Source: Bacteroidota bacterium (GTDB lineage Bacteria > Bacteroidota > Bacteroidia > Chitinophagales > Chitinophagaceae). Taken from it: DNA of 64,000 nt. Shown here piece after piece: positions 1-64,000 of the stretch. The notes beneath the pieces are model-generated. The model was given only the letters and a program-made list of their open reading frames with translations, was not told the DNA's origin and ran no database searches. The position numbers and the translations under genes were made by a program. How positions within the stretch are numbered: position 1 is the first letter of the stretch; every line of letters starts with the position of its first letter. The stretch spans positions 62,001-126,000 of the forward strand of contig CANGDH010000001.1 of the NCBI GenBank assembly GCA_947452555.1, written 5' to 3'.

Positions 1-360
1 AAATAAGGAAGGGAATCCCTGCAGTTCTATTAATTTTGGAACAATATTATTATGATGATCTACTGCTATAGCAAAGTCCATAACTAAACAATCTGGATGA
101 CTTGGCTCGTTTGGAGTTTTTACATTTTCTGGAATTGAATATTCTGTAAGTTTATTGAAGTCAGGATCTAATATTTCAGTACAAATTGTATCCCCTGCTT
201 CTAAAAGTTTTTTTGTTAAATCAATACCAACAAAAATGGGTGTTTCGGCAATTCTAAAATGAATGCTATCGGGAACTGAGTGCTCTATAAAAGATAAATA
301 TTTTTCATACCTTTCTTGAGTAAAAGAACTGTTAAATTGTTTTCTTAAATTAGGGATCAT
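1..360 (-). CDS. Hypothetical protein, 3' end outside window (possible ATP-grasp-like)
   Basis: An ATG at 358-360 on the minus strand opens a frame of 120 codons that runs off the left edge with no stop. The start overlaps the stop of the upstream amidotransferase gene in an ATGA arrangement (4 bp), so the two are very probably translationally coupled. The visible part has no signal peptide or membrane segment. Near its end it reads IVPKLIELQGFPSLF, after an acidic segment DFAIAVDHHNN. An acidic strand followed by a Glu-containing strand loosely recalls circularly permuted ATP-grasp proteins, but this is a weak resemblance only. With a glutamine amidotransferase neighbour, an ATP-dependent ligase would make sense. 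I do not recognise the family with certainty. Confidence 0.6.
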   Translation of the reverse strand, partial: MIPNLRKQFNSSFTQERYEKYLSFIEHSVPDSIHFRIAETPIFVGIDLTKKLLEAGDTICTEILDPDFNKLTEYSIPENVKTPNEPSHPDCLVMDFAIAVDHHNNIVPKLIELQGFPSLF

Positions 361-1142
361 CCTATTAATGCTTTGTCGAGAAAATTAGGAATAAAATGGG
401 AGAAGGTATTAGTAGTTTTTGCAGTATCCTCTAATTTCATCATGATTTTTTCCCATTTAGCCAGTCCAAATTCCTCTATGATAGATGCTTTTGTTTCAGG
501 ATCATTAAAATAAGTCGACAAAATACTACTTTCTCCTTCTGGATGAAACTGGACACCGTAAATGTAATCATTAAACTTAACAGCCATAATTGCTCTTTCT
601 AAAGGTACAGTGGGTCTTATTTTTTCTAATGCAAGAATTTGCGCCCCCATTTCAGCTATTGCTTGGTCATTAGGTTCCGTAATTTGATAATAACGACTTT
701 CAAGTGCATAGAAGGGATCGCCTAAATTATTAAATAAACTATCCTCAATAATGGGGTGCACAGGTAAAATACCAATTTGTCTAGATTTTCTTAATGAAAT
801 TTTCCCAATATCAAAATGCCTACATGCAATTTGAAAACTGTGACAAATTAAGAAGACCCATTTCTTTTCATAGATAATGGTTTCTAGCCATTGCGTATAT
901 TCATTGTCCCATTCGCTATTTTTAGAATCTACTGGTGAGCCGGGGCCTCCAGTAGAAATATAAACATCGTAACTAAAATCTGGAATTTGAGTTTGCACGC
1001 GTACATTATAGACGTTGATAACGAGCGATAATTTGTTCTTATTGGCCCATATGTTCAGCACTTCTAAAATACAAGTCATCCCTAAATTAGGGCTGCCGTC
1101 ATACATGTCAAGTATTGCAACTTTAAAGGGGGAAGGCTGCAT
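357..1142 (-). CDS. Class I glutamine amidotransferase domain protein (GMP-synthase-like)
   Basis: This 261-residue protein has the class I glutamine amidotransferase layout. It has an oxyanion-type segment ISTGGPGSP at residues 62-70, the nucleophile elbow VFLICHSFQIAC with Cys100, and the His/Glu pair in YGVQFHPEGES (His200, Glu202). Enzymes of this fold release ammonia from glutamine for a partner synthetase. The elbow is C-H-S-F-Q rather than the common C-x-G-x-Q, so the variant is divergent but the triad is intact. The start overlaps the upstream M42 peptidase stop by one base (TAATG), and its own stop overlaps the next gene by 4 bp, giving a tight three-gene operon. The acceptor substrate is unknown; the downstream partial gene is the likely partner. 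Confidence 0.85.
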   Translation of the reverse strand: MQPSPFKVAILDMYDGSPNLGMTCILEVLNIWANKNKLSLVINVYNVRVQTQIPDFSYDVYISTGGPGSPVDSKNSEWDNEYTQWLETIIYEKKWVFLICHSFQIACRHFDIGKISLRKSRQIGILPVHPIIEDSLFNNLGDPFYALESRYYQITEPNDQAIAEMGAQILALEKIRPTVPLERAIMAVKFNDYIYGVQFHPEGESSILSTYFNDPETKASIIEEFGLAKWEKIMMKLEDTAKTTNTFSHFIPNFLDKALIG

Positions 1143-2269
1143 TATAAATAACTTAAATTAGTCTTAGGTGATAAGTTTAATAATGTTTCATACATCAGCT
1201 CTATAGTATCTGCAATATCTTTTTTATGTATCATTTCAACAGTAGTATGCATATATCTTAATGGAATTGATATTAAAACAGAAGGACATCCGTCATTTGC
1301 ATAAGCGAAACTATCTGTATCAGTTCCGGTACTTCTACTTAGTGTTCTAAACTGTACAGGTATTTTTTTATCCTTAGCTGTTGCTTCTACAATAGCCAAC
1401 AGTTTATTATGAATAGCTGGAGCATATGCTAAAGAAGGACCTCTGCCACATAAAATATCTCCTTCAATTGCTTTATTAATCATTGGTGTATGGGTATCGT
1501 GCGTAACGTCGGTTACAATTGCGATGTTTGGCTTGATTCTTCTAGCAATCATTTCAGCACCTCTTAAGCCAATTTCTTCTTGAACTGCATTCACAATATA
1601 TAAACCAAATGGAAGTTTCTTTTTATTCTCTTTTAATAATCTTGCTACTTCTGCAATCATAAATCCACCTATACGATTATCAAAAGCACGCCCAATAATA
1701 AAATCATGTGCTAATTCGTCAAATCCTTCTTCATAAGTAACAACAGCGCCAATATGAATTCCTAATGCTTCAACTTCTTTTTTAGTTCTAGCGCCACAAT
1801 CTAATGTTAGATTATCCACTTTAGGTTGAGGCTCTTTTTGTTCAGGGTTGCTCATTCTAGTATGAATAGCAGGCCATCCAAACACCGCTTTTATAGGTCC
1901 TTTTTTTCCATGAATCCAAACGCGCATACTTGGTGCAATTTGATGATCCACTCCTCCGTTTCTTTTTAAGTGAATTAATCCTTGTTCATTAATATAATTA
2001 ACAAACCAACTTATTTCGTCAGCATGAGCTTCTATGACAACTTTAAATGCAGCATCAGGATTAATAACACCAACGGCAGTTCCATAAGGATCCGTAAAAG
2101 TAGTATCAACGTATTTTGTTAAATAGTTCAGCCATATTTTTTGTCCACTTGTTTCAAATCCCACTGGCGAGGGGTTATTGATATAAGTCTTTAAAAATTC
2201 GTAAGAACCTGGATTTATAAAAGCTTTCTTACTATTAGAACTTGATTTTTTGGACGATGCTTTTGCCAT
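1142..2269 (-). CDS. M42 family metallopeptidase (glutamyl aminopeptidase / cellulase M type)
   Basis: The product has 375 residues, slightly long for the family because of a Lys/Ser-rich N-terminal tail of about 18 residues. The binuclear metal site of co-catalytic M42 aminopeptidases is visible: His82 and Asp84 in EAHADEI, bridging Asp197 in GRAFDNRIGG, Glu231-Glu232 in NAVQEEIGLRG, Asp254 in IVTDVTHD and His341 near RYMHTTVE. No signal peptide is present, so the enzyme is cytoplasmic. Members of this family form large tetrahedral dodecamers that trim peptides. It is the first gene of the leftward operon with the amidotransferase, overlapping it by one base. The functional link between a peptidase and an amidotransferase is not established here. 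Confidence 0.9.
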   Translation of the reverse strand: MAKASSKKSSSNSKKAFINPGSYEFLKTYINNPSPVGFETSGQKIWLNYLTKYVDTTFTDPYGTAVGVINPDAAFKVVIEAHADEISWFVNYINEQGLIHLKRNGGVDHQIAPSMRVWIHGKKGPIKAVFGWPAIHTRMSNPEQKEPQPKVDNLTLDCGARTKKEVEALGIHIGAVVTYEEGFDELAHDFIIGRAFDNRIGGFMIAEVARLLKENKKKLPFGLYIVNAVQEEIGLRGAEMIARRIKPNIAIVTDVTHDTHTPMINKAIEGDILCGRGPSLAYAPAIHNKLLAIVEATAKDKKIPVQFRTLSRSTGTDTDSFAYANDGCPSVLISIPLRYMHTTVEMIHKKDIADTIELMYETLLNLSPKTNLSYL

Positions 2270-2337
2270 AATAAAGGGTTAAATTAGTCTACTGCAAGAT
2301 AGTACTAATTGCTTTTATTTTTAGCGAGATAAATACC

Positions 2338-2345
2338 TACTTTTG
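2338..2345 (+). promoter_or_regulatory. Putative -7 promoter element (TACTTTTG) for the LuxE-like gene
   Basis: TACTTTTG matches the Bacteroidota -7 consensus TAnnTTTG and lies 27 bases before the ATG at 2373. No convincing -33 TTG was found at the usual spacing, so only the -7 part is supported. Confidence 0.4.
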
Positions 2346-2372
2346 CAATTATATCTTATATATTAATAGTCA

Positions 2373-3356
2373 ATGATCCAAGCTCCCTTTGAAATAGATA
2401 ATTTATGGAATCTGAGTTCAGATGAGTTCTTCACGCTTAGTAAAACCTTATTTGAATGGCAGGCTTCACATAATTTAGTATACAAAGAATGGGTCAAGCT
2501 ATCGTCAGGTGGAATAAAAAATCCTGATGAGATTACTCAAATACCATTTCTTCCAATTTCTTTCTTCAAAACACATGAGGTAGTAATTGGAGACAAGCCA
2601 GCTTTATTCTTTGAAAGTAGTGGTACTACAATGGATGTTGTTAGCAAACATTGGGTAGTAGATTCATCCATTTACGAGGAAAGTTTCAAACAATGTTTTG
2701 ATTTATTTTATGGAAGTCCAGCTGACTATTGCGTAATTGGATTATTACCTTCTTATTTAGAAAGACAGCATTCTTCTTTAGTTTATATGGTCGAGCAATT
2801 AATTAAAAAATCGGGACACGCACAAAGTGGATTTTATTTAAATGATTTCGAACTTTTAAATAGTAACCTTAAGTCACTTGAAGCAAAAAATCAAAAGACT
2901 ATTTTAATTGGAGTCAGTTTTGCACTTATAGATTTTGCGGACGCTTACCCACAACAATTAAAAAATACAATTGTAATGGAGACTGGCGGAATGAAAGGGC
3001 GAAAAGAAGAAATGATTAAATCCGAATTACATGCCTATCTAAAGGAGCGATTAGGGGTTGAACAAATTCATTCTGAATATGGCATGACAGAACTGCTCAG
3101 TCAAGCCTATGCCAAAAAAGATGGAATTTTTACTTGCCCCCCTTGGATGAAAGTAATGGTAGGAGACCAAGAAGATCCTGGAGTTTTAAAAACTACTGGG
3201 AGAGGAATTTTGCATGTAATAGACTTAGCTAATATATACAGCTGTGCATTTATAGCGACACAGGACTTATGTGAATTAAATGAAGACGGAAGTTTTCAAG
3301 TACTTGGTCGAATAGACAATAGCGATAGAAGGGGCTGTAGCCTATTGGTAGTTTAA
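2373..3356 (+). CDS. LuxE-like acyl-protein synthetase (adenylate-forming enzyme)
   Basis: This 327-residue protein carries an adenylate-forming P-loop variant, FFESSGTTMDVVSKHW (SSGTT at residues 82-86), and later HSEYGMTELLSQAY near residues 233-246. These are the hallmark segments of the LuxE / acyl-protein synthetase family, which activates fatty acids with ATP. It is shorter than ordinary acyl-CoA synthetases, as expected for LuxE-type proteins. No luxC/D-like reductase or transferase is adjacent, so bioluminescence is not implied. Homologues in Bacteroidota are usually annotated simply as acyltransferases. It is divergent from the M42 operon and its last four bases overlap the convergent gene that follows. 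The acyl substrate cannot be deduced. Confidence 0.8.
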   Translation: MIQAPFEIDNLWNLSSDEFFTLSKTLFEWQASHNLVYKEWVKLSSGGIKNPDEITQIPFLPISFFKTHEVVIGDKPALFFESSGTTMDVVSKHWVVDSSIYEESFKQCFDLFYGSPADYCVIGLLPSYLERQHSSLVYMVEQLIKKSGHAQSGFYLNDFELLNSNLKSLEAKNQKTILIGVSFALIDFADAYPQQLKNTIVMETGGMKGRKEEMIKSELHAYLKERLGVEQIHSEYGMTELLSQAYAKKDGIFTCPPWMKVMVGDQEDPGVLKTTGRGILHVIDLANIYSCAFIATQDLCELNEDGSFQVLGRIDNSDRRGCSLLVV

Positions 3357-4816
3357 CCCTTTAATAGCTGTTCAATTTCATGAATGTAGCTGTTATTAAG
3401 GCTATAATTGTATTGTCGTTTATCTATTTTATCTCTATTTTTTACAATTAATGCTTCTGTTTGCTGAGTCGACATTTTATATTTCTGATTGATTCTAATG
3501 AAATAGTCGCTTCGGCTTTTATTTTGAGTAAGTATATCTTTCTGTTGAACTCCAATAATTTTATTAATTAGTTTAGTTGAAATTGCTTCACCTTTTAAAT
3601 GATGACGGTATAACACATTAATCAATTCCTTTTCTATAATACTTAAAGAGTTAAAAAAATTATTATTTAAAATTGCTACAACCTCATTGGGTATTTTTTT
3701 TCTAGATTTTAAATATTGGAAAGAAAAATATACAATGATACAAGAAAGTAGGATTATAATTAAAATGGAGATAGTAGTCTTGTTTTTAAATAAATCAAGG
3801 TTTAGGAAGTCACTATTTTTTATATAGATTGTACTAAGATTTGCATTGTCAAAATCTGAAGGGGCAATAGTTAATTTTGTATAAATGAAACCTTTCTCCT
3901 CACTCATCATAATCATATATACTTCTTTACCAAGGTTGAATTGTAAAGGGGTGAAGTTTTGTATTTTAATCATTCCGTACATTTTCAACCAAGCACTTCT
4001 CAACTCAGTGTTGGTCTGACTTGCCAATCTACCTGTGATATTTTTTGAAAAGTCTAACCAATAAAACTCTAGTTCACTTTCATAAATTAAAGAATCACCA
4101 AAATGAAAAACTTGAGAATTTATATTGGAAAATCTTTTTTGCGAAGTAGGGTTTGTTTTACCTAAAGTTGTCCAGCTTTTTGTATTAATATCATATGCGT
4201 AAATACTATCCGTTGCATACATGTTAATGCTATTTGGAAAATTTGCAAAGTCAATAGAATTGCTGATATATAGTTTAGGATTTTCTGATTGAAGATTAAT
4301 ATGAGAAATAACTCCTTTTTTAGCATCAAAATAGGACTTTACAACTCTATTTGAGGGGTATATTTCCCATTGATGTGTTTCCTTGCTAAAATAGGTTAAT
4401 ATGCCTCTGTAGTTCCAGAATCCTTCTCCACCATATTGAAAAATGGTATCCCTTACTATGAAATTATAGGAGTAAAAATTTGCTCCAGAATGTATTGTTG
4501 AATCTATTCTAGTGATCTTATATTTTCCATTTGATTTTTGAATTGAAAATAGTTTCCCAGTTCCTAATGGTTGTATCCAGATGTTTTTTTTGTCTTTTAT
4601 GAGATCAATATTGGTATAATCAGATTTCTCTTGCCCAAATTTGAAGTTTTGCCCTACTAGATTAATACTAGTTGTGTTTATAGTGTCTGTTGATAATAGG
4701 TCTAGTAATCCTATTTCATATTTATTTAATAGGTTATTTCCCTTTTGTGCTTCAATATTTGTTGAATTACAAAGGAGTAGGTAGCAAAAAACTAAAAATA
4801 GAGAAACGGCTTTCAT
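3353..4816 (-). CDS. Kelch/beta-propeller membrane sensor-like protein with cytoplasmic helical tail
   Basis: I do not recognise a named family for this 487-residue protein, but the architecture is clear. There is an N-terminal signal sequence (about residues 1-23), a periplasmic part of about 320 residues rich in aromatic beta strands, one membrane segment at about 347-369, and a charged, mostly helical cytoplasmic tail of 118 residues. The periplasmic part contains the Kelch-like signature SIYAYDINTKSWTTLG, suggesting a beta-propeller. The tail, with a segment INKIIGVQQKDILTQNKSRS followed by IRINQKY, resembles small DNA- or protein-binding helical domains in other Bacteroidota sensors; that comparison is from memory. 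A role as a one-component transmembrane sensor is an inference. Its upstream region is extremely AT-rich. Confidence 0.6.
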   Translation of the reverse strand: MKAVSLFLVFCYLLLCNSTNIEAQKGNNLLNKYEIGLLDLLSTDTINTTSINLVGQNFKFGQEKSDYTNIDLIKDKKNIWIQPLGTGKLFSIQKSNGKYKITRIDSTIHSGANFYSYNFIVRDTIFQYGGEGFWNYRGILTYFSKETHQWEIYPSNRVVKSYFDAKKGVISHINLQSENPKLYISNSIDFANFPNSINMYATDSIYAYDINTKSWTTLGKTNPTSQKRFSNINSQVFHFGDSLIYESELEFYWLDFSKNITGRLASQTNTELRSAWLKMYGMIKIQNFTPLQFNLGKEVYMIMMSEEKGFIYTKLTIAPSDFDNANLSTIYIKNSDFLNLDLFKNKTTISILIIILLSCIIVYFSFQYLKSRKKIPNEVVAILNNNFFNSLSIIEKELINVLYRHHLKGEAISTKLINKIIGVQQKDILTQNKSRSDYFIRINQKYKMSTQQTEALIVKNRDKIDKRQYNYSLNNSYIHEIEQLLKG

Positions 4817-5039
4817 CTACTAAAAGTAAGAAATATATATAATACGAAATTAACTTATCCAAGATAATATATATTTTATATAATATTAATATATAAATTA
4901 CTATTTAATAATAAATTATAATAGAAATATATATTTCTTCTCTTTGTTTACATATTAATTCTACAACAACTTTTTCTATGGCATATTTACATTATAGTTC
5001 AAAAAACAGCTTATTTATATTAAAGAATTATTAAATATA
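4817..5039. other. Extremely AT-rich intergenic segment
   Basis: This stretch upstream of the Kelch-type sensor gene is almost pure A/T, with long TATA-like runs and a palindrome GAAATATATATTTC near 4923-4936. No open frame is seen. It presumably contains the sensor gene promoter, but no clear TAnnTTTG element near its ATG was identified. Confidence 0.4.
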
Positions 5040-5093
5040 TTATCCTTTGGGGGAAGGATAACCGGGGTGATTAGGATTCGTCTTAATCGCCCC
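5040..5093 (-). terminator. Tandem hairpins behind the EamA permease gene
   Basis: Two adjacent inverted repeats sit 3 bases beyond the permease stop. One is TTATCCTT/AAGGATAA (5040-5047 with 5054-5061). The other is GGGGTGATTA/TAATCGCCCC (5064-5073 with 5084-5093, one G-T pair). They are the only GC-containing island in an AT-rich gap. No strong T-run follows on either strand, so the terminator label is probable rather than sure. Confidence 0.45.
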
Positions 5094-5096
5094 AAA

Positions 5097-5963
5097 TTAT
5101 TTTAATGGTTCCTTCTTTTTAACCATAATTACTCCCAAAATGACTAATATTGTTCCGATTATTTGTAAAGTGCCGATATGTTCATGTAATAGCACTCTTG
5201 CCTGAAAAAGGGTTGCAACTGGACCAATGCTAGTTACAATAGCTAAATCATTACTTCCTATTCTTTTCATTCCACTACTTAATAAAAAAGAGGGTATTAC
5301 GGTTGCTATTAATGCCAAAGCTATTATGTAAACTAAAATAGGAGATCCTAAGGCTAAATAGTGAGGGAATAACTTTATATCCTCAGCTATAAGATAATGG
5401 GTGAATATGCCGACTGTAGCAGAAAGCATAGCAACGCTGGTATAGCTACTCACGCCCATTTTAGGAACCAGTTTTCCTGTCCCTACCAGGTAAAAGGCAT
5501 AAGTGATTCCACAAAGCAGCACCATGATGGAGCCATAAAGGAATAATTGGGTGTTTTCAAAATACTGCATTTCACCCCAATAAGCAATCCCAATTCCGAT
5601 ATAGGTGATTAATATAGAAAACCATTGTCTCTTTGTAATAGCCACTTTGAATATCCATCTATTAATTAGAATTGCTAAAGTGGGATAAATAAATAAAATG
5701 ATTCTTTCAATTCCAGCTGAAATATACTGTAACCCTACAAAATCAAATAAGCTACTTAAATAGTATCCAAGTATACCCATTGCTATTGCCCAAGCATATA
5801 TTGATTTAGAAATCGCTAATTTATTTTTCTTTTTACTTAATACATAAAGTACCAATGCATAAAAAGGAAGAGAGAGTAACATACGCAACATTAATAAAGT
5901 GGTTGCGTTGATATTACTCTCTCTAAAACAAAGTTTAATCCAAATTGCTTTGGTTGAGAACAA
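5097..5963 (-). CDS. EamA-family (DMT superfamily) transporter; true start probably further upstream
   Basis: The frame encodes a very hydrophobic protein with the two EamA repeats of drug/metabolite transporters, for example LQYISAGIERIILFIYPTLA and, near the end, IVTSIGPVATLFQARVLLHE with a final GTILVILGVIMVKKK. Ten membrane helices are expected. The coordinates begin at the TTG at 5961-5963, which falls inside what should be helix 1. The frame stays open upstream to 6029 and reads KGFAIAILGTLLFSTKAIW, a typical first helix, yet holds no ATG or GTG. A non-canonical start (ATT at 5984, or ATA at 6020 overlapping the dapD stop) or translational coupling to dapD is therefore likely. The transported substrate is unknown. 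It is probably cotranscribed with dapD. Confidence 0.8.
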   Translation of the reverse strand: MFSTKAIWIKLCFRESNINATTLLMLRMLLSLPFYALVLYVLSKKKNKLAISKSIYAWAIAMGILGYYLSSLFDFVGLQYISAGIERIILFIYPTLAILINRWIFKVAITKRQWFSILITYIGIGIAYWGEMQYFENTQLFLYGSIMVLLCGITYAFYLVGTGKLVPKMGVSSYTSVAMLSATVGIFTHYLIAEDIKLFPHYLALGSPILVYIIALALIATVIPSFLLSSGMKRIGSNDLAIVTSIGPVATLFQARVLLHEHIGTLQIIGTILVILGVIMVKKKEPLK

Positions 5964-6016
5964 TAGTGTTCCTAAGATGGCAATGGCAAATCCTTTGTTA
6001 TATGTAAATTCTTTTT

Positions 6017-6829
6017 TTATACAGCTACATTAAAATCTCTTAAAGCATCATTTAAGCTTGTCTTTAAGTCGGTACTTGGTTTTCTTTGACCAATTATTAA
6101 CGCACAACTAACTTGGTAGTCTCCAGCAGGGAAGGACTTTTTATAAGAACCAGGTATAACAACACTTCTAGCTGGTACACGACCTTTATATTCAACTGGC
6201 TTATCTCCACTAACGTCAATAATTTTTGTACTCTTGGTTAACACAACATTAGCTCCTAAAACCACTTCTTTCTCTAAATGCACTCCTTCTACGACAATAC
6301 ATCTGCTGCCAATAAAACAACCATCTTCTACAATTACAGGACTAGCTTGTAATGGCTCTAAAACACCGCCAATACCAACACCTCCACTTAAGTGTACGCC
6401 TTTCCCTATTTGTGCACAACTTCCGACAGTAGCCCATGTGTCCACCATTGTTCCTTCGTCCACAAATGCACCAATGTTTACATAGCTTGGCATTAAAACT
6501 ACATTTTTAGCCAAGTAAGCACCATATCTTGCAACTGCATGAGGTACTGCACGAACCCCTAATTCCGCATATCCAGATTTCAATAACATTTTATCATGAA
6601 ATTCAAAAGGGGCTAATTCCCAAGTCTGCATTTGTTGTATTCCAAAATACATTAGAATAGCTTGCTTAACCCATTCATTTACTACCCATTCTGTTCCTTC
6701 TGGTTCAGCAACTCTTAATCTGCCTTTGTCCACTTCCTCTATAACTTCGCGAATGGCATTACTATAAGTATCGTCTTTTAATAAAGTACGATCGTTCCAA
6801 ACTGTTTCGATTTTAGTCTTTAAGTCCAT
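6017..6829 (-). CDS. dapD: 2,3,4,5-tetrahydropyridine-2,6-dicarboxylate N-succinyltransferase
   Basis: DapD transfers succinyl from succinyl-CoA to tetrahydrodipicolinate in the lysine/diaminopimelate pathway. The 270-residue product shows the N-terminal helical domain followed by a left-handed beta-helix of hexapeptide repeats (VVLMPSYVNIGAFVDEGTMV, IGKGVHLSGGVGIGGVLEP, VIVEDGCFIGSRCIVVEGV), typical of the family and its trimer. I place the start at the ATG at 6827-6829 (MDLKTKIETVW). A frame six codons longer would need TTG and reads poorly. It lies upstream of the EamA permease gene in the same direction. dapB, another step of the pathway, is also in this window at 41.3-42.0 kb but is not linked. 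Confidence 0.96.
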   Translation of the reverse strand: MDLKTKIETVWNDRTLLKDDTYSNAIREVIEEVDKGRLRVAEPEGTEWVVNEWVKQAILMYFGIQQMQTWELAPFEFHDKMLLKSGYAELGVRAVPHAVARYGAYLAKNVVLMPSYVNIGAFVDEGTMVDTWATVGSCAQIGKGVHLSGGVGIGGVLEPLQASPVIVEDGCFIGSRCIVVEGVHLEKEVVLGANVVLTKSTKIIDVSGDKPVEYKGRVPARSVVIPGSYKKSFPAGDYQVSCALIIGQRKPSTDLKTSLNDALRDFNVAV

Positions 6830-6844
6830 TTTAATCAATTTTGG

Positions 6845-6852
6845 CAAAAATA
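6845..6852 (-). promoter_or_regulatory. Putative -7 promoter element (TATTTTTG) for dapD
   Basis: On the minus strand TATTTTTG matches TAnnTTTG and ends 15 bases before the dapD ATG. This supports the shorter dapD start, because the longer TTG start would lie essentially at the promoter. A -33 element was not identified. Confidence 0.4.
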
Positions 6853-6934
6853 CAAGCTTGGAAAGGAATTATAATAGATTCTTTTGCACAATAATGAACC
6901 TTCGTTTATTTGTAGGTATTGTTTAATTTGCAGC

Positions 6935-7507
6935 ATGTTTCCTTATGACCAAGATATACAAGAATGTGTAAAAACCCTTGAAGCAGGGGATTTGATTTTA
7001 TACCCTACCGATACGGTTTGGGGTATAGGTTGTGACGCTACAAATATGGACGCAGTAAGTAAGATATTCCAACTTAAAAAAAGAGTAGATACAAAAGCTA
7101 TGATTGTATTGGTACAGGATGAAAGAGTGATATTGCGTTATGTAGAAGAATCTGACTTACAAATATTTGACTATATCAAAGGGATCCATAAACCCACCAC
7201 TGTTATTTATCAACATGCAAAAAATCTAGCACCTAATTTAATCGCGACTGACGGATCCGTTGCGATAAGAATTTGTAATGATTCTTTTTGTAAGGATTTA
7301 ATTAGAGAATTTGGAAAGCCTATTGTAAGTACTTCTGCGAATATTTCTGGCTATCCTACACCCTTGTGTTTTAATGACATATCATTAGATATTATAGAAG
7401 GAGTAAATTACGTTGTAAAAATTCGTCAGGACGAAACAGATTTAAAACAACCTTCTTCTGTAATTAAATGGGATAAAGAAGGAAATTTAATTATCCTAAG
7501 ACCATAA
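6935..7507 (+). CDS. L-threonylcarbamoyladenylate synthase (Sua5/YciO/YrdC family)
   Basis: This 190-residue YrdC-fold protein matches the family that makes threonylcarbamoyl-AMP, the first step of the t6A37 modification of tRNAs reading ANN codons. The nucleotide-binding signatures are DLILYPTDTVWGIGCD near the N-terminus, KKRVDTKAMIVLV, and KPIVSTSANISG near residues 130-141. The start is taken at the ATG at 6935 (MFPYDQDIQEC); the frame extends 17 codons upstream only through a TTG and an unrelated sequence. It lacks the C-terminal Sua5 domain, so it is the short TsaC type. It is followed by the GT9 glycosyltransferase gene after 15 bases and is divergent from dapD. Confidence 0.92.
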   Translation: MFPYDQDIQECVKTLEAGDLILYPTDTVWGIGCDATNMDAVSKIFQLKKRVDTKAMIVLVQDERVILRYVEESDLQIFDYIKGIHKPTTVIYQHAKNLAPNLIATDGSVAIRICNDSFCKDLIREFGKPIVSTSANISGYPTPLCFNDISLDIIEGVNYVVKIRQDETDLKQPSSVIKWDKEGNLIILRP

Positions 7508-7522
7508 CACTACCTGCCCCCA

Positions 7523-8533
7523 ATGCAAAAAATATTAGTTATTCAAACGGCCTTTATTGGCGATGTAGTATTAAGCACTTCCTTGTTAGCGTCTTTGCAT
7601 AATGAATATCCAGACATTAAGCTAGACATTTTAGTACGAAAAGGGAATGAAGCTCTTTTCAATAATCATCCTTATGTTAATTCAGTATTAGTTTGGAATA
7701 AGAAGGTGCGAAAGTATAAACATTGGTTACAAATTTTACTTCAAATAAGAAATACAGATTATGATGTAGTTATTAATGTGCAACGATATGCGGCAACAGG
7801 ATTGTGGACTGCTTTTTCAAATGCTAAAATAAAAATCGGCTTTGATAAAAATCCATTTTCATTTTTATTTACACATAAAATAAAACATTTAGCTGAACAA
7901 AAAGGGCTACATGAAATTCAGAAAAATCATGCATTATTAGCAGCCATAGGAGACTTGAAATTGGCAAAGCCAAAATTATATCCATCTATTGCAGACCATC
8001 AGAAAGTTGCAGCATTTCAATCTAAACCTTATATCTGTATTGCACCTGCTTCCGTATGGTTTACCAAACAGTTTCCTGTTGAGCAGTGGGTACAATTTTT
8101 AAATGAATTCGTTTTTAATGGTGTAGTATATATAATTGGAGGTCCGGGTGACAAAGCAATTGGCGATGCAATCATTGCTGGGCTTAATAATCCTCAAAAA
8201 GAAGTGGTGAATTTATCAGGCCAACTAGACTTTCTAGCATCTGCAGCATTGCAGGAAAAAGCAGTTTTAAACTACGTGAACGATTCTGCACCAATGCATT
8301 TTGCGTCCGCTGTAAATGCCCCTGTGGTTGCTATATATTGCTCCACCATTCCTGATTTTGGATATGGCCCATTGTCAGATTGTTCTTTTATAGTTCAAAC
8401 AACACAGCAATTAACTTGTCGTCCCTGTGGAATTCATGGCAAGAAAGCCTGTCCTTTAGGGCATTTTAGTTGTGCTAATAGTATTCAAATGCAACAATTA
8501 TTGGAACCTTTATCACAAATGCCTCAACATTAG
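7523..8533 (+). CDS. Glycosyltransferase family 9 (heptosyltransferase-like)
   Basis: The 336-residue protein begins MQKILVIQTAFIGDVVLSTS, the classical N-terminal Rossmann signature of ADP-heptose:LPS heptosyltransferases (WaaC/WaaF group). It later shows PASVWFTKQFPVEQWVQFL and the donor-binding region NDSAPMHFASAVNAPVVAIY. The C-terminal Cys-rich stretch CRPCGIHGKKACPLGHFSC is characteristic of the Bacteroidota subgroup. The enzyme should act in the cytoplasm on lipopolysaccharide core assembly; kdsA elsewhere in the window supports an LPS-producing organism. The exact sugar donor is not deducible. It sits between the TsaC-type gene and the CCA-adding enzyme in one direction. Confidence 0.9.
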   Translation: MQKILVIQTAFIGDVVLSTSLLASLHNEYPDIKLDILVRKGNEALFNNHPYVNSVLVWNKKVRKYKHWLQILLQIRNTDYDVVINVQRYAATGLWTAFSNAKIKIGFDKNPFSFLFTHKIKHLAEQKGLHEIQKNHALLAAIGDLKLAKPKLYPSIADHQKVAAFQSKPYICIAPASVWFTKQFPVEQWVQFLNEFVFNGVVYIIGGPGDKAIGDAIIAGLNNPQKEVVNLSGQLDFLASAALQEKAVLNYVNDSAPMHFASAVNAPVVAIYCSTIPDFGYGPLSDCSFIVQTTQQLTCRPCGIHGKKACPLGHFSCANSIQMQQLLEPLSQMPQH

Positions 8534-8541
8534 TACTTTTG
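8534..8541 (+). promoter_or_regulatory. Putative -7 promoter element (TACTTTTG) directly before the CCA-adding enzyme gene
   Basis: TACTTTTG matches TAnnTTTG perfectly and begins one base after the upstream stop codon. Transcription from it would start about two bases before the ATG at 8548, giving an essentially leaderless mRNA. No well-spaced -33 TTG is present. Confidence 0.4.
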
Positions 8542-8547
8542 CGCCCT

Positions 8548-9966
8548 ATGCAGATTCATTTTACAGACAGAGAAACAGAATTGCTTCATGCGGTTGCTAA
8601 AGCTGCATCGGGTCTTGGAGTGCCTGCATTTGCAGTAGGAGGGTTTGTACGCGATAAAATATTAGACAGACCAACTAAAGATATAGATATTGTTTGTTTA
8701 GGGGACGGTATGGCATTAGCGCAAGCTTTTTCAAAATTATTTAAACCAACACCTCCTGTTTCTTTATTTAAAACTTTTGGAACAGCACAGGTTAAATTTG
8801 ATGATATAGAGATTGAATTTGTAGGAGCAAGAAAGGAGAGTTATGCTAGAGATAGTAGAAAGCCCACAGTGGAACCTGGGACTATTGAAGACGATCAAAA
8901 TAGAAGAGATTTTACAGTAAATGCTTTAGCAGTTGAATTAAGTTTTGAACGATTTGGAACTATTATTGATCCATTTGGTGGATTAGAAGATTTAGAAAAT
9001 AAAATTTTAAAAACGCCATTAGCACCTGAAAGAACTTTCGACGACGATCCTTTAAGAATGATGCGTGCAATTCGATTTGCCACACAATTAGGTTTTGCCA
9101 TTACGGAGGAAACTATGCATGCTATTCAGAAAATGGCTAATCGAATTTCCATTGTTTCTCAGGAACGTATTACAGACGAGTTGCAGAAAATAATGATGAC
9201 TCCAAAACCTTCAAAAGGCTGGTACTTGTTAAGAGATGCAGGTTTGTTGCAGGAAATTTTCCCACTTTTGCTACAACTAGAGGGTGCTGAAACACTTGAT
9301 GGCATTGGCCATAAAGACAATTTTTCACATACACTACAAGTATTAGATAATGTTGCAGCTAATAGTAATGATATTTGGTTAAGATGGGCCGCTTTATTAC
9401 ATGATATTGCAAAACCAAAAACTAAAAGATTTGAAACAGGATTTGGATGGACTTTTCATGGTCACGAAGTAGTGGGCGCAAGAATGGTACCTAAAATTTT
9501 TACCCAATTAAAGTTGCCATTAAATGAAAGAATGAAAATGGTACAAAAACTGGTAGCCCTGCATTTGAGACCCATTTCATTAACAAAAGAGACAGTAACG
9601 GATAGTGCAGTAAGAAGATTATTATTTGATGCAGGAGAAGATATTGATTATTTAATGATACTTTGTTCTGGGGATATTACTAGTAAGAATCAAAGTAAAG
9701 TAAAACGATATTTACAAGGTTTTGAATATGTACGCCAACGAATTGTGGAAGTAGAAGAAAAGGACAAACTCAGAAATTGGCAGCCACCTATCACAGGTGA
9801 AATGATCATGGAAATATTCAATATTACACCTTCCAAAAATGTTGGAATAATAAAGGATGCAATAAGAGAAGCCATATTAGATGGAATAATTCCAAATGAA
9901 TTCGACGCGGCACGTGTATTTATGTTGGCGGAAGCAGCAAAGCTTGGTTTGTATCCAACAAAATAG
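8548..9966 (+). CDS. CCA tRNA nucleotidyltransferase / poly(A) polymerase family with HD domain
   Basis: This 472-residue enzyme has the class II nucleotidyltransferase head (FAVGGFVRDKILDR followed by KDIDIVCLGDG, the catalytic carboxylates). The RNA- and ATP-binding motifs RRDFTVNALAVEL and DDDPLRMMRAIRFATQLGF follow, and then an HD phosphohydrolase domain with LRWAALLHDIAKPKTKRF. It adds or repairs the 3' CCA of tRNA; the HD domain may remove cyclic phosphates. I place the start at ATG 8548, because the upstream TTG of the open frame overlaps the -7 promoter element. Single-enzyme CCA addition and a separate poly(A) polymerase are hard to tell apart by eye, but CCA addition is favoured. 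Confidence 0.9.
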   Translation: MQIHFTDRETELLHAVAKAASGLGVPAFAVGGFVRDKILDRPTKDIDIVCLGDGMALAQAFSKLFKPTPPVSLFKTFGTAQVKFDDIEIEFVGARKESYARDSRKPTVEPGTIEDDQNRRDFTVNALAVELSFERFGTIIDPFGGLEDLENKILKTPLAPERTFDDDPLRMMRAIRFATQLGFAITEETMHAIQKMANRISIVSQERITDELQKIMMTPKPSKGWYLLRDAGLLQEIFPLLLQLEGAETLDGIGHKDNFSHTLQVLDNVAANSNDIWLRWAALLHDIAKPKTKRFETGFGWTFHGHEVVGARMVPKIFTQLKLPLNERMKMVQKLVALHLRPISLTKETVTDSAVRRLLFDAGEDIDYLMILCSGDITSKNQSKVKRYLQGFEYVRQRIVEVEEKDKLRNWQPPITGEMIMEIFNITPSKNVGIIKDAIREAILDGIIPNEFDAARVFMLAEAAKLGLYPTK

Positions 9967-10004
9967 AAAATAAATAGTAATTTCGCCCATCTAAAAGCAC
10001 CAAA

Positions 10005-10655
10005 ATGGCAATATTAAAATTCAGGGTTTATTGGGAGGAAGAGGATGCAATTTATAGAGACATCTTGGTGAAGCATACGCAACATTTTTCCGATTTCCAT
10101 CAGGCGATACTGACTGCGTTTACTTTTGATCAAAAACATGACGCTACGTTTTTTAGAAGTAATGAATTGTGGCAGAGAGGAAGAGAAATTAGCAAAGAAG
10201 TTTACCTTAAGGAATATAAAGTTCCCCCTTTAATGATGGAGGAAACTACAGTGGGTTCTGAAATTATTGACACCAATCAACATTTTGTTTACGTGTACGA
10301 TTTTGCAAAATCTTGGACTTTCTTAATTGAGTTAATACAAGTTATTAAAAATGCAGATTCCGACATGGAACTTAGTTATCCTGTAATTGCAAGAACGGAA
10401 GGGGTGGGACCAATGCAATATGGAACCAAGGGATTATTGGGTGAGAAATTTGCTGACATCGAAGAAAAATATGACTTAGCTGAAACTGGTGAAGGATATG
10501 GAGTGGAAGGAGAAGAAGACGCACACGCATCTGATCATGGAGGGGAAGACGACGACGATTCAGACGAAGACGATTCAGATGATGCTGACGATGATAACAA
10601 TGACGATAATCAAGAATCATCTTCAAGTGAATTTTTTGATGGCGACGCATACTAG
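10005..10655 (+). CDS. pRiA4b ORF-3-like (IS1096 TnpR-like) protein with acidic tail
   Basis: The first about 150 residues resemble the plasmid pRiA4b ORF-3 family (KFRVYWEEEDAIYRDILVKH, then FSDFHQAILTAFTF and FVYVYDFAKSWTFLIELIQV). That family has no established biochemical role despite its mobile-element name. The last about 55 residues are almost entirely Asp, Glu, Ser and Asn, an intrinsically disordered acidic tail ending in SSSEFFDGDAY. No transposase, inverted repeat or target duplication surrounds it, so I do not regard it as part of a mobile element. It is wedged between the CCA-adding enzyme and miaA, suggesting cotranscription with tRNA-processing genes. Function is unknown. Confidence 0.75.
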   Translation: MAILKFRVYWEEEDAIYRDILVKHTQHFSDFHQAILTAFTFDQKHDATFFRSNELWQRGREISKEVYLKEYKVPPLMMEETTVGSEIIDTNQHFVYVYDFAKSWTFLIELIQVIKNADSDMELSYPVIARTEGVGPMQYGTKGLLGEKFADIEEKYDLAETGEGYGVEGEEDAHASDHGGEDDDDSDEDDSDDADDDNNDDNQESSSSEFFDGDAY

Positions 10656-10675
10656 TATTTTCAAATTATATCCCA

Positions 10676-11563
10676 TTGCATAAAACAGTCTATATTATAA
10701 TGGGACCCACTGCTGTGGGTAAAACTAGTTTTGCTATTCAATTAGCAAAAGCATTAAATACTGAAATTATTTCGGCAGACGCAAGACAATGTTTTAAGGA
10801 ATTGAATATTGGGGTTGCAAGACCTAGTAATGAAGAATTGGAAGCAGTTCCACATCATTTCATTGCAAGTCATTCTATAGTGGATACCGTGAATGCTGTA
10901 GTATTTGAACAGTATGCATTAGAGAAAACAGCTCACTTATTTACTAATAAGGATTCGGTTGTAATTGTAGGTGGGACTGGATTATATATCAAAGCTTTTT
11001 GCGAAGGATTAGATGCCATTCCTGCTATTGACCCATCCATTAGGTCGTTTGTGGCAGCACAATATGAGCAATTTGGATTAGCATGGTTGCAATCCGAAAT
11101 AGCCGAAAAAGATCCTGCCTATTGGGCACAGGCAGAACAAGACAATCCACATAGATTGATGCGTGCTTTAGAAGTTATGCTTGGGGCAGGGGCCTCAATT
11201 TTGAGTTTTCAAAAAAAAATAAAAAAGCAAAGACCGTTTAATATTGTTAAGATTGGATTGGAAATGCCAAGACCAGCTTTAGTCGACAGGATTAATCAAA
11301 GAGTATTGAATATGGTCGAAGAAGGGCTAGAGCTGGAAGTGATTGGTTTAAAATCGGCGCTTGATCTAAATGCACTACAGACAGTGGGTTATCAAGAATG
11401 GCTACCTTATTTTGAAGGAAAAATATCCAAAGAAGAAGTCATAGAATTGATTCAGCAAAATACTAGAAGATATGCTAAGAGACAAATGACTTGGTTTAAA
11501 AAAGATGTCGAAATCCAATGGTATCAAGCTGATTCTGTGACAGTGAGTCAAGTAATATTATAG
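10676..11563 (+). CDS. miaA: tRNA dimethylallyltransferase
   Basis: MiaA transfers dimethylallyl to the N6 of A37 in tRNAs reading UNN codons. The 295-residue protein shows the P-loop IIMGPTAVGKTSFA (Gly10 to Thr17), ISADARQCFKELNIG, the signature VVIVGGTGLYIKAF, and the C-terminal TRRYAKRQMTWFKKD segment that contacts tRNA. The start must be the TTG at 10676: an in-frame ATG at 10700 would remove the first beta strand before the P-loop, and no other start is available before the upstream stop. It lies 20 bases after the acidic-tail protein gene. Confidence 0.95.
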   Translation: MHKTVYIIMGPTAVGKTSFAIQLAKALNTEIISADARQCFKELNIGVARPSNEELEAVPHHFIASHSIVDTVNAVVFEQYALEKTAHLFTNKDSVVIVGGTGLYIKAFCEGLDAIPAIDPSIRSFVAAQYEQFGLAWLQSEIAEKDPAYWAQAEQDNPHRLMRALEVMLGAGASILSFQKKIKKQRPFNIVKIGLEMPRPALVDRINQRVLNMVEEGLELEVIGLKSALDLNALQTVGYQEWLPYFEGKISKEEVIELIQQNTRRYAKRQMTWFKKDVEIQWYQADSVTVSQVIL

Positions 11564-11593
11564 AAATATTAGTTTTTTAATTTTTTATATTAA

Positions 11594-11630
11594 ATAGATT
11601 TAGGTTAGTTTTAAACTAATTAAAATCTAT
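11594..11630 (+). repeat. Compound inverted repeat just upstream of the M16 peptidase gene
   Basis: An outer pair ATAGATTT/AAATCTAT encloses an inner pair TTAGTTT/AAACTAA separated by a single T, with 3-base internal loops between the pairs. The whole 37-base structure ends 3 bases before the ATG at 11634. It is not followed by a T-run, so it is more likely an operator or 5' UTR hairpin than a terminator. Confidence 0.5.
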
Positions 11631-11633
11631 CAC

Positions 11634-12962
11634 ATGCGAAAAAAATGCATCTTTAGTTTAGTTGGTTTATTTGCGTTAAATATACTTAGTGCGCAATCTC
11701 AAGCCATACAATTTGAAAAATACACATTGCCCAATGGGTTAAAAGTAATTCTACACGAGGACCATTCGGCCCCAGTGGTAGCAGTTACTGCATTATATCA
11801 TGTGGGTTCGAAAAATGAGGACACCGCTCGTACTGGATTTGCACATTTTTTTGAACATCTTTTATTTGAAGGGTCTGACAATATTAAAAGAGGAGAGTTT
11901 GATAAATACATTGCCAATGCAGGTGGAGTAAACAATGCCAATACCTCTCAGGACAGAACTTTTTATTACGAGTTATTTCCGTCTAATCAAGTTGACTTAG
12001 GGTTATGGTTAGAGAGTGAAAGAATGATGCATGCTAAAATAGAACAAGTAGGTGTGAATACGCAACGTGAAGTAGTAAAGGAAGAAAAACGACAAAGAAT
12101 GGACAATCGTCCTTATGGAAGTTTTTTAACAGAAGTTTTAAAACGTGCATTTAAAGTTCACCCCTATAGATGGGCTCCAATTGGAAGCATTGATCATTTA
12201 AATGCGGCAACATTAGAGGAATTTGTTCAGTTTTATAAAACCTATTATGTACCCAATAACTGTGTATTGTCAATTGCTGGTGATATAAATAAAGCAGAAT
12301 TGAAACAAAAAATTGCTAGTTATTTTGGACCAATTGCAAAAAGTGCAACACCAATTATTAGACCTACTATTAAGGAACCGGCTTTAGGGGGTGAAGTAAG
12401 GGACACTATTTATGACAATATTCAGTTATCTGGCGTGTTCCAGGCTTATAGAGCACCTAAGCAAGGAGGAAGTGAATATTATGCATTCAATATATTATCT
12501 ACTATTTTATCAGGCGGAGAGTCTTCTAGAATGACGAAGACATTGGTGGACACCAAACAACAAGCTGCTTTTGCTGGTTCTCAACCATTCTTTAATGAAG
12601 ACGAGGGTTTGTTTATCACTATTGCATTGGCGAATGCGGGCGTAAAACCAGATTCATTAGAGCTTAGTATTGATAGTGTAGTGAATGACTTGAAAAATAA
12701 TTTAGTGGGGGAGCGAGAGTTTCAAAAAGTAAAAAATCAAATTACCACGGGACTAGTTTCAAGTAAAGCAACTATGGCTGGTATTGCAGAAAGCTTGGCC
12801 GACAATGAAGTCTATTTTGGCGACGCTAATTTGATTAATACTGAATTAGATAAATATAATAAAGTAACAAGGGAAGATATACTAAAAGTGGCTCAAAAAT
12901 ATCTAAACAAAGACAACCGAGTAGTGTTGTATTATTTACCTAAACCAACTACAGCTAAATAG
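11634..12962 (+). CDS. M16 family zinc peptidase, catalytic subunit
   Basis: The 442-residue protein has a signal peptide (about residues 1-20) and the inverted zinc motif HFFEH (His71, Glu74, His75), with the third ligand about 76 residues on in QREVVKEEKRQ (Glu151). This is the active half of a bacterial processing-peptidase or insulinase-like pair. It is expected in the periplasm or at the outer membrane. It is followed after 28 bases by a larger M16 protein lacking the zinc motif, matching the active/inactive heterodimer arrangement common in the family. A compound inverted repeat lies directly before the start. Confidence 0.93.
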   Translation: MRKKCIFSLVGLFALNILSAQSQAIQFEKYTLPNGLKVILHEDHSAPVVAVTALYHVGSKNEDTARTGFAHFFEHLLFEGSDNIKRGEFDKYIANAGGVNNANTSQDRTFYYELFPSNQVDLGLWLESERMMHAKIEQVGVNTQREVVKEEKRQRMDNRPYGSFLTEVLKRAFKVHPYRWAPIGSIDHLNAATLEEFVQFYKTYYVPNNCVLSIAGDINKAELKQKIASYFGPIAKSATPIIRPTIKEPALGGEVRDTIYDNIQLSGVFQAYRAPKQGGSEYYAFNILSTILSGGESSRMTKTLVDTKQQAAFAGSQPFFNEDEGLFITIALANAGVKPDSLELSIDSVVNDLKNNLVGEREFQKVKNQITTGLVSSKATMAGIAESLADNEVYFGDANLINTELDKYNKVTREDILKVAQKYLNKDNRVVLYYLPKPTTAK

Positions 12963-12990
12963 TTTCTAAGCTAAGTTTAAAAAATATATC

Positions 12991-15054
12991 ATGAAAAAAT
13001 TAGTATACCTTTTTATATGCTGCATGCCAATTACTTTAATGGCTCAGTCTATCGACAGAACTAAAGCACCAGCTCCTGGTAAAGCGCCTTTAATTCAAGT
13101 GGGAAATCCAGTTAAATATACATTGGCAAATGGGTTACAAATATTTGTAGTCAAGAACACCAAATTACCAACTGTTGTAGCTTCCTTAGTTATCAATCTA
13201 GATGGAGTAAAGGAAGGGGATAAGGCAGGTGTTGCAGATATGGCAGGTCAATTATTAAAAAGAGGAACCACTAGCATGTCTAAGGAAGTATTAGACGAGG
13301 CAGTAGAATATTTAGGCGGAAGTTTAAATACAAGTAGTTTGTCTGCTACTGTAAGTTCCTTAAAGTATAATTTTCCTAAACTATTCGAATTAATGTCAGC
13401 TGTAATTTTACACCCTTCATTAGCCAATTCGGAATTAGAAAAAGTAAGAGTTCAAACCCTTTCAGGTATTGAATCTAATAAGGACGATGCAGATGCTATT
13501 TCAAATAATGTAATGAGTAAATTAGTGTATGGTCCGAACCATCCATTTGGGGAAATAGCTACCACTAAAACGGTGAATGCAGTTAAGATTGAAGATGTAA
13601 AAAACTATATTAATTCCTATTGGAAACCTAATATGGCTTATTTGGTTTTTGTAGGAGACATAGAACCTGCTGAAGCTAAAGCATTGGCTGAGAAAAATTT
13701 AGGTGTTTGGAAAAAAGGGATTACTATTCCTCAAAATTTCCCAAAGCCAGTTAAGCCTACTAGTACTTATGTTGCAATAGTAGACAGGCCGGCTTCTGTT
13801 CAGAGTGTAGTTGCCATTGCAAGCACTGTGGATTTAGTGAAAGGTGCTCCAAATGACATTAGTGCGAATGTGATGAATAATATTTTAGGAGGTAGTTTCT
13901 CTGGACGATTATTTAATAATTTAAGAGAAGCCCATGGCTTTACTTATGGGGCTTATTCAAGCTTAACACCTAATAGACAAATTGGAATATTTTCTGCAGA
14001 AGCTTCTGTAAGAAATGAAAAAACAGATAGTTCAATTCAAGAAATGTTGTATGAGATTAATGTAATACGCAACAATAAAGTAGGCGATACAGAGTTGAAT
14101 AGAATGAAAAATTATTTAGCTGGTGGTTTCGCAAGGTCTTTAGAAAGTCCTGCTACTATTGCTAATTTCGCATTGAATATTGCTAAGTATAATTTACCTG
14201 CAGACTATTATCAAAAATACCTTACAAAATTAGCGGCTGTGAATGCGGACAATGTTCAAACTGCTGCGAAGGATTTATTAAATCCTAGTCAAATGCATAT
14301 TGTAATTGTAGGGAATGCAAAACAAATTGCTAAAGGATTAGAAAAATATGGTCCTGTTAAATATTTTAATATAGAAGGTAATGAAGTTACTGCTCCTAAG
14401 GAAGCCAAAGTGGATGCTAGTTTAACAAGTGAAGTATTAATTGAAAAAATCACAACTGCCATGGGCGGTGCTGCAATAAGTAATATTAAAGACGTTCAAC
14501 TAATTGGCAAAGTGAATATTATGGGCCAGTCATTAGACATGAACCAGAAATTATTAATCCCAGGCAATGCCATTCAGACTATGTCAATGGGAGGCATGGT
14601 CATTTCAAAGCAAGCAGTAGTAAATGGCAAATATGAAATGTCTCAACAAGGCCAACAGGCACCTATAACGGATGAAGTAAAAGAAGGATTAGATGAGTCA
14701 ACGCATTTAGTTCCGGAGCAAACTTATGTTTCCAAAGGATATAAGTTTACCATTGTTGGTGCTGAAAAAGTGGATGGTAAAGACGCCATTGACGTTGAAC
14801 TGGTAACACCTTCTGGTAAAAAGTCACATCGTTATTATGATGCTACAACTTATTTGTTAGTTAAGACCATGAAGTCTCAGGAAGTTCCAGGAAGGGCAGC
14901 TGTCGTCCAACAAGAGTTTTTTAAAAACTACCAAACAGTAGAAGGGGTTTCATTTGCAAAAGAAACTACTATTGACCTAGGTCAGTTTAAAATGAATATT
15001 AATTACAATGAGATTAAGGTAAACCAAGGATTGAAATTGGAAGACTTAAAATAA
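12991..15054 (+). CDS. M16 family peptidase-like partner without zinc site, with C-terminal extension
   Basis: The 687-residue protein has a signal peptide and two M16-type domains over roughly residues 40-460. The position of the HxxEH motif reads GVADMAGQLLKRGTTSM, so the zinc ligands are gone. The Arg/Tyr segment of the inactive partner is present (NNLREAHGFTYGAYSSL). A further about 215 residues follow, with beta-rich sequence such as DVQLIGKVNIMGQSLDMNQK and SHRYYDATTYLLVKTM, that recalls lipoprotein-carrier (LolA-like) or DUF4292-type folds. That comparison is tentative. It should form a periplasmic complex with the preceding catalytic subunit. A strong terminator follows 26 bases after the stop. 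Confidence 0.88.
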   Translation: MKKLVYLFICCMPITLMAQSIDRTKAPAPGKAPLIQVGNPVKYTLANGLQIFVVKNTKLPTVVASLVINLDGVKEGDKAGVADMAGQLLKRGTTSMSKEVLDEAVEYLGGSLNTSSLSATVSSLKYNFPKLFELMSAVILHPSLANSELEKVRVQTLSGIESNKDDADAISNNVMSKLVYGPNHPFGEIATTKTVNAVKIEDVKNYINSYWKPNMAYLVFVGDIEPAEAKALAEKNLGVWKKGITIPQNFPKPVKPTSTYVAIVDRPASVQSVVAIASTVDLVKGAPNDISANVMNNILGGSFSGRLFNNLREAHGFTYGAYSSLTPNRQIGIFSAEASVRNEKTDSSIQEMLYEINVIRNNKVGDTELNRMKNYLAGGFARSLESPATIANFALNIAKYNLPADYYQKYLTKLAAVNADNVQTAAKDLLNPSQMHIVIVGNAKQIAKGLEKYGPVKYFNIEGNEVTAPKEAKVDASLTSEVLIEKITTAMGGAAISNIKDVQLIGKVNIMGQSLDMNQKLLIPGNAIQTMSMGGMVISKQAVVNGKYEMSQQGQQAPITDEVKEGLDESTHLVPEQTYVSKGYKFTIVGAEKVDGKDAIDVELVTPSGKKSHRYYDATTYLLVKTMKSQEVPGRAAVVQQEFFKNYQTVEGVSFAKETTIDLGQFKMNINYNEIKVNQGLKLEDLK

Positions 15055-15080
15055 ATATTAAATTAGTTCAAGAATAAATT

Positions 15081-15113
15081 AAAAGGGCCGCTCAAATCTG
15101 AGCGGCCCTTTTT
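15081..15113. terminator. Bidirectional rho-independent terminator
   Basis: A perfect 14-bp stem, AAAAGGGCCGCTCA with TGAGCGGCCCTTTT, has a 4-base loop AATC. It is flanked by A's on the left and T's on the right, so it can act on both strands. It separates the convergent M16 operon and the FadL-like porin gene. Confidence 0.9.
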
Positions 15114-15135
15114 GTAAAATGTAGGTAATAACTAT

Positions 15136-16680
15136 TTAGTTAAATTTAATACCATAACCAATATTAAACATCAATTGATTGCCTGTATAATTTGCATAAG
15201 TATTAGGCTTATCATTTAAACGATAAGGGAATAAAGCGTCTTTTGTGTTTGTATTGGAAACCGTGAAGTCAATAAAATGATTATTGCTTCTATATCCAAG
15301 GCCACCGCTTATTACCATGCGTGAAGCTTTGATTTTTTCGTCTTTATAAGGAGTTCCATAATATGCAAATCCTGCTCTTGCCATCCAGTTCCCAGTTAAT
15401 CTCAATTCAGAACCAACTTTAATGTTCACATTGTTTTTGTAAGCTGCTTTAATGGTGCTATTTAATGCGTCATAATAATCTGTACTGGCTTGGTCATAAG
15501 TATTTGCATAATAATGTGTGCCTGTATAATTTACCCATTCTAAGTCGGCACTGATAAAACCTAAAGGCTGTGATGGTTTATTTGGTTGTGCGAAAAAATA
15601 GCTACCACTAAAAATAGTTTTTAATGGAGTTGCAATCGTATACTCTCTAATGCCAGGATAGCCGTCATTCAAGTCATTAGAACTTGCAGACTGCACACCA
15701 GCATACTTCTCAGTATTGGTAGTCATGTCGGCGCTAATTTTGTCCCTTAAAGTAATCAATTGAGGGGTATGAATAGTGAAGCCTAAACGTAAGAAAGATT
15801 CAGGCTTGTATATAATACCCAGTTTAGCGCCTAATCCCCAACCCTTTGAACTAAAGTTTTCATTCAACACAAATCCACCAAAAAAATTGTTTGGATTAGG
15901 ATTGCCATTTTGGTCTAATAAGTCGGTTTCAGAATACTGTGTAGTTCTGTTATAGTTAATCATTGGCATTACGACACTGGCACCTAAGTATAATTTATTC
16001 TCTAAATTACCAGCCCATCCAAAAGCCAATTCATTATAAGATCCACTTGTGTAAGAATCATAATTTTGCATCACGCCAGTTGAGATTGGCACTAAGCTTT
16101 GGTATCCAGTTACATTTCCAGCAGCGTTTGCAGTGGTGTCCACTAAATAAGTTCTAAATGCTAATGAGCTTCCATAAATATAATTATTTAATGCAGAATT
16201 AGTATCTGCTCTGTCTGCAACTAATTCTTCTAAATATTTTTCAGACAAACTGCTGAAATTATTTTTGCCACTATAATTAATATGATTATTATAATCTGCA
16301 ATTTGAGTAAAGCTAATAGAGAAAGCACTGCTCGTCCATCTATTAATACTTTTACCGTCTGCAAATACTACCGCAATAGATCCTAAACTTGACTTGGAAT
16401 CTGTTGAGCTACTAGCGGTCCCTCTAAAGTTGAAGTTGTTATTTGTAACTAAAAATTTAGGCACCATAAGCAATTCACTCTTGGTATAAAAACCAAGTCC
16501 AGCTGGGTTGATATGATTTGCAGAAACATCTCCACCTAGAGACCCCATAGCACCACCTAATGCATTACTTCTTGCTGTTCCGTTGGGAGCAAACCAAGAA
16601 AGTCTAAGGCCATCTTCAGGACTTTGTGCAAAAGCTGCAACACTAGAGACCATTAAAATCGAAAATAAAAGCTTACTCAT
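15136..16680 (-). CDS. FadL/OmpP1-type outer membrane beta-barrel protein
   Basis: This 514-residue protein has a signal peptide (about 1-18, ending AFA-Q). It begins with a segment GTARSNALGGAMGSLGGDVS followed by NHINPAGLGFYTKSEL, the N-terminal hatch signature of the FadL / OmpP1 hydrocarbon-transport family. In Bacteroidota this signature is also used by large outer-membrane proteins of unknown cargo. The rest is alternating aromatic beta strands, and it ends with a barrel-type terminus NIGYGIKFN. Function is probably uptake of hydrophobic compounds, but the cargo is unknown. It converges on the M16 operon across the bidirectional terminator. Confidence 0.8.
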   Translation of the reverse strand: MSKLLFSILMVSSVAAFAQSPEDGLRLSWFAPNGTARSNALGGAMGSLGGDVSANHINPAGLGFYTKSELLMVPKFLVTNNNFNFRGTASSSTDSKSSLGSIAVVFADGKSINRWTSSAFSISFTQIADYNNHINYSGKNNFSSLSEKYLEELVADRADTNSALNNYIYGSSLAFRTYLVDTTANAAGNVTGYQSLVPISTGVMQNYDSYTSGSYNELAFGWAGNLENKLYLGASVVMPMINYNRTTQYSETDLLDQNGNPNPNNFFGGFVLNENFSSKGWGLGAKLGIIYKPESFLRLGFTIHTPQLITLRDKISADMTTNTEKYAGVQSASSNDLNDGYPGIREYTIATPLKTIFSGSYFFAQPNKPSQPLGFISADLEWVNYTGTHYYANTYDQASTDYYDALNSTIKAAYKNNVNIKVGSELRLTGNWMARAGFAYYGTPYKDEKIKASRMVISGGLGYRSNNHFIDFTVSNTNTKDALFPYRLNDKPNTYANYTGNQLMFNIGYGIKFN

Positions 16681-16711
16681 AATTCTGTGTATTTATTAAT
16701 TACAATAAAAT

Positions 16712-16748
16712 GTAAATAGTATAGTTCTAAAAAAAAGTAAATAGTATA
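16712..16748. repeat. 12-bp direct repeat in the FadL-like gene upstream region
   Basis: GTAAATAGTATA occurs at 16712-16723 and again at 16737-16748, spaced 25 bases start to start. The pair lies in the 78-base gap upstream of the leftward porin gene. It could be a regulator site or an accident of AT-rich sequence. Confidence 0.3.
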
Positions 16749-16758
16749 TTAAATTTTT

Positions 16759-17799
16759 TTATTTATGTCCGCCGCCACGACCAGCTCTTCCACCCCCTGT
16801 TGAAGAACCACTGCTATTGAATCCACCACTTCTTCCTCCTGAATTACTATTAAAACTTGGGGTGTTATTATTGGATGGAGTACTATTCGTTTTGTATTGA
16901 TTTGTGGAACCTGAATTATTGTTATTGGAGAAATATCTAGCAGGCCTATCAAAACTATTAGCTTGACCTGCATTCGGATTATTTGTAATAACACGTTTCA
17001 TTAAATTTCCGAAATTATTATTCAAATTTGGGTTTCCAGTATAGCGGGTATTACCATTTATAACTTGATAGCTGCTATTTGAATTATTGTAAGACCTGTT
17101 GTTTCTGTAAGAGTTCAAAGCAGGTGCACTTGTTTGCATTGCACGACGACTTTGATAATTATTCCCGAAATGATTAGGGATTCCACCGTATCCGCCGCTA
17201 TATCCACCTCCGTAATAAGACCCGTAAGGATTCCAATAGCCAGCGTAATAAGGATTCCATCCGTATCCATAACCTCCAAAACCGCCATACCCAAATCCTC
17301 CAAAGCCACCATATCCAAAACCGCCATAACCAAATCCAAAATCATTGAATCCCCAACCCATACTATAATATGAATTCATATAAGGAGAATAACCTCCCCA
17401 ACCCATACTCATGGTATAACCAAATGGGTTGTACCATGATGCGCCATAATAGCCAGTATACCAACTATTCCATCCTGTATAAGAAGGGTAAAATGCATTA
17501 TTATATCTTGGGTCATTCCAATATCCAAAATCGTCAATAGCTGTCCAACGATTGCGGTTTGCAACTTTCAATCTTAAATATCGGTCGTCCTGATAGTTTT
17601 GATAGTCCTGATAATTCTCTTGCTCTTCTGGGGCAACAATTGTTTCAGTTACCTGTTTTTTTGCCGGTATATCGTATAAGTCATCTGCAGCTATGGAAGT
17701 AGATTGTTGCAAACTAGTACAGCCAGTTTGTAAAAAACTAAATGCTACAAGACTAATGCCTACGAGCAAAAAAGAGAGTCTAGTTTTTTGATTTTTCAT
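16759..17799 (-). CDS. Gly/Tyr/Asn-rich putative lipoprotein
   Basis: The 346-residue product starts with a lipoprotein signal peptide (VAFSFLQTGC, acylated Cys27). A middle region of about 90 residues is dominated by Gly, Phe and Tyr in FGYGGFGYGG-type repeats, and an Asn/Ser/Gly-rich tail ends in RAGRGGGHK. No enzymatic motif is visible. Such low-complexity aromatic/glycine regions suggest a surface or intermembrane structural protein, which is an inference. Several antisense and shifted frames across this GC-biased repeat stay open but are shadows. It is divergent from proS. Confidence 0.75.
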   Translation of the reverse strand: MKNQKTRLSFLLVGISLVAFSFLQTGCTSLQQSTSIAADDLYDIPAKKQVTETIVAPEEQENYQDYQNYQDDRYLRLKVANRNRWTAIDDFGYWNDPRYNNAFYPSYTGWNSWYTGYYGASWYNPFGYTMSMGWGGYSPYMNSYYSMGWGFNDFGFGYGGFGYGGFGGFGYGGFGGYGYGWNPYYAGYWNPYGSYYGGGYSGGYGGIPNHFGNNYQSRRAMQTSAPALNSYRNNRSYNNSNSSYQVINGNTRYTGNPNLNNNFGNLMKRVITNNPNAGQANSFDRPARYFSNNNNSGSTNQYKTNSTPSNNNTPSFNSNSGGRSGGFNSSGSSTGGGRAGRGGGHK

Positions 17800-17932
17800 C
17801 TTACCGTGTTTTTGGTTTTAATATGCCCCTGATTTAGCATACATTTGACACTATAAAGGTAATAAAGTTTAAAACATAGAGCGTTTTTCGTAGATGTTTT
17901 GTTACACATTAAATGTTAAGATTTAGTATACA

Positions 17933-19411
17933 ATGGCAAAGGAATTATCAACAAGAGCACAAGACTATTCACAGTGGTATAATGACCTCGTATTAAAGGG
18001 CAATTTAGCTGATTATAGTGCAGTAAGAGGATGTATGGTTATTAAACCATATGGTTATGCATTATGGGAAAATATGCAAGCAACTTTAGACAAAATGTTT
18101 AAGGACACAGGACATGAAAACGCTTATTTCCCATTATTCGTCCCCAAATCTTTATTTGAAGCGGAGGAGAAAAATGCAGAGGGATTCGCTAAGGAGTGCG
18201 CCATTGTTACACATTATAGATTAAAAGCAGATCCAAATAATAAAGGAAAATTAATGGTGGATCCTGATGCCAAATTGGAAGAAGAATTAATTGTTCGTCC
18301 AACAAGTGAAGCCATTATTTGGAATACCTATAAGAATTGGATTCAATCTTATCGTGATTTACCAATTTTGGTAAACCAATGGGCGAATGTGGTAAGATGG
18401 GAAATGAGAACACGTCTATTCTTAAGAACAGCTGAATTTTTGTGGCAAGAAGGACATACTGCACATGCTACAAAAGAAGAAGCAGTAGCAGAAACGGTTC
18501 AAATGTTAAATGTATACGCTGACTTTGCAGAAAACTGGATGGCAATGCCTGTTATTAAAGGAGTAAAATCTGCCAACGAACGATTTGCTGGAGCAGAAGA
18601 CACTTATTGTATTGAAGCATTAATGCAGGATGGAAAAGCATTACAAGCAGGAACCTCCCATTTTCTTGGTCAAAATTTTGCAAAAGCATTTGACGTGAAG
18701 TTTAGTGATAGGAATAATAAACTTGATTATGTTTGGGCAACAAGTTGGGGTGTTAGTACAAGATTAATTGGAGGTTTGGTAATGACGCACAGTGATGACC
18801 AAGGTTTAGTTTTACCTCCGCGCATTGCACCTATACAAGTTGTTATTGTTCCAATTTTTAAAGGCGATGAGCAGAAAGCAATTTTAGATGAGAAAGTGAA
18901 TGCTATTGTTGCTTCCTTTAAAGAAGTGGGTATTCGTGTTAAATATGACGATTCAGATAATCAAAGACCAGGTTGGAAATTTGCGGAGTATGAATTAAAG
19001 GGAGTTCCTGTTAGAATAGCAGTAGGCCCTCGTGACTTGGAGAATAATCAAGTTGAAATTGCACGTCGAGATACCAAGGAGAAGTCGTCTGTATCAATGG
19101 ACGGTTTAACAGAAACAGTTTCGCAACTATTACTTGATATTCAATCCAATTTATTTGAGCGCGCTAAAAAGTATAGAGACGATCATATTACTAAAGTGGA
19201 TACATGGGAAGACTTTATAGATACATTGGATAATAAAACCGGATTTGTTTCAGCACATTGGGATGGCACAGCAGAAACTGAAGAAAAAATCAAAGAATTA
19301 ACCAAAGCTACTATACGTTGTATTCCTTTAGATAATCCATTAGAAGCAGGTGTTTGTATTCAATCAGGAAAACCGTCTACTCAAAGAGTATTGTTCGCAA
19401 GAGCATACTAG
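17933..19411 (+). CDS. proS: Prolyl-tRNA synthetase, archaeal/eukaryote type
   Basis: This 492-residue class II synthetase lacks the bacterial INS editing domain. It has the archaeal-type layout: motif 1 region near [12 protein letters not shown], motif 2 with [12 protein letters not shown] and [20 protein letters not shown], motif 3 [19 protein letters not shown], the anticodon-binding domain, and a zinc-like domain ending in the conserved C-terminal Tyr (LFARAY). It charges tRNA-Pro. This type is normal for Bacteroidota. truB begins 11 bases after its stop, suggesting cotranscription. Confidence 0.97.
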
Positions 19412-19421
19412 TTTAAAGTTT

Positions 19422-20132
19422 ATGGGCCTAAAGCAAAAACCAATTCCCGCAGCCTTAACGCCATTTTTAGAAGGCAAGGTTTTACTATTGGATAAGCCAA
19501 TAGGATGGACTTCTTTCAATATGGTTCAAAAAGTACGTGGGTTAACTAGGGTCACTAAAGTCGGACATGCAGGCACTTTGGACCCTTTAGCTACCGGTTT
19601 ATTGATAATATGTACAGGTAAGTTCACTAAACAAATTGATACCTATATGGGTATGGTGAAAGAATACACGGGCAGCTTGGTTTTAGGCGCTACCACTCCT
19701 ACATATGACTTAGAGTCTACACCTGAAAATTTCAAGTCAATTGCAAACTTAACAGAAGAACAAATTCAAGCTGCTAGCATTCCATTTATTGGAGAGATAT
19801 TACAAATGCCTCCGCAACATTCTGCTATTAAAAAAGATGGAAAGCGTTTATATGAATCAGCACGACTTGGGATAGAAGTAAAAGTGGATCCGAGAAGGAT
19901 CACCATTCATAGTTTTGAAATTACTAAAATTGAGTTGCCAACCATAGAGTTCAAAGTGGTTTGTTCAACTGGTACCTATATAAGAAGCTTAGTTAAAGAT
20001 TTTGGAGATCAATTGGGAGTAGGTGCTTATATGAGTGGACTAAGACGAACTAAAATTGGTGATTTTAATGTAGACGATGCGCTCCATTGGGAAGACCTGC
20101 AAAAAGAAATTGACTTATTATTAGAAGGGTAA
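19422..20132 (+). CDS. truB: tRNA pseudouridine(55) synthase
   Basis: The 236-residue protein contains LLLDKPIGWTSFNMVQKVRG and the catalytic motif KVGHAGTLDPLATGLLIICTG, whose Asp is the nucleophile for making pseudouridine 55 in the T loop. STGTYIRSLVKDFGDQLG provides the RNA-binding Arg-containing segment. The start is the ATG at 19422 (MGLKQKPIP), just after proS; the open frame reaches 24 codons back into proS but only as a frame overlap. It is shorter than E. coli TruB because the C-terminal PUA domain is absent. Its last 12 bases overlap the convergent BamA-like gene. Confidence 0.95.
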   Translation: MGLKQKPIPAALTPFLEGKVLLLDKPIGWTSFNMVQKVRGLTRVTKVGHAGTLDPLATGLLIICTGKFTKQIDTYMGMVKEYTGSLVLGATTPTYDLESTPENFKSIANLTEEQIQAASIPFIGEILQMPPQHSAIKKDGKRLYESARLGIEVKVDPRRITIHSFEITKIELPTIEFKVVCSTGTYIRSLVKDFGDQLGVGAYMSGLRRTKIGDFNVDDALHWEDLQKEIDLLLEG

Positions 20133-22502
20133 GCCAATTCCAAATTGCCATGCGTAGTTATTCACTTTCATGCCATTTGGTTTTACTTCATTCCACTGCA
20201 TATTCTTAAAGTCAAGCCACCCATTATTATTTAATCTAGTGGGGTCTTTCATTTTTATAGCATAGTCAACACGAATTATAAAATAATTAAAATCAAAACG
20301 GATGCCTGTTCCTACACCTATTGCAAGGTCCTTATACATTCGGTCTAATTTAAATCCTGCAGTAGGATCTTGTTTTGTATCCCTTGTGTTCCATATATTC
20401 CCCATATCCATAAATAAGGCAGATCCCATTTTATAAGAACCCCATTGAAATAAGGTATATCTATATTCAATATTAGCTTCTAATTGAAGATCGCCAAAAC
20501 GGTCAAAATTTTGACTACTAGCACTTGTGTCATAAAACTGAGAGCTTCCTAGTCCTAATTGTCTTAATCCCCATGCACGCATACTGTAGGGCCCACCTGC
20601 GGTGAATTGTTTAAAGAAGGGTAATTGACCTCCAAGCTTTTTATCTTTGCTATAGTTATTGCCCCATCCTCCTAAAAAACGCATTGCTAATTCTGTATTT
20701 TCAAATTTAAAAGCTTTTCTTATTTCTAATTCGGCTTTAATATAGGTGTAAATATTATTTTTTAAACTAGGTATTAATGCGGCAAAACTTCCTGCATCTT
20801 CTATCCCTAAACGTAAATAGTTACTTTGCCTTGAATGGTTTTTAGATGATCCAGTATGTAAATAAGTAAATGTCTGACTCAATACATTCCCTTCGTTAAA
20901 CGAGGATCTCAAAAACGGATTTAGCAATAATAAACTATCCAATTTTGAATATTTTGTAAGCTGATATAATTCAATGTTTAAAGGCTTGTATAAGAATACA
21001 TGTTCTCCATTTGTAGATGTATTTTTCCATTCATATCCCCAGTTTGTCGTAAACGATTTTAGTTGGTAATAATTCAAACGATCCATACTAGAACCATTTA
21101 AAGAAAAATTACTTCGTGTATTGTAATTCTCAGCATGCCTATGTTTTAAGAATGGAATTATGATATTAGGAAAACTATAAGTATGACCCACACTCCATAA
21201 TAATGTTTGGGCTAAATCTTCTTTTGAATTATTGAAATTAAGTTCTACTCCAGCTCTTAAATTTGTTATTGAAGGAATAGATTTCTTTTGAACGTTTTTA
21301 TCACGGTAGGTTAAACTAGTTGCAAAACCAATTAAGTTACCTGCACCTAGCTGAGCTGTGTTTCTACTTCCTTCTAAATCCAAGCTCATACTTCTTCTTA
21401 ATGAAGGCACGAGTAAGTAGTGAAGATAAACGCTATCGTTAACCAAAGTAGTTCTAGCGTCAATTTGTTGCCAAGCACCCAGGGCACTAAAATTATTGAG
21501 TGTTTTATAAAAAAGACGTTCATTGAAAAGGTCGCCTTTTTTTATAAAGGATTGTTGTTCAAATAAACTGGATTTAAATTTAGGCAAATTATATGCGTGA
21601 ACGATAGTCTTAAATTCATCTTCATGTGTCATTTTTACAAAAATGACAGAATCAGGATTGTCTGAAAGGCTTAAATCACTATAGAATATTTGCCTCCCAA
21701 TTGGGTATTGTTTTGTAACTAAAGAATTACTATTCCTTAATTGAAAACTAATTTTCCAGGCAGGATTCTGAGCTTCTTTTTTACTTGCAGAAAGTATTTG
21801 ATTTACCTGACTTAAAGGGTCCAAATTTAATTGCATTAAAGCTTGGTCTAGTGTATCTACTTCGGCAAATATTTTCTCTTTTGTAAAATTATAAAATCCA
21901 TTTGCTCTAAATAATTCTACCAGCCTATCCAATTCGTTATTAATATTATCATTTGAATAAGTGGATCCTTTTTTCAAATAAGCTACCTCCTTATTTTTTA
22001 ATGCAATTTTTTGTAAAATAGGGTCAGTTAATTGGTATAGTAAGGTATCAACAATTGTCTTTTTATTCAACTGAATTTTCATTGTTAAGTAAGTTCTCCA
22101 TTCTTCTTTTAAGGTATCGATTTTGAAGGAAGGAGTTAGTATGGCGTGATTATATCCTTTTGAATTAAGGTACCCTTGCATATAATTAACTGACCTAGGC
22201 ATTCTGTCTGGCTGAAATTCTATTGGCTGGATCAAAGTGTTAAATATGCCGAATTGTCTTACATGTTTTGCCTTTAAACTGTCATCCCAATAATTGTCTA
22301 AAGCAATTGTCAATAATTTTTTTGTCTGCTTCGTCTCGGCATCAGTTATCTTTATATAATTCTCATAAACAAAAGCTTTTTGCTTTGGATAGTTATGAAT
22401 TATAGCTTTTTTGAGATCTGTACAGGCATTTAATAAAAATAAAAGCCCAAGTAGATAAAATCTTGAGAAGAAACTAATATTTTTAAGCCTACGTAATGAC
22501 AT
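20121..22502 (-). CDS. BamA/TamA-type outer membrane lipoprotein (surface antigen family)
   Basis: The 793-residue product starts with a lipoprotein signal (LLFLLNAC, Cys27), then an N-terminal periplasmic part of about 350 residues consistent with POTRA-type repeats. A C-terminal Omp85-like barrel includes the family-typical FTAGGPYSMRAWGLRQLG and GVGTGIRFDFNYFIIRVDYA. These proteins insert or translocate outer-membrane proteins. A lipidated Omp85 protein is a common Bacteroidota version. I start it at the ATG at 22500-22502; the longer frame begins 22 codons earlier inside the divergent methyltransferase gene. Only 3 bases separate its start from that gene's start. Confidence 0.85.
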   Translation of the reverse strand: MSLRRLKNISFFSRFYLLGLLFLLNACTDLKKAIIHNYPKQKAFVYENYIKITDAETKQTKKLLTIALDNYWDDSLKAKHVRQFGIFNTLIQPIEFQPDRMPRSVNYMQGYLNSKGYNHAILTPSFKIDTLKEEWRTYLTMKIQLNKKTIVDTLLYQLTDPILQKIALKNKEVAYLKKGSTYSNDNINNELDRLVELFRANGFYNFTKEKIFAEVDTLDQALMQLNLDPLSQVNQILSASKKEAQNPAWKISFQLRNSNSLVTKQYPIGRQIFYSDLSLSDNPDSVIFVKMTHEDEFKTIVHAYNLPKFKSSLFEQQSFIKKGDLFNERLFYKTLNNFSALGAWQQIDARTTLVNDSVYLHYLLVPSLRRSMSLDLEGSRNTAQLGAGNLIGFATSLTYRDKNVQKKSIPSITNLRAGVELNFNNSKEDLAQTLLWSVGHTYSFPNIIIPFLKHRHAENYNTRSNFSLNGSSMDRLNYYQLKSFTTNWGYEWKNTSTNGEHVFLYKPLNIELYQLTKYSKLDSLLLLNPFLRSSFNEGNVLSQTFTYLHTGSSKNHSRQSNYLRLGIEDAGSFAALIPSLKNNIYTYIKAELEIRKAFKFENTELAMRFLGGWGNNYSKDKKLGGQLPFFKQFTAGGPYSMRAWGLRQLGLGSSQFYDTSASSQNFDRFGDLQLEANIEYRYTLFQWGSYKMGSALFMDMGNIWNTRDTKQDPTAGFKLDRMYKDLAIGVGTGIRFDFNYFIIRVDYAIKMKDPTRLNNNGWLDFKNMQWNEVKPNGMKVNNYAWQFGIGLPF

Positions 22503-22505
22503 GTA

Positions 22506-23234
22506 ATGATAAATAAGAATGAGCTCAAATATATTCAATCTTTTGCCCATAAAAAACAATGGGCCCAAGAATCTGTGTTTATAGTTGAAGGACCTAAGCT
22601 AGTAGCTGAATTGTTGGACAGTGATTGGATTATAGATAAGATTTATGCCAATGTAGAATGGGCTGATATGCAAACTGATCCCAGTTTAAATATACAAGTT
22701 GTAGAAGACTTCGAATTGGAGAAAATGACCCAAATGCAAAAAGCCAATCAGGTAATTGCAATTGTTGAAAAGAAATTGTATATGAAGCCCATTGAGTTTG
22801 AAACTCAATTCACATTGGTGTTGGATGGAATTCAGGATCCTGGAAATATGGGTACAATTATACGAACTGCAGATTGGTTTGGCTGCACTCAGATTATTAC
22901 TTCAGAAGATACTGCTAATTTGTATAATCCTAAAGTAATTCAAAGTACTATGGGAAGCTTTTTAAGAGTAAGGGTAGCTTCTATGGATATTGCTATTGTT
23001 TTAAAAGCTGCAAATCTGCCAATTTATGGAGCTTTATTAGAAGGTAGCTCAATATATCAAACCAATTTGCCTACTGCGGGGTTTGTAGTAATAGGGAATG
23101 AATCAAAAGGAATTCGTCCAGAAATTATTTCATTAATTACACAAGCCATCTCTATTCCAAAATTTGGAAGCGCTGAATCTTTAAACGCAGCAGTTGCTAC
23201 AGGGGTCATTTTGTCACATTGGAAATCACAGTAA
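22506..23234 (+). CDS. TrmH/SpoU family RNA 2'-O-methyltransferase
   Basis: This 242-residue SPOUT methyltransferase shows all three SpoU motifs: LDGIQDPGNMGTIIRTADWF (Asn and Arg of motif 1), VVIGNESKGIRPEI (motif 2) and SIPKFGSAESLNAAVATGVI (motif 3, the knot that binds S-adenosylmethionine). An N-terminal substrate-binding domain is present (VFIVEGPKLVAELLDSDW). It methylates a ribose in tRNA or rRNA; the target nucleotide cannot be told. The start codon is 3 bases from the divergent BamA-like gene's start, so promoter elements must lie inside one or both genes. Confidence 0.92.
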   Translation: MINKNELKYIQSFAHKKQWAQESVFIVEGPKLVAELLDSDWIIDKIYANVEWADMQTDPSLNIQVVEDFELEKMTQMQKANQVIAIVEKKLYMKPIEFETQFTLVLDGIQDPGNMGTIIRTADWFGCTQIITSEDTANLYNPKVIQSTMGSFLRVRVASMDIAIVLKAANLPIYGALLEGSSIYQTNLPTAGFVVIGNESKGIRPEIISLITQAISIPKFGSAESLNAAVATGVILSHWKSQ

Positions 23235-24422
23235 TTAATCGAATCTAATGGTTTGTGCTGGGCTGATTTTTTTAATCCAAAGTGTAGGAATTAAAAAGGA
23301 AATATAACTTAACGCCGCAGTTCCAATAATTATTAATATAATTTGACCAGGTATAATATGAATAGGTAATTCTTTCATAAAATAAGCAGATTCGTCTAAT
23401 TGTATCCAACCGGTAGATTGTTGCAAGAAAGACAAGCCTAGGCCTACGAAACAACCAATAGAAATACCTATCCAGCTTATAAAGCTAGCTTGATATAGAA
23501 ATACTTGTCGAAGTAATTGATGGGAAGCCCCAATTGCAGTGAGGGTGCCAATCATATTAATACGCTCCAACATCAAAATAAATAAACAAGTAAGAAGATT
23601 CACTATTGCAATAAGTAGCATAATTGTAATTGTAACATTTCTATTTACAGTTTGTACCCCAATCCAATCAAAAATTTGAGGATAATAGTCGTCAATGGTA
23701 CTTGCAACTGTATTAGCAGGCAATGACTTTTGAATCATAGTAACTGCAATATCTTTATCCCATCCTTTATTTAGTGTTATTCCGTACCCTTCAATCTGCT
23801 GGGTATTTTGATTAAGTTGTTGAATAAGTTTCATGTCAACTATTACAAATTGCTTATCATAATCGTCTATGCCTGAATGAAATAATCCAACTAGTTTTAA
23901 TTTACGTTGTTGTACTGAGCCATTATTTAAAAAATACAATCGAACTTCTTCGCCTAAGGGAATATTTAATTTGTGTGCAAGCTCCTTTGATAAAATTATT
24001 TCTTTACTAATGCTGTCTGTATTCGTAGTAATATTTCTGCCAGCTACTAAAAACGGTGTAGGCGTATTGTTGGGCATTCCTTTTGCATTAACTCCTTCTA
24101 TGTCTTGTTTAAATGACAATACGGTGGACTGAGTAATGAATGGGATTATGGATTGGATAGGTCGAAGTGCAAAGATTTTTTTTTCGCTACTGTCGTTTCT
24201 TAAAATGGGAATTCCATTAATGGAAGAAATTCTTACCTGCCCCCAAAAAGAGTATACTTTGCTTGCAATACTTTCTTGAAATCCATTAACTATTGAGAAA
24301 GTAAGTATGATTGCTGCCACGCTTATAGCAGTTGCCCCTATAGACAATCTGACTATGAATCGAGTATAGGTTTTTTGTTTTTGAAAACTTATACGTTTCG
24401 CTATTTCAAAAGCAGTATTCAA
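23235..24422 (-). CDS. ABC transporter permease, LolC/FtsX type
   Basis: The 395-residue protein has one N-terminal membrane helix (IGATAISVAAIILTFSIVNGF), a periplasmic MacB-like domain of about 200 residues, and three further helices near the C-terminus (VTITIMLLIAIVNLLTCLFI and similar). That is the FtsX/LolC architecture for extracting lipoproteins from the inner membrane. The matching ATPase is not adjacent. The start must be the TTG at 24420-24422, because an in-frame stop (TAA) lies directly upstream at 24423-24425 and the N-terminus aligns well with family members. It ends directly at the stop of the convergent methyltransferase gene. Confidence 0.9.
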   Translation of the reverse strand: MNTAFEIAKRISFQKQKTYTRFIVRLSIGATAISVAAIILTFSIVNGFQESIASKVYSFWGQVRISSINGIPILRNDSSEKKIFALRPIQSIIPFITQSTVLSFKQDIEGVNAKGMPNNTPTPFLVAGRNITTNTDSISKEIILSKELAHKLNIPLGEEVRLYFLNNGSVQQRKLKLVGLFHSGIDDYDKQFVIVDMKLIQQLNQNTQQIEGYGITLNKGWDKDIAVTMIQKSLPANTVASTIDDYYPQIFDWIGVQTVNRNVTITIMLLIAIVNLLTCLFILMLERINMIGTLTAIGASHQLLRQVFLYQASFISWIGISIGCFVGLGLSFLQQSTGWIQLDESAYFMKELPIHIIPGQIILIIIGTAALSYISFLIPTLWIKKISPAQTIRFD

Positions 24423-24438
24423 TTATCTTAAATTTGAT

Positions 24439-24446
24439 CAAATCTA
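24439..24446 (-). promoter_or_regulatory. Putative -7 promoter element (TAGATTTG) for the LolC-type gene
   Basis: On the minus strand TAGATTTG matches TAnnTTTG and ends 16 bases before the TTG start. It overlaps a 10-bp palindrome TTTGATCAAA at 24433-24442, whose other arm forms TAAATTTG on the plus strand. Divergent overlapping promoters are possible. Confidence 0.35.
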
Positions 24447-24509
24447 GTTTTTTCTGTTTAATAATAATGAATAAAGAATTAGTTTCGTTAGGAATTAACC
24501 AGATACAGC

Positions 24510-25787
24510 ATGTATAAGCGTTTCATTGGGTCATTGATGGTTTTAATATTGTATAGTAAGTCTGCGCTTGCACAAAGCAATCCAGATCAGATTTTTGACC
24601 ATTCAATACATACGGTCTTAGTTCATCCTATTGGTAATCCTATAGGAATACCTGTTGTCGGCTTAAATGACGGAAGCCCATTATTTATAAGTTTTGATGA
24701 TTTCAAAGCAAGCTATCAGAACTACTATTATGCTATAGAGTTAGTGAATGAAAATTGGGAACCAGTCCCATTAAGTCCGTTTGATTATTCTAGAGGGTTT
24801 AGTCAAAATAAAATAACTAGTTTTTCAACGTCTAGTATCGCATTACAATCATATTATCATTATGAATTTAATTTGCCTAATGAGAACTGTAGACCTACAA
24901 AATCCGGTAATTACATTGTAAAAGTATTTAGGGACGGGAATCAAAATGATTTAATTTTTACCAGTAGATTTTATGTAACAGAGGGTACTGCAAACGTTTT
25001 TGCAACTGTTCAAGAGCCATTTGACGGAACTATTTCACAGACACATCAAAAAGTACAAGTGAATGTAGATGTTAAAAAAATAAATTATTTTCAACCAGGT
25101 CAATTATCCATTCAAGTAATTCAAAACACAAGGTATCAGGATGCAATAAAGGTTAAAGAGCCGAGCTTTATAAGAGGAAATAATGTGGAGTATAATAGTG
25201 AAAGGGATTTAATTTTCCCAGCTGGCAAAGAATCTAGATGGCTTGATTTACAAAGTTTAAGATTACAAACTGATAGAATATTTAAGTTTGAAACTACCGA
25301 TAAAGGAACTAGGGTTATTTTAAAGCCTGATCTTTCAAGAGCTTCAACAGCGTATTATACTTTTAAAGACCTTAATGGCTCTTTTGTTATTTCAAATACG
25401 GAATCATTACAGAGTGAAAATCAAAATGACTATGCAACTGTTCAGTTCACTTATATACCCAAAGAGGGTATTCCTTTTATGGGTGAAACCTTGTATTTGT
25501 CTGGCGCATTAACTGGAAATGTGTTAAACAAGGAATCAGCAATGCTGTTTAATGCTCAAAAGGGTATTTACGAAAAAACTCTTTTACTTAAGCAAGGATA
25601 TTATAGTTATCAATATGTGATTAGAGACCAAAATAATCCCCAGCCACTTCAGGATTTTATGGTGACCGAAGGTGATCATTGGGAAACGGAGAATAATTAC
25701 TCCATTTTAGTTTATTACACCCAAGCTGGTGCACAATACCCTTCTTTAGTGGGCTTTTCTACCATAAATTCAAAACAGCAGTGGTAA
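24510..25787 (+). CDS. DUF5103 protein, type IX secretion plug-type
   Basis: The 425-residue protein has a signal peptide (cleavage near ALAQ, residue 22). It starts the mature part with HTVLVHPIGNPIGIPVVGLND and continues with the aromatic beta-sandwich pattern of DUF5103 (YQNYYYAIELVNENWEPVPL, FSTSSIALQSYYHYEFNLPN, DGNQNDLIFTSRFYVTEG). This family includes the plug protein that seals the SprA translocon of the type IX secretion system. Its presence indicates a T9SS genome, although no T9SS core gene is in the window. The assignment to the plug subgroup rests on recognition of the family, not on a structural check. Confidence 0.82.
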   Translation: MYKRFIGSLMVLILYSKSALAQSNPDQIFDHSIHTVLVHPIGNPIGIPVVGLNDGSPLFISFDDFKASYQNYYYAIELVNENWEPVPLSPFDYSRGFSQNKITSFSTSSIALQSYYHYEFNLPNENCRPTKSGNYIVKVFRDGNQNDLIFTSRFYVTEGTANVFATVQEPFDGTISQTHQKVQVNVDVKKINYFQPGQLSIQVIQNTRYQDAIKVKEPSFIRGNNVEYNSERDLIFPAGKESRWLDLQSLRLQTDRIFKFETTDKGTRVILKPDLSRASTAYYTFKDLNGSFVISNTESLQSENQNDYATVQFTYIPKEGIPFMGETLYLSGALTGNVLNKESAMLFNAQKGIYEKTLLLKQGYYSYQYVIRDQNNPQPLQDFMVTEGDHWETENNYSILVYYTQAGAQYPSLVGFSTINSKQQW

Positions 25788-25831
25788 ATAAAATGGCCCC
25801 AATGCAACTTTTTTAATCCCTCTATTTGTCC

Positions 25832-25839
25832 TACATTTG
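25832..25839 (+). promoter_or_regulatory. Putative -7 promoter element (TACATTTG) of the SRP RNA gene
   Basis: TACATTTG matches TAnnTTTG and ends 5 bases before the first paired base of the SRP RNA, exactly where the transcript should begin. A clear -33 element was not found. Confidence 0.55.
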
Positions 25840-25843
25840 CACC

Positions 25844-25938
25844 GGCAGGTCTCACACGACCAGCTCCTGCTGAACTTCCCCAGGGTAGGAATACAGCAAG
25901 GATAAGCGGTTGAGCGGTGCGATGTGAGTAGCCTGCCA
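25844..25938 (+). ncRNA. ffs: Bacterial signal recognition particle RNA (4.5S type)
   Basis: This 95-base segment folds as the small SRP RNA. The 5' end GGCAGGTCTCACAC pairs with the 3' end GTGAGTAGCCTGCC, closing one long helix. Its tip holds the conserved Ffh-binding core CAGGGTAGGAATACAGCAAG (25881-25900), with a GGAA tetraloop and the asymmetric AGCA side. It brings Ffh to ribosomes making membrane proteins. The gene has its own promoter element and its own terminator. Two open frames across it are shadows and do not explain the pairing. Confidence 0.9.
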
Positions 25939-25960
25939 CTTTTTAGGAAGTGGCATTTTT
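25935..25960 (+). terminator. Rho-independent terminator of the SRP RNA gene
   Basis: GCCACTT (25935-25941) pairs with AAGTGGC (25948-25954), followed by ATTTTT. The left arm overlaps the last bases of the mature SRP RNA helix, so terminator and mature 3' end compete for the same residues. Confidence 0.85.
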
Positions 25961-25996
25961 ATTAAAAGAGACTTTTTCAATTATAAACCTAACATT

Positions 25997-26647
25997 ATGA
26001 AATTTTTTATTGACACTGGCAATTTGGCTCAAATCAAAGAAGCAAACGACTTAGGCATCTTAGACGGGGTTACAACCAATCCTTCTTTAATGGCTCAAGT
26101 AGGTGTTAAAGGAGAAGCGGCAATTGCGGATCATTATAAAGCTATTTGCGAATTAGTAGACGGCGATATCAGTGCAGAAGTATTGTCTACCAATTTTGCT
26201 ACAATGGTTGAAGAAGGGAAAAAATTAGCTGCTATTCATAAGAATATAGTAGTAAAAGTTCCAATGATCAAGGACGGTATTAAAGCAATTAAATGGTTTA
26301 CCGATAACGGCATCCGTACCAATTGTACTTTAGTTTTTTCAGCAGGCCAAGCTATATTAGCTGCTAAAGCTGGTGCAACTTATGTTTCTCCATTTATCGG
26401 CAGAATTGATGATAGTTCTTGGGATGGAATGGAATTGATAGCGCAAATTAGACATATATACGATGTTCAAGGATTCGATACGCAAATATTAGCGGCTTCC
26501 ATTAGAAACGCCTTGCATATTGTTAAGGCTGCAGAATCAGGTGCAGATGTTTGCACTTGTCCTTTAGATTCTATCTTAGGCTTACTAAAACATCCATTAA
26601 CGGATATAGGTTTAGCTAAGTTTTTAGAAGACGCAAAGAAGATGTAA
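25997..26647 (+). CDS. Transaldolase / fructose-6-phosphate aldolase family
   Basis: This 216-residue protein belongs to the short transaldolase family (TalC/FSA size). It begins MKFFIDTGNLAQIKEAND with GVTTNPSLMAQ. The Schiff-base Lys lies in NIVVKVPMI, followed by TNCTLVFSAGQAILAAKAGA, SPFIGRIDD and QILAASIRNALHI. It acts in the non-oxidative pentose phosphate pathway or as a fructose-6-phosphate aldolase. Telling these apart needs active-site comparison, so the symbol is left open. It is monocistronic, with the SRP RNA terminator before it and a strong terminator after it. Confidence 0.93.
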   Translation: MKFFIDTGNLAQIKEANDLGILDGVTTNPSLMAQVGVKGEAAIADHYKAICELVDGDISAEVLSTNFATMVEEGKKLAAIHKNIVVKVPMIKDGIKAIKWFTDNGIRTNCTLVFSAGQAILAAKAGATYVSPFIGRIDDSSWDGMELIAQIRHIYDVQGFDTQILAASIRNALHIVKAAESGADVCTCPLDSILGLLKHPLTDIGLAKFLEDAKKM

Positions 26648-26673
26648 ATCTATAATCAAATAATTTTTCAAAA

Positions 26674-26704
26674 TGAGTCTCCACAAGAGGCTCATTTTTT
26701 TTTT
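26674..26704 (+). terminator. Rho-independent terminator after the transaldolase gene
   Basis: TGAGTCTC (26674-26681) pairs with GAGGCTCA (26687-26694, one G-T pair), with loop CACAA and a run of ten T's. Confidence 0.9.
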
Positions 26705-26740
26705 GTACCAGCTTTGTAGAAGCGAAGTCAGCTAGAATAC

Positions 26741-26770
26741 TTACATAAGTGACATAAATCACTTATGTAA
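26741..26770. promoter_or_regulatory. Perfect 12-bp inverted repeat, Crp/Fnr-type operator candidate
   Basis: TTACATAAGTGA and TCACTTATGTAA form a perfect palindrome around a 6-base spacer CATAAA. Its core GTGA-N6-TCAC has the spacing of Crp/Fnr-family sites. The centre lies about 52 bases before the ATG of the SQR-like gene. No T-run follows, so it is not a terminator. The same GTGA-N6-TCAC core occurs before the efflux operon at 28482-28495. Confidence 0.65.
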
Positions 26771-26807
26771 ATAAAAAGAAAGTCGAGCTTTACTCAAAAT
26801 ACATAGT

Positions 26808-28268
26808 ATGGCAAAGATATTAATTCTCGGAGCAGGTGTTGCTGGACATACAGCCGCTGCCTATTTGCAAAGAGGGCTTAATAAGAAACACGAAATTACA
26901 GTTGTGTCTCCTACTAGCACTTATCAGTGGATTCCCTCCAACATTTGGGTGGGTGTAGGCCGAATGACGCCAGAAGAAATTAAATTCGATTTAAGGCCGC
27001 TTTATAAAAAATGGGGTATTAATTTTGTTCAAGCAAAAGCACAAACTTTTTTTCCAGAAGGAGATACTGAAATTAATTCTGCATATGTAGAAGTTGAATA
27101 TACTAGTAAAGAGGAAGCAGGGTTAAAGCTAAAATTAGAATATGATTATTTAATAAATGCTACAGGCCCTAAACTAAATTTTGAAGCAACAGAGGGATTG
27201 GCGCCAGGTAATGGTAATATTGCATCCGTATGTACATTTGGTCATGCAAGTCATGCTTGGGAACTATTTCAAGAAAAATTAGATCTTATGCAGAATGGCC
27301 AAAAACAAATTTTTGTAATTGGCACTGGACATCCAACTGCAACTTGTCAAGGTGCAGCATTTGAATATATTTTAAATGTTGATTTTGAAATTAAAAGAAG
27401 AGGTCTTGAAAAATTCGCTGAAGTAGTATGGATTACCAATGAATACGAATTAGGTGATTTTGGTATGGGAGGAGCCTTTATTCCTAAAGGGGGGTTTATT
27501 TCAAATACCAAACTCTTCGCAGAATCTTATTTCGTGGAACGTAATATTACATGGATAAAAAGAGCAGGAGTAAAAAAACTAGATGATCATAAAATTTATT
27601 ACGAAAATTTAGATGGTGAATATTTAGAGCAAGTATATGATTTTGCCATGTTGATACCAGGTTTTGCTGGACATGGTTTCAACGCCTTTGATAAGAATGG
27701 GGAGGATATTTCAACCAAATTGTTTGCGCCAAGTGGGTTAATGAAAGTGGACGCAGACTATACACAAAAACCATTTGAACAATGGTCCATTAATGATTGG
27801 CCAGAGACGTATCAAAATCCTAGTTATCCTAATATTTTCGCACCAGGAATTGCGTTTGCACCACCACATTCTATTTCAAAGCCTATGTCAAGTAAGAATG
27901 GGACTGCCATATTTGCATCAGCTCCAAGAACCGGGATGCCGTCTGGAATTATGGGTAAAGTAACAGCTGACAATATTATAGATTGGATTAAAACAGGAAA
28001 TGCAATAATGAAACATAAAGCATCCATGGGTAGAATGGGTGCTGCTTGTATAGTATCTGCAGGATACGGAATGAGTAAAGGTACTGCAGCCACCATGACA
28101 GTAAATCCTGTAGTGCCCGACTGGGACAAGTATCCTGACTGGGGAAGAGATATCAATACCACTATGGGAGAACCAGGTTTAGCAGGACATTGGTTGAAAT
28201 GGTTTATGCACTATATGTTCTTATATAAAGCAAAGGGTAAGCCATTTTGGTGGTTGATTCCAGAATAG
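26808..28268 (+). CDS. Sulfide:quinone oxidoreductase-like FAD flavoprotein
   Basis: The 486-residue protein starts with a dinucleotide-binding fold MAKILILGAGVAGHTAAAYL (GAGVAG at 8-13) and has the two-Rossmann layout of the sulfide:quinone oxidoreductase group. Two conserved Cys positions are visible, Cys142 (SVCTFGHAS) and Cys180 (PTATCQGAAFEY). The position of the third catalytic Cys reads FAPGIAFAPPHS without Cys, so redox chemistry may differ. The C-terminus is Trp/Phe-rich and amphipathic (LKWFMHYMFLYKAKGKPFWW), as expected for membrane-surface docking to quinone. Likely role: oxidation of sulfide or a related sulfur species. A palindromic operator lies upstream, and a small conserved-looking gene and an RND efflux operon follow. 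Confidence 0.8.
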   Translation: MAKILILGAGVAGHTAAAYLQRGLNKKHEITVVSPTSTYQWIPSNIWVGVGRMTPEEIKFDLRPLYKKWGINFVQAKAQTFFPEGDTEINSAYVEVEYTSKEEAGLKLKLEYDYLINATGPKLNFEATEGLAPGNGNIASVCTFGHASHAWELFQEKLDLMQNGQKQIFVIGTGHPTATCQGAAFEYILNVDFEIKRRGLEKFAEVVWITNEYELGDFGMGGAFIPKGGFISNTKLFAESYFVERNITWIKRAGVKKLDDHKIYYENLDGEYLEQVYDFAMLIPGFAGHGFNAFDKNGEDISTKLFAPSGLMKVDADYTQKPFEQWSINDWPETYQNPSYPNIFAPGIAFAPPHSISKPMSSKNGTAIFASAPRTGMPSGIMGKVTADNIIDWIKTGNAIMKHKASMGRMGAACIVSAGYGMSKGTAATMTVNPVVPDWDKYPDWGRDINTTMGEPGLAGHWLKWFMHYMFLYKAKGKPFWWLIPE

Positions 28269-28304
28269 AAAACTCTAAAATTATTTCATTATAAAAATAC
28301 AATT

Positions 28305-28466
28305 ATGGAAAACAGATTAATTATAACAAAGTATTCAGATCAATATTATCCTCCAACTCCTAATAATTTCACTTTATTTTTAAGAAAGTCTGTGATATTT
28401 CAAATTATTAGATTTTTCATTTTGAATTATAAAATCATGAAGATTCTAGTTAAAGGACATTCGTAA
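28305..28466 (+). CDS. Small protein of 53 residues between the SQR-like gene and the efflux operon
   Basis: An ATG at 28305 opens 53 codons ending with TAA at 28464-28466. The sequence starts MENRLIITKYSDQYYPPTPN and continues with a hydrophobic/aromatic stretch SVIFQIIRFFILNYKIMKIL and a short tail VKGHS. Codon use looks like neighbouring genes, and the peptide is not a shadow of another frame. From memory, short proteins of this pattern accompany SQR-like genes in related genomes; that is unverified. The amphipathic second half suggests membrane or membrane-protein binding. It lies 36 bases after the SQR-like gene and is probably cotranscribed with it. Confidence 0.6.
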   Translation: MENRLIITKYSDQYYPPTPNNFTLFLRKSVIFQIIRFFILNYKIMKILVKGHS

Positions 28467-28481
28467 AATTACATGTGCTAG

Positions 28482-28495
28482 GTGACAATTGTCAC
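28482..28495. promoter_or_regulatory. Perfect palindrome GTGACAATTGTCAC, Crp/Fnr-type operator candidate
   Basis: This 14-bp perfect palindrome contains GTGA-N6-TCAC, the same core as the site at 26741-26770. Its centre is about 41 bases upstream of the transcription start predicted from the -7 element at 28518-28525. That is the classical position for class II activation by Crp/Fnr proteins. Confidence 0.65.
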
Positions 28496-28517
28496 ACCAA
28501 TTAGGATTTTACAAAAC

Positions 28518-28525
28518 TACTTTTG
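28518..28525 (+). promoter_or_regulatory. -7 promoter element (TACTTTTG) of the efflux operon
   Basis: TACTTTTG fits TAnnTTTG. It ends 18 bases before the TolC-like gene's ATG at 28544 and lies downstream of the palindromic operator at activator spacing. No -33 TTG is evident, fitting an activator-dependent promoter. Confidence 0.6.
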
Positions 28526-28543
28526 TAATTCTAATAAAAACAT

Positions 28544-29878
28544 ATGTCAGCATATACTTCCAACAAATTAAAGATCCGAAAATTATCATTAGTATTTATA
28601 CTATTGACGAGCGCTTTTAATATAAATGCGCAATCATCCAATCAGAAGCTAGTTTTAGACGAGGCAATACAAAAAGCGTTGCTTGGGAATAGGCAAGTAG
28701 CCATTGCCCAAAATGACGAAGCCATAGCGAAATCAAATTACACACAAACAAGTGCAATTTGGATGCCTCAGGTTAATTTATCACAAGTTGGCTACAGTAC
28801 TAATAATCCATTAAATGCGTTTGGGTTTAAATTACAACAAGCAAGTATTCAACAATCAGATTTCAGCCCCAGTTTATTAAATAATCCTGCTATAACTGCA
28901 AATTATACTTCGCAGATTACTATTCAGCAACCAATTGTCAATTTAGATATGTTGTACATGCGCAAAGCAGCTAAACAACAAATTGAATTGTATGCTAATC
29001 AATCTAAAAGGACAAAAGAAGCAATTAAGATGCAGGTTGTGCAAGCTTATTTATACTTAGAATTATCATATCAAGTTGCAACAGTGACGAAACAAAGTTT
29101 AGAAACTATTAATTCAATTTACAAATTCACATCAGACCGACTGGCACAGGGAATGATTCAAAAATCAGATGTATTAAATGTGGAAGTGCAGGTTAAATTA
29201 GCGGAAGTTCAGTATAATCAAAGTGTATCTCAGATTGCAACCATATCAGATCAGTTAAGCGTTTTAATGCATGCGCCACTTGGGATTGTTTATGAAATTG
29301 CACCATATCAATTAACTAATATAGAAAATGCGTCAATGGAAGTTTCTTTACTTAGAGCTGATATTAAAGCTATGAATGCTGCAATGAGTTCTTATGATCT
29401 TGCAATTAAAAGTACCAAACTAGCCTGGTTGCCAAAACTAAATAGTTTTGCTAATTATCAAATTAACGACAAGTCAATTAATTTAAATGGTCCTAATTCT
29501 TATTTGGCTGGAGTGCAATTATCTTGGGATATATTTAAAGGGAATCAGTATAAAAACAAAGCCAATACACAAGTTTTAGAGAAGCATAAAGTGGCGATTC
29601 AATTAGAAAATCAAATTGAACAAGGTACTGTAGAAATTAGAAAAACTAAAAGAAGTATTTCAGATGCTAATTATAAAATTGCACAACAGAATAACGCAGT
29701 GGACCAAGCAGAAGAAGCACTTAGGATTATTCAAAATAGATTTATTCAAGGTTTGATAAATACAAATGATGTACTAGTAGCACAAACGCAATTGTCAAAC
29801 CAAAAATTACTTTATGCTCAAGCAGTTTTCGAGCAAAAGTCTGCTATTAACTACCTTGATTTTTTAACAACAAAATAA
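28544..29878 (+). CDS. TolC-family outer membrane efflux protein
   Basis: The 444-residue protein has a signal peptide (about residues 1-30, ending INAQ) and the repeated alpha-helical pattern of the TolC family. It starts KLVLDEAIQKALLGNRQVAI, and each half carries long coiled-coil helices (KRTKEAIKMQVVQAYLYLEL and later EEALRIIQNRFIQGLINTND). It forms the outer-membrane exit duct of a tripartite pump. It is the first gene of an operon with an adaptor and an RND permease, transcribed from a promoter with a Crp/Fnr-type operator. Confidence 0.93.
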   Translation: MSAYTSNKLKIRKLSLVFILLTSAFNINAQSSNQKLVLDEAIQKALLGNRQVAIAQNDEAIAKSNYTQTSAIWMPQVNLSQVGYSTNNPLNAFGFKLQQASIQQSDFSPSLLNNPAITANYTSQITIQQPIVNLDMLYMRKAAKQQIELYANQSKRTKEAIKMQVVQAYLYLELSYQVATVTKQSLETINSIYKFTSDRLAQGMIQKSDVLNVEVQVKLAEVQYNQSVSQIATISDQLSVLMHAPLGIVYEIAPYQLTNIENASMEVSLLRADIKAMNAAMSSYDLAIKSTKLAWLPKLNSFANYQINDKSINLNGPNSYLAGVQLSWDIFKGNQYKNKANTQVLEKHKVAIQLENQIEQGTVEIRKTKRSISDANYKIAQQNNAVDQAEEALRIIQNRFIQGLINTNDVLVAQTQLSNQKLLYAQAVFEQKSAINYLDFLTTK

Positions 29879-29900
29879 TTACAATTTTAAATAGAATACA

Positions 29901-31004
29901 ATGAAATATAAAAATAAATTAGCTTTGATTTCGGTTTTGATATTGTCCATTTTTACATTTTCATGCGCTAGTAAGGAAACTAAAAACACAGAAGATAATA
30001 CTACAAGTATTAATGTAATATTGGGCAAATCTGCTGTGAATACCAAAACAGTAAATATGGAATTAACTGGTCAGGTAGAATCTGCACATGCAAGTAATAT
30101 TGCAACAAGAATTATGGGATATGTTACTAAAATTTATGTGAAAGTAGGAGATAAAGTAAATGCAGGTCAATTATTATTCTCAATAAATAGTACGGACATT
30201 TTAGCTAAGAAGGGGCAGGTAGATGCCTCCGTAAGACAAGCGGAAGCTGCATTGCATGTTGCTCAAAAAGATTTTGATAGATATACAGTCTTGTATAAAC
30301 AAGCTAGTGCTTCCGCAAAAGAATTAGAACAAGTGAATTTACAATACCAGTCTGCAAAGTCTGGTGTAGATGCTGCAAAATCTATGCAAGCAGAAGTAAT
30401 TGCTCAATTGACTTATGCAAATGTAGTAGCGCCATTTTCTGGAGTAATCACTCAAAAATTAGCTGACGAAGGAAGTTTAGCAAATCCAGGCATGCCTATT
30501 TTGACAATTGAACAATCAGGAACTTTACAAATAAGTGCTATGGCACCTGAAAACAGTATAGCAAATTTAAAGCTTGGTGAAAATGCAGCAGTTACTATAA
30601 GTGCTGCTAATATTAATTTCATTGGAAAAATAACACAAATCAATCCTTCTTCACAATTAACTGGAGGTCAATATATTATTAAAGTTTCTATTCCAAATAC
30701 TGTTTCAAATAAAGTTTTAGCAGGGATGTATGCAAACCTATTAATTCAAAATAGTAAAACAGTTAAGTTAGACACAAATAGTTATAAGAACTTATTAGTA
30801 CCTGCATCTGCTATTATATATAGAGATCAATTAACAGGAATTTATACAGTGGGGTCTCAAAATACAGCATTGTTAAGATGGGTTCGTTTAGGAAATAATT
30901 TTGGAAATAATATAGAAGTACTTTCTGGTTTAGCTAAGGAAGAATCATATATTATAAGTGCGGATGGCAAATTATTCAATGGTGCTAAAATAAAAATTAA
31001 ATAA
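29901..31004 (+). CDS. RND efflux periplasmic adaptor (membrane fusion protein)
   Basis: The 367-residue protein has a lipoprotein signal (ILSIFTFSC, Cys22). The HlyD/AcrA layout follows: a split lipoyl domain (IYVKVGDKVNAGQLLFSINS and FSGVITQKLADEGSLANPGM), an alpha-hairpin rich in Ala and Gln between the halves, and beta-barrel and membrane-proximal domains. It links the RND permease to the TolC-like duct. Its stop overlaps the permease start by one base (TAATG), giving tight coupling. Confidence 0.93.
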   Translation: MKYKNKLALISVLILSIFTFSCASKETKNTEDNTTSINVILGKSAVNTKTVNMELTGQVESAHASNIATRIMGYVTKIYVKVGDKVNAGQLLFSINSTDILAKKGQVDASVRQAEAALHVAQKDFDRYTVLYKQASASAKELEQVNLQYQSAKSGVDAAKSMQAEVIAQLTYANVVAPFSGVITQKLADEGSLANPGMPILTIEQSGTLQISAMAPENSIANLKLGENAAVTISAANINFIGKITQINPSSQLTGGQYIIKVSIPNTVSNKVLAGMYANLLIQNSKTVKLDTNSYKNLLVPASAIIYRDQLTGIYTVGSQNTALLRWVRLGNNFGNNIEVLSGLAKEESYIISADGKLFNGAKIKIK

Positions 31005-34000
31005 TGGAAAAAGGACTATCAGGTAATATCGCTAAAGCATTTTTACAGTCAAAATTAACCATTTTGTTAATGGTAGCTTTTCTATTAATAGGAGGCTATA
31101 GTACTATGTTAATGCCCAGAGAGGAAGAGCCTCAAATAAAAGTACCAATGGCTGATATCTTTTTGGGATATCCTGGTGCTTCTCCAAAGGATGTAGAAAC
31201 AAAAGTAGCAGCGCCAATGGAAAAAATAATTTCCAATATAAAAGGAGTTGAGTACGTTTATTCCACTTCTATGAAGGGGCAAGTAATGTTGATTGTTCAG
31301 TTTTATGTAGGCGAAGATGTAGAGAAATCTATGGTAAAATTATATAGTGAATTATTAAAGAACATGGATAAGATGCCGCAAGGTACTACGATGCCATTAA
31401 TTAAAACTAGGGCAATTGACGACGTTCCAGTATTGTCTTTTACAATTTGGGGTGAAAATTATGACGACCACCGATTAAAATTAATTGGACAAGAACTTGC
31501 TAATGAAGTAAAAAAAATCCCAAATGTATCTGATATTAATATTCTAGGCGGAAGAGGGAAGGAAGTTAAAGTTGTTTTAGATAAATCAAAAATGACTTCA
31601 AATCATGTAGATTTTCTATCTATTACTAAAGCTATTCAGGCAAGTAATGCAGAAATGGCTAGTGGATCCATTTTACACAATGATACTAGTTTCTCTGTGC
31701 AGACAGGTAATTTTTTAACATCTTCTGATGATGTTGCAGCTTTGGTGGTTGGTATGAATGCTGGTATGCCAGTTTACTTAAAACAAATTGCTACTATTGA
31801 AGAGGGCCCAGCAACTGCCTCTCAATATGTATTTTTTGGTTATGGTAAGGCAGATAGTTTAGGTTCAAAATTCAAATCAACTTATCCAGCAGTTACTTTT
31901 GCAATTGCAAAAAAGCAAGGAGCTGATGCAATGAAATTATCGGATGAAATTTTACATAAAATTGAGTCACTGAAAAAAGATTTAATCCCATCGGACGTTC
32001 AAGTATCAACTACTAGAAATTATGGGGAATCAGCTGCGGACAAAGTTGGTGAGTTATTATTTCACTTATTTATTGCAATTGTAGTGGTTACCTTATTCGT
32101 GATGCTTGCTATGGGATGGAGAGGAGGACTGGTTGTGTTTTTGTCGGTGCCAGTTACTTTTGCACTTACTTTATTTGCTTATTATGCCTTGGATTATACC
32201 TTAAATAGGATCACGCTTTTTGCATTGGTATTTATAACAGGTATAGTAGTGGATGACTCAATTATTATTGCAGAAAATATGCATAGGCATTTTAAAATGC
32301 GAAAATTACCGCCATTGCAAGCTGCAATTTATGCAATTAATGAAGTGGGTAATCCAACTATACTGGCTACTTTTACAGTTGTGGCTGCGGTATTACCAAT
32401 GGCATTTGTGTCTGGCTTAATGGGACCTTATATGAGTCCAATGCCAATTGGGGCTTCTATTGCTATGTTACTTTCATTAATCGTAGCGCTTACATTAACA
32501 CCATATTTAGGATATATATTTCTAAGAGAAAAAGAGAAGATTGGCGTTGAACATAATGACAATCATGGTTCTAACTTAGAAGCATCTGGCATTTACAAAA
32601 TTTATAAACGTGTAATTAATCCAATGTTAGAAGAGCGTTGGAAGCGATGGGCATTTGTAATGGGAACGGTGGTTGTTTTATTAGCATCTATGGTACTTTT
32701 CTACACAAAATCTGTAGCGGTTAAAATGTTGCCATTTGATAATAAAAATGAGTTTCAAGTAGTGATAGATATGCCGGAGGGGACAACCTTAGAAAAAACA
32801 CAAGCAGTTGCAGCCGATATCTCGTCTTATATTGGAAAGCAAACAATGGTAGAGAATTATCAGGCATATGTAGGTACTTCAGGGCCTATAAGTTTTAATG
32901 GTTTAGTAAGACACTATGATTTAAGACGTGGAGAGAATGTAGCTGATATTCAAGTGAATCTAGTTGACAAAACAAAGAGAAGTATTCAAAGCCATGATAT
33001 TGCAAAAGGAATGCGTACAGACATCATTAAAATTGGTTCAAAATATAATGCCAATGTAAAAATTGTAGAGTTGCCACCTGGCCCTCCAGTGCTTTCAACT
33101 TTAGTTGCTGAAATATATGGCCCTAATTATAATGAACAAATTGCAATAGGTAAACAAGTTAAAAACTTATTTAACAAAACAGCCGATGTAGTAGATGTAG
33201 ACTGGATGGTTGAAGACGACGAAATGGAATTTAAAATTAAAGTGGATAAAGAGAAGGCAATGAGACAGGGTGTAGTTACTGCACAAGTAGCCGCACTAGT
33301 TAATGGAGCGCTTTCAGGTATGGTAGCTGGCAATTTAAATCAACCTAATTCATATAGTCAAATTCCAGTTAGATTACAATTAAAGGATGCGGATAAGTCA
33401 AGTATGGAGAATATACTTTCTTTAAATGTCTTGGGTATGCAGGGAAATATGGTTCCTTTAAGAGATATTGTAAACGTAAGCTCTGTTTTGAAAGACAAGA
33501 GTATTTATAGAAAAAATCAAAAGGAAGTAGTATATGTAATGGCAGATATGGCCGGTAAGCTTGAAAGTCCATTTTATGCAATTACTAAAATGTCCGATAG
33601 TTTAAAAAACATTAAAATGCCAGCTGGGTTTACTTTAAACGAAGAGTATAGCAAACAACCCACTAAGTTAGATGTGTATTCATTAAAATGGGATGGAGAA
33701 TGGCAAATCACTTTGGAAGTTTTTAGAGACTTAGGGATCGCATTTTTAGTGGTTATATTAGTTATTTACATGTTGATAGTTGGTTGGTTTCAAAATTTCA
33801 CGGTGCCTTTAATTATGCTTGCAGCTATTCCTCTTTCTTTAATTGGAATTTTAGTGGGTCATTGGATAATGGGAGCTTACTTTACTGCTACTTCTATGAT
33901 TGGATTTATTGCACTAGCAGGGGTGATGGTAAGAAACTCAATTCTATTAATTGACTTTATCAATATCAGAATTGACGAAGGAGTGCCTTTGAAACAGGCA

Positions 34001-34204
34001 ATAATAGAGGCAGGTGCAGTAAGAACAACACCTATTTTATTAACAGCAGGGGCTGTTGCGTTAGGAGCAGTTATTATATTATTTGACCCTGTATTCCAAG
34101 GATTAGCCATTTCTTTAATGGGAGGAACTGTTACTTCTACCTTTTTGACCTTGATTGTAGTTCCTTTATTGTATTATAAAATGATGAGAAATAAAATAAA
34201 ATAA
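31004..34204 (+). CDS. RND efflux transporter permease
   Basis: This 1066-residue protein is a full AcrB/CusA-type permease with twelve membrane helices. The first helix is followed by LMPREEEPQIKVPMADIFLG, and the porter domain includes PQGTTMPLIKTRAIDDVPVL. The proton-relay helix contains VFITGIVVDDSIIIAENMHR with the paired Asp residues, and a second such helix reads FIALAGVMVRNSILLIDFIN. Substrate class is uncertain: the sequence is closer to hydrophobe-type than to strict heavy-metal pumps, and no Met-lined metal relay was recognised. The PII-like and SQR-like neighbours suggest export linked to sulfur or metal stress. Confidence 0.94.
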   Translation: MEKGLSGNIAKAFLQSKLTILLMVAFLLIGGYSTMLMPREEEPQIKVPMADIFLGYPGASPKDVETKVAAPMEKIISNIKGVEYVYSTSMKGQVMLIVQFYVGEDVEKSMVKLYSELLKNMDKMPQGTTMPLIKTRAIDDVPVLSFTIWGENYDDHRLKLIGQELANEVKKIPNVSDINILGGRGKEVKVVLDKSKMTSNHVDFLSITKAIQASNAEMASGSILHNDTSFSVQTGNFLTSSDDVAALVVGMNAGMPVYLKQIATIEEGPATASQYVFFGYGKADSLGSKFKSTYPAVTFAIAKKQGADAMKLSDEILHKIESLKKDLIPSDVQVSTTRNYGESAADKVGELLFHLFIAIVVVTLFVMLAMGWRGGLVVFLSVPVTFALTLFAYYALDYTLNRITLFALVFITGIVVDDSIIIAENMHRHFKMRKLPPLQAAIYAINEVGNPTILATFTVVAAVLPMAFVSGLMGPYMSPMPIGASIAMLLSLIVALTLTPYLGYIFLREKEKIGVEHNDNHGSNLEASGIYKIYKRVINPMLEERWKRWAFVMGTVVVLLASMVLFYTKSVAVKMLPFDNKNEFQVVIDMPEGTTLEKTQAVAADISSYIGKQTMVENYQAYVGTSGPISFNGLVRHYDLRRGENVADIQVNLVDKTKRSIQSHDIAKGMRTDIIKIGSKYNANVKIVELPPGPPVLSTLVAEIYGPNYNEQIAIGKQVKNLFNKTADVVDVDWMVEDDEMEFKIKVDKEKAMRQGVVTAQVAALVNGALSGMVAGNLNQPNSYSQIPVRLQLKDADKSSMENILSLNVLGMQGNMVPLRDIVNVSSVLKDKSIYRKNQKEVVYVMADMAGKLESPFYAITKMSDSLKNIKMPAGFTLNEEYSKQPTKLDVYSLKWDGEWQITLEVFRDLGIAFLVVILVIYMLIVGWFQNFTVPLIMLAAIPLSLIGILVGHWIMGAYFTATSMIGFIALAGVMVRNSILLIDFINIRIDEGVPLKQAIIEAGAVRTTPILLTAGAVALGAVIILFDPVFQGLAISLMGGTVTSTFLTLIVVPLLYYKMMRNKIK

Positions 34205-34215
34205 ATTGTACAACT

Positions 34216-34524
34216 ATGAAATTATTAATTGTAGCAGCAATAAAAGAGTATAATGAAACAGTGGGAACTATTTTGAAAGAAGCCTCTATCCCAGTTTTCA
34301 GTATTACGGATATGACAGGAATTAAAAATGGAATTGACTCAAGTTTATTAGACGATTGGTTTAGTAGAGGCGTAGGTAAATTTGATTCAATATTCGTTTT
34401 TTGTTTTACTACAGAAGCTAATACTGAACTTGCATTATCCCTTATCACTAAATTTAATGAAAAAGAAGCCTTAGCTTTTCCAATAAGAGCATTTGTCTTG
34501 CCAGTTGAAAAATTCTTAAAATAA
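34216..34524 (+). CDS. Small PII-like protein of the efflux operon
   Basis: This 102-residue protein begins MKLLIVAAIKEYNETVGTIL and continues IPVFSITDMTG. The pattern is a ferredoxin-like beta-alpha-beta start, as in PII, CutA and DUF3240-type proteins known to lie beside RND efflux genes. The canonical PII T-loop Tyr motif is absent, so it is not a standard GlnB. It starts 11 bases after the permease stop and is clearly in the operon. A regulatory role, sensing a nucleotide or metal and acting on the pump, is an inference from other PII-like proteins. I could not place it in a named family with certainty. Confidence 0.7.
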   Translation: MKLLIVAAIKEYNETVGTILKEASIPVFSITDMTGIKNGIDSSLLDDWFSRGVGKFDSIFVFCFTTEANTELALSLITKFNEKEALAFPIRAFVLPVEKFLK

Positions 34525-34538
34525 ATAAATTATAAAAA

Positions 34539-34730
34539 ATGTTAGAACGTTATATTAGAGCAATCGCAGGAAGTTTTATTTCCATTAGTGTATTATTGGC
34601 AGTTTTTGTCAATATTAATTGGGTCTGGTTTACATTATTCGTTGGATTAAATTTACTTCAGTCTTCAATTACTAAATGGTGTTTAATGGAAGAGATCTTA
34701 AAAAAACTAGGAGTAAAAAATAGTATTTAG
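34539..34730 (+). CDS. DUF2892 family small membrane protein
   Basis: The 63-residue protein has two hydrophobic segments (AIAGSFISISVLLAVFVNIN and WFTLFVGLNLLQSSITKW) followed by CLMEEILKKLGVKN. This is the DUF2892 pattern, in which the second helix ends at a Cys-containing turn and an ILKKLG-type tail. Relatives occur fused or adjacent to rhodanese and other sulfur-handling proteins. Last gene of the efflux operon, 14 bases after the PII-like gene. Its function is unknown; the context fits sulfur-species handling at the membrane. Confidence 0.8.
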   Translation: MLERYIRAIAGSFISISVLLAVFVNINWVWFTLFVGLNLLQSSITKWCLMEEILKKLGVKNSI

Positions 34731-34821
34731 TTGCTCATTTTATAACAGGTATGATGTTGAGAAAATGGAAGTAACATTATAGTGAAGTTGAAAATGTATA
34801 AGGGAGAAGCGCTTATTTGAC

Positions 34822-35493
34822 TTATTGATGTTTTAGTGCTTCTCTTATAGATAGGGACGATAGTGTAGGATGTACTTTCACAAAATTTACAACCCATTTG
34901 TCGTCGGTATTTGCATAGGCACGTAATGCCCATCCAATAGCCTTTCTAATAAAGAAATCTTCCTCTAGTATACAATGTTCAATATATTCAGAAAGCAATA
35001 GTGTATTTGTTTTGTCTTTGTACATAAGCTGAAATAATATACTCATTCGTTTCAACCATTTATTTTTAGAACGATTCCATTTATGTGTATATGGTGCAAT
35101 TAGTTCAGGATATTGAATAAAGAATTTTCCAATCACATGTGAATTAGTGCTATCCACTGAATCCCACCAACTATTATGTGTTATCATCCATTCAATTAGG
35201 GGTAAGGTTTTTTTACACCATAATTTTTTATGATATCCGAGTAATTCAATTGCAAAATAATGTAGTTCACGTTGTGGTTCGTCAAAGCACTCCTTGATTA
35301 ATTGGACTAATTCATTATGGTCTACTATTGGATGTGATTTGTAAAATGCTTTACAAATGGTTCTTCTTAATGGTGTTTTAATTCCGTAAAACTCAAATTG
35401 ATTTAATAAGTACGCTTTAGCACCTTTTGCAATAATTGCATTAGCGTTAGTCGCATATTTCTTTTTAATTTCTTTTAAATAGGGGTGGGGCAT
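34822..35493 (-). CDS. AlkD-like DNA alkylation repair protein (HEAT-repeat glycosylase)
   Basis: The 223-residue all-helical protein matches AlkD DNA glycosylases, which excise N3- and N7-alkylated purines without base flipping. The catalytic trio is at the same positions as in the characterised family member: Trp109, Asp113-114 region in NSWWDSVDSTN, and Trp187 in KAIGWALRAYA. HEAT-like helices run throughout. No signal peptide is present. It starts at the ATG at 35491-35493 and is convergent with the efflux operon. A Gfo/Idh gene lies upstream in the same direction. Confidence 0.92.
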   Translation of the reverse strand: MPHPYLKEIKKKYATNANAIIAKGAKAYLLNQFEFYGIKTPLRRTICKAFYKSHPIVDHNELVQLIKECFDEPQRELHYFAIELLGYHKKLWCKKTLPLIEWMITHNSWWDSVDSTNSHVIGKFFIQYPELIAPYTHKWNRSKNKWLKRMSILFQLMYKDKTNTLLLSEYIEHCILEEDFFIRKAIGWALRAYANTDDKWVVNFVKVHPTLSSLSIREALKHQ

Positions 35494-35524
35494 AGTTAAA
35501 TGGATGACTTAGCTATTTGTTTTT

Positions 35525-36562
35525 TTAAACTCCAACTACTCTTTTATTAAAAGCACTATTGCGTGCGGCTTCCAATACACGAATAATATTCTTACCTTCT
35601 TCTGCACTTGTTGGAACTGGCGCGTTATTTAAAATTGCATCCGCCATTTTCTCATAAAATATTCCATAGTTACCTGCGATACTAGGTACAATACGATTAG
35701 TTATTAATCCATTATGATCTGTATATAATGTCCCATAATCCGTTGCTGCTTCCTCGCCCCAATTTGGTGTATATGGTTTTTTACCTGCAATCAAATCAGC
35801 TTCTTGAACATCTGAACGGTTTTTGATAAAATCACCCTTAGTTCCATAAATTTTATAAGCTGGTAATGAAGTCATAAATACCATGCCACTTGTAAGTGTT
35901 ATTCTATGACTTGGATAATATAATATCATGCTAAAGTAATCGTCGACTAGAGATACTTTTCGTGTAATTCTAATGTCAGCAAACACCGCTAAAGGCATGC
36001 CTGATAATACTAAGGCTTGGTCAACCAAATGTGGACCTAGGTCGTATAATAAACCTGCACCTGGTGTTACGGCCTCTTTGTGTGCTTTAGGGCTTAAATT
36101 AGTTCTGTATCTTTCAAAAGAAATTTGAATGTCTAAAAAATTACCAATCTCTTCTTCTACTATTAATTTTTGAAGGGTCATAAAATCGGCATCGTAACGT
36201 CGATTTTGATATACGGCTAATTTTAATTCTTTTTTTTGAGCAAGTTCATCTAGTTCCTGTGCTTCCGCCGAACTAATAGTGAATGCTTTCTCACATACAA
36301 CATGTTTACCTGCTAATAATGCACTTTTAGTATACGCATAATGGGAATCATTGGGACTGTTCACAATCACCAAATCAATAATTGGATCTGCTAATAATTC
36401 CTCATAAGTAGCATAGGATTTTGCATTTGGGTAAATGGACTGAATATTTTTTTGAGTTCTTTCCCAACTACCTACTAAATTAAAGTTAGGGTTAGCGTCT
36501 AAGAATGGTGCGTGAAATACTTTACCACTCATGCCAAAGGATACTAGTGCTGCGTTTATCAT
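35525..36562 (-). CDS. Gfo/Idh/MocA family oxidoreductase
   Basis: The 345-residue protein starts with MINAALVSFGMSGKVFHAPF, the Rossmann nucleotide-binding start of the family. It contains AGKHVVCEKAFTISSAEAQE, the conserved Lys-containing segment (EKA instead of the common EKP), and TPGAGLLYDLGPHLVDQALV, with Asp and His of the active site. These are NAD(P)-dependent oxidoreductases acting on sugars or cyclitols; the substrate is unknown. The frame is complete and lies between the aconitase terminator and the AlkD-like gene, all leftward. Confidence 0.92.
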   Translation of the reverse strand: MINAALVSFGMSGKVFHAPFLDANPNFNLVGSWERTQKNIQSIYPNAKSYATYEELLADPIIDLVIVNSPNDSHYAYTKSALLAGKHVVCEKAFTISSAEAQELDELAQKKELKLAVYQNRRYDADFMTLQKLIVEEEIGNFLDIQISFERYRTNLSPKAHKEAVTPGAGLLYDLGPHLVDQALVLSGMPLAVFADIRITRKVSLVDDYFSMILYYPSHRITLTSGMVFMTSLPAYKIYGTKGDFIKNRSDVQEADLIAGKKPYTPNWGEEAATDYGTLYTDHNGLITNRIVPSIAGNYGIFYEKMADAILNNAPVPTSAEEGKNIIRVLEAARNSAFNKRVVGV

Positions 36563-36573
36563 GCTTTAAAGAT

Positions 36574-36605
36574 AAAAAAAATCCCCCTGATTACTCAGAG
36601 GGATT
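36574..36605 (-). terminator. Rho-independent terminator of the aconitase gene
   Basis: On the minus strand an 11-bp stem (one mismatch) pairs AATCCCTCTGA with TCAGGGGGATT around a GTAA loop and runs into a stretch of T's. It lies between the acn stop and the next leftward gene. Confidence 0.85.
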
Positions 36606-36638
36606 ATAAAAATTAGTCAGTTGACCTAGTTGTAAATC

Positions 36639-38906
36639 TTATCCAGCAACTTGCTTTCTGATAATGTTCAATGCTCCACCAGCTTTGAACCACTCAATTT
36701 GTTGTTGGTTATAGGTATGGTTTGCTTTGATAGTATCAGTAGATCCGTCCTTATGTGTGAAAATTAAAGTAAGTGGAGTTTCTGGCGCAAAGCTAGTTAA
36801 ACCTAATACGTCGATTGTGTCATCTTCTTGAATTTTATCGTAGTCTGCCTTATCTGCAAAAGTCAAAGCCAACATACCTTGTTTTTTCAAGTTGGTTTCA
36901 TGAATACGTGCAAAAGACTTAGTCAATACAACTCTAACACCTAAATGTCTTGGTTCCATTGCAGCATGCTCTCTTGAGCTTCCTTCTCCGTAGTTTTCGT
37001 CTCCCACTACGATCGTTCCTACTCCAGCTGCTTTATAAGCTCTTTGTGTGTTTGGAACGGTATCGTAATTGCCATTTATTTGACTCTTAACATTGTCTGT
37101 TTTTTCGTTGAAGAAGTTTACAGCACCTATTAATAAGTTGTTGGAGATATTGTCTAAGTGACCACGGAACTTTAACCATGGACCTGCCATAGAGATATGA
37201 TCCGTTGTACATTTACCTTTTGCTTTAATTAATAATTTCAAAGACTTTAAGTCAGTTCCTTCCCACGCTGTGAAAGGATCCAATAATTGTAAACGTTTTG
37301 AAGTCGGGTCTACTGCGACCACTACATGAGAACCGTCTTCTGCTGGTGCTTGGTAGCCTGCATCTTCAACATCAAAACCTTTTACTGGTAATTCATATCC
37401 AGTAGGAGGGTCTAATTTTACCTGCTCGCCTTTATCATTTGTTAAAGTATCTGTTAATGGATTGAAAGTTAAATCACCAGCGATAGCTAATGCAGTAACT
37501 AATTCAGGAGAACCTACAAATGCATAAGTATTAGGATTGCCGTCTGCACGCTTTGCAAAGTTTCTATTGAAAGAATGTACAATTGTGTTTTTCTCTTTTT
37601 TCTCGGCACCTACACGCTCCCACATTCCAATACAAGGTCCACATGCATTCGCAAAAACTTTAGCACCAATTTTACTAAATACGTCTAAGAAACCATCTCT
37701 TTCAATAGTATATCTTACTAGCTCAGAACCTGGTGTGATCATGTATTCTGCCTTAGTTGTTAGTCCTTTTTCAGCAACTTGTTTTGCTAAACTTACTGCA
37801 CGGCTAATATCTTCATAAGAAGAGTTCGTACAACTTCCAATTAAACCAACTTCAATTTTTGTAGGCCATCCGTTTGCTAAAGCCACTTCTTTCATTTTAG
37901 AAATTGGTGTCGCTAAATCTGGAGTGAATGGTCCGTTTAAATGGGGTTCTAAAGTATTTAAATCAATTTCGATTACTTCGTCAAAATATTTTTCAGGGTT
38001 TGCATATACTTCAGCATCTGCAGTTAAATGTTCAGCAACGCCATCAGCTAATGCTGCAACGTCCGCACGTCCTGTAGAAGCCAAATAGCGACTCATGCTT
38101 GAGTCATAACCAAAAGTAGAAGTGGTTGCACCAATTTCTGCACCCATATTACAAATGGTTCCTTTACCAGTACAGCTCATGCTTGTTGCGCCTTCTCCAA
38201 AATATTCAACAATAGCACCAGTACCCCCTTTTACAGTTAAGATACCAGCCACTTTTAAGATAACGTCTTTTGGAGCTGCCCAGCCATTCAATTTACCTTT
38301 TAATTTAATGCCAATTAGTTTAGGCCATTTTAATTCCCAAGCCAATCCTGCCATTACATCACAAGCATCAGCACCACCAACACCAATTGCTAACATGCCT
38401 AGTCCACCCGCATTAACAGTATGAGAATCGGTACCAATCATTAATCCACCTGGGAAAGCGTAGTTTTCTAAAACTACTTGGTGAATAATTCCAGCACCTG
38501 GTTTCCAAAAACCTAAACCATATTTATTAGACACAGAAGCTAAGAAATCGTACACTTCTTTGCTTTCTGTTGTTGCTACTTGTAAGTCTTGTTTTGCTTC
38601 TACTTTTGCAGAGATCAAATGATCACAATGCACTGTACTTGGTACTGCCACTTTTGGACGACCTGCTTGCATAAATTGCAATAAAGCCATTTGAGCTGTT
38701 GCGTCTTGCATTGCTACACGGTCTGGCGCGAAATCAACATAAGAACCACCTCTTTCGAAGCCTTCTAATTTTTGATCACTATGTAAATGAGAGAATAAAA
38801 TTTTCTCCGATAAGGTAAGGGGACGGCCCAATAATTTACGAGCTGCTTCCACTTTTGCTGGCATTTCAGCATACACTTTTTTGATCATTTCAATATCAAA
38901 AGCCAT
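36639..38906 (-). CDS. acn: Aconitate hydratase
   Basis: This 755-residue protein is a full-length aconitase of mitochondrial type, converting citrate to isocitrate in the citric acid cycle. It has the three 4Fe-4S Cys ligands ([13 protein letters not shown] and [14 protein letters not shown]), [16 protein letters not shown], and the swivel domain with [20 protein letters not shown] and the Arg of [16 protein letters not shown]. No signal peptide. It is flanked by its own -7 element and a strong terminator, so it is monocistronic. Confidence 0.96.
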
Positions 38907-38935
38907 AGTTGTAGATTTTAGTGTTAAAACTGCTG

Positions 38936-38943
38936 CAAAGGTA
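38936..38943 (-). promoter_or_regulatory. Putative -7 promoter element (TACCTTTG) for aconitase
   Basis: TACCTTTG on the minus strand fits TAnnTTTG and ends 29 bases before the acn ATG. No clear -33 element. Confidence 0.4.
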
Positions 38944-38967
38944 AGCCAAAATGCGGATTTTTTTTGA

Positions 38968-38975
38968 TAGTTTTG
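38968..38975 (+). promoter_or_regulatory. Putative -7 promoter element (TAGTTTTG) for the PspC-type gene
   Basis: TAGTTTTG fits TAnnTTTG and ends 20 bases before the ATG at 38996. It lies back to back with the aconitase promoter element. Confidence 0.4.
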
Positions 38976-38995
38976 GCTAAAGAATTCAACAGTTT

Positions 38996-39214
38996 ATGAT
39001 CCAAAAAATGAAAGATTTTCTAGAATTGCATGCTTTTGGGGTATGTTCCGCCATTGGGGAGCGACTTGGAATTGCCAGTTCTAAGATAAGGATGTGGTTT
39101 ATCTACATTTCTTTCCTGACTTTTGGGTCTCCTGTAATTGTTTACATGATACTAGCTTTTGTGCGCAGTATTAAGCATTATATACTTTTAGGGAAAAGAA
39201 ATCCTTTAAATTAA
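38996..39214 (+). CDS. PspC-domain-like small membrane protein
   Basis: The 72-residue protein contains FGVCSAIGERLGIASSKIRM, a PspC-type stretch, followed by the hydrophobic segment FIYISFLTFGSPVIVYMILA. In other bacteria PspC partners the membrane-stress phage-shock system, but many small PspC-domain proteins in Bacteroidota have no known partner. No pspA/B neighbour is present. Its last 4 bases overlap the convergent kdsA gene. It is divergent from acn. Confidence 0.8.
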   Translation: MIQKMKDFLELHAFGVCSAIGERLGIASSKIRMWFIYISFLTFGSPVIVYMILAFVRSIKHYILLGKRNPLN

Positions 39215-40035
39215 ATTACTGCTCTTCTTAGTCTTACTAATTTCTCTAATAAGGGCTCTAATAATTCCAATCTTAACATATTTGCACCGTCACTTTTAGC
39301 AACTGCTGGATTAGGATGCGTTTCAATAAATAATCCGTCCGCGCCAGTGGCGATAGCTGCTTTTGCAATAGTTTCAATTAGACTAGGGTTGCCTCCTGTT
39401 ATACCCGAAGTTTGGTTGGGTTGTTGTAATGAATGGGTACAGTCCATAATTACAGGGACATTATTTTCTGCCATGGCAGGAATATTTCGGTAATCTACCA
39501 CTAAGTCCTGGTATCCAAAAGTGTTACCTCTTTCTGTTAACATTATTCTTTCATTGCCAGCTAATCTAATTTTATCCACTGCAAATTTCATAGAGGAGCC
39601 ACTTAAAAATTGTCCTTTTTTTACGTTTACAATTTTGCCGGTTTCCGCGGCTGCAATTAGTAAGTCGGTTTGACGACATAAAAATGCAGGTATTTGTAAT
39701 ATGTCAATAAATTGAGCGGCTATTGCTGCTTCTTCGTGTGCGTGAATATCTGATGTAGTAGGAACATTAAACTTAGTACCTACTTTTTTTATTAATTCCA
39801 TTCCAGTGTCATCTCCAATTCCAGTGAAAGAATTAGCACTAGTTCTGTTGGCTTTTCTATAGCTTGCTTTAAAAACATAGGGGATACCTAAATTTTTACA
39901 TATGGTTGAAACCTTTTCTCCAATTTCCATTACAAGTTCCTCGCTTTCTACAACACAAGGACCAGCGATTAAGAAAAAATTATTAGGGTCGTAAGTTTGA
40001 GCTTTAAAATGGTCTTGTAAATAAGAAGGGATCAT
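39211..40035 (-). CDS. kdsA: 3-deoxy-8-phosphooctulonate synthase (KDO-8-P synthase)
   Basis: KdsA condenses arabinose-5-phosphate with phosphoenolpyruvate to form KDO-8-phosphate for the LPS core. The 274-residue protein shows the family segments FFLIAGPCVVESEE, FKASYRKANRTSANSFTG, VPTTSDIHAHEEA, FLCRQTDLLIAAAETGKIVN, KGQFLSGSSMK and FIETHPNPAVAKSDGANM. Length and motifs are standard. The presence of a GT9 heptosyltransferase in the window supports LPS synthesis. It ends a leftward series that starts with parA. Confidence 0.96.
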   Translation of the reverse strand: MIPSYLQDHFKAQTYDPNNFFLIAGPCVVESEELVMEIGEKVSTICKNLGIPYVFKASYRKANRTSANSFTGIGDDTGMELIKKVGTKFNVPTTSDIHAHEEAAIAAQFIDILQIPAFLCRQTDLLIAAAETGKIVNVKKGQFLSGSSMKFAVDKIRLAGNERIMLTERGNTFGYQDLVVDYRNIPAMAENNVPVIMDCTHSLQQPNQTSGITGGNPSLIETIAKAAIATGADGLFIETHPNPAVAKSDGANMLRLELLEPLLEKLVRLRRAVI

Positions 40036-40054
40036 GTGATTAAATTTTCGAGAT

Positions 40055-40062
40055 CAAAGATA
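40055..40062 (-). promoter_or_regulatory. Putative -7 promoter element (TATCTTTG) for kdsA
   Basis: TATCTTTG on the minus strand fits TAnnTTTG and ends 19 bases before the kdsA ATG, inside the 53-base gap after the outer-membrane protein gene. Confidence 0.35.
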
Positions 40063-40088
40063 ATGATTTCAACTCAGAGGGAGTGTAG

Positions 40089-40841
40089 TTAAAATCTTAA
40101 ACCTAGAGTAATACCAGCTCCTCTAATTCCAGCCCAAGGGCCAGTCATGTCAGCTATCGCACCTGTACTATTAACAGTAGCCTTAATTTTTAGAGGGTTT
40201 GCTTGTATTTCGTTAAGATTTTTTTGAAGTGCTGCTTGTGCTTCAGTAGGTAGTTTTTCGGGAGCTACGAATTCTAGTTTACCATTGGATGAACCATAAT
40301 GCCCTCCAATTATCCAAATATCTAAAACAAGTTTAGTTAATAGTTGCTGTTGAATTCCCACATAAACTCCCACACTTTGGGATCGTATAGTTCCTTCCAA
40401 ATTAGCAGTCTTTGTAATTGGAGACAATCCAATCCCTGCGATATTAGGCGTATAGGTATAGGCGAGTGGCACAGTTAAATCAAAGTTGGCGAACCTTGCA
40501 TATGGTGCAATATAAAAGCCGGACATCTTTTGAATACCTAAATAAAATCTGCTTTCAAACGTGATTGCGTTATTGCCAATTTTAAAATTATCAAAATTAA
40601 TATCACTGCTTTTAATAAAATTCTTTGCTATGGCTTTTAGTGGGATATTAGATTTTGGCATGGTTCTATAACTTATAGAAAGAGAAACAAAGGGGAGTAT
40701 GTTTTTTTCAAAAGTTAAGTTATAGTTCTTTAAGGCGTCAGCAGAAAGGTTGGTCTTTAAAATATTATCTCCTCCAATTAAACTTTGTGCATTTGTTTGC
40801 AAAGCAGCAAATAGGAATGACAATAAAACTAATTTTTTCAT
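40089..40841 (-). CDS. Putative outer-membrane beta-barrel protein
   Basis: The 250-residue protein has a signal peptide (about 1-18, cleavage after TNA-Q). Alternating aromatic/hydrophobic beta strands follow (YNLTFEKNILPFVSLSISYR, SGFYIAPYARFANFDLTVPL, SVGVYVGIQQQLLTKLVLDI), and it ends in a barrel-type terminus AGITLGLRF. It resembles DUF3575-like proteins of Bacteroidota, with low certainty. Function is unknown. It lies between an Rrf2 regulator gene and kdsA, all in one direction with short gaps. Confidence 0.7.
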   Translation of the reverse strand: MKKLVLLSFLFAALQTNAQSLIGGDNILKTNLSADALKNYNLTFEKNILPFVSLSISYRTMPKSNIPLKAIAKNFIKSSDINFDNFKIGNNAITFESRFYLGIQKMSGFYIAPYARFANFDLTVPLAYTYTPNIAGIGLSPITKTANLEGTIRSQSVGVYVGIQQQLLTKLVLDIWIIGGHYGSSNGKLEFVAPEKLPTEAQAALQKNLNEIQANPLKIKATVNSTGAIADMTGPWAGIRGAGITLGLRF

Positions 40842-40873
40842 AGTGTTTAAATTAAAGAGATTAGTATAAAAAA

Positions 40874-41293
40874 TTACTTTACTTTTTTATAGGACAGATC
40901 TGCAACAGTGCGTTTGTCCAATACTGCTAATGTGTTATCTCTAACTTCTAACATCACTTTATTAATACCGCATTTCTTCTCATTGCACTCGTCGCATTTT
41001 TTATAGTAGTTAAGACTTACGCAGGGAAGAAGTGCAATTGGCCCTTCAACGACTCTGAAAATAGCAGATAATTTAATTTTATTAGGAGGCAAGGCGAAAA
41101 AATAACCACCATGTTTTCCTTTTTTACTATCTAAAAATCCTGCTTTTTTTAGCTCTAATAAAATATTCTCTAAGAATTTTAAAGGTATATGTTTATTTGC
41201 AGCTATATCAGCTATTAATATAGGTTCCTCTGTGGCAGTTTCTGCCATGAAAGAGAGTGCCTGTAATGCGTATTGTGCTTTTTTAGATAACAT
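40874..41293 (-). CDS. Rrf2-family transcriptional regulator
   Basis: The 139-residue protein starts with the Rrf2 winged-helix signature MLSKKAQYALQALSFMAE, continues with IPLKFLENILLELKKAGFLD and SKKGKHGGYFFALPP, and has a Cys cluster (Cys91, Cys100, Cys103, Cys108). The cluster sits where IscR/NsrR-type members bind an Fe-S cluster; CysB/CymR-like members lack it. A redox- or Fe-S-sensing repressor is likely. It is placed between dapB and an outer-membrane protein gene. Its target sites are not known. Confidence 0.92.
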   Translation of the reverse strand: MLSKKAQYALQALSFMAETATEEPILIADIAANKHIPLKFLENILLELKKAGFLDSKKGKHGGYFFALPPNKIKLSAIFRVVEGPIALLPCVSLNYYKKCDECNEKKCGINKVMLEVRDNTLAVLDKRTVADLSYKKVK

Positions 41294-41308
41294 AAATTTA
41301 TAAATAAC

Positions 41309-42025
41309 TTATAACCCTAGTACGTCTTTCATAGTGAAGATACCACTTTTTTTATTCGCAAATTCCGCAGCTAAAACAGCGCCGCTTGCGAATCCTTTTC
41401 TTGTATGAGCGGTATGTATAATTTCAATATCATCAATAGGAGAGCTATACTTTACAATATGGGTACCGGGAGCAGGGTCAATACGTTCTGAATTGATAAT
41501 TAAGTCATTGGCATCAGCTGATGCAGCATTAACCCATTTCCTTTTTCTCCCAATAGCCGTTAATACTTGTTCTGCTAATGAAATAGCAGTACCACTTGGT
41601 GCATCTTTCTTTTCGGTATGATGTATTTCGGTCATGGATACATCATAGTCAGCATAGGGTTCCATTAGTTTTGCCAAAGTCTTATTAAGTTCAAAAAATA
41701 AATTAACACCAATACTGTAATTACTTGAATAAACTAAACATCCACATTTCGAATTGCAAGCTATTGCAACTTCATTCCATTTGTCTAACCATCCAGTAGA
41801 ACCACTTACTACGGGTACTCCAAATTCAATACATTTCATCACATTTTCAAAAGCACTATGAGGCCCTGTAAATTCTATGGCTACATCGGCTTTTTTTAAA
41901 TTGTCTGCAATGAAATCTTGACTATTATTCAAATCAATTTTTAGTACAATTTCGTGTCCTTTTTGGATGGCTATTTCTTCGATAGTTTTTCCCATTTTGC
42001 CATATCCAATTAGTGCTATTTTCAT
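41309..42025 (-). CDS. dapB: 4-hydroxy-tetrahydrodipicolinate reductase
   Basis: DapB reduces the product of DapA in the lysine/diaminopimelate pathway. The 238-residue protein has the Rossmann start MKIALIGYGKMGKTIEEIA, the family signature AIEFTGPHSAFENVMKCIEF, SSNYSIGVNLFFELNKTLAK, and the catalytic region EIHHTEKKDAPSGTAISLAE with the His-His and Lys residues. It is slightly short compared with the E. coli enzyme, as usual in this phylum. It is not linked to dapD, found 35 kb away. Confidence 0.95.
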   Translation of the reverse strand: MKIALIGYGKMGKTIEEIAIQKGHEIVLKIDLNNSQDFIADNLKKADVAIEFTGPHSAFENVMKCIEFGVPVVSGSTGWLDKWNEVAIACNSKCGCLVYSSNYSIGVNLFFELNKTLAKLMEPYADYDVSMTEIHHTEKKDAPSGTAISLAEQVLTAIGRKRKWVNAASADANDLIINSERIDPAPGTHIVKYSSPIDDIEIIHTAHTRKGFASGAVLAAEFANKKSGIFTMKDVLGL

Positions 42026-42049
42026 AATCGATGATTTATTCGCTACTAT

Positions 42050-42628
42050 TTATTTTGCGCTATTATTTTTAAAATGAAGTTGAAAAGATAAACCAGTTTG
42101 ATGAAACTGTGGTTGATAAGTTGGTTGAATTTTAAATGCAAGATTATTTGTAATGTCAAATTCTTTAAGTTGACCAGACACAGTAGCATCTACCACATTA
42201 ATTCCCCATGCTAAGATGAACCACATAATGGAATAGTCTCTGTCTTTTCTGAATACATTTCTATAACTCTGCAGTGAGCCTAAACTTAAATTTTTTAAAG
42301 TGGGGTCAATTTTTGCAAGATCTGATTCGTCCCCATTGGCTGCTTTAAATTTTGCTTCGTATGCAAATTTCGCTTTTTTGTATAAGTCTGAATTGTATTG
42401 AAAAGTTGCCGCAGGTATAGCTAAAGCTCCATATACTAGAGGAATTTTCCAATATTGTCTGTTATATGCTTGGCCCCATCCAGGAATTAATGCTGAACGC
42501 TTTGTTGCTCGACTAGGTATATGACGTGGCATTGAAAAAACAGCATCTTTTTTCAATTGGGTACTGTCCTGACTAAATGCAATTGATTGCATTGTGATAA
42601 AAAAAAATATAAATAAAGCCGGCTTCAT
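42050..42628 (-). CDS. DUF5683 family protein
   Basis: The 192-residue protein has a signal peptide (residues 1-19) and a core RSALIPGWGQAYNRQYWKIP with the DUF5683 pattern, a short Gly/Trp-rich motif also seen in DUF2452/TM2-like proteins, followed by a hydrophobic stretch VYGALAIPAATFQYNSDLYK. Its role is unknown. It is wedged between parB (one-base overlap, TAATG) and dapB, so it is cotranscribed with the chromosome-partitioning genes, a placement that may be conserved in the phylum (not verified). Confidence 0.8.
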   Translation of the reverse strand: MKPALFIFFFITMQSIAFSQDSTQLKKDAVFSMPRHIPSRATKRSALIPGWGQAYNRQYWKIPLVYGALAIPAATFQYNSDLYKKAKFAYEAKFKAANGDESDLAKIDPTLKNLSLGSLQSYRNVFRKDRDYSIMWFILAWGINVVDATVSGQLKEFDITNNLAFKIQPTYQPQFHQTGLSFQLHFKNNSAK

Positions 42629-43551
42629 TAGCTGATGCTTAATTGCATTGCTTCTAAAATTTTGTTTAATCCATTTAAATCTGCGTATTCAACAGTGATC
42701 TTACCACTACCGTTTTTTTGATGTTGTAAATGCACTTTAGTTGAAAAATGATCGCATAATTTGTCCTCTAATTTTTTATAAACAGGAGATAATTGATTTT
42801 TATTTGTGCTAGTATTAGTTGGTGTTGCTTTGTTTGCATTCCCCATTTTCTTCACCAATTCTTCTGTTTGGCGAACCGTTAAACCTTTTTCACTAATCTC
42901 TTTGAAAAGAAACAATTGTTTATCAATTTCTTTACCAATTAATATTTTAGCCAAGCTAACACTTAAGGTTCCCTTACGGACTGCTGCTTGTATTACTGGT
43001 GGTAATTCTAGTAGCCGAATATAGTTTGCAATAGTAGATCTGTCCTTGCCCATTCTTTCAGAAACTTTTTCTTGGGTATAGTTCAACTCTTGCATCATTC
43101 TTTGATAGCTTAATGCTACTTCAATTTCATTCAAGTCAACTCTTTGCAAGTTTTCTAGTAATGCCAGCTCTAATAGTTCTTGGTCATTGCCAGAACGGAT
43201 ATAAGCCGGAATATCTGTTAAACCTGCTAATTTAGAAGCACGGAATCTTCTTTCACCAGCTATCAATTGATATTTGCCATTTGGTAGTTGCGCAACTGTT
43301 ACTGGCTGAATAAGGTCATGTAATTTTATAGAATGTCTTAATTCTTGTAAAGCTATTTCATCAAAATCTTTTCTTGGATTCTTTGGATTTACTTGAATGT
43401 CTGCAAGCGGTATACGATTAGAAGCAACTGCTTTTTGAATTACAGCAGGTTGTACTTGACCAGCTTTGTTTTTATATTCCGCGTCTATTCCTTGTAATAA
43501 AGAACGTAGTCCTTTTCCAATCATATCTTTATTTGGGGTACTCTTACTCAT
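42628..43551 (-). CDS. parB: Chromosome-partitioning protein ParB/Spo0J
   Basis: The 307-residue protein contains the CTP-binding/N-engaging motif LIAGERRFRASKLAGLTDIP, a ParB-N segment IPLADIQVNPKNPRKDFDEI, and the helix-turn-helix region QEKVSERMGKDRSTIANYIR. The C-terminal dimerisation domain follows after a Thr/Asn-rich linker. It loads at parS sites and positions origins with ParA. A nearby parS was looked for and not seen. It overlaps the next gene by one base and follows parA by 2 bases. Confidence 0.95.
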   Translation of the reverse strand: MSKSTPNKDMIGKGLRSLLQGIDAEYKNKAGQVQPAVIQKAVASNRIPLADIQVNPKNPRKDFDEIALQELRHSIKLHDLIQPVTVAQLPNGKYQLIAGERRFRASKLAGLTDIPAYIRSGNDQELLELALLENLQRVDLNEIEVALSYQRMMQELNYTQEKVSERMGKDRSTIANYIRLLELPPVIQAAVRKGTLSVSLAKILIGKEIDKQLFLFKEISEKGLTVRQTEELVKKMGNANKATPTNTSTNKNQLSPVYKKLEDKLCDHFSTKVHLQHQKNGSGKITVEYADLNGLNKILEAMQLSIS

Positions 43552-43553
43552 AT

Positions 43554-44354
43554 TTAATCAATTATACGCTCGGCATTACTCATATTAGTCATGCCATTTT
43601 TTTGTAAAATTTCCTTAGCTAAGTTTAAGTAGTTAACTGTTCCTTTGCTATCTGCATCATATAAAATAACAGGTTTACCTACACTAGGAGCCTCGCTTAA
43701 ACGAGTATTCCTATGAATGATTGTTGAGAATACCATATCATCAAAATGCTTTCTAACTTCACTTACCACTTGATTGCTTAAACGCAAACGGCCATCATAC
43801 ATCGTCATTAAAATACCTTCAATTTGTAATTCCGGATTCAACCTACTTTGAACAATTTTGATGGTGTTTAATAATTTTCCTAAACCTTCTAATGCGAAAA
43901 ATTCACATTGTACGGGAACTATAACACTGTCTGCAGCCACTAATGCATTTACAGTAATTAAACCTAAAGAAGGCAAACAGTCTATAATGATAAAGTCGTA
44001 ATTATCTCTAATAGGAGCTAAAAGCTCTTTTAATACATTTTCTCTATTCGGAAAGTTAACTAGTTCAATTTCGGCTCCAACAAGGTCAATATGGGAAGGG
44101 ATAACGTCTAAATGAGGAATCTCTGTTTTTAGTATAATATCATTTAGAGGAGTCCCATTAATCATTCCATCGTATAAACTAGTTGTGATATTATGTAAAT
44201 CAAAACCGATACCTGTAGTGCTATTTGCTTGAGGATCAGCATCTATAAGTAAGGTTCTGTATTCTAAAACAGCCAAACTTGCCGCAATATTGATTGCAGA
44301 AGTAGTTTTTCCTACCCCTCCTTTTTGATTCGCGATTCCAATAATTCTAGCCAT
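43554..44354 (-). CDS. parA: Chromosome-partitioning ATPase ParA/Soj
   Basis: The 266-residue protein has a deviant Walker A box in [39 protein letters not shown], and the Walker B-like segment [20 protein letters not shown]. It is a small ParA/Soj without an N-terminal DNA-binding domain, so it is the chromosomal type. It forms a segregation pair with the ParB immediately downstream. The replication origin is often near parAB in bacteria, but no origin signature was found in this window. A -7-like element precedes it. Confidence 0.96.
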
Positions 44355-44378
44355 AAAATAGATATCCTTAATTTATGC

Positions 44379-44386
44379 CAAAAATA
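44379..44386 (-). promoter_or_regulatory. Putative -7 promoter element (TATTTTTG) for parA
   Basis: TATTTTTG on the minus strand fits TAnnTTTG and lies 24 bases before the parA ATG. No well-placed -33 TTG was found. Confidence 0.35.
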
Positions 44387-44412
44387 AGGTATAAATGGTA
44401 ACATTTTGGCCC

Positions 44413-44420
44413 TAATTTTG
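44413..44420 (+). promoter_or_regulatory. Putative -7 promoter element (TAATTTTG) for the metallophosphoesterase gene
   Basis: TAATTTTG fits TAnnTTTG and ends 16 bases before the ATG at 44437. Confidence 0.4.
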
Positions 44421-44436
44421 CGCTTTAAACCAAGCT

Positions 44437-45672
44437 ATGAGGAATCCACTTTTTTTAATCATTTTGGTATCTGTACTGATACTAATTGACTTTTATATTT
44501 TTCATGTAATTAGGACTATCCTGCAAGGCGGACCCTCTACCACAAAAACTGCTATTGGAATTGCTTATTGGGCATTATGTGTCATTAGTCTAGGTAGCTT
44601 TCTATTATTCCCTTTTTTAGTAAATCCTTATTTCAAGCAGTATATATTTTCCATAAGTATTGGATGGGTAATTTGCCAGGTGTTGCTGTCATTATTTTTT
44701 GCTATTGATGACATTAGACGTGGTACTTTCTGGACGGTTGGCCAAATAGCTTCTAGCGCGGGTGCCAAATTTATTAGCACAGAGAATGGCATACCACGTT
44801 CTCAGTTTTTGAGTTGGTTAGGTTTGGGCTTGTCTTCTACTTTATTCTTTTCATTACTTTATGGTTTTGGTAATAAATACAATTATAAAGTAGTTCGCAA
44901 GAAATTGGCTTTGAAAGGATTGCCTGAAGCGTTTAAAGGCTTTAAAATTGTACATATAAGTGACATTCATAGCGGAAGTTTAAAGGAGCGAGATTCGGTG
45001 TTGAAAGGAATAAAAATGATTCAAGACCAAAATGCAGACCTGGTTTTATTTACGGGAGATTTAGTAAATGATAGAGCAACAGAAATGCATGAATGGATGG
45101 ATGTTTTTAGTCAAATTAAAGCGCCGCATGGAGTATACAGTACCTTAGGAAATCATGATTATGGAGATTACGTGCAATGGGATACGCCTAATGCTAAAAT
45201 TCAAAACTTAGAAGACCTAAAGAAAGTGCATCATGATTTAGGTTGGCGTTTATTAATGAATGAGAATGTGTCTATTGAAAAAGAGGGTGCGAACATTAGA
45301 TTAGTTGGTATTGAGAACTGGGGAGCCAAAGCTAGATTTCCTAAATATGGAAAAATGGATTTAGCCATGAAAGGGGTTCAGGAGGAAGAAGTTATAATAT
45401 TAATGAGTCATGACCCAAGTCATTGGGAAGCGCAGGTCGTAACCGAGTATCCTCAAATCAATTTAATGCTTTCTGGTCACACCCATGGGATGCAATTTGG
45501 CTTAGAAAATCCTTATTTTAAATGGAGTCCTGTACAATGGGTGTATAAACAGTGGGCAGGTATTTATCAAAAAAAGGATCAGCAAATTTATGTGAATAGA
45601 GGATTTGGATTTTTAGGATATCCAGGCAGGGTAGGAATAATGCCAGAAATTACTTTATTGGAATTGGTATAA
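44437..45672 (+). CDS. Membrane metallophosphoesterase (calcineurin-like)
   Basis: The 411-residue protein has about four N-terminal membrane helices over the first 150 residues, then a calcineurin-type phosphoesterase domain with all metal-binding motifs: KIVHISDIHSGSLKERDS, LVLFTGDLVNDR, YSTLGNHDYGDY, ILMSHDPSHWEAQ and LMLSGHTHGMQFG. Such proteins hydrolyse phosphodiesters, often UDP-linked or lipid-linked ones, at the membrane. The substrate is not deducible. It is divergent from parA and precedes a small barrel-type gene by 47 bases. Confidence 0.92.
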   Translation: MRNPLFLIILVSVLILIDFYIFHVIRTILQGGPSTTKTAIGIAYWALCVISLGSFLLFPFLVNPYFKQYIFSISIGWVICQVLLSLFFAIDDIRRGTFWTVGQIASSAGAKFISTENGIPRSQFLSWLGLGLSSTLFFSLLYGFGNKYNYKVVRKKLALKGLPEAFKGFKIVHISDIHSGSLKERDSVLKGIKMIQDQNADLVLFTGDLVNDRATEMHEWMDVFSQIKAPHGVYSTLGNHDYGDYVQWDTPNAKIQNLEDLKKVHHDLGWRLLMNENVSIEKEGANIRLVGIENWGAKARFPKYGKMDLAMKGVQEEEVIILMSHDPSHWEAQVVTEYPQINLMLSGHTHGMQFGLENPYFKWSPVQWVYKQWAGIYQKKDQQIYVNRGFGFLGYPGRVGIMPEITLLELV

Positions 45673-45719
45673 GTAACATTTTTCAAGTTTTATCGTTTTA
45701 ACCCTCAAAATTAGTTATC

Positions 45720-46310
45720 ATGAAAAAAGTCATTTTTGTTTTACTAGTAATAATTAGTAGTGTACCGGTTTTTGCACAAGACCATTTTACAATTGGCATC
45801 AAGCTAGGTCAAAATTTTTCAAAAGTAAACAACGTTATTGCCGACAAGACAAGTGCATCATATCATGTTGGGGTAGTAACGCAATTTAGTATAACTCCAC
45901 ATTTAAGTATTGCTCCAGAAGTAATTCTATCACAAACTAAATTAGAAGCGGATCCAAGTATTTTAGATGTGGTTGGGTCTAATAATTTACAACCTGCAAC
46001 TTATCATTTGAATTATATCTCTTTCCCAGTATTGCTTCAAATCAAACCCGTTAGTAAATTTGTTATTGAATTGGGGACTCAGTATAGTGTATTAATAAAT
46101 CAGTCTAAAGACGGCAAGGAAATTGCAAGCATGGCTTTTAAATCTGGAGAGTTTGCTTTTGTGTCTGGTGCTAAATTAAATTTAGGAGGTTTATCGTTGT
46201 ATGGCAGATATGTAGTTGGAATGCAGGATATAAATGCAATACAAGACCAGAACAAATGGAAAACAATACAGTGGCAATTAGGGATTAGTATGACCCTATT
46301 TGGTCTGTAG
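45720..46310 (+). CDS. Small outer-membrane beta-barrel protein (PorT/OmpA-like barrel)
   Basis: The 196-residue protein has a signal peptide ending VFAQ (residue 20). It has an eight-stranded barrel pattern typical of the Bacteroidota outer-membrane barrel family: DHFTIGIKLGQNFSKVNNVI, FSITPHLSIAPEVILSQTKL, YISFPVLLQIKPVSKFVIEL, ending QWQLGISMTLFGL. No catalytic motif. Cargo or role is unknown. Confidence 0.82.
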   Translation: MKKVIFVLLVIISSVPVFAQDHFTIGIKLGQNFSKVNNVIADKTSASYHVGVVTQFSITPHLSIAPEVILSQTKLEADPSILDVVGSNNLQPATYHLNYISFPVLLQIKPVSKFVIELGTQYSVLINQSKDGKEIASMAFKSGEFAFVSGAKLNLGGLSLYGRYVVGMQDINAIQDQNKWKTIQWQLGISMTLFGL

Positions 46311-46319
46311 TTTTATATT

Positions 46320-48533
46320 TTATTTAGCCTTAAGTTGTTTTTTCAAACTTATAATATTCAATTTGAGTTTTGCTAGTAATTCATTTTGTTCTAGGATGAA
46401 GCTATTGTTCTCAATACTTCCAATCACCTTGTTCATCTCAGCTTCATTTTCATATACCATTTTCCTAAATGGATTTTTATAATCCTTGGCTCTAGTATAT
46501 AAAATGCTATGGGTAATGTCAGACTTTATTGTAAGGTATCTATCTATATGAACTAATAATGCTGCTGATTTAATACTACTCAATTTGTCTCCAGTAATTA
46601 ATTCAAAACAGGCAAGTGCGTGTGCTGCTTTTTGTTGCTTGTATTTTGAAGATGTTTTTTGATAATAGGCATGTACTTCGTCCCATTCAGTGATCGTGTC
46701 ATCCTTGATTTGACTTAATAAAGTTTGAACTGACTTATTTGGCATTAACTGACCACCCACATTAGTCCAATCCATTTCCTTGGTACTTGGTTTTAATGCT
46801 TGTATGGAAGACAATGTATCTTTACTTTTATTATTTATTAATGATTCAATAATTGTATCCATGCCGTAAACCAAAATCATTTTTTCAAAACTATGGTAGG
46901 CGTCGTATACTTTTATTAATCTAGTTTTTCTTTTGCTATTTTCAAAACCCTCAGCATAAATATCCAAACTATCAATTTCCTTTTTTGTTTTTGTAGCTAG
47001 TAGTTTTTTACCTATTTCAATAAGTACTTTCTCGGTTGTATTTGTCTGCTTCTTGTCTTTTTCAGCATAAGCTTTTGCAACAGCTAATGCCATAATGTCT
47101 AAGGACTTAATCATTTCATTAACTGAATCCGGTGCTAAATAATCAAATTCTATTATTGGAGTCTTGTCAATGCGTCTATCTCTATCAATATATTTCCAAG
47201 CATTTCTTGCTAAAGCATAAAAATTATATAAGAACCAATAGCCTGGCATTACTACTAATTCGTCTTTAATGGTGTCATTGCTAATTAAAGAGAAGGGTAT
47301 TGGTATATTTAATTCATAAGCATAGTCGCCTTTGTTTAACAATGTAAAACTTGAAAAAATAGAATTATGTTTTATACTAACACATAAGCCTGGCCAGAAT
47401 CCACGTCCCATAATTACTTCGCCGTCGGCACTTCTACTATTATGATTTGAACCTAGTGTTGCACCTGCAGCAATATTAGATTGCCCCATCACTAATGCAG
47501 CACATAAAAATGAATTATTATGATGTTGTTCGTGTGCAGGAAATATTAAAGAATTTAAAACCTCGCAACAAGAAATGGTCGCATTGGGTCCTAAAAACGA
47601 ATTGATTAATCTTGCACCATATTTTAACTGTGAATAGTCAGATAAAACAAAACGAACTGCTTTAATACCATAAAATATTCTACAGCCGTATCCGATAATA
47701 CCATTCACTAATTCACAACCTTCTCCAATTTGTGTTTTTGCTTTTGAGTCTGAATTAATTGTTACGTTTTTGATTTTGTTGGCACCTTTTAAATAAGCAT
47801 CAGGTCCAATCCAAACGTCTTTTATAATCTTACAATTTTTAATAACAGTACGGTCACCTATTTTACCATAATACCCTAACTTGTCATCATATTGTTTATC
47901 CGTTAAGGCAATGAATTTTTCTTGTAAAAGGTCGTCCTGCCTATTTCTGGTCCATAAATAGGCATCTCCAGAAGTCATGCCATTAAAAGGTAATACTTTT
48001 CTGCCGGTATTCTCATTGCACAATTCCATCCAAATACGAACAGAGGCTTGTTCTCCTTTTTTAATTATACCATTTCCAAACTTCGAGTGGTTAGTAGTCA
48101 CCAACTCGTTCACGTTGGTAATAATAACTTCATTTCCTATAATATAGTGTGAAAGATAATTTACGTTATGAATGGCAACATGGTTACCAAAGTCACAACT
48201 TATAATTGTCGAATTATATAAGCCCTCCGGCACTACTAAATCGCTAAAGCAAAGGCAGTTATTTTCTAAATTCCCAATTCTATTTAAGCCAAAAAAGGAA
48301 CAATTTTTTACTAATTCAGGGTTAAAAAAATTAGACACCTGTATCTTGTTCCAATCATCACTTGTGTTTCTATTCCTAACTAATATTTCAATCTCTAATG
48401 CGGTTAGACTTCTGTATTTAATTCCGCTGCGATTCTGTTTGTCACGTAAGTAATATTCGTCTTTTCCTTTGGGAGGGTTTTGGATAAATCCATAACCTAA
48501 TTGACTGACAGCTATCTTTTTTATATTATTCAT
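46320..48533 (-). CDS. DUF4954 family protein (left-handed beta-helix type)
   Basis: This 737-residue protein matches the DUF4954 family of Bacteroidota. The first half is a beta-helix with hexapeptide-like turns (IIKDVWIGPDAYLKGANKIK, QIGEGCELVNGIIGYGCRIF, GQSNIAAGATLGSNHNSRSA), resembling sugar-nucleotide acyl- or nucleotidyltransferase helices. The second half is alpha-helical with charged coiled-coil stretches. No signal peptide. A possible role in sugar-phosphate handling is inferred only from the helix resemblance. It ends close to the convergent barrel gene (9-base gap). Confidence 0.8.
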   Translation of the reverse strand: MNNIKKIAVSQLGYGFIQNPPKGKDEYYLRDKQNRSGIKYRSLTALEIEILVRNRNTSDDWNKIQVSNFFNPELVKNCSFFGLNRIGNLENNCLCFSDLVVPEGLYNSTIISCDFGNHVAIHNVNYLSHYIIGNEVIITNVNELVTTNHSKFGNGIIKKGEQASVRIWMELCNENTGRKVLPFNGMTSGDAYLWTRNRQDDLLQEKFIALTDKQYDDKLGYYGKIGDRTVIKNCKIIKDVWIGPDAYLKGANKIKNVTINSDSKAKTQIGEGCELVNGIIGYGCRIFYGIKAVRFVLSDYSQLKYGARLINSFLGPNATISCCEVLNSLIFPAHEQHHNNSFLCAALVMGQSNIAAGATLGSNHNSRSADGEVIMGRGFWPGLCVSIKHNSIFSSFTLLNKGDYAYELNIPIPFSLISNDTIKDELVVMPGYWFLYNFYALARNAWKYIDRDRRIDKTPIIEFDYLAPDSVNEMIKSLDIMALAVAKAYAEKDKKQTNTTEKVLIEIGKKLLATKTKKEIDSLDIYAEGFENSKRKTRLIKVYDAYHSFEKMILVYGMDTIIESLINNKSKDTLSSIQALKPSTKEMDWTNVGGQLMPNKSVQTLLSQIKDDTITEWDEVHAYYQKTSSKYKQQKAAHALACFELITGDKLSSIKSAALLVHIDRYLTIKSDITHSILYTRAKDYKNPFRKMVYENEAEMNKVIGSIENNSFILEQNELLAKLKLNIISLKKQLKAK

Positions 48534-48623
48534 AAAATAGATTCAATTGAATTAAAACTAATAAATATACCTAAATAGGGAGTTCGTTAAAACTTACAAA
48601 GTTTAAGTTAATCAAAAATAATA

Positions 48624-49922
48624 CTACCTGCCCGTTTTAGCGGTAGGAAATCTTCTTTTTTGACCTCCAGGTTGTCCGCCTCTTTGTCCACCAGCTTGAC
48701 CACCTTCTCTTGGCGCTCTTCCTCTTGGTTGGCTTTTTCTTCCCCAGCCCGCATCTTCAGAAGTTTTATTCGCATGAAACTGCTTCATTGGATATGGATG
48801 TTCTTCTACCACTGGAATTTTTTTACCAATTAGTTTTTCAATATCATTTAAGAAAGCTTTCTCTTCGTAGTCGCAAAATGTATAAGCAGTACCTGAAGCA
48901 CCTGCTCTTCCAGTTCTTCCAATACGGTGAACATAAGTTTCAGGGATATTTGGAATCTCAAAATTGACAACATGTGCCAATTCGTCTACGTCAATACCTC
49001 TTGCAGCTATATCTGTAGCAACTAATACTCTTGTTGTTTGTTCTTTAAAATTAGTTAATGCTCTTTGTCTTGCATTCTGAGATTTGTTGCCATGGATTGC
49101 TTCAGCAACAATATTATTTTTAATCAAAAGGTTGACTACTTTGTCAGCACCGTGCTTTGTTCTAGTAAATACTAATACATTTTTGATTTTCTCGTCTTTC
49201 AATAATTCCATCAACAAAGAATTCTTATTAGCCTTGTCCACAAAATAAACGGACTGATCAATAATTTCTACAGTAGAAGATACGGGCGTTACTGTTACGG
49301 AACTTGGATCATGTAAAATAGTACTTGCTAATTTCACGATTTCAGGAGGCATGGTTGCAGAGAAAAATAGGGATTGTCTTTTCTTAGGTAATACAGCTAA
49401 TAATTTTCTTACATCATTTACAAACCCCATGTCTAACATCCTGTCTGCTTCGTCCAGGACAAAGAATTCCACATCTCTTAAACTGATATGTCCTTGGTTC
49501 ATTAAGTCTAGTAAACGGCCAGGAGTGGCAATTACAACGTCTACTCCATTTCTCAATGCAGTAACCTGTGGTCCTTGTCCAACACCACCAAAAATGACAG
49601 TGCAGTTTAAGGCGGTATGACGCCCATATGCATTAAAACTCTCCGCTATCTGAATTGCCAATTCACGTGTTGGAGTAACAATTAATGTTCTAATTTTTTT
49701 TCTTCGTTCAGCTGGCTTGTTCTTTAATAACAACTGTATAATAGGAAGTGTGAATGCTGCTGTTTTACCAGTTCCAGTTTGGGCACAACCCAATAAGTCT
49801 TTACCCTCTAATAATATAGGGATAGACTGCGCTTGTATAGGCGTAGGGGTTGTGTAACCTTCTTCAAATAATGCCAATAAAATGGGTTCTATTAACCCTA
49901 GTTCTTTAAAATTCGTACTCAT
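48624..49922 (-). CDS. DEAD-box RNA helicase (RhlE-like)
   Basis: The 432-residue protein has all DEAD-box motifs: Q-motif with [105 protein letters not shown] and [10 protein letters not shown]. The C-terminal tail is Gly/Arg/Gln-rich, as in RhlE-type helicases that remodel rRNA or mRNA. I take the ATG at 49922, four codons inside the longest frame, which starts with TTG. Confidence 0.94.
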
Positions 49923-49980
49923 AATGGTTTGCAAGGTACACCTTTTATATTTGAGCCATAAAACGGCTGTAAATCAAGGC

Positions 49981-51744
49981 TTATTTCTTGCTTGCAGCCC
50001 AAAGGTCCATTTTAGCTTCCAATACGCTTAAAGGCAAAGACCCGTCTTTCAAAATTGCCGTATGAAACTCAGCCAACTTAAATTTATTGCCTAATTCATT
50101 CTCGTATTTTGTCCTAAGGGCTCTAATTTTCATTGCACCTGTTTTATAACCTAATGCTTGTCCTGGCATACCCATATAACGTTCTATTTCTGCAGTAGCA
50201 CCTTGTTCGCTTATAGCTTCATTGTCCATCATATATTTTATAGCAATTTCTCTGCTCATATTCTTAGTATGTAAAGCAACGTCTACCACTAAACGAATGG
50301 CACGGTGCATCTCGTCCCCTAAAGCACCCATATATTGGTAAGGGTCTTTGTACAATCCTAATTCTTTACCTAATGACTCACAGTATAGTGCCCAACCTTC
50401 AACATAAGCATTATGTCCACCAAATCGACGGAACTTAGGAAGATTCGTATTCTCCTGTGTTAATGAAATTTGGTAATGGTGACCAGGGATTGCTTCATGT
50501 AAGAATAAAGACTCCATTCCAGAAGTAGTATTGAAACTAGTAGCATCTAAAATTGGTACATAAAAAATACCTGGGCGTGATCCGTCTGCAGAACCTTGAT
50601 TGTATTCTGCACTTGCAGATGCTGCTCTAAACGCTTCTGTTTGTCTTATTTCAAATGGCGTTTTAGGCTCACTCTCAAACATTGTTTTCAAATTAGGTTT
50701 CATGCGTTGATGAATGTCTTCAAAAGCAGCAATGACTTCCTTTGGTGTGTGATAAGGCATGAATTGCTTATCCGTTTTCATATATTCAAAAAACGAAGCT
50801 AAGTCACCTTTATAACCAACACTCGTTTTAATGCTATCCATTAATCCCCTTATTCTCGCAACCTCACTTAAACCTGTTTGATAAATTTCTTCGGGAGTTT
50901 TATTAGTAGTGGTTTGTAATTTTACTTGGTAGGCATACATTTCAATGCCTCCAGGAAGGGCAGATAATCCAGAAGCGGTCATTGCTTTAGCTAAGTATTC
51001 GTTTTGTAAAAAATCAGCTAATTTTTTATATGTTGGAGCAATCACTGTTAGAATCATGTTACTATATGCTTTCGTTAATCGATCCTTATCTGTGGTAGAA
51101 AAGCTTGCTGGCATTAATTCGATTGGACCATAGAATAAACTTTTCTTTGGATCTGTCACAACCATTCCATGCATTTGAGGAATCATTTTTACAACTAATG
51201 ATTTAGGTAATACAATTCCAGTAGCCATTCCTTTTTTGAAATTTCCTATGGCAGTGTCTGCCCATACTGAAAATGCTTTTACACGCTTCATCCAATCCTC
51301 ATAATCTTTAACTGTTTTGAAGGGTTGCGCACCTGTGCCCGAACCTAATTGACCAATGGTCAATGGCAATGCAGTCATTTGATTAAATGGCAGGTATTCA
51401 AAATGGTATTTATCACCCTCTAAATTTAGGTCTAATTGATATTTTAGTACATCAAATGAAAGTTGGTCATTCGCAGTTAAGGAGGCACGATCATAATTTT
51501 TCAAACTGTCTAAAAAGCGTGTATTAAATAAAGTCCACTCTTTCAAAAAAGCAACAGATCCGTCGTTTGGAAGTAAGTCATTGTATCTGTTATCTCCTGC
51601 AAAAGTAGCTTGTAATGGACTTAGCTTTAATTGTTCTTGATAGTAATTCTCCAAAAAGGTGGTGAACTTTTGATTGTCTTTACTTGCTTGTTTACAAGCT
51701 CCAAAACCAATCAACAACAAAACTGCAAATACTATTTTTTTCAT
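49981..51744 (-). CDS. DUF885 family protein (putative metallopeptidase-like lipoprotein)
   Basis: The 587-residue protein has a lipoprotein signal (FAVLLLIGFGAC, Cys17) and the DUF885 signature SLFLHEAIPGHHYQISLTQE with its HExxPGHH motif, plus YVEGWALYCESLGKELGLYK. The motif suggests a zinc-dependent hydrolase on the outer-membrane periplasmic face. The start is taken at the ATG at 51742-51744; the frame extends 25 codons upstream but with no lipoprotein signal in that part. It is downstream of glmS in the same direction, with a 77-base gap. Confidence 0.9.
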   Translation of the reverse strand: MKKIVFAVLLLIGFGACKQASKDNQKFTTFLENYYQEQLKLSPLQATFAGDNRYNDLLPNDGSVAFLKEWTLFNTRFLDSLKNYDRASLTANDQLSFDVLKYQLDLNLEGDKYHFEYLPFNQMTALPLTIGQLGSGTGAQPFKTVKDYEDWMKRVKAFSVWADTAIGNFKKGMATGIVLPKSLVVKMIPQMHGMVVTDPKKSLFYGPIELMPASFSTTDKDRLTKAYSNMILTVIAPTYKKLADFLQNEYLAKAMTASGLSALPGGIEMYAYQVKLQTTTNKTPEEIYQTGLSEVARIRGLMDSIKTSVGYKGDLASFFEYMKTDKQFMPYHTPKEVIAAFEDIHQRMKPNLKTMFESEPKTPFEIRQTEAFRAASASAEYNQGSADGSRPGIFYVPILDATSFNTTSGMESLFLHEAIPGHHYQISLTQENTNLPKFRRFGGHNAYVEGWALYCESLGKELGLYKDPYQYMGALGDEMHRAIRLVVDVALHTKNMSREIAIKYMMDNEAISEQGATAEIERYMGMPGQALGYKTGAMKIRALRTKYENELGNKFKLAEFHTAILKDGSLPLSVLEAKMDLWAASKK

Positions 51745-51821
51745 TTTGAAATTATTTGAGATAAATATTTTATTTAGAATTCTTCTATTATTAAAACCAT
51801 CAAGCCAAAATCCGGACATGA

Positions 51822-53660
51822 TTATTCCACCGTTACTGATTTCGCTAAGTTTCTTGGCTTATCAACATCTATTCCTTTTGCAACACCAACATAGTAGCTT
51901 AATAATTGCATTGGGATGACGCTTAATAATGGCGCAATTACTTCGTCAATATCTGGAACGTACATGATATTTTCGGCAAGGGTTGGCAATATGGTATCAC
52001 CTTGTGTTGCCACTGCGATGATCTGTCCTTTTCTTGCTTTAATTTCTTGAATATTAGAAACTACTTTATCGTAATAAAGGTCTCTTGTTGCAACAAAAAC
52101 AACAGGAAGTGTTTCGTCCACTAATGCAATAGGACCATGCTTCATTTCGGCAGCAGGGTAACCTTCAGCATGTATATAAGAGATCTCTTTTAATTTTAAT
52201 GCACCTTCTAGTGCAATTGGAAAATTATAACCTCTTCCTAAGAATAAGAAATCGCTAGCGTCTTTATATTTTTTTGCAATACTTTCAATAACAGAAGTGT
52301 CTGCAATAATTTCTTTTATTTTTTCTGGCACAGCAGCTAATTCATTTATTAAGTGCTCGTATCTTTCTTGTGTAATACTACCTTTTGCATGTGCTATTTT
52401 TAAAGCCATCATACTTAACACGGCCAATTGGCCAGTAAATGCTTTGGTACTTGCTACTCCAATTTCCGGTCCAGCATGCGTGTAAGCACCTGCATGACTT
52501 AATCTAGCAATACTACTTCCAACTACATTTACGATACCAAAAATGAAAGCTCCCTTTTCTTTAGCACTTTCTAATGCTACTAAGGTATCGGCAGTTTCTC
52601 CACTTTGAGAAATTGCAATAATCACGTCACCTGGGTGAATAATAGGATTACGATATCTAAATTCAGAAGCGTATTCAACTTCTACTGGAATACGACATAA
52701 TTCTTCTATTAAATATTCTGCATACAAGCCAGCATGCCAACTAGTACCACATGCAACAATCATGATTCTTGATGCTTTTGTTAAAGCTTCAATATGATTA
52801 TCCACTCCAGCCATGATAATTTGTTTTTGATCGTGTAATAGTCTTCCTCTTAAACAATCAAATATAGTTTCAGGTTGCTCAAATATTTCTTTTAGCATGA
52901 AATGGTCATAACCACCTTTTTCTATTGCTGCTAATTCTAAGTCCAGTTTTTGAATAAAAGGAGTTTGCTTCTCATTTCCTAAATTCTTTAAAATCAACTC
53001 GTCTTTCTTTACGATGGCGATTTCGTAATCATTTACATATACCACTTCCTTTGTGTATTCAATAATAGGAGAGGCGTCACTTGCTAAAAAATGTTCCCCC
53101 TTTCCAATTCCTATTACTAAGGGGCTGCCTTTTCTTGCTGCTATAATTGTTTCAGGATCGTCTTGGTCAATTAATAAAATACAATAAGCGCCTACAATTC
53201 TTTTCAATGCAATTCTTAAGGCTTCTTCTAAGGTACTTTTATTATTGTCCTGAATGTCTTGAATGAAATTCAATAAAACTTCGGTGTCGGTATCACTTTT
53301 AAAAGTATATCCTTTGCTTAATAATTCTTTTTTGATGGGGGCATAGTTCTCAATGATTCCATTATGTAACATAGCAAAACGGCCATTGTTGGATAAATGA
53401 GGATGCGCATTCCTGTCAGAAGGCTCACCGTGAGTAGCCCATCTTGTATGGCCAATACAAATATTTGAATGTAAATTTTTCCCAATTACAGCTTCTTCCA
53501 ATTCAGCCACTTTGCCTTTCTTTTTGTAGACTGACAATTTCCCGTCTTGAATAATAGCAACTCCGGTACTATCATATCCACGATATTCTAAACGTCTTAA
53601 TCCCTTAATTACAACTGGGTATGCTTCTCTATTTCCAATATATCCTACGATTCCGCACAT
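51822..53660 (-). CDS. glmS: Glutamine--fructose-6-phosphate aminotransferase (isomerizing)
   Basis: GlmS makes glucosamine-6-phosphate, the first step towards UDP-GlcNAc for peptidoglycan and LPS. The 612-residue protein starts with the class II amidotransferase N-terminus MCGIVGYIGNREAYPVVIKG (Cys2), has GHTRWATHGEPSDRNAHPHL, and two SIS domains with ACGTSWHAGLYAEYLIEELC, ISQSGETADTLVALESAKEK and SVTVE at the C-terminus. No glmS ribozyme-like structure was recognised upstream. A -7 promoter candidate precedes it. Confidence 0.97.
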   Translation of the reverse strand: MCGIVGYIGNREAYPVVIKGLRRLEYRGYDSTGVAIIQDGKLSVYKKKGKVAELEEAVIGKNLHSNICIGHTRWATHGEPSDRNAHPHLSNNGRFAMLHNGIIENYAPIKKELLSKGYTFKSDTDTEVLLNFIQDIQDNNKSTLEEALRIALKRIVGAYCILLIDQDDPETIIAARKGSPLVIGIGKGEHFLASDASPIIEYTKEVVYVNDYEIAIVKKDELILKNLGNEKQTPFIQKLDLELAAIEKGGYDHFMLKEIFEQPETIFDCLRGRLLHDQKQIIMAGVDNHIEALTKASRIMIVACGTSWHAGLYAEYLIEELCRIPVEVEYASEFRYRNPIIHPGDVIIAISQSGETADTLVALESAKEKGAFIFGIVNVVGSSIARLSHAGAYTHAGPEIGVASTKAFTGQLAVLSMMALKIAHAKGSITQERYEHLINELAAVPEKIKEIIADTSVIESIAKKYKDASDFLFLGRGYNFPIALEGALKLKEISYIHAEGYPAAEMKHGPIALVDETLPVVFVATRDLYYDKVVSNIQEIKARKGQIIAVATQGDTILPTLAENIMYVPDIDEVIAPLLSVIPMQLLSYYVGVAKGIDVDKPRNLAKSVTVE

Positions 53661-53693
53661 AAATAGTTATTTGAGTTAAATCAATAATTTGAA

Positions 53694-53727
53694 CAAAAAT
53701 AAACATTAATATGGTAATGATTGCCAA
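53694..53727 (-). promoter_or_regulatory. Candidate promoter of glmS (TTG and TATTTTTG)
   Basis: On the minus strand a TTG (+ strand CAA at 53725-53727) and TATTTTTG (53694-53701) are spaced by 23 bases, with the -7 part 33 bases before the glmS ATG. The spacing is a little long but within reported variation. Confidence 0.35.
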
Positions 53728-53790
53728 GAATTAGGCAATGTAAATCAAAAATCAGGCAACGCAAATCAAGAATTAGGGTATTAAAGCAAG
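53728..53790. repeat. Three degenerate 21-bp tandem repeats
   Basis: Copies at 53728-53748, 53749-53769 and 53770-53790 share the pattern [GA]AATYAGG..A..SAAATCAA. The first two are about 80% identical, the third weaker. They fill the gap between glmS and mgtE, and the third runs into the mgtE stop. Confidence 0.4.
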
Positions 53791-55178
53791 GTTCCCTTAA
53801 GTATGAGTAGGGCAACGCTGAAATAGATGATTAAAGCGGTTACGTCCACTAAAGTTGCTACAAATGGTGCAGAAGAAGCTGCAGGATCGGCGCCTAGTCT
53901 TTTTAATAGAATTGGCAACATAGAGCCAGTTATAGTACCCCAAATTACAACACCTAATAAAGTAAATCCAATTGTAATAGCGACAAGGATTGGATGCACG
54001 CCGTAGTAGCCTGGGTTGATATAATGCCATATCATAATTCTGAAAAAACCGATAATTCCCAAGACGCCTCCAAGTAATAGACCACTAGTTAACTCTCTTT
54101 TTAATATTTTCCACCAGTCAGTAATTGTAATTTCACCAATGGACATGGCTTGAATAATAAGTGTAGAAGCTTGAGATCCAGAATTACCGCCACTTGATAA
54201 TATCAATGGAATAAATAAAGTCAATACAATCGCTTTTTGCATTTCTCCTTCAAAATAGCCCATGGCAGTCGCTGTGAACATTTCTCCGAAGAATAAAATT
54301 ACCAGCCAAGTAATTCTTTTTTGGAATAATTTTTTCAATGAAATGTCTAAATAAGGCTCATTTAATGCCTCTGTTCCTCCCATTTTTTGCATATCCTCAC
54401 TGAACTCTTCATTCGTCACCCAAAGAATATCATCGATGGTTACTATACCTAATAATACATCGTTATCATCTACTACTGGAATGGCAGTACGGTTATTCAT
54501 TTTGAAAACCTGACTAGCATGTTCCTGATCATCATATACATTTAATGCAACAAAACGTCCGTCAATAATGTCTGCTACAATATCGTTTGGCTTTGCTAAT
54601 AACAGATCCCTTATTCTCATGTCATCCACTAATCCACCAAATTCATCAATAATATAAATAACGTCAATGGTTTCTGAATTTTTACCATACTTACGAATGG
54701 TATCTAAAACCTGAGCAACCGTATAATGTGGGTAAACATATACATAGTCAGGAGTCATTAAACGTCCCACACTATCTTCTGGATAACCTAATAAAGAAAG
54801 CGTAATTTTCCTTTCCTCAGGGTCTAATAATTTTATTAAATCTCGGATAGCTGCTTTTGGCAATTCTTCTAAAAAGTCAGTTCTATCATCGGGCGGTAAT
54901 TCATTCAGAATTTTAGCTGTTTTGCGAGCTGGCAATTCTTTAATAATATCTTTCTGCTGATTAATGTCTAATATTTTGAACACACTCACCGCTCTGTGCA
55001 CAGTCATATTGTCAATGATGGTAGCTTCTTGTTCTGGGAATTCATTCACCAGTTCTACTACATCACTAATATTTTGCTCATCTAAAAATTCTTTTAGTAA
55101 TTGAGCATCTTCCTTAGCTAATATTTCTAAGAAAAGATCCGATAAATTTTGTTCTGCTTCTTTTAATTCATCTGACAT
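53781..55178 (-). CDS. mgtE: Magnesium transporter MgtE family
   Basis: The 465-residue protein has the MgtE layout: an N-terminal helical domain (QQKDIIKELPARKTAKILNE, FLEELPKAAIRDLIKLLDPE), two CBS domains including LIDDMRIRDLL-like and IPVVDDNDVLLGIVTIDDIL, and a C-terminal transmembrane domain (ALNEPYLDISLKKLFQKRIT then several helices with SSGGNSGSQASTLIIQAMSI). These bind Mg2+ in the CBS region to gate a dimeric channel. No upstream Mg2+ riboswitch was seen. Divergent from the SET gene by 46 bases. Confidence 0.94.
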   Translation of the reverse strand: MSDELKEAEQNLSDLFLEILAKEDAQLLKEFLDEQNISDVVELVNEFPEQEATIIDNMTVHRAVSVFKILDINQQKDIIKELPARKTAKILNELPPDDRTDFLEELPKAAIRDLIKLLDPEERKITLSLLGYPEDSVGRLMTPDYVYVYPHYTVAQVLDTIRKYGKNSETIDVIYIIDEFGGLVDDMRIRDLLLAKPNDIVADIIDGRFVALNVYDDQEHASQVFKMNNRTAIPVVDDNDVLLGIVTIDDILWVTNEEFSEDMQKMGGTEALNEPYLDISLKKLFQKRITWLVILFFGEMFTATAMGYFEGEMQKAIVLTLFIPLILSSGGNSGSQASTLIIQAMSIGEITITDWWKILKRELTSGLLLGGVLGIIGFFRIMIWHYINPGYYGVHPILVAITIGFTLLGVVIWGTITGSMLPILLKRLGADPAASSAPFVATLVDVTALIIYFSVALLILKGTLL

Positions 55179-55224
55179 GCGTGCAAGTTAAGAAAAATAC
55201 TAAAGGATACATTATATTTATGCC

Positions 55225-55608
55225 ATGATTCTTCCATTCTTAACAATTGCTTCATCTCCGAATAGAGGTAGAGGTGTATTTACAACTGAATTCATTGCAA
55301 AGGGCACTGTGATTGAGATTGCACCAGTTATTGTAATGAGTCCTATTGATAGGATGCATCTTGAAAAAACCTTATTGTATGATTACATATTTGAATGGGG
55401 AGAAGACCAAAAAAGCGCCGCAGTAGGGTTGGGATATATTTCAATTTATAATCATGCTACTCAACCCAATTGTGTTTACGAAATGGATTTTGAATTCGAG
55501 ACCATTACTATTAAAACAGTCAAAGATATCGATACAGGTGCGGAATTATTTATTAATTATAATGCAGACGAGGAAGGGGTGGATCCGGTTTGGTTTGAAT
55601 TAAAATAA
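55225..55608 (+). CDS. Small SET-domain protein (putative lysine methyltransferase)
   Basis: The 127-residue protein is a near-complete SET domain with no extra domains. It contains NRGRGVFTTEFIAKGTVIEI near the N-terminus, GYISIYNHATQPNCVYEMDF, which matches the NHxxxPNC cofactor/catalytic core, and AELFINYNADEEG, the NY motif. SET enzymes methylate lysines of proteins with S-adenosylmethionine. The pre-SET and post-SET zinc parts are absent. The target is unknown. Its last 9 bases overlap the convergent lactonase gene. Divergent from mgtE. Confidence 0.85.
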   Translation: MILPFLTIASSPNRGRGVFTTEFIAKGTVIEIAPVIVMSPIDRMHLEKTLLYDYIFEWGEDQKSAAVGLGYISIYNHATQPNCVYEMDFEFETITIKTVKDIDTGAELFINYNADEEGVDPVWFELK

Positions 55609-56715
55609 TACCAAGCAAACTGGCATGGAAACCTTAATGCTATTTCCAGTAACTATTAAATCGCCGGTAGATTCGTTGATTTTGAACACTACGATATTGT
55701 CGGTATTTTGATTAGCTACTAAAAGCCATTTTCCATCCTCACTAATGGTAAAATTCCTTGGACTACTCCCTTGTGTTGGAAAATAAATTGCTTTTTCTGC
55801 TACTAGTTTTCCATTAGACAATATTGGAAATTTTACAATATTATTTTCTTCTCCTCTATTTGAAACGTATAAGAATTGTCCATTGGGTGAAACATGAATG
55901 TCGGCACTTCCTGGACTACCATTGTAATTAGAAGGATGTGTTTTCACAGTTTGTATTAAAGTTGCATTGCCTCCTTTAAATTGAAAAACCGCAACAGATC
56001 CGGTCAACTCTTCAACCAAATACAAAATATTTCCATTCTTTGAAAAACTAAGATGTCTTGGTCCTGCTCCTGCTTCTGTTTGAATATATTTTGCTTTATC
56101 AATATTTAACGGAGGATTATTTTTTGATTGGAATGGATAGATCGCTAATTGGTCCATTCCTAAGTCAGGCGTAAGTAAATAATTTCCGTCAGGTGAAAAA
56201 AAGCTACCATGCACGTGTGCTTTTTCTTGCCTTACTTTGTTTGCGCTACTGCCTTTATGTTGTATTAATTGTCGAACATTAGAAACTCGGCCGTCAGCAA
56301 ATTTGTAGAATTGTGCAATACTTCCCCCACTATAATTGGCAACTAAAATATTTTTCTGGTCTTTACTAATACTTATATAACAGGGGTCTGCGCCTTTTGT
56401 TGCTACTTGGTTAATTAGCTTTAGTTTATTATTTGACAAACTAAAAGCACTTAATCCACCTGCAGTGTTTTCATTTACTGAATACACAAATTGTTTGTCT
56501 TTTGTGATGGCTAGAAAAGAAGGGTTTGAAATATTGTCGGTATGACTTAATTCAATTGCTTTGCCTGTAGCAGTATCAAATTGAAAAAGGTAAATCCCTT
56601 TACTTCCCTTTTGGGTATAAGTACCTACGATTAAGTTGGCAGTTTGCGCATTGCTACTTAATCCAAATAAGATAAGGGTAACTGCAGTAAATGCGCCACA
56701 ATAAATTTGTTTCAT
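55600..56715 (-). CDS. Lactonase family protein (6-phosphogluconolactonase-like beta-propeller)
   Basis: The 371-residue protein has a signal peptide (1-23) and a seven-bladed propeller of the YbhE/Pgl lactonase family: TANLIVGTYTQKGSKGIYLF at the start, NPSFLAITKDKQFVYSVNEN, AHVHGSFFSPDGNYLLTPDL, AGPRHLSFSKNGNILYLVEE and GSPGSADIHVSPNGQFLYVS. E. coli YbhE is cytoplasmic; here the signal peptide puts it in the periplasm, so the substrate may not be 6-phosphogluconolactone. Upstream lies the GH16 gene in the same direction (19-base gap). Confidence 0.88.
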   Translation of the reverse strand: MKQIYCGAFTAVTLILFGLSSNAQTANLIVGTYTQKGSKGIYLFQFDTATGKAIELSHTDNISNPSFLAITKDKQFVYSVNENTAGGLSAFSLSNNKLKLINQVATKGADPCYISISKDQKNILVANYSGGSIAQFYKFADGRVSNVRQLIQHKGSSANKVRQEKAHVHGSFFSPDGNYLLTPDLGMDQLAIYPFQSKNNPPLNIDKAKYIQTEAGAGPRHLSFSKNGNILYLVEELTGSVAVFQFKGGNATLIQTVKTHPSNYNGSPGSADIHVSPNGQFLYVSNRGEENNIVKFPILSNGKLVAEKAIYFPTQGSSPRNFTISEDGKWLLVANQNTDNIVVFKINESTGDLIVTGNSIKVSMPVCLVLF

Positions 56716-56734
56716 ATTGTTTGTTCCTTAAATT

Positions 56735-57598
56735 TTATTGATAGACTCTAACGTAGTCTACTTCCATTTTAATAGGGAAAATAGCATCGTCAATCCCCTT
56801 GGTTCCCCCCATATTTCCCCCTACCGCTAAGTTTAATAATAAAAATTGGTCATCCACGAATGGATAAGAATCGCGTCCACGTCCATCGTTATTACTTGTG
56901 TAGTATAATTTATCGTCCACAAAAAATTGAATCCAGTCTTTAGTCCATTCCATCTTGTAAACATGAAATCCAGTACTCACATTATCAACAGTAGTTTTAT
57001 AAGTTCTTTGTGTGCCTAAGGTCCAGTTTAATAATTTTGAATGGGTAGAAAAATTAATTACATCTTGTTCGGACCCTACATGTTCCATAATATCTATCTC
57101 TCCACATAAAGGCCAACCTGCAGTGCTAATATTAGATCCCAACATCCAGATAGCAGGCCATGAGCCAATGCCTTTAGGTAATTTAGCACGTATTTCAAAT
57201 CTACCATATGTCCAAGCTTTTTTTCCTTGAGTAAGCAATCTTGCGGAAGTATAACTTTTACCGCCTTTACTTTCTTTTCTAGCTTCAATAATTAAGTTTC
57301 CGTTTTCTATTCTTGCATTAGTAGAGTCACTTGTATAATACTGAGCTTCATTATTACCCCACCCGTTGGAGCCAGTACCTATATTATATGCCCATTTTGA
57401 GGTATCTGGTCTAGTGCCGGAATCAAATTCGTCAGACCACACCAATTTTTTTGTAGTGTCTACTACAACTGGGGTAGTAGGAACTGCAGGAGTGGTTGGC
57501 GTGTTTGTAATTGGTGTACTAACTGTTGGGGCTTCTTTTTGAGCACAAAAGCTAAAGGAAAGGATCGTAATTACTACGGTAAATGGGAGCAATCGCAT
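56735..57598 (-). CDS. Glycoside hydrolase family 16 (laminarinase-like)
   Basis: The 287-residue protein has a signal peptide (possible lipoprotein Cys18, though the residue before it is Phe), a Thr/Pro-rich linker (residues 25-47), then a GH16 jelly-roll: KLVWSDEFDSGTRPDTSKWA, YGRFEIRAKLPKGIGSWPAI, and the catalytic motif GEIDIMEHVG (Glu167, Asp169, Glu172). GH16 enzymes cut beta-1,3- or mixed-linked glucans, agars and carrageenans; the sequence looks laminarinase-like. I start it at the ATG at 57596-57598, since the longer frame adds 18 residues ahead of the signal peptide. It is divergent from the his operon. Confidence 0.92.
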   Translation of the reverse strand: MRLLPFTVVITILSFSFCAQKEAPTVSTPITNTPTTPAVPTTPVVVDTTKKLVWSDEFDSGTRPDTSKWAYNIGTGSNGWGNNEAQYYTSDSTNARIENGNLIIEARKESKGGKSYTSARLLTQGKKAWTYGRFEIRAKLPKGIGSWPAIWMLGSNISTAGWPLCGEIDIMEHVGSEQDVINFSTHSKLLNWTLGTQRTYKTTVDNVSTGFHVYKMEWTKDWIQFFVDDKLYYTSNNDGRGRDSYPFVDDQFLLLNLAVGGNMGGTKGIDDAIFPIKMEVDYVRVYQ

Positions 57599-57667
57599 GG
57601 AAAATATTATTAGTTGTATAAATAATTGAATATCTAGAGCCAATTTAGTCAAATTATTCCTTTTTAC

Positions 57668-57698
57668 TTGGGTATTTTACAAAAGGGGTGTAAATTTG
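57668..57698 (+). promoter_or_regulatory. Promoter of the histidine operon
   Basis: TTG at 57668-57670 and TAAATTTG at 57691-57698 are spaced by 20 bases, a full match to the Bacteroidota -33/-7 promoter. Predicted transcription start is about 57702-57704, which coincides with the ATG of the his leader peptide at 57703. Confidence 0.8.
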
Positions 57699-57702
57699 TC
57701 TC

Positions 57703-57753
57703 ATGACATTAAACAAACATATCCATCACCATCATTTATTATCCAAGGGGTAA
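57703..57753 (+). CDS. hisL: Histidine operon leader peptide
   Basis: An ATG at 57703 opens 16 codons ending with TAA at 57751-57753, encoding MTLNKHIHHHHLLSKG. Five of the sixteen are His, four of them consecutive and a fifth one codon before. A run of codons for the operon's end product is the classical sensor for attenuation by ribosome stalling. The predicted transcription start coincides with the ATG, so the leader mRNA appears leaderless. The stop overlaps the antiterminator strand (GTAAGC, 57750-57755), so a ribosome at the stop blocks it. No homologous search was possible. Confidence 0.85.
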   Translation: MTLNKHIHHHHLLSKG

Positions 57754-57787
57754 GCTGAGGTGTAGGTATGTATTACTATATTCAACC

Positions 57788-57816
57788 AAAGGGCTTACTA
57801 AACAGTAAGCCCTTTT
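57788..57816 (+). terminator. Histidine operon attenuator (terminator with competing antiterminator)
   Basis: AAAGGGCTTACT (57788-57799) pairs perfectly with AGTAAGCCCTTT (57804-57815) around loop AAAC, with four T's at 57813-57816. The left-arm segment GCTTAC (57793-57798) can instead pair with GTAAGC at 57750-57755, over the leader stop codon. Stalling at the upstream His codons frees GTAAGC and prevents termination; full translation covers it and allows termination. Confidence 0.85.
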
Positions 57817-57835
57817 AATTTACAATAACAAGAAC

Positions 57836-58690
57836 ATGCGTTTAAAATTAGCGATTCAAAAATCAGGAAGATTACATGACGATTCAATGCGTTTGTTGAA
57901 GGAATGTGGTATAGACATAGCAAATGGGGTAAACAAATTGAAAGCAGAAGCTACCAATTTTCCCATTGAACTTTTCTTTTTAAGAGATGACGATATTCCG
58001 CAGTATGTGGAAGACGGTGTTGCAGATATCGGTTTTGTAGGAGAGAATGTGGTGTACGAGAAAGCAAAAAAAGTAGACGTTGCCTATGCACTTGGTTTTG
58101 GTAAATGCAGATTAAGTTTTGCAGTAAGAAAAAACGAAGAATTTACAGGGGCTTCCTTCTTGTCAAACAAAAAAATTGCAACAACTTACCCCGTTTTAGT
58201 GCAAAATTATTTAGACGTCAATAAAATTAGTGCAGAGATACATGAGATTAGTGGAAGTGTAGAGATCGCTCCAGGAATTGGCTTGGCAGATGTAGTTTGT
58301 GATTTAGTAAGCAGCGGATCTACTTTATTTATGAATGGTTTAAAGGAAGCAGAAACTATTTTAGAATCTCAAGCGGTTCTAATTAAGCATAAAAATTTTA
58401 GTGCAGATGCAAATGCAATTTTAGAAAGGTTAATGTTCAGGATGGAATCTGTGAAGAAAGCGAAAAAGAATAAATACGTTTTATTAAATGCGCCTAATGA
58501 GAAAATAGAAAAAATTATTTCTTTATTGCCAGGTATGAAAAGCCCAACTGTGCTTGCATTGGCTACCCCAGGTTGGAGTAGTGTACATAGTGTAATTGCA
58601 GAAAGTGATTTCTGGGAAATCATTGAGCAATTAAAAGCGGCTGGCGCAGAAGGCATTTTAGTAATACCAATAGAAAAAATGATTTTATAA
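57836..58690 (+). CDS. hisG: ATP phosphoribosyltransferase, long form
   Basis: HisG catalyses the first step of histidine synthesis and is the usual point of feedback control. The 284-residue protein is the long form with a catalytic domain (MRLKLAIQKSGRLHDDSMRL, GVADIGFVGENVVYEKAKKV, VCDLVSSGSTLFMNGLKEAE) and a C-terminal ACT-like domain (KNKYVLLNAPNEKIEKIISL), so no HisZ subunit is needed. It starts 20 bases after the attenuator and ends 1 base before hisD. Expression should be controlled by the His-codon leader upstream. Confidence 0.96.
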   Translation: MRLKLAIQKSGRLHDDSMRLLKECGIDIANGVNKLKAEATNFPIELFFLRDDDIPQYVEDGVADIGFVGENVVYEKAKKVDVAYALGFGKCRLSFAVRKNEEFTGASFLSNKKIATTYPVLVQNYLDVNKISAEIHEISGSVEIAPGIGLADVVCDLVSSGSTLFMNGLKEAETILESQAVLIKHKNFSADANAILERLMFRMESVKKAKKNKYVLLNAPNEKIEKIISLLPGMKSPTVLALATPGWSSVHSVIAESDFWEIIEQLKAAGAEGILVIPIEKMIL

Positions 58691-58691
58691 G

Positions 58692-59984
58692 ATGAATTTG
58701 TTGATAACACCAGACAGAAAGGATTGGCCCAGTATTTTAAAGCGCCCAAGTATAGATGCGTCTAGTTTATTGCCAATAGTACAGGGAGTAATTGATCAAG
58801 TAAAGTCAAAAGGAGATGTTGCTTTGATTGAATATACCATGCAGTTTGATCAAGTTCAATTAACTGCAATTCAATTGGACAATTCTGTGATTGAAACTGC
58901 GGCTTCTAGACTGTCTAGTAATTTAAAAAATGCAATACAGTCTGCTAAAGTAAATATCGAAAAATTCCATGCTACCCAAGTTCAAAAAGTAGAAAAAGTC
59001 GAAACGATGCCTGGGGTATGGTGTTGGAGAAAATCAGTAGGGATTGAAAAAGTGGGCATCTATATTCCAGGCGGAACTGCTCGTTTATTTTCAACGGTAT
59101 TAATGTTAGGGGTGCCGGCAGTTTTAGCTGGATGTAAGGAAATAATATTGTGTACACCTCCTAATAAAGAAGGTCAAATAGACCCAGCCATCTTATATGC
59201 TGCTCATTTAGTGGGCATTACAAAAATATATGCTGTGGGTGGAGTACAAGCTATTGCCGCAATGGCATTTGGCACAGAGACTATTCCGCAAGTATATAAA
59301 ATATTTGGACCGGGTAATCAATATGTCACTGCTGCAAAACAATTGGTACAGCAATATGGAATTGCAATTGACATGCCTGCAGGTCCAAGTGAAGTTTGTG
59401 TTTGGGCAGATGATACAGCGAATGCGAGTTTTGTTGCAGCAGACCTGTTGTCACAGGCAGAACATGGAGCAGATAGTCAAGTACTATTAGTAGCGTCTAA
59501 TGAAAAAATAGTAGCAGAGATTGAGCTTGCTATAAAAGAACAAGTTGAGATATTACCAAGAAAAGAGTTTGCATTAAAAGCATTATTAAATTCTAAGGCA
59601 ATTGTTATAGAAAACAAAGAAGATGCCATTCAATTAATAAATGAATATGCACCAGAGCATTTAATATTAGCAATACAAAATGCTGAAAAAATGGCTGATA
59701 AAGTTATAAATGCAGGGTCCGTATTTATAGGTAATTATTCACCAGAGTCGGTTGGGGATTATGCAAGTGGAACAAATCACACGCTTCCAACAAACGGAAA
59801 TGCGAAAGCTTATAGTGGGGTAAGTATGGATAGCTTTGTAAAAAAAATCACCTTTCAGCAGCTTACAGAAAGAGGGTTAACTAATATAGCACAGACGGTA
59901 ACAGAAATGTCTAGTGCGGAAGGATTGCAAGCACATGGAAATGCAGTTACAATTCGTGTTAATCACATTAAAGCCAAAATTTAA
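58692..59984 (+). CDS. hisD: Histidinol dehydrogenase
   Basis: HisD performs the last two oxidations of the pathway with NAD and zinc. The 430-residue protein shows VEKVETMPGVWCWRKSVGIE, KVGIYIPGGTARLFSTVLML, TKIYAVGGVQAIAAMAFGTE, the signature GPSEVCVWADDTANASFVAA followed by DLLSQAEHGADSQ (metal-binding Gln/His) and NHTLPTNGNAKAYSGVSMDS. Length is normal. It is 1 base after hisG and 10 bases before hisC. The end of its frame overlaps an extended hisC frame but not the hisC start chosen here. Confidence 0.97.
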   Translation: MNLLITPDRKDWPSILKRPSIDASSLLPIVQGVIDQVKSKGDVALIEYTMQFDQVQLTAIQLDNSVIETAASRLSSNLKNAIQSAKVNIEKFHATQVQKVEKVETMPGVWCWRKSVGIEKVGIYIPGGTARLFSTVLMLGVPAVLAGCKEIILCTPPNKEGQIDPAILYAAHLVGITKIYAVGGVQAIAAMAFGTETIPQVYKIFGPGNQYVTAAKQLVQQYGIAIDMPAGPSEVCVWADDTANASFVAADLLSQAEHGADSQVLLVASNEKIVAEIELAIKEQVEILPRKEFALKALLNSKAIVIENKEDAIQLINEYAPEHLILAIQNAEKMADKVINAGSVFIGNYSPESVGDYASGTNHTLPTNGNAKAYSGVSMDSFVKKITFQQLTERGLTNIAQTVTEMSSAEGLQAHGNAVTIRVNHIKAKI

Positions 59985-59994
59985 TATCAATTTT

Positions 59995-61059
59995 ATGCCA
60001 TTTGATATACAGAAACTTGTAAGGCCAAATATTGCCAAATTAAAACCCTATTCTTCTGCAAAAGATGAATTTACGGGTGTGGCTGAAATATTACTTGACG
60101 CCAATGAAAATTCTTTGGGTTCTCCGTTAACACAATGGTATAATCGATATCCGGACCCCTATCAAAAAGAGATCAAGAAAAAATTGTCAGTGATTAAGAG
60201 TGTCCCAGTCAATCAAATTTTTTTGGGAAATGGAAGTGATGAAATTATAGATTTGTTATACAGGGCTTTTTGTGAACCAGGGAAGGATAATATTATTATT
60301 TGCCCACCTACATACCCTATGTATGAAGTGAGTGCAAATATTAATGATGTAGCTATTCAATCTGCGCCATTATTGACAGATTTTCAATTAAATGTGGCAC
60401 ATATAGAGCAGTTGGTGAATGTGAATACAAAAATAATTTGGATATGTTCCCCTAATAATCCAACAGGCAATTCTTTAGATAGAATCGACATTGAAGTGAT
60501 ATTAAATCATTTTGATGGCCTAGTGGTAGTGGATGAAGCATATATTAATTTCTCTAAACAAAAATCGTTTGTACAGTCGTTGGTAGATTATCCAAATTTA
60601 GTGGTGTTACAAACTTTAAGTAAGGCCTGGGGTTTAGCAGGTTTAAGAGTGGGAATGTGTTTTGCAAACGAGGAAGTGATTGATTATTTGAATAAAGTGA
60701 AAGCGCCCTATAATATTAGTACAGTGAATCAATCCTTGGTATTGAAAGCATTAGAGGAAGTTGGTCAAGTGAATGATATGATTAAGGAATTAGTGGCAAT
60801 GAGAATTGCCTTGGCGGAAGTATTGCAGAATATGCCAATGGTGGAGCAGGTTTATCCTTCAGATGCTAATTTTTTACTTGTTAAAATTCCAAATGCAACT
60901 AGTTTATATCAGTATTTATTGACAAAGGGTATAGTAGTAAGGAATAGATCTAGTTTATTGAATTGTGCTGATACCATCAGAATAACGGTAGGTACAGAAG
61001 CAGAGAATACGCAGTTGGTTGACGCCATGGCAGATTGGATTGATATGAATTTCGAATAA
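59995..61059 (+). CDS. hisC: Histidinol-phosphate aminotransferase
   Basis: HisC is a fold-type I PLP enzyme converting imidazole acetol phosphate to histidinol phosphate. The 354-residue protein has VAEILLDANENSLGSPLTQW, ICSPNNPTGNSLDRIDIEVI, VVVDEAYINFSKQ, and the PLP-lysine segment LQTLSKAWGLAGLRVGMCFA. I take the ATG at 59995 (MPFDIQKLVRPN); the frame extends upstream into hisD but would overlap it by 70 bases. It is the third gene of the operon. Confidence 0.97.
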   Translation: MPFDIQKLVRPNIAKLKPYSSAKDEFTGVAEILLDANENSLGSPLTQWYNRYPDPYQKEIKKKLSVIKSVPVNQIFLGNGSDEIIDLLYRAFCEPGKDNIIICPPTYPMYEVSANINDVAIQSAPLLTDFQLNVAHIEQLVNVNTKIIWICSPNNPTGNSLDRIDIEVILNHFDGLVVVDEAYINFSKQKSFVQSLVDYPNLVVLQTLSKAWGLAGLRVGMCFANEEVIDYLNKVKAPYNISTVNQSLVLKALEEVGQVNDMIKELVAMRIALAEVLQNMPMVEQVYPSDANFLLVKIPNATSLYQYLLTKGIVVRNRSSLLNCADTIRITVGTEAENTQLVDAMADWIDMNFE

Positions 61060-61109
61060 TAGTTAAAAACAAATGTTATTTATTAAATTGTGACACTTAA
61101 ACTCAAAAA

Positions 61110-62357
61110 ATGAAAAATTTCAAGATTGTATTTTCGAGCATTTTATTATTAGTGTCTAGTTTGGCACAGTCTCAAGATAATGCTGGATTAAGAATGCCTG
61201 CAGGGTTTACTGCAAAATTATTTGCTTCTAATATTGGTGCAGCAAGACATATAGCGATTACCAAAAATGGAGTAGTATTTGCAAAATTGAATGCACCTAA
61301 CAAAGAAGGGAAATCAATTATTAGATTAGAAGACAACAATCAAGATGGCATTGCGGAAAAAATTTCTGGTTTTGGTAACTACGGCGGAACTGGAATTTAT
61401 GTGCGTGGTAATAGTTTATATGCAAGTTCTGATGAAGCTATTTTCCAATATCAATTAGATGTGAAAGATGAAGTTTTAAATGCAACAAGTCCTAAGACTA
61501 TTGTGAAGGGTTTATTAGATAGAAGACAACATTCTTCAAAGTCTATAACGCTTGATCCTCAAGGAAATATTTATGTGAACATTGGAGCGTATTCAAATGC
61601 ATGTCAAGAAAAAGATAGAACTCCTGGATCTAAGGGTATGAGACCTTGTCCAATTTTGGATTCAGCTGGTGGTATTTGGAAATTTGACGGTCAAAAAGAA
61701 AACCAAGTCTATGGAGATGGGTTGCGTTATGCAACTGGGTTAAGAAATGTAATTGGCTTAGATTGGAATACCAATACGAATAGTTTATTTGTCACACAAC
61801 ATGGGCGTGATCAATTAAATTCTTTCTTCCCTAATTTATATACGGACAGTCAAAATGCGGAATTACCTGCTGAAACAATGTATGAAGTAAAGCAAGGGGA
61901 TGATTGTGGATGGCCTTATGTATACTTCGATCCTTATCAAAAGAAAAAAATACTAAACCCTGAATTTGGGGGTAATGGTAAAATAGAAAGCGCACCAGAT
62001 GCATTGAGTCCGTTAGTGGCTTTCCCTGCACATATGGCACCAATGGCTTTATTGTTTTATCAAGGAAGTCAATTCCCTGCAAAATATAAGGAAGGAGCAT
62101 TTATCGCATTTCATGGCTCATGGAATAGAGCACCATTGCCTCAGGAAGGATATTTCGTAGCATTTATTCCTTTTAAAAATGGCAAACCAGCAGGTGATTG
62201 GGAAATTTTTGCAAATGGTTTTGCTGGTTCTGATATCGTTGCTAATCCAAGACAAGCAAGAGCAAGACCTTGTGGTTTGGCAGAAGGTCCAGATGGATCT
62301 TTGTACGTGAGTGATGACAATCACGGTAATGTTTTCAAAATCAGTTTTAATAAGTAA
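61110..62357 (+). CDS. PQQ-dependent sugar dehydrogenase-like protein
   Basis: The 415-residue protein has a signal peptide (about residues 1-21) and the soluble glucose/sorbosone dehydrogenase propeller pattern: LRMPAGFTAKLFASNIGAAR, DPQGNIYVNIGAYSNACQEK, ATGLRNVIGLDWNTNTNSLF, VTQHGRDQLNSFFPN, GDDCGWPYVYFDPYQKKKIL, AFHGSWNRAPLPQEGYFVAF and GSLYVSDDNHGNVFKISFN. Such proteins oxidise sugars in the periplasm with PQQ, passing electrons to a cytochrome. It is followed after 10 bases by a small cytochrome c gene. Both sit inside the his operon between hisC and hisB, and no his-like function is evident. Confidence 0.88.
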   Translation: MKNFKIVFSSILLLVSSLAQSQDNAGLRMPAGFTAKLFASNIGAARHIAITKNGVVFAKLNAPNKEGKSIIRLEDNNQDGIAEKISGFGNYGGTGIYVRGNSLYASSDEAIFQYQLDVKDEVLNATSPKTIVKGLLDRRQHSSKSITLDPQGNIYVNIGAYSNACQEKDRTPGSKGMRPCPILDSAGGIWKFDGQKENQVYGDGLRYATGLRNVIGLDWNTNTNSLFVTQHGRDQLNSFFPNLYTDSQNAELPAETMYEVKQGDDCGWPYVYFDPYQKKKILNPEFGGNGKIESAPDALSPLVAFPAHMAPMALLFYQGSQFPAKYKEGAFIAFHGSWNRAPLPQEGYFVAFIPFKNGKPAGDWEIFANGFAGSDIVANPRQARARPCGLAEGPDGSLYVSDDNHGNVFKISFNK

Positions 62358-62367
62358 GTTTTAAATA

Positions 62368-62763
62368 ATGAAGATAGTATCAGTTGTAATAGGATGTTTT
62401 TTATTAATGATTTCGCTGCAAGGCAATAGTCAAAATAAAGTGAACGGGAAAAAAATATACGAAACAAGGTGCTTGGTATGTCATCAAGCCGATGGTGGTG
62501 GCGTTCCTAATATGAACGCGCCATTGGACGGTTCTTCTAATTTAGTGGGGAATGATATCGCTCGATTAGTAAAAATTATTCGTTATGGATATAATGAACG
62601 AATTGCACTTGATGGATATTATTATACCAATGCTATGACAGCTAATCCAGATTTTAAAGATGCTGATATTGCAGATGTATTAAGTTATGTAAGAAATAGC
62701 TGGAGTAATAAAGCTGCTAATATTACAGTATTGCAGGTTCAACAAGCAAAAAGAAAAAAATAA
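62368..62763 (+). CDS. Small c-type cytochrome
   Basis: The 131-residue protein has a signal peptide (about 1-21) and one haem-attachment motif, TRCLVCHQADGGGVPN (Cys35, Cys38, His39), within a single cytochrome c domain ending in a coiled tail rich in Gln and Lys. A distal Met may be that in NAMTANPDF. It lies 10 bases after the PQQ-type dehydrogenase, the usual arrangement for a periplasmic electron acceptor of that enzyme. It is 17 bases before hisB. Confidence 0.9.
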   Translation: MKIVSVVIGCFLLMISLQGNSQNKVNGKKIYETRCLVCHQADGGGVPNMNAPLDGSSNLVGNDIARLVKIIRYGYNERIALDGYYYTNAMTANPDFKDADIADVLSYVRNSWSNKAANITVLQVQQAKRKK

Positions 62764-62780
62764 CCCTAATACCTAATTTT

Positions 62781-63911
62781 ATGAGACCTATTTTATTTAT
62801 TGATAGAGACGGTGTTATTTTGGAAGAGCCCAAATCTGATTTTCAAGTAGACAGCATTGAAAAAACTAGTTTTGTGCCTGGAGCTATCACTTATCTAAGT
62901 AAGATTGCGGCTGAATTTGGTTTTCATAAAGTAATGGTAACGAATCAAGACGGACTAGGGACCGCAAGTTATCCTTTAGAGCAATTTGAACCTTATCAGC
63001 AACTGATGCTTCGAGTATTGGCTGGTGAGGGTTTTGTATTTGATGAAATATTCGTTGACAACACATTTGCAATGGATAATCAACCAACACGAAAGCCAGG
63101 AACTGCTATGTTGAAACATGTATTGAATAATGTTCATTATGATATACACGATTCATTCGTTATTGGAGACCGTTGGAGCGATATTGAATTAGCTAAAAAT
63201 ATTGGATGTAAGGCCATTTATTTAAAAACAGACAACCATAGTTTAACAGCAGAACAGGAACTTGTATTAAGACCTGTAATTGCTTTTGAAGCAAATAGTT
63301 GGGAAGCAATATATACTTTCTTGAAATTAGGCTTGAGAAAAGTATCCCATGTTCGAAATACGAAGGAAACTAAGATCAGTATCGAACTTAATTTAGATGG
63401 AAAAGGAGAAGCGAAAATCGAAACTGGTTTGGGCTTTTTTGATCATATGTTGGAGCAAATAGCAAGACATGGTGCCTTAGACTTAACCATTAAATGTGAC
63501 GGCGACTTGCATATTGACGAGCACCATACCATTGAAGACGTTGGGATTGCTTTAGGAGAAGCTTTTGCTTTAGGACTAATGGATAAAAGGGGTATGGAAC
63601 GATATGGGTACGCATTGCCCATGGACGAAGCAGAGGCCAAAGTGTTAATTGACTTTGGAGGTAGAAATTGGATTGTATGGGATGCCGAATTTAATAGGGA
63701 AAAAGTAGGCGAAATGCCTACTGAGATGTTTTTTCACTTTTTCAAGTCCTTTAGTGATGCCGCTAAAGCCAATTTAAACATAAGCTGTAAAGGGGAGAAT
63801 GAACATCATAAGATAGAAGCTATTTTTAAGGCTTTTGCTAAATCCATAAAAATGGCGGTTAAAAGAAACCCTAATAGTGACGCATTACCTAGCACTAAGG
63901 GCGTTTTATAG
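62781..63911 (+). CDS. hisB: Bifunctional histidinol-phosphatase / imidazoleglycerol-phosphate dehydratase
   Basis: The 376-residue fusion has an N-terminal HAD phosphatase (PILFIDRDGVILEEPK with Asp8 and Asp10, VMVTNQDGLGTASYPLEQ, GDRWSDIELAKNIGCKAIYL) over about residues 1-165. The C-terminal imidazoleglycerol-phosphate dehydratase has GFFDHMLEQIARHGALDLTI, DEHHTIEDVGIALGEAFALG and ENEHHKIEAIFKAFAKSIK. The fusion is common in enterobacteria and Bacteroidota. It completes the operon hisG-hisD-hisC-(two genes)-hisB. No terminator was seen directly after it. Confidence 0.97.
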   Translation: MRPILFIDRDGVILEEPKSDFQVDSIEKTSFVPGAITYLSKIAAEFGFHKVMVTNQDGLGTASYPLEQFEPYQQLMLRVLAGEGFVFDEIFVDNTFAMDNQPTRKPGTAMLKHVLNNVHYDIHDSFVIGDRWSDIELAKNIGCKAIYLKTDNHSLTAEQELVLRPVIAFEANSWEAIYTFLKLGLRKVSHVRNTKETKISIELNLDGKGEAKIETGLGFFDHMLEQIARHGALDLTIKCDGDLHIDEHHTIEDVGIALGEAFALGLMDKRGMERYGYALPMDEAEAKVLIDFGGRNWIVWDAEFNREKVGEMPTEMFFHFFKSFSDAAKANLNISCKGENEHHKIEAIFKAFAKSIKMAVKRNPNSDALPSTKGVL

Positions 63912-63944
63912 TCTAGTAATTGAAATCTCCTATTCTTAGGTTTT

Positions 63945-63976
63945 TTTGGTTAAAAATATTGAATACCTTAATTTTG
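63945..63976 (+). promoter_or_regulatory. Promoter of the gene at the right edge
   Basis: TTTG at 63945-63948 and TAATTTTG at 63969-63976 are spaced by 20 bases, a full -33/-7 match. The predicted transcription start is about 3 bases before the ATG at 63984. Confidence 0.7.
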
Positions 63977-63983
63977 TATTCGA

Positions 63984-64000
63984 ATGAAAACAATAAACAA
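63984..64000 (+). CDS. Start of a gene truncated by the window edge
   Basis: ATG at 63984 begins MKTIN and runs off the right edge after 17 bases. Support comes only from the well-formed promoter directly before it. Nothing can be said of the product. Confidence 0.4.

Follow-up and report, generated by a model that had tools for sequence, protein, structure and literature searches.

Attenuation of his operons by translating ribosomes is classical, and the locus described here raises the question of whether the DNA in front of hisG in a Chitinophagaceae genome controls histidine synthesis in this way, using a ribosome that would load directly onto the 5′ end of the transcript. The locus lies in a window of 64,000 nt, the whole stretch of DNA that was analysed, and the element and the three genes that follow it are on the + strand. 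hisG (ATP phosphoribosyltransferase, 57836–58690, TIGR00070 and TIGR03455 above cut-off) is the first gene after the leader, followed by hisD (58692–59984, TIGR00069 above cut-off) and hisC (59989–61059, TIGR01141 above cut-off). Between hisC and a bifunctional hisB, positions 61110–62763 hold two genes outside known histidine synthesis; one matches the heme-binding family TIGR02604 below cut-off, and the other is a small protein with a CxxCH motif.

The element sits between a divergent ORF and hisG. Re-reading of the sequence bore out the initial annotation of a TTG-N20-TAAATTTG promoter and a 16-codon ORF with five His codons in front of hisG-hisD-hisC. The −33 element TTG (57668–57670) is separated by exactly 20 nt from a −7 box, TAAATTTG (57691–57698, consensus TAnnTTTG), and four further nucleotides (TCTC) precede the ATG at 57703. 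The leader ORF, MTLNKHIHHHHLLSKG, spans codons 57703–57750 and ends with a TAA stop at 57751–57753. Downstream, a left arm, AAAGGGCTTACT (segment 3, 57788–57799), and a right arm, AGTAAGCCCTTT (segment 4, 57804–57815, followed by TAATTT), pair without mismatch over 12 bp and enclose a loop of 4 nt. The stem had been described correctly; the T-run ascribed to it had not, as the tail is merely TTTTAATTT and is weak. A competing strand over the leader stop codon is present as proposed: GGTAAGCT (segment 2, 57749–57756) can pair with GGCTTACT within segment 3, and a constrained fold places between the two a central hairpin (57759–57787) that is compatible with this antiterminator. The parts follow one another as they do in classical histidine attenuators. 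A further pairing, on which the initial annotation was silent, involves the end of the leader ORF: TTATCC (segment 1, 57739–57744) has the potential to pair with GGGTAA (57748–57753) and so hide the antiterminator strand. This hairpin is weakly supported, and would complete the classical four-segment layout.

General-purpose searches gave little at this locus. A generic terminator scan of 57600–57840 called none, in our reading because the first T's were counted into the stem, and a sigma-70 scan of the same interval, which does not cover promoters of this kind, returned three weak sites, none of them at 57668–57698. The Rfam His_leader model (RF00514) was unmatched in the window both at the gathering score and among five matches with E up to 5, as were the T-box and known riboswitch models in the window stretch. 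At the gathering score nothing was found on this leader or on eight other leader-bearing stretches. Elsewhere in the window, 25836–25942 matches the small SRP RNA (RF04183, 84.9 bits). Dinucleotide shuffling of the 237-nt intergenic stretch, repeated 20,000 times, gave an ATG-started mini-ORF with at least five His codons on 9 occasions, and the five-His ORF is unique among the 861 ATG-started mini-ORFs of 8–30 codons on both strands of the window. The main evidence against chance is, on the sequences compared, its conservation in relatives.

We put at a little over three in four the probability that the promoter-like sequence, His-rich ORF and terminator-like hairpin at 57668–57821 control hisG-hisD-hisC through ribosome stalling on a predicted leaderless leader. 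The direct basis for this reading consists of the sequence parts, their conservation, their fixed spacings and their pairing potential. RNA polymerase would begin the transcript with the A of the ATG, and the 5′ end of this RNA would take up a ribosome directly. With ample His-tRNA the ribosome would reach the stop codon and cover segment 2, leaving segments 3 and 4 to form the terminator. When His-tRNA is short, the ribosome would stall on the His codons; a stall on the last of them, 16 nt before segment 2, would leave segment 2 free if the footprint is about 13 nt, as we assume. Free segment 2 would then capture segment 3 ahead of the synthesis of segment 4, and the operon would open. With no ribosome at all, segment 2 may be masked by the small hairpin at the leader's end and termination thereby favoured; of all the steps in the scheme, this is the weakest.

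A HisG protein scan of genome contigs identified 129 relatives, from which the best 80, ranked by similarity, were kept; the closest are labelled Chitinophagaceae or Bacteroidetes MAGs. One locus (L046) has no upstream DNA and was left out. An ATG-started, His-rich leader precedes hisG in all 79 testable loci among the best 80 of 129. Conservation of the His run in close relatives had been named as one of the points on which the attenuator would stand or fall, and the run is kept. The 80 leaders, including that of the window, comprise 76 distinct sequences, which form the 76 rows of the alignment used below. In these, His occupies codon 11 without exception (76 of 76), codon 9 in 74, codon 6 in 73 and codon 10 in only 53. 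Of the 56 leaders that have codon 8, 54 carry His there. At codons 7, 10, 12 and 15 the amino acid differs from leader to leader, unlike at the constant His positions. Across the 80 leaders, His is written 310 times as CAT and 39 times as CAC.

Conservation extends to the family. A sample of 60 genomes, one per genus, contained hisG in 46, that is, in 45 besides the window's own genome, and 44 of these loci were usable, one (L310) having been dropped for short upstream DNA. A script recognised an ATG-started His leader in 41 of the 44. In two of the others (L284 and L295) no ATG leader was recognised; the third (L291) lacks an ATG leader, and a GTG-started one was seen by eye. The segment 2 and segment 3 motifs of the window are both present in 29 of the 41 genus-level leaders.

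We next consider where the transcript begins. TAnnTTTG occupies −12 to −5 at mapped promoters of F. psychrophilum, according to the available text of PMC9723704. Applied to the box in the window, this rule places +1 at 57703, the A of the leader ATG, and the earlier claim that the predicted start coincides with the start codon thus holds provided that the box occupies the same positions here. From this spacing the window leader is predicted to be leaderless. The absence of a 5′ UTR had also been called unusual. This is sound in that leaderless mRNAs are few in F. psychrophilum (5.5%, in the same available text), as are 5′ UTRs shorter than 10 nt in B. thetaiotaomicron (about 3.7%, from the portion of PMC7366714 available); the 4-nt spacing, for its part, holds neither throughout the family nor in other families.

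Among the 80 leaders, the distance from box to ATG is 4 nt in 59 (54 with exact boxes, 5 with one mismatch) and 6–10 nt in 20. The script assigned 15 nt to the remaining one (L060), in which a second ATG lies, by eye, 7 nt from a box. Within the closest 54 leaders (the window and L002–L055 by rank of HisG identity, minus L046; the ranking uses no tree) the spacing is 4 nt in every case, and the four intervening bases are themselves variable (0.89, 0.29, 0.20 and 0.94 bits). In 76 of 80 leaders a TTG precedes the box by 19–21 nt. The closest relatives also keep the promoter spacer (57671–57690, GGTATTTTAYAAAAGGG-like) and a T-tract before the TTG beyond what a spacer would need, possibly as an operator or a feature that sets promoter strength.

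As an in-genome control we used 111 ordinary genes, taking the first ATG of each ORF as the start and excluding loci picked by pattern. A box was found within 60 nt of the start in 19 of these genes, at 4 nt in two, at 6 nt in one and at 15–38 nt in sixteen. Genome-wide, TANNTTTGNNNNATG occurs 95 times compared with 52 for the reversed pattern, so that the layout also occurs at some ordinary genes. In the genus sample, where three loci are ambiguous, spacings of 4–10 nt, equivalent to a predicted 5′ UTR of 0–6 nt, were counted in 30 of 41 leaders (28 of 41 when the last in-frame ATG is used), and longer spacings in the rest (14–27 nt in 11 of 41 by script, 14–38 nt in 13 of 41 with the last in-frame ATG). 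A blanket statement that all family leaders are leaderless was accordingly rejected, as 11–13 of the 41 genera have spacings of at least 14 nt. The constant 4-nt spacing is, by sequence comparison, a property of close relatives, and a predicted UTR of 0–6 nt is common in the family; neither is universal.

These same counts bear on an alternative that accepts the attenuator and denies its leaderlessness: the transcript would start several bases up or down, or from a different promoter, and have a short 5′ UTR as in other Bacteroidota genes. The −12 to −5 rule derives from another family, the genera with spacings of at least 14 nt would fit such an arrangement, and so would the long spacings of 17–35 nt in nine of ten leaders from a second family of the same class (f5, described below). 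Against it, the spacing is 4 nt in 54 of 54 closest leaders across bases that vary, and the −33 TTG keeps its distance from the box in 76 of 80. We regard this alternative as unlikely, though it keeps a real share of the probability, and continue with the leaderless attenuator as the preferred reading.

The geometry of the proposed switch is as constrained as its promoter. Counted from the first base of the last His codon, segment 2 begins after 16 nt in 78 of 80 leaders. The other two are L042, with one more His, and L081, whose stop codon is displaced upstream and whose distance is 15 nt, which suggests that the distance kept may be to the His codon rather than to the stop codon. In the alignment of 76 rows, the two arms of the terminator pair in 97.5% of cells, as compared with 94.6% in shuffles. 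Cells changed on both sides number 35, compared with 10 in shuffles, and none of 500 shuffles reached 35; both-side changes fall in 4 of the 12 pairs, a number that 52 of 500 shuffles reached. Segments 2 and 3 pair in 98.5% of cells, compared with 20–54% when one strand is slid along the other. Covariation between them was not found within the family alignment because both strands are nearly invariant, so the pairing is conserved but not independently proven. Segments 1 and 2 pair in 82.2% of cells, equal to the shuffles, and in 19–63% when slid. Support is good for the terminator, comes through conserved pairing and spacing for the antiterminator, and is weak for the 1:2 hairpin.

Near-invariance of segments 2 and 3 is also what a binding protein could cause, and a T-box, riboswitch or RNA-binding protein might in principle choose between terminator and antiterminator while the His-rich ORF is incidental. 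No Rfam family reached threshold in the stretch, His is kept codon by codon at a fixed distance from segment 2, and trpE and pheA are preceded at the corresponding position by leaders for Trp and Phe (see below); these observations make control by a protein or ligand improbable.

Folding of the leaders was examined with the ribosome represented as a mask reaching, by assumption, about 13 nt downstream of the first base of the A-site codon. For the nascent RNA with a ribosome stalled on His, the antiterminator formed in 80 of 80 leaders; with a ribosome at the stop codon it formed in 0 of 80, which follows by construction. Without a ribosome, equilibrium folding of the nascent RNA gave the antiterminator in 70 of 80, the window being among the exceptions, and segment 2 was paired upstream in only 9 of 80. 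At the earlier point before segment 3 is made, the antiterminator core was paired with upstream RNA in 77 of 80, in the window mainly through TTATCC with GGGTAA. Since equilibrium without a ribosome favours the antiterminator, ribosome-free termination rests on kinetic order. For the full-length leader, the lowest-energy fold was the terminator in every ribosome state (in the window −24.1 kcal/mol, compared with −14.6 kcal/mol with the antiterminator forced), and antitermination must therefore be kinetic, chosen during transcription.

We also considered a model of three segments, with read-through as the default for untranslated RNA. That segment 1 can pair with segment 2 while segment 3 has yet to be transcribed leans against it, and we incline to the four-segment arrangement, although the nascent equilibrium folds are compatible with either.

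That the terminator wins every full-length fold, with its weak T-tail, would also suit a hairpin that terminates constitutively or stabilises the 5′ end and lets a fixed fraction of transcripts through without sensing histidine. A plain terminator has no need of a competing strand, yet 78 of 80 leaders have one at a fixed 16 nt from a conserved His codon, and we give this explanation a slim chance. Action of the small peptide in trans, as for peTrpL, which the leaderless trpL of Sinorhizobium meliloti yields (PMC7298713, in the text available), is highly improbable, given that codons 7, 10, 12 and 15 vary and the His positions do not, and such a role, if present, would be compatible with attenuation.

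The same genome offers two parallels to the His leader, which remains best read as a ribosome-sensed attenuator. At the very end of the window (63969–64000, + strand) are the promoter box (63969–63976) and first codons (ATG at 63984) of a Trp leader, MKTINNFWWWHTNSVGVL, that precedes trpE; the window end cuts it, and the remainder was read in a separate stretch (L205). Its box spacing is 7 nt, and the leader is followed by a hairpin, AACCCCGAC...GTCGGGGTT, and a T-run. In front of pheA, outside the window (L206 / L092), a Phe/Tyr-rich leader of 28 codons, MMKANSNWFYFFFYFYFKQSSRVVFVKA, begins 4 nt from its box and is followed by a hairpin with nine T; both hairpins are GC-rich. GCCGGG inside the pheA leader ORF can pair with the left arm of its hairpin. 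Among the best 30 loci per gene in the family, similar leaders were found in 29 for trpE and 28 for pheA, and a box with at most one mismatch lies 2–12 nt upstream of the leader ATG in 25 of 29 and 25 of 28, respectively. By way of comparison, a search allowing one mismatch placed a box 2–14 nt from 937 (10%) of 9039 arbitrary ATGs in these trpE and pheA loci. In the leu-ilv-thr cluster of the same genome no leader ORF was recognised, though there is a hairpin near a promoter box: at leuA (L204, about C9:19337–19400), a GGGCTAAAAGCCC hairpin lies some 10 nt behind a TAAATTTG box.

Beyond the family, a phylum sample of 118 genomes contained hisG in 103, and 90 of the 102 other loci were examined (30 as loci, 60 as stretches), the other 12 falling outside the examined set; families are denoted here by f-numbers. 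In f5, which belongs to the same class, all ten loci have a His leader and a terminator, the box spacing is 17–35 nt in nine and 7 nt in one, and segments 2 and 3 differ in sequence from those of the window. In f14, ATG leaders were found in 10 of 11, all 10 with a terminator. The groups with long spacings show that leaders of this kind do not need to be leaderless. In other families and operons the segments differ in sequence and can still pair, with a shuffle test that was partly significant. Among leaders with a terminator, segment pairing reached p≤0.05 for his in 6 of 10 (f5), 6 of 10 (f14), 4 of 5 (f1 and f2), 1 of 3 (f3, f4 and f8), 1 of 2 (f22 and f27) and 0 of 1 (f21), and in 20 of 28 for pheA and 11 of 26 for trpE. 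No leader was recognised in f10, f11, f12, f13, f15, f16, f17, f18, f23, f24, f26, f28 or f29, and f9 and f19 gave doubtful leaders only; the hisG start is approximate for many of these families.

A different arrangement was seen in a distant family, f21 (L113–L115, L119, L126, L127, L131, L135–L138, L140, L160 and L170). All 14 loci have a His-rich leader of leaderless appearance, GTG-started in 12 by alignment, and the box spacing is 4 or 5 nt in 12. A terminator-like hairpin was present in only 1 of 14, and the last 72 nt before hisG are G-poor, with 10–18 C and 4–7 G. Our guess is that these leaders attenuate in a Rho-dependent manner.

A wider reading, which we hold tentatively and think somewhat less probable than its failure, is that amino-acid attenuation is widespread in Bacteroidota and that the sensing ORF has moved onto the transcription start more than once. 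As parts of this joint proposal, the his, trp and phe operons of Chitinophagaceae would be read by ribosomes that load on a bare or nearly bare 5′-terminal AUG, and f21 would have become leaderless independently, without a terminator and perhaps using Rho. If this is true, ribosome loading in the his, trp and phe operons of Chitinophagaceae would be tied to the first moments of transcription.

How does the element compare with known systems? Enteric hisL (RF00514), as described in the available text of PMC9413887 and PMC3896937, is alike in having a short His-clustered ORF before hisG, a terminator, an antiterminator and a stalling ribosome as sensor. The window leader is unlike it in having no Rfam match, in being predicted leaderless and in an antiterminator strand that crosses the leader stop. 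Candidate His attenuators of Firmicutes (PMC9413887, same available text) likewise combine three to five consecutive His codons with a terminator and an antiterminator, in another phylum; the word Bacteroidetes is absent from the main text of that paper, as far as the available version goes. Closer at hand, the available text of PMC9723704 points to attenuation by leader peptides and describes a structured element preceding hisG, pheA and other genes in Flavobacteriaceae. The initial remark that amino-acid attenuators are not widely described in the phylum therefore needs qualification, as the phylum is not blank. Our comparison with that hisG element is by its description in the available text, without its leader sequence or a segment model; set beside it, the sampled f5 His leaders, of the same class as the window, have spacings of 17–35 nt in 9 of 10 and other segment 2 and 3 sequences.

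A start codon at the very 5′ end has precedents elsewhere. The leader RNA of S. meliloti trpL begins directly with the ATG of its ORF of 14 codons (PMC7298713, in the text available). A 5′-terminal ATG is also predicted for the window leader, and the two differ in that trpL is alphaproteobacterial and senses tryptophan rather than histidine, the window leader having a Bacteroidota-type promoter. The Corynebacterium glutamicum ilvBNC leader is treated as leaderless in the available text of PMC11857589, and leaderless transcripts are described as common in Actinobacteria, at 20% on average (PMC3896937, available text). Actinobacterial leaders resemble the proposed one in that attenuation of an operon depends on the sensing of an amino acid by a short, leaderless ORF; they differ in phylum and in the amino acids. 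Canestrari (2020) reportedly described such polycysteine leaderless sORFs in mycobacteria.

No publication on leaderless amino-acid leaders in Bacteroidota was found in a search that left most subscription journals and all bioRxiv preprints outside. As far as the literature searched is concerned, three features appear to be new relative to these systems: the conserved, predicted zero-UTR start in Bacteroidota, the fixed distance from His codon to an antiterminator that contains the stop codon, and the putative parallel Trp and Phe leaders. The proposed scheme also makes predictions on the regulation of his, trp and phe genes in many environmental genomes. Across the genera of one family the same sensor stands at predicted 5′ UTRs of 0 nt, 1–6 nt and at least 10 nt, and this conserved leader set, from a phylum with few mapped leaderless mRNAs, would allow the purpose of leaderless initiation to be tested.
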